64,000 nucleotides of DNA from Litomosoides sigmodontis (taxonomy: Eukaryota > Nematoda > Chromadorea > Rhabditida > Onchocercidae): positions 6,285,317-6,349,316 of the forward strand of contig OY718804.1 in the NCBI GenBank assembly GCA_963070105.1, in the 5' to 3' direction. The number at the start of each line of letters is the position of its first letter. Position 1 is the first letter of the stretch. This document shows, piece after piece, positions 1 to 64,000 of the stretch. The notes below the pieces were generated by a model that had not been told where the DNA came from, searched no databases, and saw only the letters and a program-made list of their open reading frames with translations. Position numbers and translations under genes: made by a program.

Positions 1-196
1 GAGCACGTCGCTTACAAATTCAACTTTTATTCACTTGTTTTAATTACACTTTAACTCATATAATATGTAAATTCAGTAAGAACTCATAACCTTACGTCTT
101 ATCCAATCATTCTACAGCACACTCTCTCCGACTCTGAAGGCAAATAAAAGAAATGTAAAAAATTTTCCAAAAAATAGCTACTCACATTTCCTTTCA

Positions 197-213
197 TCTC
201 TCTCTCTCTCTCT
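197..213. repeat. (CT)n microsatellite
   Basis: Uninterrupted TC dinucleotide run of about 17 bases in AT-rich non-coding sequence. Confidence 0.9.
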
Positions 214-1472
214 ATGAAAGTAATTAAACAATTCCAAATTATTAATTAATTTCAAGGATAGTCATAAATATGTGAGCAAATCAAAGTTTAAGCTTCAGTT
301 TTTAATAATAAAAAAGTACAAACGTGTAGTGTAGGCGCTTCGTAGCATAGTAGCGTTTACTCTTTTTTTTGAAAATTTTCGAATGAAATGATTTAAAAGT
401 AATAAAAGAGTTAAAGGAAATTCTCACAGTGAAACTATCTTTCCTTAATTTCACGAAGTACACTTTTTCTAGAAAAATTTTTCCTTTGAAATGAATTTAT
501 ATGAAATGATTCGAATACAATAAAATTAGAATTAACCCCTTTGTAGCAATTAATACGGAAATTAGTAATATTAATTATGCATGAGCTTTTAGTGCTGTTT
601 TCTAAAAAAGGACCTTATAATTATTGAGCTGAAAAATCAGCAGTGCTTACTGCAACTTTCAGATAGCGACTATCGTTAGCACTGATAATAGCATTGTGAT
701 TGTTTCTGCAATTAAGGTTAGACGAACCAGCTTTACCTACCCGGTAATCTCATTATCTTTCTCAACTAAATATTTGTTAAGAATGTCCCATATTTGGATT
801 TCAGATATAATCTTTTGCTTTAGCTTTTAGAAGTTTGCTTTCAAAATGTGATTGTTCAAATTTTTCTTAATTCTCAGATTTTGCAACATCCTTCATAGCT
901 CATTTTCATAATTGAATTTTGATTAATACAGCCAAAAACAAATTTTAATTGAGATTTAAGTGTGCGAAACAATCTCACTATCGCTTACACATAGTCCTTC
1001 TCTTGCTAAAAATTGATTTTGCTAAACGTGAATGATAAAGCGATTTTTAAAACAAATATTAATCTGCAAATCGCTATACTAATGTCAGCTTTCAGACTAA
1101 TTTTTCATGCATTTTTGAATTTGCTGCTTATGAATTTTAAAAATTAATGAAGAAAGCAAATGGCAAATTAAGATTCATATTCAATACCCAGTTATTTACT
1201 TATTTAAAACGGTTTACACATCAAATGTTCGCCTCAAAAATCAAATTAATTTTTATAGTATGGAAGAGTAGTGAGAGCAAATATTAGCTAAGTGAATTTG
1301 AAAAAAATCATCCAAATTGGTTAAAGGCTAAGGCGGAAAAAACGAACGATGATGTATTGTCTCATAGGGCTGAATTAAACATATAATATACTACCTTTCA
1401 GTTATACCATTGCAGACACTGTCGATGATCATATATCATTGAGAGAGTTCATGGAGAGATGAGAGACTTGCA

Positions 1473-1500
1473 AGAGAGAGAGAGAGAGCGAGAGAAGAGA
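1473..1500. repeat. (GA)n microsatellite, slightly interrupted
   Basis: GA dinucleotide run broken by one CGAG and one AAG step. It lies in the gene-poor left part of the window. Confidence 0.9.
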
Positions 1501-2972
1501 GTTAGTTGACTTGCACCATCTGATTCAGGAAAAAAAGTGATCAAATAATTCAAGATGGAGCAGAACGAACCACTTTATGAGTGATAGAATTTCATCAACA
1601 AAAAATTTTTTATCCTCCTAACGTCTAGAAGAAAATTTTAATAACGAAAGCAATTGAAATTTTTGAAAAGAAAAAATTAAATGGCATATTAACATTGGTG
1701 TTAATGAAAGAAACGATTAATGAGCCTATTTTAAGTAAGCGTACAGATATAAAAAAGTAAGTTGGTGCCTAAGTAATCACTTCCAATTTGCTTTCAGTTA
1801 AGGATATTTAAATTTGAATAAAGCATGCTAACCTAAACTTCAATTCAAGTTTCCTATTAAATATATTTTGAAAATTGTATTTTATTGCTTCATGGAATAT
1901 AACATGAAAAAAACACCTTTTCTTTTATGAATTCGACAATTGGCAAATTGAGCGATCGTAAAAATGTCCTCTCAAAATTCATTGGTTTCATAAACGATTT
2001 TGAAGAAGTAATGGCATAGATGCTAGCCATGGGATTAATCAAATTAGAACAAATCCGGTCACTTAAAAGGAGTCATTAATCATTTCTTTGAAACTATGTA
2101 AGGTCGTACTGAATCAGTCGAGGAAAAAAGCTACAGACTCATTAAATTTTTTCACTGCACGAAATTCTCTTCGGCTTTTTTTTAAAAAATCAATAGTAAT
2201 ATCATTTTCGTTTGCTTTGTTGTTTTTTTAGCTTATAATTTGCTGCTAAGTAGAAGCACGAAAAATTAAAAACCACGAGCTTTGTGCTAAAATTAAGGAA
2301 GAATTTTTTTGAGAGAAAGATTTATCGATATGATAAAAGCAGTCATTTGCATATCGTACAGTGTGTCACTCAAATGAAGCAGAAGAAATGTGGTAGAAGG
2401 GAGGAGATATCGTTCGATAGAAATAATAAAATTTTATTTTGAAAGCAACAGAGAGAGAATCCATCGACGATAATGGAACAGCTTGTAGTGGTCTCGTATC
2501 CTTTCTTCCTCACTGGAAAGTTAAATAAAATTAAAAAATGATGGCTTCGGCTTGTTGTTGTGATTGAGCACCTCCAAATGTGCCAGTGCTATAATTTGCC
2601 TCACAAGTAAATAACTTCACATAGCTGTGATTCTTCCCTCGAACTGATAATTATTGGTAGTAAAGCTGCCATATCGAAAAAATTTATTTGGTAAACCCGT
2701 TTTGAAAAAAATTTCAAATTGTTTGAAAGCAGAAAAAGACAAAAAAATAGGTGACTAAGAGTGATTTGGAAATTTGTTGTTAATTGTATGCGGTCCATAC
2801 ATCTATTTTAATTTTTACATTTCACATAATAAGAAGTGAATTAGTGGTATTAATTTGATCTATCAACTTTTCAATAACTAATTCAATTATTCCAATTTTG
2901 ACCAATACATTATTATCAGTTAAAGTTCATAATACCTAACACTGGGAAGTACTAAATTTGGGAAGTATTAAA

Positions 2973-3106
2973 TACAGTAGCGTTTGATGTGATACTATAA
3001 CAACCAATGCAATAAACCGTATCGAACAAGGTGGTAGGTCGAGCCGTTGTATCAGACAGCTGAAAAGTCTACCGTATCTACAGTATCATACTTCAACACC
3101 ACTGTA
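2973..3106. mobile_element. Foldback (MITE-like) element with TA flanks
   Basis: About 130 bases begin with CAGT and end with ACTG, each end directly flanked by TA, as in elements of the Tc1/mariner superfamily. The two ends form imperfect inverted repeats of roughly 30 bases (about 2966-2995 and 3082-3113): ATTAAATACAGT on the left matches the reverse complement of ACTGTATTTAAT on the right, and similarity continues inward with several mismatches. The interior has a direct repeat of ACCGTATC (3016-3023 and 3071-3078) and no open frame. This fits a non-autonomous miniature element. No transposase or second copy is present in the window, so family membership is inferred from the ends alone. 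Confidence 0.6.
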
Positions 3107-6100
3107 TTTAATAAATGAAAAACGAAATTTAAGATAACATGTATCGCTCTTTTCCAGTAACCTATCCTAGCTATGTGAAACCTATCAGCGTGGTGGAATG
3201 CGATCACTTTTTGCACATTGCACTTCACTAGCTCAGGCTTAGAGTAATTATTATTTTATGATCGATTAGATTGGGAAAAAAATTGATAGAACTCTGAGGC
3301 TCAATCCTTCACTTATTAATTTGAAACATTTTACATTTTAAATTTTTAATGAAATTCAAATTGCAGAATATTGCAAACAATGATCGTCGCTTTGCCTCAA
3401 ATGTTCTAAAAGCGAAGTAAAAAGTTAACTATGTTGGAAATTTTAGACTGAATTCTTTTGTGGCTTTCTACGGCTTTCACAAGAAGTTCCCATCTTTGTG
3501 TGGGATGCACAGAGAATGTAAATGCAATGGTCGGTTGACCTCCAGGACAGTTCATGAGTTGCAGCGTCCGACGGTCAGCATCAGCGCACCTGACAAATTT
3601 AATTTTTTCAAAGTTGGAGAAGGTTTTTGGTTCAGGCGGAATGATTAGGAAGCAACAATGAGAACCCCAAAATCATTTCCATTATCATTATCACTCAAAT
3701 CATTCAGCAAAATCAATAAACACATTTTTCTAATTGATCCTGACTAATTTCTATGAATCCTCGAAATCAACAATTTAAAAAAAAACATATTTAATTGCAG
3801 AGTTCTACAGACCAAACAGCAATGTTTAAAGCTTCTTCAAAATTTTGCAAAAAATACTCTTAATAAAATAGACAAATAATTATGCAAATCTTATTATATA
3901 CTGCTTGCTTAAAATTTAAATCAGATTGTGGGAAATTGAATTAATGCAAATTAAGGAAATCCTAAGGAAGAAGGACAAGTTAGGAATATTCAAAATTATT
4001 GGGTAAAAAGTCATTTCCTTAATGGAATGTGTCGGGAAAGCCGGGAGAAACTTCACAGATAATCAAATCCAAACGTTCGCAACAGTACGGATGAACTGTA
4101 TTTCTATTCGGCAAAACCTGATTGTAAGAAAATTCGTCTGTTGAAAGTGACCGCTTCAACGTTTGCTTGTTTCTCTTGAACAACGGTGCTGGGGATAATT
4201 TTAATCATATAACAGTGTTTCTGAAAACGAAAATCAAGAAAATTGCTAACTGAGTAGGAAATTTTTTAAAACTTTTGGAAGTTAATGGATTGATCGGTGA
4301 TGTGACAGAAATGAGAGAAGGAAAATAGTTGAAACTGAAAGACTTAAAGAGATTTCAGGGGACTGTCTTGGAAATTTTCGTTGGAAGCAAATGAGCTATA
4401 GAAGAGCGTTCCGGTTGATAGGTTAACGGTCAGGTAGAGAGTGGAACGGATAATAACACATTAACACTTTCCACTTCATTCCCCGAGGATCTATTCCGCT
4501 CTCAATGATCGCACTGGGCAGTTAACGTTTCGCCACTTATTTCTAACTCCTAAGATAACTTCCACTTCATTGCTCTGACCTTAATTTAAAATTCATTTTG
4601 CAGAGACTTTAATTTAAAGAATCCATGGAGAATTAACTGATTTAAATTAGTTGTTCCACTCTGCATTACTCGTATGATCATAGATTCCTGCCAAACTTCA
4701 GTTCAGTGCTGAAATGTGAAAACTATCCAATTCATATTAACATATTTCAATAATTGTGTTTCATAACTGTAATTGTATATGTATGGATATTTACATACGT
4801 AATTGTGCCTACGTTTTGAAAGTATTAACACGATTTTTTTTGAAAGTTTTAACATAATTGTGCAATTCAGCAATCTCTGAAAGCATTTCTTATTGCATTA
4901 CTTAACGAGTCATTCCGCGTCCCACGTCCCTCACGTCCCTTCGTCTCATCCTTTTGCCACTCAAAACGAAATTAAAAAAAAAAAGGAAAGGAAAGACGAG
5001 CAGTCATATTTTGAGCCATACAATGCATGTACCTTTCAACTTACGAAACCTATCATCACAGGTTGAGCACCTTTCCTAGGTTAGACCTTTTTTCACGTAC
5101 ACAGACTTTAAGATCCCTGCAGTCAGCTATAGATTAAGAAGTAACTTCTTTCGGTTCACCCTTTATATATTATGTTAAAGTAAGTGACGCAATTCTACCA
5201 GCGTTCGGTAAATTTGCTGCAGAATGAATTTCTTATTGTTATGAGGCTATCACTCCTCTTAGACCCAAAACTAACTTTCAACATAGGCAGTTGCTAACTT
5301 CCTGAAATTTGAGAGCATTCATTTTGAGCACCTGTTCGATAGGATCTGTTGAATACTCATTGCTTCGATTTTTAATGGAGCATATTTTGCACCGTTGATA
5401 CAGCTCATTTATTTCATTTTTAAGCTCTCTGTAATTTCTTTGAAATACATTCTAGAAAATGGACTATAAAAAGAAGAAACTAATTAAACTTTGAGTGCAC
5501 ATGATCGTTACAGTTAATTCGAAAAATTTTCAAATCGATTAGGAAAAAAAAGTTGAAGGGAAGTGAGAACAGTGCGAAATTTATGAAATGTTGCATCAGC
5601 GACGTCATATGTCATTTCACAAAAAATCAAACAAGCATACCATAAGGTAGAAAAAAGTAGGAAATATCTAATACATTAATTAGCTACTTAATTGTAAGTA
5701 ACTTTCCGAATTACGCCTTAAATGAGCAGAAGTAACAGGAACAAGGACAATGACCACAACGGTGTGAAGGCGTTAAGTGTAAACATACGTGCATATTCCA
5801 GAAAATGTGTACATGTGGTTTACCTGAAGTCCTAGACTGATTGATTAATGATATAAAATAGAGATGTGGAAAGAAGATGAGAAGAAAAGAATAAAGAAAA
5901 GCGGAAGATCTAAAAATAACAGTAAGGTATTTTACGATAAGCAGCTGATGAACAGGAAATCAATTAAGGTTAATTATCAAGAGCATGCTATGGGATGAAA
6001 ATCATTTCTTGCAATAAAAAGTAACGAGTAAAAGGAAAAGTTTCAATAAAATTTTCAAACCACTTAAAAAATCAATTAATTAAATTATTAAATTTGATGG

Positions 6101-7996
6101 GATATTTCTACTTGAGATATTTCTGCTCGAACAACTTGCTGCTTCACTAATTTCCTTTCCTGAACTCTGCAATATCCCACAAATAGAAGAAAGGAGAAGA
6201 CATGAATAATCTCTTGAATTTTTAAAAGTATTACAATCCATTTCTAGAAGCAGCATAGGACGATTCAATACGAGATGACGAATAAATTTTACATCCATTT
6301 TGAGCCTTTATATATACACACATATATATCTATAGGTTTGACCAAATTCATGCTCTCATCTAAACTAAAATTTTGATCGACTACTCGAAGATGATTAATG
6401 CTCAAAGTTAATTAAATCTCTCCTTCTAAAGAGGGATCCGATAGGGAGTGATGCACAGGGAGAAGACTGCTGAAGATTGTAAAAGCAATGTTAAGATTTT
6501 GCGAGGCTGAATGCTAATTAGAAATGAGTTAAAATAAGGAGAAATTGTTGAGACGCATGTGTGATGAATATCTGCTCAATTCATTGTATCGGATAGGGAG
6601 GCATTATCAACGGCTATTTATATTCCTGTCACTCCGGCACGGTTTCACGAAGAAAGATGAATTTTCCGAAATTCCTTCTCTCCTCAAAACCGACAATTTT
6701 TGACTCAGCGCGTCTCTTCAAAATTTTCTCCCTAAATTTCAAATCTTCATTCACTAGTCAATAATTAAGCTTGATGGAATCCGTGAAATTTTGTTATAGT
6801 CCACTCATATGTTATTTACAGACACATTGCACATCTAATCTAGCTTAGTCTAAGATAGGCTAGCCCAGCTCATTGCATATTATCTCTTGAAGGTTCGGAT
6901 TTCTATGATTGATGGCTGAATTTTTTCACAGATATCGCTCAAAATGGCTGGTAATAGGCATATGTCATCAAAGCAAATGTTAATTGAAAAATCGATCGAT
7001 TTAAATCTTGCACTCAGTTATGAAGGAAGTGAATCTCTTCTAAAATTTAGTAATTTCAAAATTACAGTTCTATCAAAATGCAAAAAAGAATTAAAAATTC
7101 ACTCTCGGAAGTTGTCGAAAATCATACGACTTCTCCTTAAATTCAATACATTCAATTCAAACACTTAGATGATTATGTGGGCTTCGAACTTTCTAAATTT
7201 CTGAATGCATAGATTTCTTTTACGCATTTTACATTCCACCCTATTTGAAGGAAATAATAGAGGTTCTTCTATAAGTTGATCTTTATTGCAGCCAAAACAA
7301 CGGTTTCTTTGAAGAGCGCTATTGTCTTCATTCTTTTCCCAAGGTAATGGTGGCACCTATAAGCGCGTCACGCCTAAGGTCATTTTCTGACCTTACGCGC
7401 TCTTTTGACTGTCATTACTTCCAATTTGTGCAGTATTGAGTAGCATATATTTTTAATAATCAGAGTATTACAAAGAAGTTCGATACTTCCATAGCATCTC
7501 TCTTGGAATTCAAGAGGCGGTGAATTATAGAACAAGTATATCAATTTTACGGTATGAATATTTATTGATTAATGATTAAATTCAGAAGTTACACGTTCTG
7601 TAAAAGATGAAGGAGAAAGTGCGTTATATTTCACCAATATGTTCACCTCAATGAAAGTATAATTAGAAGTGAAAGTTTGATCTGAAGTACCTGATGGCAG
7701 TCGGCCAATTCACATATTACTGCAGGTGAGCTTGTTTATTAATTAAAAATAGTCAAACAGTGGTACTAGTTAAGTGTAGGTGGACAAACAAAACCACTGC
7801 ACCTGCAAATCAGAAAGAACAGCGAAGCGCCTCACCGATTGATAGTCTTATGATATAACACGCAAGCGCTTCCTCCTTCGCGTCAGTGCAAACGCACTTT
7901 CATCCTCACCTTTGACTATCAGCTGAGACTCAATGCAGTGCTATATTTTGCATTAAAATATTGAAATAAACACTGTAAAATGACGATCCCAACGAC

Positions 7997-8018
7997 CAAT
8001 CAATCAATCAATCAATCA
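7997..8018. repeat. (AATC)n microsatellite
   Basis: Five tandem copies of a CAAT/AATC tetranucleotide, followed by degenerate copies to about 8030. Confidence 0.85.
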
Positions 8019-9501
8019 GTTAATCAGTCAACCATACCGCTCCTTCTCCTTCATCCATGCTTGTCGTAGATCCTCTCCACGCACTCACTGTAAGAAATTT
8101 CCTTTTCATCGATTGTTCCAGATTTCAAAATGAAAAACTTTGCAAAACATTTGGTAAGGATGTGATTGTATGATTTCAGAATTGTTTGCTATATTAGCAT
8201 CAGCCATACTTCACAGGGAAATCAACTATTCTCACTTTGCTCTTTTCACGCTTGCTTGGTTAGCTTTCATTCAATTCCTTTCATGAAATCTAAGCTTTCG
8301 GTGCACTTTGAACACCAGAGTTCTTACATGTTAATTTAACGATACGTTTATCAAAATAATCAATGCTGACAATACTCGTATCAATATTTTAATGATAGTG
8401 ATAACAATGATAATCGAAATCATAAGTGATCACCATTCAATAGTAAAACCGGAACAATTGAATTTGCACACAAAAAGCTATATTTCTCAAGTTGCTGGTA
8501 ATGGTAATAATAAAGGGTTTTCATTACAGCTAGAGGTGGTGACATTACGGCCAAAACTTAAGGCACAGTGAATGAAGTGATGGAGGAAAAAAAATGAGTT
8601 ACCAAAAAGAGAACTGATCGAATCAGAAAACACGTAATTGCGTTATGTAGAAATTATAAAGATTTTTGCACACTAAGTCCTATCTGCCTCGGTTATCACT
8701 TTGTCGCTCTGCTAATAAGCATCATAAAACTTTATAAATACAAACACCGGACTCAATTTGAACAGTGATTTGCATGCCACCGCCCTAATTTGTCAAACTA
8801 TTAAACTGAAAATACAAAATCTGTTTGACGAATGATACCTGCAATAATGAGACCAATAATAAAAAAATGATGTTCCTTACTGACATAGCTATAAAACACT
8901 TCACACTACGTGAACACGATATTGTATTAGGTTCAATCAGAAAATTTGTTGTTTTCCAAAATTTGGTACAATAACAAGAGTGTTTCTTCTTATTCTTGCA
9001 TTTCACAAAGAATCTTAATTCAAACACAAATGTTTGTCTTGAAGCAAAAGTTCAAATTTTGAAGCTTTAAGGAGTTGTGTAACTCTGATAACTGTGGAAA
9101 TGCAATCGCGAGTGTTTTGTCAAAGCACTAAAACTATGACGAAAAATTTACATTAACCATAAAACCTCATTTATAACAAGTTTAAAAACTTCTACTTGCT
9201 CCCCAAAACAGCTGTGAATTATAAAAATCGGAAAATCTGCAACAAAACTTCTCTATGCTTTGTCTAATCTGACCTAAAATAAGCATGAAGACACAAAAAT
9301 AAGAACTTCCAGGTAACAAATTCAAATATGAAGCACCGAAATCAATCGCTGAAAAGATTTGTTTTTCGGGCATGTCTTTTTAACATCAAAGTGGAAAAAA
9401 GTAGCACATAAACACCGAATTATTTTAACCCAATACGAGTGCTTCGGTGACCTGTTTTCATATGTCAGCTGAATGCACAAGAATAATTGAAAATTTACTA
9501 A

Positions 9502-11479
9502 TTAATACATATGCTCCGCATTATTGTTTCGAGGCATCTTGATCTTCTCGAAATTTTTCGTAATCATATCGTGCAGGGTAGCAAAATGATTGCGCATTTC
9601 GGTTAGAACAAGACGGATATTAATGAACTGCTTCTCATCCATATCCAGAATTGCTCGACGGTAATCTTCCTGAAGATTTTATCCATTTTTTTTTCTGGGA
9701 AAGATCAAACAAAAATAAGCCATAAGCACTTAGAGCTGAAATATTACGATTATAAGTATATAACCACGTCATAATAAACTTCGCAATTTTGGAAAAAATC
9801 ATTTACATGTATAACTTACAACATGCGGATACTTGGCTACTTTAGTTACCAGGCGAGCACGGCTAACGAAATATCGAGACATTTGATCAAGAAATGATGC
9901 TGCTTCACCCTCTACAGTACGCACCTGAAAATAGTGAATTTCAACTGTACTAAAGCTGTGCGCATATTTCGACAAATGTTAAACTTTAGAATTTAGCGGT
10001 GTAACTTATGACATAGCATTTAACACAGTTATCAAAATTTATGATACAATGTAACACACGATGACAAACTACGAAAAGCATACTCAGATTTCAGAAATCA
10101 AAATTCTAAGAAAGACGACCTCACTCAAAACTTCTTCCTGTATAGACACCCCAAAGTTGTTGCCATCTTCAATACGTGGGATCAAAAACAGTATCCACAT
10201 CTTTACCTGAAAAATGCTAACCTACTTTCAATTCATGAAAATCTTTAAGTTATAGTGCCATTTACTATAGCATAATAAAAAAATTGCTGGAAATCTGAAA
10301 CCCTTTTTTGACAAGAAAAATAAAAACTAGAAATGAACCTTGTTTACTACTTCAACTGAATCACGGAGTAAAGGACGTGTGATATCAGTGAGACCAGCAA
10401 GTTTTTCGTTACATTTAACGGTTCCATTTATAAAACCATAGACTGATGTGCCTCAAAACGTATATTACATTATTACGATATTAATACAACATTCACTAGA
10501 TATGGATAATTTTTTTCGCCGTTAATTTAACATCACTATTTTCAATGATTAATTTAAATTAATGGAATTCCTTGACGACCAGCTTTACTAGAGTTATCCC
10601 AAAAAATATGAGTAATCACTTTCAGCTAATTATTAGCCAGTCCTGGTAATCCCACTGTGGCATTTTAAAAGAACGCTACCACATCACATCCCTAAAAACT
10701 AAATTCATTATTTTTATATCCGCCAGCAAAATCTAAAGCCCTAACACTAATGAAATATACGAAATACGAATAAAGACAACTATGAAGCGGACGGATGCTC
10801 GCATGATCAATTTTCCGCTTTTTTTTCAGAATTCCATCATCATTTTCATGTTCATTAGGGTTTCTCTCATTCTGCAATGTACCATTTTTAATGAATCCAA
10901 TAGAATCCGGAAAAAAACTTTCAGCAATACATAACAACAGCAATTTCAAATTCAGGAATTACCGCATATTTAATTAGTTGGTCCGCATATGGAATTCCCA
11001 AGTCAATATTTGGTAAGAGTTCTGGCAGCCGTTCATAGGAAAATTGCTCGCTCTGAAAAAATGATAAAATAAATAAAGAATTTTCTCAAATAAGAAATCA
11101 AAATAAAAATTATCAAATATTAAAATACCCACGTAGAAGAAAATTTGATTAGCAAATAAAACCAAATGGTGTGCAAGTTTACTGTTCGGCATTTAAGAAA
11201 AATAACTTGTGAACAAGCACGTTTTAAAACAATTTGAAACTTCATAAATTCTTTATCATCTCAGTTCAACTCAGATTAAAGATTAACAAACTAAAAACAA
11301 ACTAACTTGAAGTAGACTATTGAACTCTAGCACCTTTTTCGGGAATTCTTCTAACACAATTCTTTCCGCTTGTTTCATTAAATCTGTTTTATAAACAGCA
11401 AGCTAAAACACGGATATTTTTTCCCCAAAAATTTCGGATATCTTAAATACTCGCTTACTCTCTCTTTCATTATCTCCAT
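9502..11479 (-). CDS. PSME3: Proteasome activator PA28gamma / REGgamma (PSME3)
   Basis: Nuclear 11S activator that caps the 20S proteasome and promotes ATP- and ubiquitin-independent degradation. Eight exons: 11459-11479, 11307-11402, 10963-11052, 10781-10871, 10339-10451, 10120-10206, 9820-9924 and 9502-9669, giving about 256 residues (human protein 254). The N-terminal helix contains [10 protein letters not shown] (human NFFPKKLLEL). The variable loop exon carries an SV40-like nuclear signal, KKKRKID, near residues 85-91. The activation-loop region reads [20 protein letters not shown], and the C terminus [13 protein letters not shown] matches human IKRPRSSNAETLY, whose last residues dock into the 20S ring. 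All exon phases fit. The start ATG at 11479 is chosen by alignment; the frame stays open upstream to 11569, so a longer N terminus is possible. MITD1 lies about 1 kb upstream on the same strand. Confidence 0.93.
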
Positions 11480-12337
11480 TTCCACTATTGCAAAGTTATT
11501 ATTGTTTTTACAAAGCTTTTGCAAAAATGCAAAGTTTTTGAGCTGTACCGCTTCATAAACCTGCTTCAATAAAATTCATCTGAATGTCTATTTTAACCAT
11601 CAGCTTGTATAGCCGATAAAATTTCATTTTCATGGTGATCGCAAGTTTCACTTCGATCTTTCTTATCCTCATGACATTGCAAAAATTTATCAACTTATTG
11701 TATGACATTTAAACTTACACCACACACGGTTGCACTATTCTGCTTTTTTTCAGATAACATCATGCAGCATAGGCCTAAAAGTGAAATAAAATTAAAAAAA
11801 TTCTTAAACCCTATGGAACAAATGATAAAAATTAGGCAACACAATGCAAAGCCAAAGAACAAAAAAACATTAAAACCCATCTAAATATATTTGTCCTGTC
11901 ATTAGTGAATAAGAAATTCTTCTAAATTATCTAAAATAAATTCTTAAAGTCATAAAGTCACAAGACACACAAAGAAAAATACGCCGGAATATTTGGTCTA
12001 CCAACCAGATGAAAATAAATTAATAGATCAGAAGATTTCAGAATATTTATTATCACCTTTTATTTGAAATATTACGCCAAATTTCAAGAACACCCCACTT
12101 ATCTTCTTGATATCAAACAAAGTAAAAAATTATCCTTAGCATGTTTCAGTTAATATATACAAGGAAATAATTTAAATCATATGTCCTGAACCGAATCCAA
12201 TAAAAGTAGAACGATGAGGATGGCAACCAACACTCGACGATCAAATGAAAGCAAATAACATCAAAGGCAAGTACACATTTGAAATAAGATCAAATTATCA
12301 AGACAGCTCCATGTTCGTATAACGTTATATGTGCGTC

Positions 12338-12338
12338 T

Positions 12339-12380
<42 letters not shown>
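12338..12380. repeat. Compound (CT)n(TA)n microsatellite
   Basis: A run of about 12 CT units passes directly into about 10 TA units. It sits in the roughly 1 kb gap between PSME3 and MITD1, about 80 bases past the MITD1 stop. Confidence 0.9.
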
Positions 12381-12462
12381 ACTAGACGTATATAATATTG
12401 CATCATGTCTAAGGAAGTAGCTTGGCGAAACAAAAAAGGTAACAGAAAGAACAAATGGTAAA

Positions 12463-13991
12463 TTATGAAGTGAAATTATAAGGTTGCTTGAATTTGAAAA
12501 TATCGATGCTTGTCTCGTGACATTTCCTTAGGTTTAAATCACACGAACCAATTTCATACTGCCCTACACTTTGGAAATAATTTAATCCACGTCCAATTTT
12601 TATCATCCAACCATTGCTGAATCTAAAAATAAATTATTGATCATTCAGCGGAAAATAATGCAATAAAAGGTAGAAACACACAGCACGAGAGCACGTCTTC
12701 AAATAAATCCTACCTGATCTCTCGATCATGAAAATTCTCGTCGTAACAAATGTCAAGTTCGATGCTACGACGTGCTAAACTATCTTTCAGTTGCTGAAGT
12801 AAACTTTCTCCTCTGGCATCGTAATGCGTCCACAGACGTATCGTTTTTAGGTTTGGTGCATGAAGAACAAATAATTCGCAAAATCGTAAGAAATTCAAAA
12901 CCTGAAACAGACGCTAAACCTTCTGAACTATGAACTGTTCTTATTTTTTAACTGGACGGGATTAATTTAAAGTCGATTTTTACTTACCGCTCTCACTCTC
13001 TTGTCATTTTTATCTAAGTTGCTCTAAATATACCTGATAAGGAAGCATAATGTAGGCATCTCGGACATTAATTTCCCTCAGATCGTTGTCGGCGCATCGC
13101 ATGAAAACTTTTTCATATCCAAAGCCAGTCTGAAAACCAGTAACTCATTACTCTAAAAACCAACTAAAAAAACTTGTAATCGAACAAATTCATTATAAAT
13201 GCCATAAATGTACAATCCAACACATTCAGTTTCACAGCCGAGAAAGGAATCCTTAAGCTCGAAGTAGTAGGCATAAGTTGGCGTCAAAATATGTATTATG
13301 AATGAAAAATTCAAATCTCATAATTATGCAACACTAACTATAGTTAGCTATGGTTAAGTAAGCCGCAAACTTCGTGACCATGGAAATCCCAACAATTGTA
13401 AGAGTTGGTAAATGAAAACGGTAAAATTTCATACCCTAACTAATGGATTTACAAAGTTAAGCCATACATCGTTATGCATGATATGTATTTGTTGCACAGA
13501 GAGTATTTCTGGCTTCATTTGTCCTTTTAGTTCCTCTGCTCTAGTTAAATATTTTAAAATTTTTCCCCGCAGAGCTTCTTTAGCACTTTCTACGGTGTCA
13601 TCACCTGAAATAAACAACACCACTTGACCATTCACACTTTCTCTTAGCCGTGTTATAATAACCTTAAATGAAGTAAGGATGTTTTTCTTTGTAAGAACGA
13701 AACAAGTTGTAAATATAAACGAAAATTCATTAATGCCCAAAGTGTAACTTAAATTTCAGATATCATGTTAGTTATTACTGTAAAGACAACTAAAAAACTG
13801 TAACTGCGTTTCTTAAAATTCTATCTCGTCAGATCGAAAACTAACTTACATGACATAGCCCCGAGCAACAAAGTAATGCCCTCTGCGTAATTCTCCACCG
13901 CTTCATCTTTTTTGTTATTTCGATCGAGGTCAACTGCTTTTTGCAAGATTGGCTTACTTTTGTCAATAAAAGATTGCATGCTCGGTTTCAT
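12463..13991 (-). CDS. MITD1: MIT domain-containing protein 1 (MITD1)
   Basis: ESCRT-III-binding regulator of abscission: the MIT domain binds CHMP tails and the C-terminal phospholipase-D-like domain binds membranes. Five exons: 13850-13991, 13435-13604, 13034-13129, 12714-12901 and 12463-12622, with consistent phases and about 251 residues (human 249). The N-terminal part is the three-helix MIT domain ([20 protein letters not shown], then [12 protein letters not shown]). The C-terminal part contains [18 protein letters not shown] and the nearly invariant stretch [20 protein letters not shown], then CHETSIDIF. The catalytic HKD pairs of true PLDs are absent, as usual for this family. The start at 13991 is preferred because it gives the family length; an internal ATG at 13979 is possible. 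The frame is open upstream to a nearby stop. Confidence 0.93.
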
Positions 13992-16030
13992 CAACTTCCA
14001 TTTGGCATTTCTCTTGGCATCCTGTACTAATTCAGGTTTGTTACCAATGAAGAATCACACAAGTGGCATTCCAAAGAACTGTAATCGCAGAACATATTCC
14101 AACATTTGCAATCTGAAAACATATTACGTTTAGACGTGCACTTTAAAACCTTGCGAGAAATAAAATCAGAACATGACGAAAATCTTTGCGCCACAAATTT
14201 CAATAGGGCGCACAGATATTTGCGATTTGTATTGCTAGTTCCATTCTGAACCAAAACGGCAGATTACAGATGTATCCTCCTTCAATTAGATCCTTCATTT
14301 CTAGTTGAGAAATCACTCCTTCCCCGCACTACTTACCGTCATTATCGTTTTACCCTCTGCAGCCTTACTCCCCATCAGTTCGTAGTTCAGAGCAATCATT
14401 CTCATCAGTTGTAATGTCTTCTATATAATATTACATGAGGGCTGCGAAGAAATGATGTCACAAGATGAGTTGTGATGAGAAGCATAACTAAGCGAAGTAT
14501 AAATCAACTTACTTTTCCTAACTTGAATTACAAGTACTTCCCCCACTATTCACGCACATTTCATTTGCCAAACATCAATGGACTTCATCACCACCGGTGC
14601 AACCACTAAACTCTATCCCTCCTTGGCTATTTTGTTTCAGCACTTCCATCGGGACGCTTTGAAAACAACTATCCTGGAAGTTGTTCATTTTCGAGTGGTG
14701 TGATTTGAGTTGGTAAATTTCCTTTTAGAAAATTTCACCTTTGAAAGAAGGGACTGAGATTTGTCTTAAGAAAGATAGTTGTTGCCATGTCAGCTGCAAA
14801 GACTTACTTTCAGCTATTTCTCAGCTTCTCAGTCGTTGCTTTCTAAAAGTACATTGCATACACTTAAGAATTTCTTCCCTCCTTTGCTCTTCCTCATCTC
14901 TCATTTTTTGAATTTTTTCACCACTTGTATTGTGCTGAATATGGATTCTGTTGCTCACATACCATTATGTATTCTTTTTGAAATTTTGAAACAGATTTCA
15001 AATTTCTGTTTATCATTCATTTGTAGCCACTTGCCACCAATTTCAATCCATAGTGAACTGGCCTTCATCAAACCTTCGTCATGACAACGTCACTGGTGCT
15101 GTTCGTTTGAACCAATATGGTAAATCCGCTTCATAATATTATTTTGTTGACTCTCATTTACAAGTCATGTATAAGCTTTCTGGATTTCCCGAACGATAAC
15201 ATCCGTAGGTATGTGCTTAGCACATTTCTGGAATATTCTGGAATATCGGAATGCTGTTTGTTAAGAATTATGAGCTAAAAAATTTATCTGTAAATGCTTT
15301 TCTTCCTTCGGGTCGATTCGTTGTCGAAACGATACCTAGTTTGCAGTTTTGTTGAAAAATTTCAACCGCCCAGAAATCTATTTGAAAACCACTTAAGATT
15401 TGCTTGGAAGTATTAGACACTTAAGGCTAATTTTTTTAAACTTATAGATCACCAGCGTTGGATATTATCGGTGGTTATCCAAGTTTTTTGGGCTCAATTT
15501 ACATCTATAATGGCGATAGCGATGAAGGTTTGACCCATATTAAGCCAAAGTCGAGTCGATTTACGCCGCTTTCAACAATTTTACGCTTTACTCCTATGTG
15601 AATTTTTGAAGCCTACTTATTGAATAAACTATTTTTTTGAAATTTTGAAATTTCTGAAATTTTTGAAATTGAAATTTCTTCCTTAATGTAACTTCTTCAA
15701 TCTAAATTCTTGCATTTTTGAATGCTTGACTTGGTCATGAATATTTATTTTATTTGAGATATCAGTTTTTCGGTTTGAGAGATTTGGAAGCATCTGGTTG
15801 GATTTTGTTCTGCAACTTTTTAAGTTAATTGGCAGCGTAGGATGAAAAGGGTTGAAATTTTTTTAGAGGTATTCGCTGTTCGAATCTGACTTCTATCAAT
15901 TGGGGATGTGAAGTGATATGCCCAAAGTACGATTTTTTTTTTGTGAGATAACTGTAAAGGTTCAATGTTTTCTTCTCCTATTTTTAAGCACAATTTTGCC
16001 ACGAATTCGTTTCTGTAATCAACTTTCTTC

Positions 16031-16098
16031 GATCAAATTAAAAACGTTGCTGAAATCAATTTTTACCGCTTGATTCAGCAACGTTTTTAATTTGATCA
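16031..16098. repeat. Near-perfect inverted repeat (hairpin)
   Basis: The left arm (16031-16058) begins GATCAAATTAAAAACG and the right arm (16071-16098) ends CGTTTTTAATTTGATC. Arms are about 27 bases, identical except for one extra A, with a loop of about 12 bases. It lies in a probable intron of the tectonic gene. It could be a collapsed foldback element or a structured intronic RNA. Confidence 0.85.
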
Positions 16099-16212
16099 TT
16101 CAGTTGATGTATGTCTTACGTTATCTAAGGAGATTTTACTTTGTAAATCTGTAGTATTATAAATCTTCAGGCGATATTGTAGGTCCGTGGAAATATTTAG
16201 CATTTCCATACA

Positions 16213-16294
16213 ATTATAATACAGTAAATTTTTACAACTGCGGAATTGTTGAAGTTGACTGTACCGCAGTTGCATAAAAACGGGTTTCTATAAT
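16213..16294. repeat. Second foldback, MITE-like
   Basis: Imperfect inverted repeat of about 80 bases. Inner arms TTTTTACAACTGCGG (16229-16243) and CCGCAGTTGCATAAAAA (16264-16280) pair with two extra bases on one side. Outer ATTATA and TATAAT flanks also pair. The left end shows TACAGT, as in Tc1/mariner-type ends. It lies 115 bases after the hairpin at 16031-16098. Confidence 0.65.
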
Positions 16295-16591
16295 GTATAT
16301 GTACGAATTTCAGGAATGATCCGAACTGTACACTAAAGCATCAAGCTGTAAGTCATGTCTGCTACGTTTCCTTTTTTTTCACGATAAAGCTTTTCTCGTA
16401 TTTATTTGGAAAAGAACATAGGTACTATCGAAGCTTAGGAATGTCACTTCCCAGGAAGAGCTAAGATTCACTTGTTTAGGGACTGAGTTTCAGGAATCGT
16501 GGTAGTTAATTGGTCATCATCTGTTACTTTTGTAATTTTTGTAATTAACAGTTGGAGTGGTTTCCTTGTTCAATTACCTAAAATTTTATAG

Positions 16592-17672
16592 GATAACGAA
16601 GGAAACTTGTTGAAAACAGCAACAGTGTATGGAAAGAAAAGTATCGATGGCTATGTTTACGGAGATGAAATGCGTACAAATGGCCAACTATCAATGTTAA
16701 GACCAGGTAATCTAATCATGACCAATCTCTTGCCATTTTAGCGATAGGGTTATGATAATGCTTCGTGTTAGAATGTGAATTATCTGTTTGGTACCTCTTG
16801 TGGCTATCGTGAAAATTTTCACCAGCAGTTTTCTGGTAATTTCCTACTTGATAAAAAAAAATTGAGCTTCAGATGCCAGTGGGCTTTGCACGGATCTTTA
16901 TAAGCAGCCAATGAAGTTCAAAGTAAATTATACAGCTAGCTGTCGGTGGTACTTCCACACAGAAAAGGTCACATTTTTGGTATTCATACGGTAGCATGTT
17001 AAATTAATGCTTTCGATAGTTCTAACAAGAAGTGCAACTGCAGGGCTGTGATGTTAGTGAGCTGATAAAATTCCTTTCGAATCAGATGAATGGCACCAAA
17101 GTATGTGATCGAACTGGTAATCAATGCGCTGTGCCAATCTTTAGGTAGGAAATAATTAGCTATCCATTAAACCTAATTGCAATAATCAGAGCATCTGCTT
17201 TGTTCTGCATAGGTGCTTCTATATATCCATTCTATGAGTTTTAGAAATGATACCATTAAGGAATTGTCCTGGAAATTTCACTTTGAAGTTAATTTGTATG
17301 ATACTGTGCATGTTGATATTCAGAGAGTGATGGTTCGGAATAACCCACTTATCTGAGAAGTGTTTCAGAAATATAGCTACTGTACCAAGTGGTCAAAAAT
17401 GTGATAATTACTCTGTAATGAGAGTTTCTTTAGCTACTCGGCAAGGTTTGGTACTGGGGATGCTGGTGAAGTAAGTTGCGTTTTTATTTAAAGAGGCATA
17501 TTAAAATACTAATTCTTCTAATTGGTTTCTGTTATAATTAGTTTTCTCCAGTGATCTCAAGCTGTCAAGGCTTTTGTCTGTTTTGCAAGAATTTGGAAAG
17601 ACTTCCATTTATTCCATTACTTCCAGCAGAAATTTCGGTTTGAAGTCAAGTTTGGGATGTTCTGTCTCCTAA
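16592..17672 (+). CDS. Tectonic-family protein, 3' exons (partial model)
   Basis: Tectonics are secreted or membrane glycoproteins of the ciliary transition zone (MKS complex). Exons supported: 16592-16706, 16873-16967, 17044-17144, 17245 to about 17330, 17369-17470 and 17552-17672. The joined text contains YGDEMRTNGQLSMLRP followed by ASGLCTDLYKQPMKFKVNYT, parallel to human TCTN1 AGDPILTYFP...LLRQPAG and [20 protein letters not shown]. Next come GCDVSELIKF, a strand-like exon (ELSWKFHFEVNLYDTVHVDI), RQGLVLGMLV (compare GYIVGKPLL) and NFGLKSSLGCSVS (compare VQFGVNAISGCKL). The junction 17330/17369 is not phased in my model, and the true 3' end may lie beyond the TAA at 17670-17672. Nematodes use tectonic in sensory cilia. 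Family assignment rests on remembered alignment. Confidence 0.6.
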
Positions 17673-19426
17673 TTCCAATGTCCCTATATACAGGCATTTG
17701 TAAGTTCGGAAATGACTAAGTTGTTTAGTGTGCAATATTTTCGTTAATAGAGAAAACATATGAATTTTAAATTTTATTACACTTGTAGACTAGCAGATTT
17801 CATTATTGGCTTTTCCAAATCTCTTTGCATTGAACTGCGATTCTTTCCTCATTGCCAAGGCTATGCCATTCGTGGAACAGCTGTCGTGTTCTTCCTTGAC
17901 AGTCATTCAGAGTGCATCGCTTATCATCTCTTTTACTTATCGAAGTTCTTTGTTCATCCATATTCCAAAGTGATTGATCCAAATATGTAAATTGATGAAA
18001 ACTAGCCCAAATTTTGATTGCTACTCCTTTTTATACGATCTCTTCCTCTTTTAATTTTTTTTTAACATCATTATGACCACAGACCTTTGTTTTCCTTTGT
18101 TTAAACAACTTAACAGCTGTTTTTCATCGATCAATTAATCTTTGCTTTTTAACTAACTGCTTAATAGCTGCATGCTGTTTGCTCAATTTTGCTCTAAGCA
18201 ATACGAATAATTTGTATCGAAAATAGAACACAACAGTTTATATAAGGTACAGAAACCTGCTTCTGTAATGCCTAGTCATAAACTCTAAACTCTTTTTTCT
18301 CCGAGGACCGTTTTGGAACGAAGAGAACATAAACAATTTCCCTTTGTGAATCCTGAAAGCAATTTTCTATTTAAAACCATTGTTTTTGTGAAATTTTTAG
18401 ATTTCTGCCATCTTCGAATAGGTGCCGCGAAAGCTACTGTGTTTTGACGACAAAAATATTGTTCCAAGAAGTTTCGCAACGATCCTTGGACAAAATGAAA
18501 ATGTCGAGGTAATCAAGGTTAATAGAGTGAAGACATCCGGACAATCATAGTAAATATATGTTTAATGTTAAAAATTTACAAAACTGCCTTGGCTTAAAAC
18601 TAATGTAAATTATGTCTAACGATTGGAGTTTAGAACTGAAGGATGAGTATCAAGTCGGTTTGCCAACCATCGACATTTTTGCAGATATGAGAATAGCGAA
18701 GGTCGCTTCCGATGTCCATCTGAAGTAACATGTCCAGCAGAATTATTTTATTTCTTGAATTTGTTTGATCTTGGAGAGTTTTCAACACAATTTTTTGTGG
18801 TAATACCTGTTCTTGTTTTACTTTTGCTGCATGTATCATAGAAAAATGCTGAAAAATGCTTTTATAACTGAAATTTGTTTCTTGTGTTGTTGTTGGTGAG
18901 TATAAATATGTATTTTAACAACTAATTTTTTGGCGTATCAGTTATAAAAAATGTAAAGGAGGAAAAATCCAACGATATGTAAGAATGCTAATAATACCAT
19001 TTGTGAAGGCTAAGTCTGAAAACTTCTGCGCTATCGACTAGTTATATTAGAATTAAAATAACTCTAGCCATTAAATTTAGTTCTAAACTATGAAACTAAT
19101 GCAAAATTAAATTCCATACAAATCAAATGTTATAGAAAATTCTATCGTATTGATTAGTGAATTAAGGCAATGAAGTTTGGTCTGAAAATGCATGAATGTA
19201 TATTTGCTTTCCTCTCGAGGAGAATTGGTATTATTGTGCGACAAGAATGTGTGTGAAAACGGTAACTTCGTCAATTTAATTACGCTATGCACTTCAAAAC
19301 TGTAAATCCTTTTCTTGCCAACGAAGACAAAAATTTTATTTCAAACAAATACTTCATTCCATTGAATTGCAATTAAAAAATGAAAGACGTGAAATTTCCA
19401 CTGCGAGTGGCTTTCTCTTCATTAAC
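17673..19426. other. Intergenic region, no clear gene
   Basis: Short open frames exist at 17760-17990 (plus), 18285-18479 (minus), 18613-18729 (plus) and 18630-18839 (minus), but none has a recognised family or a convincing exon series. Some could be further exons of the tectonic gene. Confidence 0.35.
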
Positions 19427-19897
19427 TTATTTCGATTTTTCCTTCATGCCTTTATGATTCGCTGGAGTAGTTGTTCGATCCGCCCATATACTGTTCTTCT
19501 TTTTCTGTGCTTTTCGACGTTGATCTCTAACGAACTGGAAAAAAATATGGACGATCAATCACTCTTTAACATCATTAATTTTAGAAGTTTACCACTAACG
19601 TGTCAACTCTTAAAATAGCCATTTTAAATAGCGATTTTGCGTGCTACCTCTCTCTCATGAAAGGGTTTTCCCTTCGCATTCAGCCCATTAAATAGCGCTT
19701 GTCTTCCGAAATCACACAACTTTGGTCCTAAAACAATACGGTAGACTAACCCTTTTGATCCCTAGGCGTATTTTGCTCCATTTTGGTTGTATTTCTTCCA
19801 ATGTTTTAGTCCTGCGGAAGTTTCTGGCTAGCTTTGCAATTCTGTTTTCCGTTTCATCGATAAAAAAGTCAACTTTGCAATTGTCACTTGCATTCAT
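19427..19897 (-). CDS. Small basic protein of unknown function (two exons)
   Basis: Exon 1 (19751-19897) opens with an ATG and ends AAAAGG before a GTTAGT donor. Exon 2 (19427-19534) follows a TTCCAG acceptor and ends in TAA. Phase 0 is kept across a 216-base intron and the product is about 84 residues. It begins MNASDNCKVDFFIDETENR, has a basic middle (RNFRRTKTLEEIQPKWSKIR) and a highly basic C-terminal half (RDQRRKAQKKKNSIWADRTT) ending KGMKEKSK. There is no signal peptide or membrane segment. It looks like a nucleic-acid-associated or ribosome/nucleolar small protein, but that is only composition. I recognise no family. Exon 1 is also open on the opposite strand, so the call depends mainly on the splice sites and the charged composition. 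Confidence 0.5.
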
Positions 19898-20843
19898 CTT
19901 CCGGAAAATATTATGAATGCATTAGGACAAAGAAATGCGAGAAAGCGTGAAGCACTTGTTATAGGATGCCTACTGAAACAACCCAGTCAAGCGCACCGAA
20001 TCCACCCGCAAAAAGCACTGCGATCGGAAATCTGAATCAACACGGGCAGGCGCAAAGTCATGCGAACTGGTTTTTGGCTCTTTGCTATGAAACGACTGCC
20101 GCGTTGAGATAGTTTGTGAAATGGAGGGGCGATGTGAAGGAGAGTTAAACATAGAGAGGACTTAGAAATAGGATGAGCAGGAGTCGCGCCGTAAGAAAAT
20201 AGTGTACACTTGCAGGATATCAGGATGAGCGTTTGGAAGAATTAACGCATTTTGTATTTCTCGTCGTCGTTGAAGAGACGGTAGAGGTTGAGAGTGGTTG
20301 TGTAAAATATTAGCATGGATGGGTTAGTGATGGAAAGTTATGTTTCATCTGGTGGCAAGTGAACGGGCTGCATCACAGATAAGATTCAGTCTTAAATCAT
20401 TTACTGAAGTTCAGTGCAGTCAGCTGGTAGCCAACGACAGGTAGGAATTGGTGCTAAGTGATGTATGTCTTCAGTCATTACACCGTCCACGTCATATTTA
20501 ATATCACAGTTTTGCGTGTACATGGATGCACTAATATTCCGCCTGCGTGACTGATAAACGTGTCCTCTATGCATAACAGATACTTCATAAAGTGTGAGTA
20601 ACGTCGTAAAACTTCAGCTGATCTTTTGTTTTGCATTCTGTTGTTATTTTAGGGTTGTATTTTGCAGTCAGTAGTAAGCAAAAGTATGATCGTGCTCATG
20701 AAGATGAAATAACTTATAGGATGAGAATTCTCGTCTTTGTGTAGTAAAGATTCGTGCTATGGGTATTGTTCGAATTTCGCAGTAGAAGAGGGATTGTGAA
20801 TCAGTTATTTCTCTACGGCATTCCTTTTTAGGTATTCGGTATT

Positions 20844-22861
20844 ATGTTAAATCTTCAGAAACGGATCAATGGTGTAGATGAGGAAAAAACATATTTGGGT
20901 ACACGTATATCGATTCGAGACAAATTATTGTCTCAAGGTTTGTGCTCTTTGTCCGTGTCATTTGTAGGTCATTTGGCGGAGGGCGAGAAGTGCTAAAATA
21001 TGGATTGAATATGGGCGAACATATTTTGTTTAGTGCAAAAAATGAACCTACCTATGCTTAGTTGAAATATTTGAAGAAGCTTATAGTTTCTTTGTCTTAC
21101 GGAATTGATTTCCAGTTACTTCGTAATACACGTATTTTTATTGGTTTGCGGTGTATAACTTCGTTGATTTTTTGGTTTTAATATGACTTTTAATGATATT
21201 GGCTGCATCATATGGCGTCTTTGTCAAACAGCTGATGATTACTTAACTATAAATGAAATCACCACTTTGACTATTAGTGCTAAATTCTCTTTTCAGAAAT
21301 AAAAGAGCTTGAATCAAGTCTTAAAAAAGTGCCTTCATGCAAGCTACATTTCCCATCAACTTCTGCTTTGCATAATATGGAACTTACCGTGTCACCAGTG
21401 GAAGGAATTTATAAGGTGTGTTGTTTCTAGCATGAAGCAATACCGTACCATATAATGTCATGAAATTTGAGAGTGTCTTTTTAATTTAAATTACGAGTTA
21501 CAGGAACTAGATAGTTTTTTAAGTGATAAAGTGCAGAAAAACTATTCATTTATAAGTAAAAAGTGATTTTTGATTATTCAGCAGAATCCTAATGAACTGT
21601 ATTTAATCAATAAGGTTTCACTTATTTTTTTTGGTTAGATGTACTTAACTTATTGAACTAATTTCAGGGAGGAATATTCAAGTTTACTATAGCAGTACCA
21701 CCTGAATATAATAATGTTCCACCCATAGTGAAGTGCCTAACGCGTGTATGGCACCCAAATATAACTGAGGAAGGGTCCATATGTTTGTCGTTATTACGAC
21801 AAAATAGTCTTGATGGTTATGGTATGCATTTACCTACACTTTTCTGGTGTAAATATAAACGACTTGGTGACATTTAGTTAATGAGTGAAAGATTGCTTGC
21901 TAGACAGCAGTATACCCAAGCTTTGAACGGTAGGACGTACTATCGTTCAATCAATACAAGGTTGGGTATAATCAGTGTCAAGTTTTTGCTTTAATATTTT
22001 GAATGCAAAGATTGTTTTGGAAATAGAAAGCTGTAAAAGTATGTAGTTCGTGATTCTCATAGAGAGATTTTTCTGGTTTCAGGATGGATGCCAACTCGCA
22101 GACTAATTGATGTTGTACTTGGCTTGGATAGTCTTTTCACGGACCTAATCGATTTTGATGATGCTCTTAATGCAACAGCGGCCCAGCAGTGGTCCACCAA
22201 TAAGGTGGTTTCATTTCTATACATTTTCTTTATTTTGGCCATCAATTTTAATTGAATCAGAGCAGAACATTTCTGTTTTCTAAAAAAAAAAGTCGTCTTG
22301 TGGTTGTGGATTTCATGTAATTTGAAACTAGATTTAGATTGTTAAGATCGGAAAAACATCGGAATCATCGATGATTTGTGCGTTCATAAATGTATGTAAT
22401 TCGGCCTTTGCATAATATTACGGCCGGCTTGTAGAAATTTACCTCAGAGAATTCAGATTCTCCTCAAATCCACCATGTTGTGTAGTAATTATGTGGTGCA
22501 CTCTGTTCTGCATTACTTTGTTTAATTTTCTGCATTAAAACATTAAGCTGCAAAAGCCAAGAGCTTCCAACTTTCTGGATCAAAGGAATAACAATTGACG
22601 CAAACACATAATTAATCTAATTTCATTTTATCGGCAAACATTACGCTGAGTTATTAATTTGCATGATCTGGAATCACATTGAATTTCATTTGATGCAAGA
22701 TTTTAGCTATGTAAAGAATAATTTTCTTGATATACGTCATTAGTAATTCGTTTTTTAATGTGTTATGTTTTCAAGAAATTATATTGCCTTTTTTATGTAT
22801 TCTGTTTTAGGAAGCATACATAGCAAAAGTACGTGATTATATTGTGCGCTTCTGTCGGTAA
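20844..22861 (+). CDS. UBE2F: NEDD8-conjugating enzyme UBE2F
   Basis: E2 that takes NEDD8 from the NAE1-UBA3 E1 and passes it to cullins (CUL5 with RBX2 in vertebrates). Five exons: 20844-20937, 21297-21415, 21668-21821, 22083-22204 and 22811-22861; phases close exactly at 179 residues (human 185). The N-terminal docking segment RISIRDKLL matches human RVSVRDKLL. The UBC fold follows: [36 protein letters not shown] with the HPN motif near residues 100-102, and the catalytic Cys110 in SICLSLLRQ, then [29 protein letters not shown] at 20831, 12 bases before the ATG, looks like a spliced-leader acceptor. UBE2F is distinguished from UBE2M by the N terminus and by [12 protein letters not shown]. 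Confidence 0.95.
21911..21970. repeat. Intronic stem-loop in UBE2F
   Basis: Within intron 3 of UBE2F, TATACCCAA (21911-21919) pairs with TTGGGTATA (21962-21970), and TTGAACG pairs with CGTTCAA further in. A GTAG/CTAT step and a short loop complete a roughly 60-base imperfect hairpin. The size is like that of a short pre-miRNA or a foldback remnant; which one cannot be told here. Confidence 0.7.
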
Positions 22862-24060
22862 AGGATGAATGATGAGGTGGTTTTATACAAACTTCGAAAG
22901 CATTAAAATGATTGTGTTCTGGTATTGTAATACGGTAATAATTAAAACAAAAGCTTTTTCACGACGAAATTGGATTATTCCATGATATTCTACATCGAAC
23001 TGTTTTGTGATTCTATCTGTGTCTGTGTACATTTTAATATTTTGTAGCTAATATTTTGTACTTGATTTTAAAATGTTTAGTTTGGATAATGTTTGATGAG
23101 TAACTTACTAGACCATCAGCAGTTGGTGAAATCTCTGTAATGCATTTATTTGACTTGATTTTCTTTTTAAAGTGGGATTTCATCAGCTCGAAAAATTGAA
23201 ACAGTTGCCGTGTGGTATTAGCTCGAGTATCCTTCAGAAGAGGGATATTATCTTTGGTGTCTTTCAGAATGCAGGCTTTTTAACTTAGATTAATTTGACA
23301 AGTGTAGGACATTTATTTGGGTGAACACTTGAAGCTTTAAATGAAAGATGCTTTTTGGTAGCGAGTTTGGATGTCACACAGCTGCGGTTTATGAGAAATT
23401 AAAAGTTGCTGTGCTGATGACCAAACGATGCTGTAGTCAGTGTTGTCAATGTAACTAAGCCTGCATAATTTTGCTGCAAATTTGTGGTTAATAATTTCTT
23501 ATTTCAGTGATGTTTTGCTAAAGGTTAGTGAATGCATGATGAAGACTAAATAAAATTTGACTTTATGATTGGAAGTGCGGTTGATGAATTCTCTCGTATT
23601 GGAAGGTACATATTTACACATAACATGATACTATTTTCGGTTAAATCCATTCGCTCGATATTATTTCCTGCTTATAAAATTCTGAATCGCAAACATGATC
23701 TCTGTTTCAAAAACAATTCCAGTATTTTGTTGAAATCAGTTTGAACATTGAGCTTGTCACCGTTATACTTTATAAGGTGGTAGACTTCAGATTTCAAGAA
23801 TAGTTTGTGGGAGTATAATTCTGTTCCTTCGCTTGCTCTGTTCATCGAAGTTTTCTGTAAAGGAAATCGGCACAGTTGATTCTCACAAAGAAAAGGTATG
23901 GAAAATGGCAATTGATTTTATAATAATTTTCATCAGTCTAATTTTCCTTTTGGTGTGACAAATCGCAACGGTCGATGTGCCAAATTTCAGGAGGAAACAT
24001 TTCTTGATTTGTTAAAGCTTGAAATACTAAGAAATTTCGTAGACCATTGCATGTAAAGTG

Positions 24061-24883
24061 ATGGATCATCAGTTAACGGCAACACTTCTTATTCTTTTAT
24101 CATCAAGAATCTACGGCAAGTCGGAGTGTATGCAAATTGTTGGCACACTTGTTTGTCCACAAAAACCTGCACTGGCAGGAAATGTGCAAATTGATTTGAA
24201 GGACGAAGACCGTAAGATCTTTGGTTGTAGTATGTTGATTTCATATAATTATTATAATATTTACCGAGGTGAGAACAGTTATGAAGGGACTTTGTTGGGA
24301 TATCACAGATGCGCTGGTAATCGTTCTAATCTCCGGTAGCACGACGGAAATTGAAGGCAAATTTAAGGAACGTTTGGACATCTTTTATCATCATTTTAGC
24401 ATTTTCTTGTAGCCTGAATAATAAGTAGTTACTTTAACAAGTGGTCCGCCGTTCCTACTCTGAACAATCCGCTTGCAACACTGCTGAGTTTCTGCCCGCC
24501 TTTCTCAAATACTATTCTCAACTGTGTTAAATAATTCTATTGCGAAAGTTTTATTGCTAAAACGGTACTGTAGAGTTACTTGATCTTTTTGAGCACTGTA
24601 ACGTAATCGTTTTGCAGCACTGCCATGGGAGACTTACGATCAGATGGGCCGAACTTGGTCCCAGCCCAATGGTTCGTTTATGATTTCTGGATGTGGAGCT
24701 GATTTTGGTCCTTTCAACGTACCGGACCCATATATTATTATTGAGCACAGATGCCCGAGTGTTTTAGAGTCAGTAATAGGAACAAGTGGTTCAACAAGGA
24801 TGACGCAATTTGCATTAACCAAAGTGTTTATGCCAAAAATCTTGAATATTGGGAAAGTTTTTTTAGATGATTCGGATTTCTAA
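24061..24883 (+). CDS. Transthyretin-like (TTL) family secreted protein
   Basis: Member of the nematode transthyretin-like family, small secreted beta-sandwich proteins; a few, such as C. elegans TTR-52, bind surface lipids, while most have no known role. Exon 1 (24061-24211) encodes a signal peptide (MDHQLTATLLILLSSRIYG) and the first strands (IVGTLVCPQKPALAGNVQI). Exon 2 (24618-24883) follows a TTTTGCAG acceptor. The split codon restores DEDPLPWETYDQMGRTWS, then NGSFMISGCGADFGPFNVPD, YIIIEHRC and the family-typical end ILNIGKVFLDDSDF. Total about 138 residues. The reading-frame ATG at 24061 is used. Paired cysteines (Cys in the first strand, GCG, HRC) fit the family. AATAAA at 25268 is a possible poly(A) signal. 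Specific function is unknown. Confidence 0.9.
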
Positions 24884-25781
24884 AATTGAATACTGTTCGA
24901 AAAGATTTCTCGTAGCAAGTAATGTCACCTTAATCTATTGGCAAACAAGGTGAGAAATTCCTGGATCTTATGAAACACGATAGTTGATCTTGGTACTCTG
25001 GAATAGAAAAGTCAAGAAATGGAATGAGAAGGAAAATTGAAAAGAAGAGAAAAATATAGTAGTTAGCAAAATGACGCTGCTAGAGATTACAAGCCTCCTT
25101 ATGAAAGCACTTTTAGCTTGTTTGTACATATTGCAAATTACTTGAATTTTCAAACATCTGGTTTGTTGCAAATTGTGCTTTATGATATACTATAACTTTC
25201 GCTCACTGCCGTTGTTACAACATTGTGCAAGATTTGTTACATTCATCAGCTTTTTTCCGTAAATACCAAATAAAGATTGAATTAAATTTTAATTTATGAT
25301 ATTGTTAATGATGAATAAAGGAATAATGATCATCTTTTTGATTAAAATAGAAATTGAAAGGTTCACACGCATAAGAGGACCGGTCCTTTCACTAAAAGTC
25401 TGGCACAAGTACATGTGCCTTTTCATAATGACCTCTAAGTGCCTCCTTCTAGATGATATGAAAACGTGTAGAATTATCTCACAAATTTTATTGGAGGAAA
25501 AAACACTTCGCATGCTTGTTTTAGTATCGTACAACTGTTTACACTGAACTCGATATTGCTGATTAAATTATCCCCACTGGATGGAAGTTTCCGGTTATGC
25601 ATCATTGTTTAATGTTGTCATGAATATATCAGACTGCAAGAGAGTTGAAAAAACCAGTTTGGGAGAAATGGAAAAGAACAAAGGAAGATATTTGTTTACC
25701 CGAGAGCTGTCTAGATTGGACTAGACTGTTAAATAAAGCCTGAATAGCTTGGAATAAGCACATAAAATTGTTGTATACGTA

Positions 25782-27794
25782 ATGCTGCTGCCATCGACTT
25801 TCACTGTAATAGCATCACCATCGTTGCTATTATTGCAACTGCCGTTTCGATCATTAACAATCGTCCTGGAAACCAATATATGTTCCCTATCCAGTTTTTC
25901 AGTCCTCGTGGTACCATCCTTAAGACTATCATTATTACCACTCATTTCGGTGGTATTAACGAATAAGTACCAATTCTTGAATTCAATAGATTTTTTCAAT
26001 GCAAATTTTGTTAACATCAGCGAACCACTTCGAATTTCCATCAATGATCAGCATTTTTCATTAAAGGTTTGTGGAAATTTAAAATTTGTTGGAATGTATT
26101 AAGGCCCCGTTATGTGCTCACCAAGTAGTATGATAAATTTAAACAGCAGCAGCTTTCCAGAGGAGAAAGCGAGGTTCTGCAGTGATTTCCGAGAAGGATA
26201 AATGGTCAAACGGACGCATTCCATACGTTATTTCTTCCTCATATAGTAAGCTTATCATTTTGTGCCATATTTAATCATATCATCAAGGCTGTTCAACTTC
26301 CTGTCTCGAAACGTCGCTTCCTGTTTGAAATATAGCGGGCATAAACCATATATCTTTAGCAAGAATGACGCGTGTTTCTAATTTTGAAAGGGGAACACTC
26401 TAAAATTTAACGACTGACTATGAAGTTCCTACTTTTCAAAACCTCTCTACTCTATTTGTATGTGTAAGTCAGTCACATCAAATACGAAACGAAATGAATA
26501 CTTTCGAAAAATGGAACTTACAGCTCCCTACCAGCGCGCTATAATTGCTCGTGCAATGGCCGCTTACGCTGCACGGACTTGCATTCGCTTCACCCCTCGT
26601 GAACCATTTGATAAAGATTACATCATTATCTCCAAAGCTAACGGGTAATTCATTCTTTTCCTCATTACCCACTTCCTCGATCAACAACCAACAGTCTGCT
26701 TCGTAGGAGATTTGAAAGTTGCCAACGTGAACATTTAGGTACACCAGCGCTACTAGCGAATATTCTGCCCACATTCTGTTTGCTCTACTACCAGAAAGCA
26801 TCATTTCCTTGTTTTTTCAATGCAGTGACCGAATGAATTACAGATGTTTCGCAGACTTTGCTCATGTTGGAGGAGGTCCACAACAAGTATCGCTTGATGA
26901 TGAATGCATAAGCTATGCAACAGTAATTCATGAATTCATGCATGTGATCGGTTTCGTTCATGAACATCAACGCGGCGATCGCGATTATTTCGTTAATATT
27001 TTGTGGCAAAATATTATACCTGGCAAGTTTTTCTTGTAATCCAAATTGATCCTAACTCCCTCCTAAACATCTCTTTTTTGATTATTTTCCTCTCATTTTT
27101 CCAATTACTAACCAACACTGCACTCGTCATGATTTTACGAAACTTATTCTTCAGTCCATTCTTTCAGTCTTTGCGAACTTTCTTCTGCGTATATGTATGA
27201 CTTCTCTTCGATAAGTTTTTCGAAATTTCTGCCAATAGTTCTACTATTGGCTAAAGCATTAATATTAGCTACAGCCAATTTAAAAATTAACTGTGTGACT
27301 GAAACAGGAAAAAACGCGAAAGTCGCTTTCACCATTGTCTATTAAAATGAAGGGAAGGCTTACACTTCAACTGAATCTATGAGAATATCTTACCGCATGT
27401 TGCTTTTTTTCGGTTCCTTGGTTCTAAAATTCAGCGCGTTGGACAGACATGTGAATCTAAACTACCTGCCATACCATAAGCAGAATCATGTGATTTTTGA
27501 TGCACACGTATACTTAAAATTTTAGAAAAGCTTACAGAAATTCCAATGAATGAAATTGTCCCTTCCTCTGCAGGTGCTAGCATCGATTTCGAAAAGCTTA
27601 CTTCAATAAGGCTATCGTATTATGGTGAAAGTTACGATTATTTCTCTATCATGCATTACGAATCAATGGAAGGTAGTCGTAATGGGAAAAATACAATAGA
27701 AGCAAGAATTAAAGCAGTTACTCCATTGATGGGCAAAAGTGTTGACTTTTCATCAAGTGATATTAATAGAATTAACCGAGCTTATAAATGTTAG
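25782..27794 (+). CDS. Astacin-family zinc metalloprotease, secreted zymogen (NAS-like)
   Basis: Secreted endopeptidase of the astacin (M12A) family. Exons: 25782-26066, 26161-26245, 26524-26644, 26826-27022 and 27574-27794; about 302 residues, phases consistent. The N terminus is a Leu/Ser-rich hydrophobic leader and propeptide of 95 residues ending HFSLK. Exon 2 starts with RRKRGSAV, a furin-type site before the catalytic domain, followed by [14 protein letters not shown]. The zinc site is [15 protein letters not shown] (His199, Glu200, His203, His209) and the Met-turn is SIMHYESM. The protein ends at RINRAYKC with no EGF, CUB or ShK domain. Intron 4 begins GCAAGT, a GC-AG intron; the nearest GT alternative leads to an in-frame stop. 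The first exon is also open on the opposite strand and has odd composition, so the true N terminus is less certain than the rest. Confidence 0.88.
27023..27573 (+). other. GC-AG intron of the astacin gene
   Basis: The exon ends ATACCTG and the intron starts GCAAGT, which is the consensus donor with C at position 2; it ends CTCTGCAG. Only this donor keeps the [10 protein letters not shown] frame typical of astacins at this position. A GT four bases downstream would give AAG TGC TAG. Confidence 0.75.
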
Positions 27795-28259
27795 AATTTC
27801 TTTTTGCATGGCTAGTATAATATAAGGTTTTTCTATTTTCCAATGAAGATCCAGAAAGCAGAACAGTAAACAGGAAGATATGCAATATTTATAAGTTCAG
27901 GGAGACATCTTTTGTTAATTGTAATATTATTAATATTCAAGATAATACACATGAATCCAAAGACGATCTATTTTCGAAACCTCCAATCATCAAAGCTGAA
28001 TAAAAGAAGATGCAACGTTATTTTTACTCAGTTTCCTCCCCTCATTTGACTCAATGCATTACATCAATTCAGTATCTGATGCTAATAGAATGTAACCTAA
28101 AAGAAAAAAGGAGAAAAAGGCCTATTGAATATGAAAATACTACAATGAACATAAGCAAATAAATTCGTTTAATCAGTGTAGTTCGTGATGTTTTTGAATC
28201 GGAAATTATAGAAAAAATAAATATTAAACGATCGCTGCACCATATCATGCGTAAATTAC

Positions 28260-29358
28260 TCAGTCAGCAGTAGACTTCGAAAATTGAACGCGTTCCACTT
28301 TTACCTGATCGTCAACTAATCGATAAAGATACGTAATAAGTGTTCCTATTTGCACGTCCAATAATGCGAATGACGGTATGACATCACTAAATGATTTTTT
28401 TTAACTTGAGCGATTAAAACAATGACTAACTAATGCATATGTAAGGCATACATAATTTACTGAAACCTTAAAGACATGTCAAATTTAGCACTACCTTTGT
28501 ATGGGTGAGAAAGCTCCGGTTGCAGAACCAGGATTTACATAAAATCGTCCCTCATGTTGGAATGTTTGACACTCATGTGTATGTCCGGTTATCAAGACAT
28601 CCACATCCATTTGTCGCGCTAACATTTCTAACCTCTAAAAATATTTACCTTCAAAATATTACCAAAAAAATAATATTGAAAAGATCCTGAAATATGCTAC
28701 CCTTTTGTCGCCCCAGGGCACAATTTGATGGCCGTGACATAAACCAATTCGAAACTGCCCAACTGTAATAACTTTGGTGTCGGGGTAATTCGTTAGAACA
28801 TCGTCGAAATCTCCACGAGTCTGAAATAACGCGGCTAAAACGAAAAATCACTGTATTTCGTCTATTCAATGTAATGTTTCTCGTTAATTATAAATACAAC
28901 TTCAGTCGGACGATAATCTTCCAACTAATAATTTGTTCTTAATCTCTATTATGATTTTCTCAACAACAATAACCGTGTAAATAGATGTCAAAAAAAAATT
29001 TGCGAGTGTACAGAAAAACATTTCAAAAAATTGCCACGATAGTCTGTCATTTATAAATCCCTTTAAAAAAAATCCATGTCCGAAGCTAAAGTCCAGGACT
29101 TACCACATGCACATCAGACGCCAATGACTTGAGATAATCGAACGTTTCACGTGTGCACAAATTACCGGTACATAAAACGTGCTGCATTTTGTTTGGTACT
29201 AATAATTTACGAAACTTCGCTGGTATATTATGACTTCGATGTGGTATGTGAAAATCACCGATAACAAGGACTAACTGAAAAAACAAACAACATAGACCAC
29301 ATATAATAAAAAACAAGCAGAAGGAAGAATGTGTAAAAAAGGAAAGTGACCAAACCAT
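28260..29358 (-). CDS. VPS29: Retromer subunit VPS29
   Basis: Core subunit of the retromer cargo-recognition trimer (VPS26-VPS29-VPS35) on endosomes. It has a metallophosphoesterase fold and acts as a scaffold. Exons: 29104-29274, 28701-28820, 28495-28634 and 28260-28386, with a first exon that may be only the ATG at 29356-29358 before a GTTTGG donor, which would give [14 protein letters not shown] as in human VPS29. Key segments: [85 protein letters not shown] and [11 protein letters not shown], ending [10 protein letters not shown]. About 186 residues (human 182). The first exon is the weak point: the donor is poor, and a longer N terminus like the human alternative isoform cannot be excluded. 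Confidence 0.93.
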
Positions 29359-32041
29359 AATTGGATCGAAAATGAAGTGATTCCAAAAGTTCTTTATAAT
29401 TCCATTAATCCAATGTTCCAGGCGAACCGCTCATAATAGCATCGCAAAAAAAGCCTAAAACTGACTTTTGTAAAAATCTCCAAGCAAAAACATCTTCTAC
29501 CCTAACATAGCAAAAAACACAATGAACCGACCACCGTTGACCACCTTCGGCCCTTTTACAGTTTTTCCATATCAACAGACCTATCGTATTCAAGTTATCG
29601 GTGGCAAAAACCAAACAAAATAGAGCAACTCCATGCCGAACATTTCCGATATTCTTAGTCGTACGTGTTAGCAACTCGTATCTCTCATGTCAAACCCCAT
29701 CATCCCCTATACTGCAAACTTTGAGACGTCCTCTTTCCCTCTCCTGGCAACAGGAGAAGGAATGAATGAATGGTGAGGGACGCTGCTGCTGCGATTCACT
29801 TTCGGAGCAACACTTATCGGTGCAGCACTTCGAGAAGCACATTTGAGAGTCCAGCCGTCTGTTCCTGAATTATCTCTTTGCATGCTCTTTTCAGAATACT
29901 TTTTCCGTAGCTTCTACGCAACCATTCAACTGAAAATGCGGGCAGTCAGGCTGCCTACACGGATGCTTTGCACTTAAACCCTCTGGTTATGTAGCTCGAC
30001 CTTCTTAGCATCAAAACAGCCCACACTTTCAGATTCTCACCTGGCCCTTCTAAGGCCTTCTAAGATCCGATGCTCAGAAAAGTTAAGGCCATTGTGGTCA
30101 TGCGTGGTCAACGCTTGCGTCATTCCTTACTTCCTCACATCCTTTGCACATCTCACCCCACTACCGCTACTCCGTCCCATCGAGAAAATCGGATTATTCA
30201 GGACAACTACTAACAATTCACAACATGTCGTTATTCGTCTGTTCTGAATGAATGCACGTTACAGGGAGGATGCGAAACATTCGGAGAAATATTATGTCGC
30301 AGCGTAAACAGAGAAATGAATGATTGTAAAGGAGTGGCAGGATGTCATAGTACTGTGGGTTTGAGAGAGGAGGAGACGGCGTGCTGAGGGGAGGTCTCGT
30401 AAACAAGCCGTCTCGTGCATCCTGCAGGTCAAAGGTCGAAGGAAACGGTGGTGTTAGCACGTATCGCATAGTTCAGAGAGGTCACGGGATGCTGTGAGAA
30501 TTCACGGACTTTTCTTGCCGCAATGAGAGGATGGGGAGGGGGGGGGAGGGTGTTGGGGGTTGGATTACCGTAAGGTTGCCACCATTCGGATTATTCAACT
30601 TCCGCACCCTTCACTGCTTGTCCTCGTCCGCGTACAGTTTTTTCCTCCTGCATGATGGCCCCCTCCTGCCGGCAACGCGCAACACAGTTACACGCACACC
30701 TTTGTGGCGTATGTTTAGTCATAAGTGCAAATTCTGCATGCACTTGCACGACTGCGTTAACATCCTAATCGGTTCACACAGCGAGCTGTTATTAATAGGG
30801 CAATGGATTAGTTGCAGTTGTTTATGACGCTTCAATAATGTGTGTTACGCTAAGATCACGTGCACAGCGTGCAACGCACTCACAACTATATGATGCAGTG
30901 AAGAAGTGCGTTGTTTGCCACACATTCGCACGTGACGCGTTTCACACGGGAGAGATCGCGAGCGAGCGGTGAGGGGCGTGATGGACGTAGATAGATATTA
31001 TTCCTCAAATTCTGTGACATGGCAGTGTTGTGCAGCGGAGAAAGTTGTGGTTAACGAGGAAGGTTGAGTTACAATCAGATTTATTCCACCCCCCGCGGTA
31101 TCGCGGTGTTCGGAGGAGGAAGCACCAGTTGGTGGCTTGTTTCTCTGTAGCGGATGAGGCGTTATGTGTTGTGGTACTAGTGGTAGTGTCTCATCCGCGT
31201 CACCCTCTTTCCCCTATTATTCCGATCGTCGCCACCCCCTATTAGTTCGACGACTAGGCGATCAATACATCACTGAGTATCAATCAATTTTCCATCCTGA
31301 GCGTCAGCCAAAGTTCGTTCTTCATTCTCTTCGCGAACTACGATTCGCAGCGTCTCGTAGCTGCTTTCCTTTTTTTGCCGGTTTTCCGTCCGGTTATGAT
31401 GGTTCCCGCTGTTGTCACTGGATTCCTTCCGGACATTCCCGAGCAGATTTCGCAACTTTTCCACCAAAATTTAGCAAAAGATGCGTAATTTTACGATTTT
31501 GCATGCTTTCGGTGAGAAATGCAAAATCAGCCCGCAAGATTTGCTGGCGAGTTTTTCGTAAAATTTACTGCTTTCATTCCACACTTTAGTTTTTAATTAT
31601 AATTCGAGCCTTTAACGGTCGTGAATACACCTCCAGGTTGTTTTTCCAATCTCTTTGTTTTTTTGGAAAAGCGTATCCAACTTTGTGACCAGCAAAACTC
31701 ATGAAGGACTTCCATGGAGTTGGTTATAGAAATAGTGGGAAACGGCAATAGTATAAGAGGATGAAGAGAATTAGACGGTTATACGGTAGTGGAAGTGCGT
31801 TATCGAGGATGAAAAGTGCACGAGAGAGTATGTTAGTGCACGTGATATGAGGATGTTGTTGGGTTCAGGCTGCTAAAAAAGAGTTGCTTCATTGTCATTT
31901 AATTTTTAATTTTAAAGAGTGAGCGGGAAATATTGTACGTTTTCATCCTTACATGCTTGCTCCTTTTGAAGTGAATTAAGTAAGGGTAAAGTGAGTGAGT
32001 GATGTGCTTGGAAAAGCGGATGTTCTCTTAGAGGAGGCAAG
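29359..32041. other. Less AT-rich intergenic block between VPS29 and histone H3.3
   Basis: By eye this block, especially 29700-31500, is richer in G and C and in CG dinucleotides than the rest of the window. It contains runs of CACG/CGTG, a G-rich tract at 30530-30562 and pyrimidine-rich patches. Several open frames overlap on both strands (for example 30531-30827 and 31164-31589, plus), but their products are Arg/Ser/Pro/Cys-rich with no recognisable domain and no clear splice structure. It lies between two divergent gene starts (VPS29 minus, H3.3 plus), so a promoter role is plausible. Confidence 0.45.
30530..30562 (+). other. G-rich tract with G-quadruplex potential
   Basis: Contains GGGG, then a run of nine or more G, then GGG and GGGGG separated by one to four bases, satisfying the usual four G-run pattern. 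It lies in the intergenic block upstream of histone H3.3. Confidence 0.6.
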
Positions 32042-32236
32042 ATGGAAGCGGTCGACTGCCCTTTTCATCTCTCGTCCATGATGGAAGGACAAACAAAGGT
32101 TGGAAGTACTGAACTGATCGGTTACTTTAGGACATTTCTAAATAGTCTGTCGTCAGTGGTTCGAATGTTCTGGAGAATGTTTTGTTTGTTGCTTGCATTG
32201 CTGTTCTTGGAATTTTATTTCTTCAATATGCAGTAA
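32042..32236 (+). CDS. Short ORF upstream of H3.3 (doubtful)
   Basis: 64 codons starting ATGGAAGCG in a purine-rich context (GAGGCAAG before the ATG). The product begins MEAVDCPFHLSSMMEGQTKV and ends in a hydrophobic segment (WRMFCLLLALLFLEFYFF) that could span a membrane. It ends about 180 bases before the H3.3 ATG. It may be a tail-anchored micropeptide, an upstream ORF in the H3.3 leader, or chance. No homology recognised. Confidence 0.2.
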   Translation: MEAVDCPFHLSSMMEGQTKVGSTELIGYFRTFLNSLSSVVRMFWRMFCLLLALLFLEFYFFNMQ

Positions 32237-32419
32237 TATGCGAATTCTGCCAGATTGACTATTTCGCCCTTTACTTCCTAAAATCCTGAGCAAGGCAATA
32301 CATTTCGTGTCGCATGAGTAGCATATTGCTTTTAATTTGTGCAGGTATCATTTTTCAGCTACCAGTTGTTAATTCAGCTTTCGATTTCTCTCGTGAATTT
32401 TTGCTAATTGTCATCTACA

Positions 32420-33370
<951 letters not shown>

Positions 33371-34883
33371 GAAAGTTTTATTACCATCATGTATAATTTA
33401 TCATTCACAAAAATGTAATGTAACTTTTGGTTTCTTTTTTCATACTGCCCCAAACAGTTAAGCACAACAGCCCTCTCCAATTGTAAAAAATCGGATCCAG
33501 TTCTATAGTACGTCCCTACTACATTCTGAAATACTATTATATTTTCATTTCTTTCCGAAACGAATCCAATTTCCTTGTTCCCAATATTTTTTATGGAATC
33601 ACATGGTTTTCAGTTTTTAGTGTAAATTTCTTTTCTGAGAAACCTGTCTGGTCTTTTTAATTATGTATTTGTGAAAGTGACAGAATATTTCTTGTAGTTT
33701 TTTTTTATCGAGATCTCTTACCGTCGTTCAATAGATGCTTGAAATTCCCGATTATTGCGCTGTCACTAATGAAAGTAAAATGAGCATAAACTTTTTGTGA
33801 GGTTGTCGCACATGTGCAGCATTCTACTCACATGTGATATTCATTATTAAAGTCATAGCATGAAATACATTGATATGCCCAAAACATTGCAATATTTGAC
33901 CGGTATTCCGGAATCTTACAAGCCACTTTGGTTGATACACAACAGTTATGTTTTGAAAACAGGATGATTTACACTCATTGCTCATTTGACCTCACATGAA
34001 CAATAATTCTAATGAAAAGAGAATATTAATGTTTCCTTCCATTCCCAACTTGTGCATGTCAAAAGCGTGGGTTTTTTACGTGGTAAAGCTTGATGTCCTT
34101 TGATATATTAAATGAAGTCGCTCGTTCACATTTGTATTGTTATGAGTGCATTAGACGAGAACTTCCTGTATTTTGGTGTAATTCGGAAGTTAAAATGTAA
34201 GGAGAACAATTTGTGGAAATGGGAGAGAGAAGCCGATTGTTTGTACGGATTTATTGGCAGAGGACAGAATAAAAATTGGACATTTTGAGAGTCAAAAGAT
34301 TCACTTAAGACAGAACGAGTGTGCGCAGAAGAAATGAATTTTAAAGGACAGTGATTTATGGGGTGAGCTGTTGTTGTATTGGCAATTACTGTATCGTAAT
34401 TTTTTTTGTTAAAACGTATATTTTGTCATGAAGTAGACTAGGACGTTAGCAAACTCACCCAGCGTCGATCTGAAAAAGCTATCACTGACCTCTGTTCAGT
34501 CGATATGAATGCTTCTCGGTCTTGCTCGAACACCCGATGATTACGATCATTAAGCACCAACAACAATGAGATACAAAATGTGCAATGATACACAGGGAGG
34601 AAGTTTGACAGTAACTTAACACGATTTGGTTTATAAGAAGCACTGGAAAAGCTGTTTCGCTTTCCGTGTGTTGCAATCTCTTCCTGCGGGATTGAGAATT
34701 ATTGGTGCGAGAGTTTCTTATGTAATGTCATTTCTATGAATAATGCACTCTGAATTCATTTCGTGGTGCTAAAATATTGATTAACTATAAAAAATTTTAG
34801 ATTAAAATTTGATTTCCTTCCGGCTACTCAGTATGCCTGCTTAACCGTATCGCTTTATCGTATTTTAAAGTCCAACAGAGTCA
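33371..34883. other. Intergenic region H3.3 to USP30
   Basis: Holds the 3' UTR of H3.3 and the upstream region of the USP30-type gene. One minus-strand frame at 34482-34676 (64 codons) has no recognisable product. No other feature seen. Confidence 0.4.
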
Positions 34884-37800
34884 ATGAGCCATTCTCCGGG
34901 AAATCTGTGGAAATGGCAGTGGCCATTAATGAAGTGTTCGTGGAGCTGTGTGTCCCATTATCTTTTCACCAGTGTATTGTTAATGGGCAGCTTAATTGGT
35001 GCTGTCACCTATTTGTATTCAACATCTAGACGATTATCTCGCACAGCATTTCGACCTCTTGCTAGTAAGTTTTACTATGCCACTCGTATTCATTCCATTG
35101 ATAACTGATGCCATGTTGTCCCTATGTTCCCTGAATTAACCTTTTCTGCTTCGCCAGCAGATGTTTGAATTACGTTTAGGTCAGTTGTTTATCGGAAGGC
35201 TAATAACTTTTGTGGGTTTTTTAGATGGTAGTTCACAAAGCGTTCCAGCAATGTTCAATTTGGGCAATACATGCTTTGCTAATTCATTGTTGCAGGGACT
35301 TGCCAGGTATCCCCAGTTCAAATTCTGCTTATTAGATCAATTAACATGAAACTTTCTACTTTGTTTTTATCATTCTGCAGCAATATCTCATGTATTTGGT
35401 TCATTGCAGCTCAAAAGCTTTTCTAAAGTGGGTCCAGGCGATTGATACTAGACTTGTTTATGATGGTCGCGAATTGATGTTTTTGGATGCTTTAAAACGA
35501 GTTGTCCGAGGTGAGCATTCGGTAAAGGCATGAAAGTGGAATAAATTTAGACGGAAGGCTACATTATCTGTGTAGGACGCACATTTCGTACCTCTAGGTT
35601 TTTCTGCAAGTTCTGCTAAAATATCGTAATGTCTTAGCACTGGAATATATTTAAAATCAAATAAGTTGTTGTATGGTCTGTTTAAATTTGTTAACAAAAA
35701 AAATTAAAAGACTCAAATAATAACGAATGTAGTATCTTGGGATAAATAATTGGGAAATGGGATTACATATTCCAAAATTTTTATTTGTATTTTCGTACAA
35801 TGTTAATACGTCGTTTGTTTGCAGATTTAAATGATACGACAAAGGACATATGTTCCGCTGCAGATGTAATAGATACTTTACTAGCACATGGATGGTCCAT
35901 ACCACCGAATACCGAGCAGGTATCTTATGTTCTCAAATATCTAATTACTGTTTCTTGTTCTTGTTGAATGCAGTGATTAATAGACAATCTCCTTCTGTTC
36001 GTTTACCAAAAAAGAAACGTTGTTTCGTTCTACTTTTGATAAGGTGTGTGGTTTTGCGCTTTATAGGATTTGTATGAATTATTTAATGTATTTGTTACAA
36101 CGTGGGATGAAGAACTGGCGGGATTACGACACAGTCGTGAATCATCGTTGCAGGAAATTGTCGAAAACGTTGGTTTTGCATTTTATCACTTAGTGTTTCT
36201 ATAATCTCTCCAAGCCTTTTTTATTACGGTCTGTTTCTTCCATGTTCTTATCGGTTAATGGATTAATATGAATAAACAATTGGTTCATGGTTTGCGACAT
36301 CCACAGATTACTCTGACTTTCATAACCGCCGAATATGCTCTAATGGGTTATAAAGCTAAAGATGTCAAGATTAAATTGCAGGAACGTGAAAGTACAACAT
36401 CTTTAAGTCCATCAGTCAGTGATGAGGCACCATCAACTAGTAGTGCCAATATAAGCCGTCGCAATGTTGGTTATTCCACATATGTGGAAGGCGATAAGAA
36501 AATTCATGATGTTTCCCTTAACAGCACCAGTTTGAGCTCTCTTAAGCCTAGCTCATTATCATTTGAACACGTTAAGGTCTGTTTTTGTTTTTCTATTCGA
36601 TGAATATAAGAGCAGGAAGGTACTATGAAAAAAGCAGTAATCACATGATATACGCACAAGGTTACTAATGTCCGAAGTTTTTTGTTTAATTAATGCATTG
36701 TCCATACAAGCACAGTGCTTCAGATTCTCAATTCATTAAGCGTTTTTCAGAGTGTTGTAGCAGATGACAAGCTATTAAAACCACCGTGCATGGGATTATT
36801 AGCTATTCAACTTCGTTGCTGCAAGGAAGAATGCGGCTATAAGGTGTGTAAAAATACTCTTAAAGAAGCACTTCAAAGAAAGCTTCAGAAAACTTCTGCA
36901 TTTTCGTTATGTTTTCTAAGCCGTTTTACTTATATCACTATACTGCTAATTTTACACGTATCGTTGTATTATTAACAGCGATAAATTTTGTGCATAATTG
37001 TGAAAACATGGTTATTTTTATCTGTTTCAGAAAATACGTGAAGAAAAGTTTTGTGTTTTGTCACTTTCGCTCCCGAAATCGCCTAATGCGGTAGTTTATT
37101 TACATAAATAATAAATGTGATTTGAATTAATATTTATCGCAATAAATCCATCCTTTTGCAATTCAAGAAATTCGTGCTGTTTTATTGAAAAGCTGAATTT
37201 TCGGAGATCTTTTTTTCTAGTTCTGCAATTTTACTGCACTTGCTATTTAATCTATATTGATATTTAATCTTTTGAAATTGCTTTTAAACAATGATTTTTT
37301 TTTAAAAAAAGAAAAAGGTGGCACTCAGTTTTGATGTTTTGTTTTATGAGAATTTTATAGGGCTGTGCTATTATGGTGCAGGGAGTTAAAGTGAGGGAAA
37401 AGAGAAAGTCTATTTTTATTCCCCACCTCATACATCAAGAAAAGAACTAGTTTTTTATTAGCTGCGAAAAAAATTTGTTTCAGTTGCTGACACTTTCGGG
37501 ATTACTGGATACATATTTTACTGCTGAATATATTCAAGGTGCTTCGTGCGGCCGATGCTTGAAAAGGAAGGACTATTCGTCTAGCGGACTGATGAAGAAG
37601 CAAGGATTTTGTAAGGTGGTTTTAAGCGGTCACTATATTTCATATATTGCACGCTGCAATAATCAATCTACATGTGCTTCTTACGTAATTACATACATCA
37701 ATGGAAGACTTTTTGAATGCGGTGGTCTGATATTTACCTATCGTTTTTGGTATCAATTTCAATTGAAAGATGGTTTTCTTTGTGTAATTTAGCGTTGCAT

Positions 37801-38696
37801 TACTTCAGTTACCATCTTTATTGATATTTCGTATCGAGCGAGTTGGATTTTCTCCTAATGGATATGTTTTTAAACGTACTGAACGCTTTTTGCTTCCTGA
37901 ATTCATTGATGTTCGAGAATATTGCTTTTTCAGCGAGCAGGTTTGATTGCTGATAAGTTCATCAAGAAGATAAATTTATTTATTTCTCTTATGTAACATT
38001 TTTAGATGGACTGAATGTAATCCTTAACATCGTTTTTGTAATTTGTTTTTTTCTCTACCCTGCTGAATTCTTTTGTTAATTCAACTTTTCATAACAAAAA
38101 AACGGAAACCTTTCAATTTCAGATGAAGTCAAGGCAAACGAAAGACCCGTTAGCAAATTCTTGCTTCCGAGTTTTAGGAGGCTCAGCTTTAAATACCGCA
38201 TCGTCTATTCCAGAAATTAAACAGCAGTGGCAACAAGCTACGCCATTCTCATCGGTTAAGTGAGTGTACTTCTGCTAAATTCTTTGCTAAGTACGTCAGT
38301 TTGCATTTCTCACGATTTTCAGAAGTGGAACGAGTTTGTGCGAATATGATAGTATGTTCAAATACAAGTACCAACTGCGTGCCATTTCTGTACATATTGG
38401 ACAGGCTCACTCAGGTCATTTTATTACTTACCGTCGAGGAATTGGTGTTCATAATCGATCTATTTGGTACAAAACAAGTGACACAGAGGTAAGCATTGTA
38501 GAAATGGGCGAAATGCCCGAAAAAACTATTTACTGTGTAAAATTTACATTGGAAAATCATTACTTCATTTATAAAGTCCGGAATTGAACGATCTTATTTA
38601 AACATTATTTAGGTTACGCCAGTATCGTTTGCAGAAGTGGCGTCATCAGAAGCATATATGCTCTTTTACGATCGAGCTTTAACCACGTTAAATTAG
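34884..38696 (+). CDS. USP30: USP30-type deubiquitinase, membrane-anchored
   Basis: Ubiquitin-specific protease of the USP30 type, in animals anchored in the mitochondrial outer membrane, where it opposes Parkin/PINK1 mitophagy. Thirteen exons: 34884-35064, 35225-35306, 35410-35510, 35825-35919, 36067-36168, 36307-36576, 36751-36843, 37031-37090, 37484-37615, 37809-37940, 38123-38259, 38323-38488 and 38613-38696; phases close at 544 residues (human 517). A membrane segment near the N terminus (YLFTSVLLMGSLIGAVTYLY) is followed by a basic stretch, matching human topology. The Cys box is MFNLGNTCFANSLLQGL with Cys77, and the His box is GQAHSGHFITYRRG. The finger Cys pairs (CCKEEC, CGRCLKR) and the end SSEAYMLFYDRA also fit. 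The acceptor at 37808 was chosen for phase and alignment over an upstream AG. Confidence 0.92.
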
Positions 38697-39679
38697 ATTC
38701 GAATCGGTTTAAGAATGTTCTGAGGTCAATGGTTAGCGTTTATATAATAGTTTAACTGATCATTTTGTGCCTCTTGATAACGCGGATTGTCTATGCTTAG
38801 GACTCCTTTATTTCAAGATAGGAAAACACATCTTTGAAAGTTCATGCTGTTTCTCTTGTTCTTTTACAGAATGTAGTACTGCAATAGCTGTAGATTAAAA
38901 CCTATCACATGATTGTATTAACAGACGTGTGAATTTCCACATTTGATACACTATGCTTTATTGTATTGTTGTTGTTGGAAGTATCGGTTGCTGTTGGTGT
39001 AAATTACACTTATTTGTTGATATAATTAATGCTTGGTCAAATGAAAAAGAAGTAATGGAAATCTTTTTCATTTGCAGTGCATAATAGGAAGCCATTGACA
39101 TTGCGTCGTAACATCATTTCATTCTTTCCGATAGCTGACTGAAACTGCATACCGAAGAGTATGTGGTTATGTTAATAATAGGCGAAGGTGAGATATTTTG
39201 TTTTTCTTTCTCCACGTTAAAACTGATTGATATATTGTTATGCATGGTCTCTTTGTTTCCGTTATTTAATTTTTGTTATTTTTTGTGCTTATTTTTACCT
39301 GCCATGAAGTTTTATAAATTTTGGAAAACTATTACGCTCTGGAGTGATGGCTTTTTAATTAGTGATGTTTGATTATAAACAGTTATTTCGATGGTGAAAG
39401 TGCGCGCTTTATACTAATTATAAATAAAATGTACCCATAATATTTACTTCAATTGAGAAACTGGTAGAATTTTTATTGCATGGCCTTAAAAGGGCACTAC
39501 CCTATTCTGAAAATAGGGAATCCCTGAAGGATGTAGTAGGGCGGCATAAAACGTTATGGCGAAGCAGGCCGTTAGGTTCGTGGGGTGGTAAATAATTGCT
39601 ACTAAATACCACTTCGTACTGCTCTGAAATAACGAATCTTAGCGAGCTGTATACATATTTTATAGGAGGCTAAAAAGCA
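38697..39679. other. Intergenic region USP30 to REP-1
   Basis: About 1 kb between two same-strand genes. A small stem at 39500-39518 (CCCTATT pairing with AATAGGG) lies near a GC-richer patch at 39480-39580. TTTTATAG ending at 39665, 14 bases before the REP-1 ATG, is a likely spliced-leader acceptor. Confidence 0.45.
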
Positions 39680-42600
39680 ATGAATGATAACTTACCGGAG
39701 GAGTTTGATGTGGTTATTTTGGGCACTGGACTTCCGGAATGCATGATTGCAGCTGCTTGTGCCCGTTGCGGTCTTAATGTTTTACACTTGGACAGGTAAA
39801 TTACTTGGAAATGTGATAGGCATAAAATTCGGTTGAGAATAAAAAGCTGTTGGTTTTTGACATTTTTTGTAATGAAAAATCTTAAAAAGATACTTTTATA
39901 TAAGGAATGATTATTATGGCGATTTATGGGCCTCATTTAATGTACAAACGATCCAAGATTGGATAACTGGAAAGAGCAGAAATGATAATGAAGCGCAAAT
40001 CAGGCCTGAATCTTTTCTGTTGGATGGTGAAAAGTTTTTATCGACCACATATCGGTCTTTTGTTGAGAATATCCATCAGCACTACCTTCACGAGTAAGTT
40101 CCACAATGACTTTTTTGGCTGTATTTTCTGAAAGCTGGGCTTCCTGAAAGTTGAAAATAGAAAATCCACTGCATCACAATTGGCTTGGAACGCATATTTA
40201 TTCGATTATGTTTGTATATTTATTTGCTTTCGAGTTTCAGTTATGTTGATAATGCTCAGGAATTGAACAGTGAAGTAGTCTCACCTTTGCAAAATATCGA
40301 TCCACAGTGGCGAAAATTTAGTTTGGATCTTTTGCCCAAGGTTTTTTTGTCATTGGGTTGTCAGCTTTTGCTTGTAATTAATATTGCAATGGATGATTTT
40401 TCCTGCTGCAATGGAAAACCTAATCTTTTCGTCTATAAGCTGAAAATTCAAGTATGACAGTCGCATTGATTTAGAGGTTTGAGAACATGTTGTAGTATTT
40501 CAGGTGTTATTGAGTAGGGGTGATATGGTAAAACTGCTATGTGATTCGGGTGTTGCCAAATACTGCGAATTCAAGTGTGTTGATCGGCTTCTTTGCTGTT
40601 TATCAAATAAAGGCTCAAATCCACTTGAAGTTGTTCCATGTTCGCGGGGGGAAATATTCCGAAGCGAGGCCATTTCGTCCGTTTTTTATTGTTTATTTGA
40701 AGTCTCTTTTTCTGTTTGGATTCATGATCATGCCATTTTCTCATTTCACCTTTGGGTTAGGTAATACTCTCTCTCGTATCTCGTATATGATTACTGTTTG
40801 TTTAAAAACCAGATCTGAATATGAATTCAACATAATTAGAAATCAGGGATTTCCCTGATTTCTAATTGAACTCTTCAAAACATTCACCAACAAAACAGAA
40901 GATAACTTTTATTTCTCAGCAATAGAAATACAACCAATGGAATTTATATTCAGAGTACAAGACAAACGACGACTAATGAGATTTCTCCAGAAATGCATTG
41001 AATGGTGGAAAAATCCTGATGAAACTGAGAGTTGGAAAGGTGAGCAATCTTGAATATTTCCAACAAAAATTAAATGTTACTAATCGCAATTTTACTTGCC
41101 GTCCACCCTGCTTTTGGCATTGGGCCATTCAATGCTGACTTTAAAACAAGGAGTCACTTGAAAGTTATTTTTGAAAATAATTTGATATTTTAATAAAGTG
41201 CCAAATCGCGAAGTCTTTAAATTGGATATTAATTACATTGCATTTCATTCAAGAATACGCCGAAAAACCATTTGGTGCTTTGGTGGAATCTTTTGGCATC
41301 ACTGGTGACGCAAAAAATATACTCACTGACACTTTAGCAATCTTACATCCATCAGCCAAAACTAAAGAGATAAGTTGCCTATGTTTGCAAGACTTTATGT
41401 TCAGAATGAACCATTTGCAAATTTTACCGATTAAATCGATTGTTTTGGGGATAGCATTAATTTCTAAATTACCTAAACACTCATTTGAATGAAAAGTTCC
41501 AAGCTTTTTCCACTTTTTATATTCACCACCTCCGTACAGCACATTACGAAGTTACCAAAATTACCCAACTTGCCAAGTAATAGATTGTAACTTCTTGAAA
41601 ATTGAAAGGCCTGGAAGCGGTGTGGCAGTTTATGGAATCTGTTGGGCGCTTTGGTGATTCACCATTTTTGTGGACGCTATATGGTAGCGGAGAACTGCCA
41701 CAGTGTTTCGCCCGGCTGTGCGCGGTTTTTGGTGGAATTTATTGCTTAAATCGTTCGATTGATGGCTTTGTCATCGATGATGGGAGGTGAAATTGTAGTT
41801 TCCATGGAAGAATTTAGATAATTTTGATAAAATTTTCGAGATTTGAATGCTTTATTTGAATTATGAAGAAATGAGAGTATTAATGTCTTAGTCGTTGGCT
41901 TTAGGATTTTAATGCAGATAATTTTCAGAATAGTAGCGATAGTGACACAAGGTCAACGAATTAAATGTAAGTACGTAGTTGCAAATTGGTCATACGTACC
42001 ACAGGAACATGTAAATACCTCTGTACAAACACGACTAAATCGAGCTATCCTTATCTCAGATCGGTCTATTCTACCGGACGTGGAAAAAGAACATGTGATT
42101 CATCACTTTTGCTAAGCCTTTTCTTTTTTTATATACTAACAGTTAATTTTAACAAGATATATCATTGCCGATATTAGAACCGAAGGTTATGTTTCATTAA
42201 CGCTAACATTTTTAGATCAGTGTATTAAATCTCGCCAGTTTGACAAGCGGAGCAACACCGTATTTACTAGAAGCTGGATATGAAGCTCATATAGCACCAA
42301 AAGGAAAATGTTAGTCCTGCAGTCTTTTTTACAAATATATTTTATTATGGATCTTTCCACTACCATTTTTTTTACGAAGTTTTGATAATTACCGTCTGAG
42401 TCTTAACCTGAAGAAATATTTGGTGATAATCACAAACTTTAGATACCTAATGAAAGTCCAATTCCAAAGAAATTTCATAACTGCGCATTGCTGTCCAATT
42501 TTTGTAGTGATAAGATTTGAAATGACAGTGTTGTAGAACAGGAGCTGCATTCATCTTACTTCGCTACTTCATTTAATAAAATTCCTTTTAAAATAAAGAA

Positions 42601-43482
42601 TACAAACAAAAATGCTTTTAGACGTTACTCATATAACTGCGCGAAGCGATGGCGTTTCGAGTGCTATTTTAAATCCTGTCGTTGATATGTTTTTCAGTGT
42701 GACGAAGGATGGTGACTATAATTTCCTACTTGCATTCACTTTTTCATTTACTTGTATATAGGTTTATGCTCTTGTGATTCATAATTTGTATGGTCTATAA
42801 TCTGAATTTTATCGACCACTGAATTCATTAATCTTGATGCGTTTTTTTTATTTCACGACACTTGCTTGAACTCAAGTGAAATTTTTTGTTGTTTTTAAAC
42901 ACTGCAGATCCAAGTTTTTTTTTGTTTTCTTCTAGCCTGTCAGCTCGAATTTAAAGTAGTCACAAACGTGTTTAATTATAGATTTAACGAAATTAACCAT
43001 CTCTGATTAGACTATTAAGAAGATTAAAGAATTGATAGAACTTTTTATAGAACAAGTGAAGCCTCGAATCCTATGGTCTCTTTATTTTGATTTGGTTTTA
43101 CCATCAGTAATTGCCCACACCTTGCCGAGAAATATGCGAATTGTTCCAAATGTCAATGAACATTTAAATTATGCCCAAATTGTTTGCGAGGTAACTTCCT
43201 TTTAAATTTATGAATACATCAATACTATTGTGTTCGCAAATAGGTGAAAAAAAATAAGTATATGTTTTATTGCACATTTTATCTTTGTGTAAGCTGTTGA
43301 AAATAAGTTTTAAACAATAATACATTAACAATTTGTTCTTTTCTTTTCAGGTAAAAAAAATTTTTGAAGAACTCTGGCCAGATCGCGATTTTTTTTCTGC
43401 CGCATTAGCTGAAGAAGAAAAGGACGTTAATACAGTGGATTCTGAGAGGAAACGGGAAGCCACTGAAGGAGAGTATTCTTGA
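39680..43482 (+). CDS. CHM: Rab escort protein (CHM/REP-1), Rab geranylgeranyltransferase component A
   Basis: Presents newly made Rab GTPases to geranylgeranyltransferase II and escorts them to membranes; GDI superfamily. Twelve exons: 39680-39795, 39905-40093, 40241-40340, 40504-40676, 40954-41039, 41254-41373, 41609-41786, 41929-42094, 42216-42309, 42622-42711, 43051-43190 and 43351-43482, giving about 527 residues with closed phases. It starts [20 protein letters not shown] (human LPSEFDVIVIGTGLPE), then YYGDLWASF and the Rab-binding region [20 protein letters not shown]. Near-identical segments follow: [41 protein letters not shown] and [10 protein letters not shown]. The acidic tail ends EATEGEYS. 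The junction 40676/40954 was chosen because it gives [16 protein letters not shown], matching family length. Human REP-1's long acidic insert near residues 100-200 is absent, as expected for invertebrates. AATAAA follows shortly after the stop (about 43497). Confidence 0.95.
40834..40867. repeat. Perfect 16-base inverted repeat in a REP-1 intron
   Basis: AATTAGAAATCAGGGA (40834-40849) is followed after two T by its exact reverse complement (40852-40867). Such a short-loop palindrome could extrude as a cruciform in DNA or fold as a strong hairpin in RNA. It lies in the intron between REP-1 exons 4 and 5. Confidence 0.9.
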
Positions 43483-46279
43483 GCAAAATGTCATAACAAA
43501 TAAATTAATTCCACAATAATACGCTTTTCATTAAAGAAAGGCTGTTTTTATGTTGTTTTTTTTGCGAAAACCAGTTCGAGGAAATCGAAGATATAATCAC
43601 ATTGAATATTTCTAAACAAAATTATGCGTTTTGGGAAAATTATATGAAAAAGGTTTAGTTAGGGAAGGTTTAGGATCTGGAAAGAACATAGTTTATTTCA
43701 TTTGTTCCGTGTGTGTGTATATAAAGCGACTAAAATATGAAAAGTAAACGTTTTATTTACTTTTTATTTGTTCTCCTTATTTGTGTATGATAAATAAGGC
43801 ATTCGTTTTTGCGTCACATTTTTACCAATACATAAAATCACGAGTCATCCATTAATATCGACAACGTTCATTCTGCAATGTTTGGTGGTATACGATAGTC
43901 TTATTGAGAGCTGAAGTTCAACATCATTTAAATGCAAAATTTCATCATATTTAATAAATAAAGAATTAGGGTTTGAGCGTTTGAGATTCCGAAATGAACA
44001 TGTGCGGTTGTAGTTGTTGCGTTCGCCTCCTCGATTGCATAAAGAGCTCTTCGAAGTTCACATTTGCTAGCATTGCAAGTGAGAAGATCCTCAATGAAAG
44101 TCTAATTTTTATCCTAATTTTTCAGGGATGCTAATGATTAAAGGACTTTCAAACATGAAGAATAAGCTGTAAATACGTAAGGTAGAAATAGTTAATGTTA
44201 ACTTAACCAATCAATCAATCATGTTGAATTGGCCTCGACGGCGACAGTGATGGTAGCATTCACATTGTAAGCAATAAGAATAATCGTTTTAATATTTGTT
44301 TAAAATTAAAAATTGGTACTATATGAAATAAGCTTAAACAGGAGAAGTGATAAAATAATTTTGGTTCCAAAATATTTTCCCTGTTACCGGTGGGGTGGTT
44401 AGATAAGCATGACTCTATTCCCATTTCATTTCAATTCTTAATTTTGATATGATGAAAGAGACAGTCAGCGGTATATTTGCTGAGGTTGTTCAATAAGCAT
44501 GCTTAGCTTATTTTATTCCTAGGAAAGATGGACGAAACAGCTCTGTTATAGAAAATAAACAAATAGCACTGTGTACTTAATAAGTGAAAAATGACGCAGG
44601 GAATATTAAAGAGCGTTTCTGGAGAGTTCGTCGCCGTTGAGTACATCAAACATCATCGAGTGTTATAGATCATTCAAAGCCAATTTTATTAATTACTTCA
44701 CATTAAAATAAAAATAAAGCACGTTAATTAATTAACCAAACAATCTCATTGTTATATACGTAAGTGGGCGTTTGGGTGAAGTGCACTGAAGTAGGGAAAG
44801 CATATCAGTCGAAGGGTAAAAGGAACGAAAGTGTAAGTATCGATTCCGATGGGTATAAAATGAAGAGAATATGAAAAAAAATGGACTGTGGGAAGAGGGA
44901 GGAAAGGTTGGAGAAACAAACTAGTTTTTTCGTTTTCAATTTCGTTAACAGAGACGGCAGTCTGAGAGATGCAAGCGGGATGAGCAGGTGCTTTTGCTAT
45001 TTCGATGACTTTTAAAAATTGGATATGCTATTCTCGAAACATCACTTCATTCTCTCCTGAAAATTTTCATCCATTCCAATCGCTGTTCATATTGTGTCGG
45101 ATTACTACCATTATGCTTGATAATATGAAATGACATTACTCCAAGCTATGTATGAGCGGTGGTCTAACAGATATTAGTGCAAAGTATTTAAAATATTAAG
45201 CAGTTGGTTAACAGACATTTACAATTTGTTCAAGAAGAAGCGTCCGTCTGCCGTCCGCTACATCTGAATAGGTTGTATTGGCGAGGGAGCTCATCGTTAC
45301 TGCTTTAATTTGAGTTAATTAGTTAATTTTTGATCCCATCAGATCGTCCATTTCATTAACGACACATTCCAACATCTATTTTTTGTCTAAGCAAATACAG
45401 TTGGTAAAAATTTTTTTGTCGGATCACAACGAAACCTTGACATCATTGTAATTAGCAGCCTCCGATGATCTTTGATTTCAAATTCGTGTTCCATCCATTT
45501 TTTCAATTATCATGCTGATCATAGATCAGTTGCAGGAAATTTTCTTCACAAAGAGGTTTTTTCTTCTGTGGTTCAGCTGTTAATTGGATGCCTACTGTTA
45601 CAATTGTTCATTTGCCCTGTCAGTTATAATCTTTGAACTTCTAAGTCTTTTTTAAAAAACTTTAAAAAAATTTTAACTTTAAAATTTCTTTTCAAAAGCA
45701 ACAAAATTTTCCTCCTTTTGTGTAAGACCAAAAGTTTCGTGGTAATTATCTGACAAAGGCATTATTAGACAATTGTCTGATGTGAAATAATTTCAGAGTC
45801 AATTTTCATTTTTTCTAAATTCAAACAATTTCAAGTAATCTCTCCCAACTACTCTATCACTTATCTTCTGCTTGACGTTATTGTTCTAATCATCAAATCA
45901 CTCCTGTCAATGCGATTACTATGAAAGAATAAATGAAATTTTAAATTCTAAATGAAACGGACAGCACGAAGGTATTTTGCTCTCTTTTTGTGCAACAACG
46001 TGGTAAGTTATTACTGATAAGTGTTAATTAATTATCGAAATTAACTTTCACACATCCCAATAGCAACAGAGTTATCATTTTCATACTTAAATATGCACGG
46101 AGACTGTTTAAAAAATTTTGGAGAACTGAAAAGAAATAGCAAGAAAAGGGTGAGTTACATTTCAATGTGTTAATTAACTGATAGTATATGAATGTAACGT
46201 TAAGCTTAGCAATAACTTTAAGTGTTTGGATGAAAAAATTTACGAAGAATGAGTAGGATGAGATGGACGGAGAGACGGG

Positions 46280-46326
<47 letters not shown>

Positions 46327-46630
46327 TAGGCCTATTACATTACATTCCTTCTATTCATTGAAATGAAAGGTTGTAAGGTATTTGAGCAATAATTCATGGC
46401 ACTTTCACTTCTTTGTTTTTTATCATTTAATATTGTCTTTTCAGTGTTTTTAAAACTTTGAAATGTTTCGTCACATTCTTTGCATTCCTAAATCGTTCAG
46501 TTTTGAAATGAACTCTGCAAGTGACATCTTGAAATTCCGAGAAACTTTCAGGAATTGCAGTACTTTATGATATGAAGCATTGTAATAATATATTGAATAC
46601 ATTCGGAAACTTTTGAGAAGCAGAAGAAAT
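43483..46630. other. Intergenic region REP-1 to PUDP-like gene
   Basis: 3.1 kb without a supportable exon on either strand. It holds the REP-1 3' UTR, AT-rich sequence and a long GA microsatellite (46281-46323). Confidence 0.5.
46281..46323. repeat. (GA)n microsatellite
   Basis: About 20 uninterrupted AG units, about 310 bases upstream of the PUDP-like start codon. Confidence 0.9.
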
Positions 46631-47829
46631 ATGCCGCGAAATAAAGCCTTAAAAATCACGCACGTGATATTTGATTTGGATGGATTACTCATTGATACGG
46701 AACCAAGTTACACGGAAACTCACACGTTTGTTATGGAGCAGTATGGGAAAAGATTTACGTTAGACTTGAAGTCGCTCACGATGGGTATGCGACATGAAGC
46801 GGCGATCAAATTACTGCTCGATAAGGTTAATCAATTGCGACTGTATTTGAATTTTCCGTAAAACAAAGAATTTTAAACGCTTACTTCTTTCAGTTCGATT
46901 GAGTGTAAATTCAAAATGCTAAGTGAAGCAAATGATTCATCCATGTTACCGAGTAACTGTTCAATTTGTTCCTCAGGTTGGCCTGACAAATAAAGTGAGC
47001 GTAAAAGAGTACGATAACTTTTATTATCCATTACTTCTCAAGAAGTTGCCGCATTGTCCAAAAATGCCCGGAGCGTTACGGCTAGTACGACACTTTTATG
47101 ATCACAACATACCGATGGCGATATGTTCTGGATCTAGCAATTTTTCGTTCAAATTTAAAACAATGAATCACAGGGATCTTATTGATTTTATACCTGTACA
47201 GGTGTGTTACTCACTTCGTTTAATGCACTTTATCAATTTTTGATCAACACAAGTTCACTGCCTTCATCAATTTTCTTCCAATAGTTTCTCAAGTAAAAGT
47301 CACTGATTTTAAGAGCTTTCATCTTTTGTTTTCAATTTTTGCCGGAAGCAGAAAGTCAGATAACGCACCGTGCCTCGCAGTTTCCGTTCTTAAGACTAAC
47401 GTAATTTTAGCGCAGAAGTGGAAATAATTAAATTTAAAAAAAAAGATTGAAAGAATGCACATATATTATTTTCCTTGGTATGAGGGCGCGCAGTGAAATT
47501 CTTTTCAAAAATATCAAGCATTCAAATTCTAGGTGAAGTGTAGCAGCGATCCAGAAATAACAGAAGGTAAACCATCACCAGATGCATACCTCGTAACGAT
47601 GAGAAGATTCCAGAATCCACCAGTGGCTTCCAGTAATGTTTTAGTCTTTGAAGATGCTCCGAACGGTGTTTTGGCTGCTGCTCGTGCTGGCATGAATGTT
47701 GTTATGGTACCTGATTTAAGGTACGCAAAGGTGCCTGATGAAGGGAAGGAGCAAGTTGTTGAAGTACTGGAAAGTCTGGAAGATTTCAGGCCAGAGTCAA
47801 TAGGCTTACCAGCCTTCGACTATTCATGA
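46631..47829 (+). CDS. HAD-family phosphatase, pseudouridine-5'-phosphatase (PUDP/HDHD1) group
   Basis: Haloacid dehalogenase-like hydrolase; the closest family I recognise is PUDP (HDHD1), which dephosphorylates pseudouridine 5'-phosphate. Three exons: 46631-46825, 46977-47201 and 47533-47829, all phase 0, 238 residues (human PUDP 228). Motif I is VIFDLDGLLIDTEP with Asp15 and Asp17. The helical cap includes TFVMEQYGKRFT and LTMGMRHEAA. Motif II is CSGSSNFSFKFKT, motif III Lys lies in EGKPSPDAYL, and motif IV is VFEDAPNGVLAAARAGMNVV. The start ATG at 46631 gives the normal family N terminus. AATAAA at about 47861 is a likely poly(A) signal. Substrate is inferred; other sugar-phosphate HAD enzymes are close relatives. 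Confidence 0.92.
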
Positions 47830-49741
47830 ACATAATTATGTCATTTTCCACTTCAAGCCTTTAATAAATGTCATTTTGTATGTATATAGTACTGGAAATT
47901 AAATTAGCTTAGTTATTTTCTCAGTCACTTACTTCTCTCGGGTATGATGAAAAAGAGCACGTGAAACATTTTATTTGCACCCAACTGCACCCAATTTTAA
48001 AAACAATATGTTTTTGAAGGGATGTGGGAGAGGTTCGTCGTTTGTACTCAATGAAGTTAATAGTTAGAAGAAATTCGAATTCATTTTCAGATAGTTGAAA
48101 TTTTTCTGTTCTTGAAACTTTTGTTATTAATTTGTTTTTATTCTTGAAACTTCTGTTATTAATTTGTACAAAATAGCGATAGCTTAGTGATCGGCGTCAC
48201 CTATGCTTGTGACCACATTTGCTTACAACGCCAACAACTTTATTGCTAATAAAAAAATTGCTAACAATGAGACGGTGAATTTGAAATATTTTTTTTTTTT
48301 TAAAATTGGAGAGCTGGTTTGAAGAGGAAGATGTAAGAGTTATTTCATCATCGGTTGTCTTTCATTCACGAAATTTGTTACCATCTAATGGTGCACACAG
48401 AACGGCGAGTGGAGAGACAATTGCGCTTTGGTAGGAATCAGCGAAAAAAGTTTTCTCTAATTCTTTCCTAACTTCAAACCTGACTTTTACAATGATATCC
48501 TCATGTTAACACAGAACAGGAAATCTTTTCTGTAAGCATGCGGTGGTATTAAAATTTAATTATTCAATCGTAGTGACGCAATCCAAGCATTCCCTTTGAT
48601 GATTTATTGAACAGAATTTGATGATCGGAGCGTATAGTTAGAGTAACACTACGAGCTTCCACAACTTTGACGTTCGGTTGGTCGAATGATTGAGGTGCTT
48701 CATAGCATCGTCTTCGTCATCGAAGTTGAGATAGGCATTTCCTGGTTCATTGCTTCACTGGTTTTCCTCTGATAAGTGAATTCTAAATGAATGACACATT
48801 TCGATACTTTCGCTGTGCATCTATAAATTTAGTGTTACGGGAATGTAAGTGAACTTCAAAATGAGAAATTAAGTGTTAAAAAACAAATCTACGAAGGAAT
48901 AATTGAAAGTCGAAATTTCTTCGTTTTCATTCAAAATCATGCAATTTGTTTCTGTGAAATTTTAATGGAAATATTTAAAAGTTAGAGTTTGATTGAGTGA
49001 AATTGAAATTTCAATGGAAATTTTCTCGAAATAATTTGCCTATTGCTTAGGCTTAGGCTCAATATCAGATATAAAAACAATGCGCCACACTACAAGCGCA
49101 CATGTCGCAGATAGAAGTAAAAACTAGCGTAAAATTTTGAAATAAACTAAGAAAGCGAATTCTACTAAAATCATTGTTTAATTTGTTTCTCAGATACGGA
49201 AAGTTTTACTTTTGCGCTGCTCTACACAGCTTCAGTTAAATTGAAGGATTTAATTCGAAATTTTAATATTTTATACTTTCGTCTAATTGTGCTTTAATTG
49301 CATTCGATGATTTTTTTGTCATGCAGACAACTAATTTTGTTTTTTCCTCAAATTTAATTCAGTGTATCTTTGAAATGGTATGTCGTAATCATTTCAGCGG
49401 TGACTTCTTTAACTCCATCATACATATCTCATTAATTCGTAAGATGGTTAAAGCCTATGTGTTCTGGATTTTTAACAACAGTTGTATTAAATATTGTAGT
49501 TCAATAATGAGTAATAAAATAGAAAGTAAAAAAAAAGTATATTTCAGGCTCCTGAAGAAAGGTCCATGAAAAAACATCCATGAATGCGTAAAATTATTAT
49601 TGTCACATATTGGACTTATTGTTGTGCTGCGAAAATCCTTTTTCAATTAAATTTTCATATATTTTATTCGTTTTATTGATTAGGAAACATAGAAAATACG
49701 AGAGGAGCATAAATTAAAATTTGAAAAAATAGCTGAATATC
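47830..49741. other. Intergenic region, converging genes
   Basis: 1.9 kb between the PUDP-like gene (plus) and the histidine-rich gene (minus). Contains a two-copy tandem duplication (48109-48167) and an open plus-strand frame at 49321-49569 with no recognisable product. Confidence 0.5.
48109..48167. repeat. Two-copy tandem duplication
   Basis: The 27-base segment beginning TTCTTGAAACTT and ending TTATTAATTTGT occurs twice (48109-48135, 48141-48167) with one mismatch. Confidence 0.85.
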
Positions 49742-49978
49742 TTAATCCCACTTCCATTCTCCGTGATGTGAGTGATGACCGCCATGATGTTGATGATGAT
49801 GGTGGATATGTCCATGATGCCATGGAAAATGTCCATGATGGTTGAGATGATCATGATGGTGATGGTGATAATGATGCCACGGGATGTTCCAGTCGTCGTC
49901 CCACCAGCCAGACGCTCTCACCGACACCACCAAAACAGCCAACAGCAATGTTGCAGCAGCAAATCGTACTGATACCAT
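49742..49978 (-). CDS. Secreted histidine-rich mini-protein
   Basis: 78 residues: a clear signal peptide (MVSVRFAAATLLLAVLVVSV, then RA) and a mature part of about 55 residues containing 24 histidines in HH, HHHH and HHHHH runs. The runs are interspersed with Trp-, Asp- and Gly-rich pieces (SGWWDDDWNIPWHHY near the start, GEWKWD at the end). Such composition suggests extracellular binding of zinc, copper, nickel or heme; this is inference. The start is supported by a TTGCAG acceptor two bases before the ATG, which with a GTAAGC donor at 50067-50072 makes a 92-base 5' UTR intron. A TATATAAA box sits further upstream, and AATAAA signals follow about 70 bases after the stop. An upstream in-frame ATG (49999) would lengthen the N terminus if that intron is not used. 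No family recognised. Confidence 0.7.
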   Translation of the reverse strand: MVSVRFAAATLLLAVLVVSVRASGWWDDDWNIPWHHYHHHHHDHLNHHGHFPWHHGHIHHHHQHHGGHHSHHGEWKWD

Positions 49979-49980
49979 AA

Positions 49981-50072
49981 CTGCAACACACGCACTCATC
50001 CGATTCCGTCAAACAAACGATCCGATCAGAAAGAAATTTTAGGAAGAAGGAAACGGTAACAGAAAGGCTTAC
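49981..50072 (-). other. Putative 5' UTR intron of the histidine-rich gene
   Basis: On the minus strand the donor is GTAAGC (50067-50072) and the acceptor GTGTGTTGCAG ends at 49981, leaving TT before the ATG. A spliced-leader acceptor at the same AG is the alternative reading. Confidence 0.45.
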
Positions 50073-50138
50073 TGAGTGCTTCCGGAAGAGGTTTTCTGCT
50101 TTTCGGGGTTGCTTTGAGGAAGTTATGGAACGAGGTGC

Positions 50139-50146
50139 TTTATATA
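50139..50146 (-). promoter_or_regulatory. TATA box of the histidine-rich gene
   Basis: TATATAAA on the minus strand, about 160 bases upstream of the ATG at 49978 and about 70 bases upstream of the putative 5' UTR intron donor. Position is consistent with a transcription start near 50110. Confidence 0.45.
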
Positions 50147-52717
50147 TTTAGCGTGAAAACAGGCTTAGAATTAGGTCGACGGGAAGCGAATTTTTTCTAA
50201 CTTCTTGCCACACCACAGCCCTCCTATCCCTCCCTGCTGGTACCATTAGCTTGTGGCCTCATTTCTGGCGGACAAGTTGCATTGCGACATTCCCATTAAT
50301 TCCACCTTCCCTCATTAAACTGAAACAAAATGCGCCTTCTAATATTCCCATCATTATTGTTGCCAGTAACGCTGTCACACCGTCTCGAACACTTCTCATC
50401 GCATCACTACGCTCTCCACTCAGTGCATCCCGCGGGAAGAAAATACGAACGACTGATGCGTCGCAAGCGGCATTGCTCCATTTTTTAAATTTTACCATTT
50501 AATATGGGAGGTATTCGACGATTAAGAGATCTTTGCACTCCCTAATGGACAATCATTATGTGTTTAACAAACTACTTTGAGAGAGCTACAAAAGCATTCA
50601 GTTCTTACCGAAACACTGCACTGCAATGGTCAAGTTGAAGAAGCAGCTGGACATATCTTGCGGTGCTCGAACTCAAAGTTAAATGTACTTTTTTACAAAA
50701 CACAGTGAAATAGTGCAACAGATACCTAATGCAACTGCCAACTGCAAGTTATGCTAAGTGGTGCCGTAATATTCACCTATGTAGAAAGGGTTGTTTCTGT
50801 CGTACGACATCATTTACAAGTTGAAAACTAATTGCAATTCAGCTAGCTCACTTGCATTTCAATTCAGTCTTATGAAAGCTTTTTTTTTGAAATTCACTTA
50901 TAAGACACTCATTTCATTCTCTCTAACATTTTATAATTTTAAACACTTATCATGCCAACCGATACCATAAATTACTTCAATATTTCCGTCGCGAATTATG
51001 TCAACGCAAATGGGACCATCGGATATCAGGCGAAGGCCAACACTGACAACGTTCCGCATCGACAATTAGTAATAATTTCATTTCATCCCGTAATGTGACA
51101 GACTCAATGTATCTCCTTTCCTTGCTCATGCAATTAGCAAGAGATTTCTCATTTCAGCAAATGGAAGATAAAGCGCAAGTTAACTACCACTCGCCTTAGA
51201 TGTCGATTAACGTGCAAACAATTTATTATTCATGCATTATTGATTTTCAATTGGTATATTTCTGGAGCGATTAGATTTAGTAGTTAGCTGTTTCAAGCAT
51301 TCCAATAGTTTCCTTCTAATTGGTAGGGTCATTGAACAGTATGATGCTTCTTTTGCCGACTTTATGGATTATGATTTTAATATCAAACAGGGAGATAATC
51401 TGTTCTTCAATCATCTTAGATAACAACGGATGAACTGAATTACAATTGGCATTCGTTACAAATTAAATGTGTAAACAGTAGCTTCATCAAACAAATTTTA
51501 ATAGGTTTACCTGATAAGTTTAATAAGTTCACCTGATTTATCAATTTCAGCAATACTATAACTACCCGACATTTTGGCAGAAGAACTTCGATACAGTGCT
51601 TACTGTAACGCAAACTGCGCACCCTACAGGATAACGAATTTCACTTACCAATAAATAATTTTTAGACGATTGGGAGACACCTGGCAGAGGGGTCACAATT
51701 AACCGACAATAATTTTAATCACTTCAAAAGTTGTTAAATCACACGTTAAATCACACACCTGTTCAACAAACTCAGTGTTTCGGCATTTTTCGATTACCTT
51801 CCTCTAATTGCAAGCCAATATGCAAATGTTTTATTTTTGACATTTTACAAAAAATTTTTTTCTTCATAGATTGCTCTGAGAATTGGGAGTAATTTGATAT
51901 TTCTTATAGTAAAATTTAACAGGAGATAGCATGCGTCACTTACAATTTGTTAAGCCTTTCTGAGAAGAATTTTTTGAAAAGTTTTATGTTGGAAAAATTC
52001 TCAGACTTTATTTGAAGCACTAAAAGAGCAAGATTCTTCTATGCAAGTAATCTAGACTTTCAAATTGCTTAATCAATAAATAAGAAAAAGTTTCATTAGC
52101 AAATTGCAGTGAATTCTTCTTCGATGTCAATTTAATGTGAATTTTGAAATATATTTGATGCTCAATAATGGTGTCTTCTTGGTCGTTCCATGAATTCTAC
52201 ACGACACGCTGCCGTGTATTTCGCTTTTGCTTATCTTTCCAATCGTTTTGATGTAAAAGAAGAGAAAGTGAATTTTTCAGTGCTTTTTATTTTGAAGAAA
52301 AGTAGATTTGTTCCTTCTGGAATTTATGAATGCTCGATGGTTCCACAGTCTTCCTACGTAACACTTCCCATCGTCCATGACACCGTGAATTAATAATCAT
52401 CGTCAACATACAGCCGATTTGTGATACCTCTTCTGTAATTCATTAATTTGAAAAATTTTAGTTTTGCAGTTTCATACAATACTATAAGAAGACAGAACAA
52501 CTTGTAGAGGAAGCCTCGTCATTTTTAGAAGATTATGAGAGATAACAAAATCGGAAAAGTCCTTCATTCATGCTGAATACGCGAGCATTAGCTCCACTTC
52601 TACTTCTTTCTAATCCTCTACCCAGAGAAATTTCCAGACCAGTGCTTGTCGCAGGATATCTCGGGCGAATCCATACATTTCATATTTGTCAATCTTTGAG
52701 CGCAATCTGCGAAGAAC
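50147..52717. other. Intergenic region, histidine-rich gene to SH2 gene
   Basis: About 2.6 kb between two minus-strand genes. Overlapping 240-base frames are open on both strands at 50259-50498; the minus one has a hydrophobic stretch (GVTALLATIMMGILEGAFCF). No family, splice context or start supports either. The rest is AT-rich with nothing recognised. Confidence 0.4.
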
Positions 52718-54408
52718 TTACTTGACAGAATCAGGCCATCGAAGTGCCACGCCTCTGTTGAGTTTACAAGGTAACAGTAATCCTTGATGCTCGGCGTAGT
52801 ATTTAATCAGATCTATTAGGTTGGAAAATTGATGTTGTGCTTCAAGGAAAAAGGTTGTTTTATGTCCTCTAACTTTCTGCAAGAAAACCACACTTATACC
52901 GCCTATCTTTTAAACTTATCACTATTGCGATAATTTTATCATTCAATATGCAGGTCGCCCAAAAAACACTCTTTTGGAGAGTGATAAGCCTGAAATTATG
53001 CTATAAATTAGATCGCCAAAGATGAGTGAAGATAGCAGGTCTGTTCGATGCTTTTTTTGAAGAGATAATATTAATGCAGAACTCACAACGTTGATGCAAG
53101 TGTTGTAGATCTTCTGATGATGACACACTGTTAGTATCAGACAGTTCCGCTCATCGACTCTGACCAGAAATGAGCTGAAATAGAGAAGGTGGTGTGTCTG
53201 TTGTACGCGCTACGATGATTTTCAATATTAGAATGTGCGCTTTCGACAAAGCACGCTGGTCAAGCGTAACGTGGGAGAGCTTAGGGCCATTAGAAGGAAA
53301 TGGAATGGAATGGAATGCGATAGCTGCTTACCCATCCTCTCCTCCGGTCCTTAACAACATCCGTTCCACTTTACGCTTATCAGCACTGTGATGAAACCAA
53401 CGCTCGGCACGATACATTGAGTACGACGCAAGACCGTAAATTTTGGAGTGGTCCTCATAAATGGCCAGAGATTCACCGCACATCAGTATCTCTCGTAAAT
53501 AGGGAAATGTTAGTGCTTTATATCTATGAGCGAGCCTATTCACCTATGAAGAACTACTAGACTTTTTCACGACCCTTCGCAAAATGTGTGTCATCCTCGC
53601 CTCCTCCCTGTTCACGCTATTCCAACAACTTTACTATTTGCATAAACTTCTCATATCGCACCTAACTTTCTGCATATGGAAATTGCACGTCTCTCGTGGA
53701 ATATGTGAAATTAGCCCTATTCCTATTCTACATGGCATTTAATGAAAATAACGGCATTGCTAAAAGTTTAAAAGCATCTTTGCGATAAACTCACTCAGCT
53801 TCAGTCGGATTAGTTATAATTGTTGGGCCGGATGGAGTGGAAAAGTCAACCGGTACTCGATCCAGCTGATCCATGTTTGCACCATTTCGACGCTTTTCGA
53901 TATCAGCGCTCTGAGAAACGAAATGCTTCAATTTGAGCATATTAGAGAAAGAGTGTTAGAGAGAGACGATACCAGAGAAGTGAAATTGAATCGCACCTTA
54001 CATAATCTTTGACTGATATCCACTAGCATGTATTCATGATTACAGATGGAATTGTCGCTTAAACTGCTTCCATTCCTAAAAATTCTCCGCCTAATATAGC
54101 AGACAAGTCTAACGACGTTAACTGAAAAAAGCCTAGGCCAGAGTTTCTAAGGCAATTTATGGCTCGGATGTCCTGACGTGGCATCTTCTGCAGTATTTTG
54201 AAATAGACTAGGTGTGAATAATTGAGAAATACCTGATTTTAGGTATGCATATGGGATTAGATGTGCTCTGCATATTGTTCTGTTGTCTTTCATCACTATC
54301 TTCCTCCTCTTTTAATTGATGGTATTCGGTAGATGATGATGGTGGCGCAGTTGTCGCTGTCGACGAATGGAAGAATTTGAACAGCGGTCGTCCCAATATG
54401 TTCCTCAT
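52718..54408 (-). CDS. Small SH2-domain protein
   Basis: Five exons: 54233-54408, 53795-53908, 53332-53523, 53087-53174 and 52718-52876; phases close at 242 residues with a TAA stop. Residues 139-235 are a canonical SH2 domain: AERWFHHSADKRKVERMLL (alpha A), GSFLVRVDERNCLILTV with the phosphotyrosine-binding Arg166 of FLVR, IYNTCINVKVRGHKTTFFLE, and FSNLIDLIKYYAEHQGLLLP. The N-terminal 95 residues are Ser/Thr/Pro-, Gln- and Glu-rich (TTAPPSSSTEYHQLKEEEDS). A linker, EYKALTFPYLREILMCGESL, has a faint SH3 look but lacks the usual Trp pair. No kinase or phosphatase domain follows, so it would be an adaptor binding phosphotyrosine proteins. The acceptor for exon 2 was set one AG downstream to keep frame. 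Whether exon 5 ends at TAA or splices on is the main doubt. Confidence 0.82.
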
Positions 54409-57400
54409 TGCTTCTGCTCACTATTTAATGCTGAATTTTAATTAGCAAAATGAAAAAAAGATTTTATTTGCAGAGCTGGTGAATGTTATAATTCATTAAT
54501 GAAACGCGTAAAAATGTTTCAGAATAATAGACGTACGTGACTAAAAGTAACTTACAATAGGTAATAAAATTACCATAGAATATTGAATGGAAAGCACAAA
54601 AGTTGCTATTAAGACTGAAAAGTAAACATTCAGGAAAATAGAAATCATATCTGAGTGTCGTAATGAAGCGTACGAGACAGTGCGGAGATGAAGAGAAGTG
54701 GTCATTCATAGATGCGGAAGGGATGAAGGGTAGTGATTACTCACAGAGGCGGAAAAGATGAAGAGAAGTGGTCACTTATAAAAGCAGCGTAAGCGATGAG
54801 TGATGAGGTGCAATGGTCATTTATAGAAGCGTAAGGGATGGGTGGTTTCGTGTTGGGGGCGGACGTCGTTAGAATATGGCAATCATATCGGGAATATTCA
54901 CGTCACCTAATATTCTTGACTAATGTTTACCGTGAAACATTTCAACGAACATTTCTTTGTAAACTACGAATTAGAATTTTGTAAATAATATAAAATTTGT
55001 CAGTTTTCAGTCAAGCAGCTCCTAAATAACGGAAATTTCGAAACGCCTCGTCATCATTTGATTTTCTGCCATATTTCAAAATCACCACGCAGTAATCGAA
55101 ATTCCATCAAGATCTTGGAGTCAGGAATTTCTCTAAGTTAAATTTCATTTCTAAATATTATCTCGTAAAAGTATAATTTTGAAGAAGCGGTTTAATTACT
55201 ATGAAAAGAGAGCTAATTTCCACCAACAGTTAAGCGTTTAAATTTTGCGTGTTAGAATGGAATGGCTCGTTAAAATTAACTTCTGTGATTGATTGTATAA
55301 ACTTCCTCGTAGCCTCTGCAAATGCAACACCTTGTCGTGAAACGCACGGAACCTTTCCAGAAAGTTCTTGTCCAGCACTTTTTCCGACACACTCGATTTC
55401 ATCAATGCGAAGAACAATTATTCACTCTGTTACAGCACTCACATAAAACTTCGTGCTTGTTCTCCAACTTCATTTATTCACGAAATAATTCTACGGGTGG
55501 ACTTGTGAATCATCCAACGATGCTTCGTGGTAAGGATCATTAAAGGGAGGAAAAAAGCGCCCTGATTGAGAACTTCCGATTTTTGCTTTAGACAGTTTTT
55601 GAAATGTATTGACGTCAAAATGTGAGTCACGTGGAGGAGCTTCGTTTATTTATTTTCATTTGTCTTTTCATCTCTTTCATCTGTTTCAGTCGCCCGACAC
55701 AATCGGAGGGAATTTCAATTGTTGTGGAAGTGCAAGTAATCCGATGGTATTAATGATGGAGGAGTGAAAGTGACGAAAGGTCAGGAGAAAATAGCATTAG
55801 CAAGAAGTATGCTTGAGTAAGAAGAATTGCTGGGGATCTGTGAAATCTTCCCTCACCTTTCGCAGCAGTCACCAGAAATGTTTATTTTGTCTCCAAAGTT
55901 TCATACTTCAAATTACGTGTGAAACGATACACTGCAAGAGAACAGTGCCACGGCTCCTTTTCTGATTACATTAGCGAGCAAAACTTACCTTTAATTAACC
56001 TTCAATTTCCCACGCCTTACATAGGAATGGTAATGGATAAGCAGTGATGCAAAAATAGGTGCACTTTGTGGCGTACGATTAAAATCCGTAGGTTTTTTCC
56101 TCAAACTAGAAGTATTTTCTTTCACAAGCCGCCCGGTGCTTTGAATACATCTGCACGAGCCGCATCTTACACAATGGTTCCGCTCTTGTTTGGTTTCCGA
56201 TCAGTGGATACATATGCACATATAAAATTCAAAAGTGGCGTTGATACGTATGACTCACTCAGCTTATCAGTTCGCATCACTCGTTATTATCATAAAATAG
56301 AAGAAAATGAAATAGGATGACGTCAGTATGATTTTAATCTTTTTCCTCTTCCACCACTCTCATCACCATTCTCTCCTTGAATGCGAGACCACCGGAGATG
56401 ATCAGACATATATGGTTGCATACTGTAAAGGAGACTTTTAACAAAAATTTCTTCGAAAACCGGATTCCAATTTCGAAAAATTTTACTGACTAAGAGTTCT
56501 ACACCCACACAAAACAGCTGACACTGAACATTCAAATATGTCTTCTTCATTTAACTGTTCTTCCTTCGAATTCCTTTAAACCGTCAACAGGCCGAGAAAA
56601 ATAAAGAATGAAAAATGGGAAAGTGACGACGTGCAAGATAATGCTAAGATGTACAGTGAAGATGAGTGTAAATCATTTCTGACGTGAAATATGTCTCACT
56701 ACACACTTCTCTCATCAGAGAAACTTGAAGATCCGTGAAATACACAACGGGAAATTGACTTCCTGCTGATCGATCACTCATCGCTCTTCCGAAATTCAAA
56801 CTTGACAGGCGAGAAGGACGGGATTATTGCTGCCTAATTATAATCCGCCTAGTGCGATATTATACTGCAAACTGTTGCTCGATGCGCATTATTTAATGTT
56901 TTGCTATGATTTACAGTGTGCGCAGGCTGAAATCTGCTCGGTTCACGTTTATCGGCACCCACTTGCATGCCACCTCACAAAAGCCTGTGAAATCACCCGT
57001 AGTCGATCGATTTGTGTGGCCCAAAATGGAAAATAATTATTTCACATCCGTATGTATTATCACTAGGAACATAAATAGTGTGCGATTAACACATATTACG
57101 TACGCAATGACAAATGGCAAGGAACGCTTGGTGGAAATAAAACTGTTCACAAAGTAATGGCAGATGTGCATCTTATCTGCTCTTTCATACTAGCGGATTG
57201 GATTGTCCGAGAGCGTTTCAGTAGCTCCTAACCTGACGTTCGGATGAGGATGAGAAGTAGCAAAGAGAATAATCAGGAATAGCATTCCTACCGGAAAGAA
57301 TAAACACTGACCGAAAGCGGAAAAACAAAATTTGAAAATTTTCAGAATGCAACACTTAGCAATAAGCGATGAAACATGAAGCGAGCAGTGTGAAGCACTC

Positions 57401-59112
57401 GTATGTGTACATTAATTTGTTCACTGAAAAAATTGAGACGATATGCTTCCTGTTTTCCTTGTTAATCTTATCAGATGGAAATGACCAGCTGAAGACCTTT
57501 TCTTAAGTGGCATCACTTGAAAGCTGACCAAGGACGAGTGATGTTGATAGTTGGATGGATACTTTCAGTAGAGCTCTAACAACATCGATTCTTGAAAAAT
57601 ATGCAAGATTTCTTACAGCGATTACGATGGATACAATTCGTTTGGCAAATTAGCACACACACTAATTGAAGCATAAATGAAGTATTGCGTTGACGGGAGC
57701 GAAGACAAGTTCAAAGTCATTTCAAGTTTGTTAGATCTCTGTTTGTAGAGCTATACATAAATTTGGTCAAATCAAAGCCATCTCAGATTTCATTTCAATT
57801 CCTAAAGTAGCAAGCAAGTCTCTGTTAGTTTCAAACAAATTTTAATACTTTAACAAACTAAAATCAAATGTACTTTTCTGAATCTTCGATTTCTGCATAC
57901 GCTTTTTTCACCTGAAGATCATTACATTATTCAATCATTTGTTCACAAATTAATGAGGCACGATGACTATTCCCCTGATTCAAATCAGCACAGTTAAAAT
58001 GAAAACTAGACTGATATGTATCGATTTAATACACAATTTGTACGGCGATTCTGCTGTGGCATATATGGAAAAGATTGCAGAAATATGCATTACAAAGTAT
58101 TTGGTCAAATCTTTTATAGCAGCCCACTAGCCAAAAGTACTACTTAACTTTTATCATAATAGACTTGCAAAATTACAAATTATGGCGCTAGTGGAGATAA
58201 TTTAAACTGACAGTAATTTATCAGCTTAATTTATAAACCGACTTTTCACGACGACAATGGAGTGCACTTCAGCATGTTTCCGGTAAATAACAAAATACGG
58301 GTAAAAGAACCATTCACCAGCACTCACCATCCTTTTCCTTTGTGGCTTTCTCCCACTGGTTTACGATTAAAATCCAACGCGAATTTTGAACAGGATACTT
58401 GCTTACTTTGGAAATATTGCAAAAACAGAGAATAAAATATATAAAGTCATTTCAGAATTTACTACCGGAAATGCAAACTGATATTTCGGTTTTCAGTCAG
58501 AAAGACAGAAAACAACCTTATCACATTTAAGAACATAATATGATATAAAATGCAATTAAATCATCGCCATTCTTTTGGAATATGTCACTCTTTATCAAAT
58601 AGAAACTGACATTTTTCAGGAAATCATAAAGAAAAATAAATAATAACATTTATTCACTTGGAAACAAATTGTGCCAGTTGGACATGGCAAATTCTGATAA
58701 CGATTGAATAAACTAACAATTTTTCGTAGACAGCAAAAACAAAATCTGCAAACATGAAAAATTAGAGTGAGCCTACACTGAAACTATACAATACAAACAA
58801 CATATCAAATCAGAGAATGAATAAAAATCATATGAAAAAGCATAATTGACGGTGGAGTTGTAAGATTCCATATTCAAAAAATGTGTTAACATGAACATAA
58901 TTATTACTACCACTAAAAATATATAACTTCAGATATGCAAGCTTATACAGGTTTTATTTGCTAAATAAAGAGAGCTATCTTACTAAGGATCAAGCAAAAA
59001 ACAAAAATACATTATGCTCGATTAATAAAAATATACCTCAAACTTGCACATTTTTTTTCAAAAATAACTAAGGAAGGAAGAATTAAATGAATAACGAGTA
59101 ATAACAATGGAC
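54409..59112. other. Gene-poor stretch, SH2 gene to DHX15
   Basis: 4.7 kb upstream of the SH2 gene and downstream of DHX15. Open frames of 60-85 codons occur on both strands (for example 56066-56320 plus, 56323-56550 minus, 56827-57036 plus), without recognisable domains or linked splice sites. It contains a minisatellite (54682-54846). Regulatory sequence or taxon-specific exons may be hidden here. Confidence 0.4.
54682..54846. repeat. Degenerate minisatellite
   Basis: About four and a half tandem units of 35-45 bases, each starting GCGGA, GCAGCG or GCGTA, and containing GATGAAGAGAAGTGGTCA-like text (54687-54704, repeated at about 54757-54774, with diverged copies between and after). It lies about 300 bases upstream of the SH2 gene start. 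Confidence 0.75.
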
Positions 59113-63876
<4,764 letters not shown>

Positions 63877-64000
63877 CTGTAAATGCAATATACTTCTCTT
63901 ATTACTTCCGTGAAGCTAATACAACTCCCTCCTCTCCTTTCAGGCCGCACTCCTCCAAAGGAAATAAATCCCAATTACTTGATAGACGAAACAGGATACA
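63877..64000. other. Upstream region of DHX15
   Basis: Contains the putative spliced-leader acceptor (63877-63879 on the minus strand) and nothing else recognisable before the window ends. Confidence 0.4.

Follow-up and report, generated by a model that had tools for sequence, protein, structure and literature searches.

HRW1, a Litomosoides sigmodontis gene for a predicted secreted peptide rich in histidine and tryptophan, and its narrowly distributed family

A short open frame on the minus strand of the 64,000-nucleotide stretch of Litomosoides sigmodontis DNA analysed here (the window) is so dense in histidine codons that it raises two questions, namely whether it is a gene at all rather than a stretch of CAT-type repeat that happens to stay open and, if it is a gene, what its product would do. 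The composition of the encoded peptide stands out locally, the densest other stop-free stretch of 55 residues in the six frames of the window having 7 His. Genome-wide, runs of five His codons (CAYx5) were counted 2121 times in the forward and 2194 times in the reverse direction, against 10709 and 12072 for a reversed-pattern control; given that such runs are frequent, a His-rich composition is weak evidence for a gene, and it is conservation that carries the case.

The frame at positions 49742-49999 is intact and comprises 85 codons (85 aa) counted from its first ATG. The second ATG, at 49978, is the likelier start of the gene, which we name HRW1 (Table 1), because it yields a short, ordinary signal peptide, because an acceptor-like sequence immediately precedes it, and because the annotated homologue from Loa loa described below starts one residue ahead of that point. 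A longer form that starts at the upstream ATG may also exist, since this ATG is in frame in both paralogues of HRW1 and the length differences up to the second ATG amount to 6 and 3 nt; the short stretch between the two ATGs is probably the tail of an intron or outron, and may be translated. The signal peptide of the original prediction is present by sequence in residues 1-22, and signal peptides are alike in HRW1, both paralogues and the Loa protein in a four-protein alignment. With cleavage placed after VRA by the -3,-1 rule, on which all counts for the mature part depend, the mature peptide contains 24 His among 56 residues, in agreement with the 24 in about 55 counted previously, together with 7 Trp, 6 Asp/Glu, 1 Lys, 0 Arg and 0 Cys. 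HRW1 has one Tyr.

A genome search with the HRW1 protein recovers two paralogues without stops, HRW2 and HRW3, on the same contig at a distance of 1.08 Mb, both about 75-77% identical to HRW1 at the protein level (77% for HRW2 and 76% for HRW3 in this search); further genome searches, started from the window protein, from the Loa protein and from the promoter, found no fourth L. sigmodontis paralogue, copy counts from such searches being lower bounds where families are large. Comparison of HRW1 and HRW2 by the Nei-Gojobori method over 73 codons (5 gap codons excluded) gives 20.75 changes over 43.8 synonymous sites and 24.25 over 175.2 nonsynonymous sites (p 3.7e-6, Fisher test on rounded counts), with dN/dS of about 0.2. 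The synonymous excess is also seen when the poorly aligned C-terminal part is left out (15.5/35.0 synonymous, 11.5/133.0 nonsynonymous, p 3.9e-6) and in mature residues 23-61 only (p 3.5e-5). The HRW1/HRW2 protein is under purifying selection. HRW2 and HRW3, separated by 0 synonymous changes and 1 nonsynonymous change, are too similar for such a test. The sole coding gap between HRW1 and HRW2, of 15 nt, preserves the frame.

Beyond L. sigmodontis, a protein-database search with the window protein (E <= 10; 8 candidates) returned a single homologue, the hypothetical protein LOAG_17952 of Loa loa (71 aa; E 1.8e-17; 58% identity over 93% of the query, and 71% identity in the multiple alignment), which was again the sole match, among 187 candidates, in a profile search with all four HRW proteins. 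Invariant in the four-protein alignment are seven Trp, PWHHY, FPW and a WKW near the end, along with a few fixed Asp, Pro and Gly. All four proteins combine a signal peptide, a WWDxxWxxPWHHY N-terminal frame, an FPW centre and a WKWD C-terminus, a list of features derived from these same four proteins (three L. sigmodontis genes and LOAG_17952). The His content, in contrast, ranges from 16 to 24 per protein: LOAG_17952, which is like HRW1 in the type of its signal peptide, its seven Trp and its C-terminal WKWD, differs in that its 19 His are arranged in other runs, and 15 of the 20 HRW1 His that align to an HRW2 residue are still His there. The mature peptides have 49-56 residues and 7-13 HH pairs each, and none of the four contains Cys.

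That the Trp residues and the PWHHY, FPW and WKW motifs are kept while His varies is not what a bare CAT repeat would lead one to expect. The alternative that the frame is a CAT/ATG repeat left open by chance can draw on the abundance of CAT-type runs in this genome, on a weak 18-nt tandem repeat within the His part (49796-49861) and on the circumstance that HRW1 is known from genomic sequence alone. It has to contend with two intact paralogues, the Loa homologue, a synonymous excess between HRW1 and HRW2 with p about 4e-6, and a TATA box and splice-like sites common to three genes, and we reject it, on the paralogues, the homologue and the synonymous excess, as hardly credible. Frame disruption in relatives, named in the original prediction as the sign of a mere repeat, was found in neither paralogue nor in Loa, all of which have preserved the reading frame, the two termini and the placing of the Trp. 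Judged by its sequence, HRW1 is a real protein-coding gene and not a bare CAT microsatellite, as had been proposed on the strength of the locus itself.

The previous view that the protein belongs to no known family also holds: the window protein has no Pfam match at E <= 10, and neither it nor the Loa protein, which has no precomputed Pfam domain, matches NCBIfam at the curated cut-off. Four NCBIfam matches far below that cut-off (three metal transport proteins and one permease; E 0.084-8) were set aside as coincidences of His tracts, and the one solved-structure match, to a nanobody (E 0.011, query 14-49), as compositional. Scans of bacterial/archaeal and of viral contigs, one each, gave 94 and 21 pattern-matching stretches, respectively, none of which was confirmed as an HRW relative. 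Filarial proteins are contained in the protein database, since the matches listed (best 120 of 486) for a tRNA adenosine deaminase 2 frame of the same contig, which is 100% identical to an L. sigmodontis protein over 98% of the query, include Loa, Brugia, Wuchereria, Setaria, Thelazia and Cercopithifilaria. At the search sensitivity used, HRW proteins were recovered in two filarial genera only, Litomosoides and Loa. Either the family is patchy or else it has been passed over by gene finders; such skipping is likely in L. sigmodontis, given that its genome has three copies and the protein-database searches returned none of them, an absence which hints that genes of this sort get skipped as low complexity. 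In the open-access literature searched, LOAG_17952 is named in no paper, and no title or abstract start among the matches listed describes the family. HRW is apparently a narrowly distributed family, LOAG_17952 included, that has so far gone undescribed.

Table 1. Positions of HRW1, its paralogues and associated features (window coordinates; those prefixed C2 refer to the entire contig from which the window comes)
Feature	Position	Strand	Basis or remark
HRW1 coding sequence, preferred start	49742..49978	-	78 aa, stop TAA
In-frame extension from upstream ATG	49979..49999	-	ATG kept in both paralogues
Predicted signal peptide MVSVRFAAATLLLAVLVVSVRA	49913..49978	-	residues 1-22; helix 3-22 in AlphaFold2 model
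Predicted mature part SGWWDDDWNIPWHHYHHHHHDHLNHHGHFPWHHGHIHHHHQHHGGHHSHHGEWKWD	49745..49912	-	56 residues
Two AATAAA poly(A) signals	49672-49677, 49663-49668	-	pattern
Acceptor-like site TGTGTTGCAG/	49981-49990	-	pattern
Presumed 5' UTR intron or outron end	49981..50072	-	from donor and acceptor patterns
41-nt run identical in three genes	50008..50048	-	within presumed intron
Donor-like site CTCA/GTAAGC	50067-50076	-	pattern
Leader	50075-50135	-	HRW1/HRW2 56/60 identical
TATA box TATATAAAG	50138..50146	-	pattern; TATAAAG in paralogues
60-nt run identical in three genes	50148..50207	-	directly upstream of TATA box
Proximal promoter	50150-50249	-	HRW1/HRW2 96/100 identical
Shared block, outer part	50250..50335	-	69/80 identical over 50250-50329; similarity stops about here
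HAD-family hydrolase gene neighbouring HRW1	46589..47826	+	open frames 46589-46858, 47533-47826 match HAD families
HRW2	C2:5257606-5257842	-	genome search with HRW1 protein
HRW3	C2:5250571-5250807	+	genome search with HRW1 protein
Inverted-repeat arms	C2:5249924-5250808, C2:5257605-5258489		inner ends within HRW stop codon

With respect to the signals that flank the coding part, the TATA box and the poly(A) signals noticed earlier were both located, and position 50146, at which the locus had been taken to end, falls on the TATA box. The proposed 5' UTR intron stands in part: donor-like and acceptor-like sites were found, and their sequences are identical across HRW1, HRW2 and HRW3, whereas the intron itself is presumed from them; SL trans-splicing at the same acceptor would leave a like pattern. 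Pattern scans of 49601-50420 found no AP-1 site (TGASTCA) and no match to the MRE pattern TGCRCNC or to the HSE and HLH-30 patterns, and a single match to the GATA pattern, within the coding part of HRW1. Given the absence of AP-1 and MRE patterns from this interval, the promoter gives no pointer to metal induction. A scan for bacterial promoters and terminators, a method unsuited to worm DNA, gave none exceeding shuffles.

The similarity of the genes extends well upstream of the coding part. HRW1 and HRW2/3 have in common a block that begins near 50335 and reaches the stop codon, past which HRW1/HRW2 identity falls to 9/20. Over 49979-50249, HRW1 and HRW2 are identical at 253 positions and different at 17, with 1 gap, and HRW2 has insertions of 6 and 3 nt besides; the counts by segment, which are 86/91 for the presumed intron, 58/69 for the signal peptide, 119/153 for the mature part and as in Table 1 for the promoter and leader, omit some positions next to the TATA box that hold four differences. 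With 253/270 positions identical, the upstream DNA is more conserved than the synonymous sites of HRW1/HRW2 (Fisher p 5.5e-11; p 2.2e-10 for 50000-50249 alone, the interval that counts should translation begin at the upstream ATG) and than the 19 fourfold sites, of which 6 are changed (p 0.0018). A 386-bp promoter query matches just the three HRW places in the genome. The high identity of promoter, leader and presumed intron would reflect either a regulatory module under unusual constraint or conversion that homogenised the upstream half, and the change near the start codon weakly favours constraint. As for an RNA element, folding of the HRW1 leader is no better than that of shuffles (z 0.50), no Rfam family reaches the gathering score anywhere in the window, and the sole relaxed match in 49400-50700, a snoRNA model at 17.2 bits versus 40 that lies on the other strand in the His part, was rejected.

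The end of a HAD-family hydrolase gene lies 1.9 kb from HRW1; domains PF13419 and PF00702 were found in 2 of its 3 scanned frames, the middle frame (46923-47240) having no match. HRW3 has HAD genes nearby as well: of two HAD paralogues, with open frames within C2:5244839-5246321 and C2:5248214-5249234 on the minus strand, the closer one is 1.4 kb away. As a genome query, the last HAD exon matches four places, three beside HRW genes and one at C4:4688676-4688957 (minus strand), and two of the four matches have a TGA inside. Because the genes are convergent at HRW1 and divergent at HRW3, the linkage of HRW and HAD looks old. A single recent segmental duplication covering the entire neighbourhood does not fit, the synonymous sites of the HAD copies being saturated (pS 0.79-0.87). 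An inverted repeat with arms of 885 bp (99.8% identical, 6.8 kb apart) contains HRW2 in one arm and HRW3 in the other, tail to tail, and the two genes look homogenised; the three genes have three stop codons, TAA in HRW1 and TGA versus TAG in the other two.

Other features of these regions are recorded here as side observations. Between HRW3 and HRW2 there is an open frame of 458 codons (C2:5255272-5256645, plus strand), by eye Ser/Thr-rich with a hydrophobic C-terminus and without a Pfam match at E <= 0.01. To the right of HRW1, frames resembling helicase exons occupy window positions 59791-61770 on the minus strand, and the sole one scanned (60414-60770) has the HA2 domains PF04408 and PF21010. 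Positions 30001-32000 have a GC content of 0.46, versus 0.29-0.39 in the other 2-kb bins, and no Rfam match at the gathering score; one ORF of at least 120 aa is present in 29500-32500.

Turning to function, an AlphaFold2 model of HRW1 built from four sequences has a mean pLDDT of 60, is confident in no part other than the signal helix 3-22 and, beyond a short helix at 25-29, predicts no structure. The calculated charge of the HRW mature peptides, obtained with general pKa values, is -1.0 to -3.4 at pH 7.4 and +13.5 to +18.4 at pH 5. Clusters of imidazoles are ligands of Zn, Cu and Ni at neutral pH and lose these metals in acid. A Cys-free, His-dense, mildly acidic peptide without a predicted fold is best read as a metal chelator or buffer, and we consider it slightly better than an even bet that HRW1 is a disordered chelator or buffer of metal ions of the Zn/Cu type, acting outside the cell or in the secretory pathway. 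Under this proposal, the seven fixed Trp and the few fixed Asp, Pro and Gly would frame short, variable His runs, whose clustered imidazoles would take up metal at neutral pH and, on protonation in acid compartments, give it up; HRW1 could thereby detoxify, store or pass on metal in secretions of the gut, uterus or body wall. We infer the secretion, expression, metal binding, metal identity and tissue of HRW1 alike, and the high expression of the original prediction is likewise putative. With His counts of 16 to 24 beside an invariant set of Trp, the Trp residues may matter more than metal capacity, and recovery from two filarial genera only is a case against a role in core metal homeostasis.

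Comparison with known His-rich proteins places HRW1 in a broad context. In operation it would be like Caenorhabditis elegans KREG-1 (F53A9.2), a Cu-induced protein of 83 aa with polyHis stretches, for which partial Cu sensitivity upon RNAi and a reporter in the intestine are described and Cu chelation is speculated by the authors (PMC3578760). By description, HRW1 is likewise a short nematode protein with polyHis (24/56 mature residues); the FOS-1 site TGAGTCA of the KREG-1 type is, however, absent at HRW1 in 49601-50420. Two protein searches, at their limited word-based sensitivity, returned no Caenorhabditis protein at E <= 10. HRW1 resembles KREG-1 in size and composition and is no more than a candidate for membership of a KREG-1 group. 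C. elegans NUMR-1 is also a metal-responsive His-rich nematode protein but is described as nuclear (PMC5604969), whereas the HRW proteins have a signal peptide, a comparison again made by description. The Trichinella spiralis protein Ts-PCHTP is, like HRW1, a nematode secretory protein, with a His tail, and in native form is reported to contain Fe, Zn and Ni, the last perhaps an artefact (PMC2954182); it differs in its poly-Cys domains, the HRW mature parts having 0 Cys. With no Cys in any of the four mature peptides, HRW1 is not a metallothionein. The 60-residue polyHis protein Hpn of Helicobacter pylori, which binds Cu (cited in PMC3578760) and also Ni, is bacterial and is like HRW1 in polyHis composition by description.

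Three other functions have to be weighed against metal chelation, all of which we consider weaker. The fixed Trp could be there for contact with a membrane or a partner, or for cross-links, and for this reason the structural and defence readings stay alive. Structurally, the HRW peptides might form a cross-linked or metal-hardened part of the cuticle, eggshell, microfilarial sheath or buccal lining, in which Trp and Tyr may provide stacking and cross-links and His the metal bridges known from worm-jaw proteins and from mussel byssus. The invariant Trp frame with its variable His count, the low-complexity composition and the lack of a predicted fold in the mature part would all suit such a material. 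Many matrix proteins, though, use long repeat arrays, and the HRW mature peptides are very short (49-56 residues), without Cys or any long repeat array, with a single Tyr in HRW1, so that we regard a structural role as unlikely. A role in defence would make them His-rich antimicrobials switched by pH or Zn, after the manner of clavanin, a His-rich antimicrobial, and of histatin, which has been linked to metal; they are small and Trp-rich, have a signal peptide and three gene copies, and by calculation become strongly cationic in acid (+13.5 to +18.4 at pH 5). Their calculated net charge at pH 7.4 is nevertheless negative in 4/4 peptides, and HRW1 and HRW2 evolve under purifying selection, which leaves this reading very unlikely.

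Conceivably, bis-His or His/Trp sites could instead carry heme, given that many of the HRW His adjoin aromatic residues and that nematodes are heme-auxotrophic (PMC3596385). The absence of Cys from all four mature peptides means, however, that the CP motif is absent, and a 56-residue peptide without a predicted fold, albeit in a low-confidence model of HRW1, offers no obvious heme pocket. We infer metal rather than heme from the many HH and HxH pairs, the lack of Cys and of a predicted ordered domain, and the precedents in print for polyHis metal binders, and we hold heme carriage to be highly improbable.

HRW is, on its sequences, a narrow family that falls within a broad kind already known, and its oddity is that the upstream DNA is more conserved than synonymous sites. 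Should the upstream DNA truly be under constraint, its identical runs of 60 and 41 nt would be ready candidates for regulatory elements. A bolder proposal, which we think quite unlikely, is that HRW represents a new design of peptide family in the filarial lineage, with an invariant Trp frame and interchangeable His filler. On this view its peptides would be secreted where worm and host meet, there to gain Zn/Cu or withhold it, and one strongly constrained promoter-plus-intron module would govern all copies. Calprotectin withholds metal, and would be one possible opponent of such a peptide. Its subunits are described as expressed by host neutrophils when L. sigmodontis larvae enter the lung, in a paper whose main text does not contain the word zinc (PMC5438187).

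Among the diseases due to filarial worms are river blindness, loiasis and elephantiasis, for which L. sigmodontis serves as a mouse model. Metal resin makes for easy purification of His-rich proteins, and one such protein, HRP2, is the primary biomarker of malaria. As a family that L. sigmodontis has in common with Loa loa, a parasite of humans, HRW offers a concrete candidate for the handling of metal ions by filarial worms.
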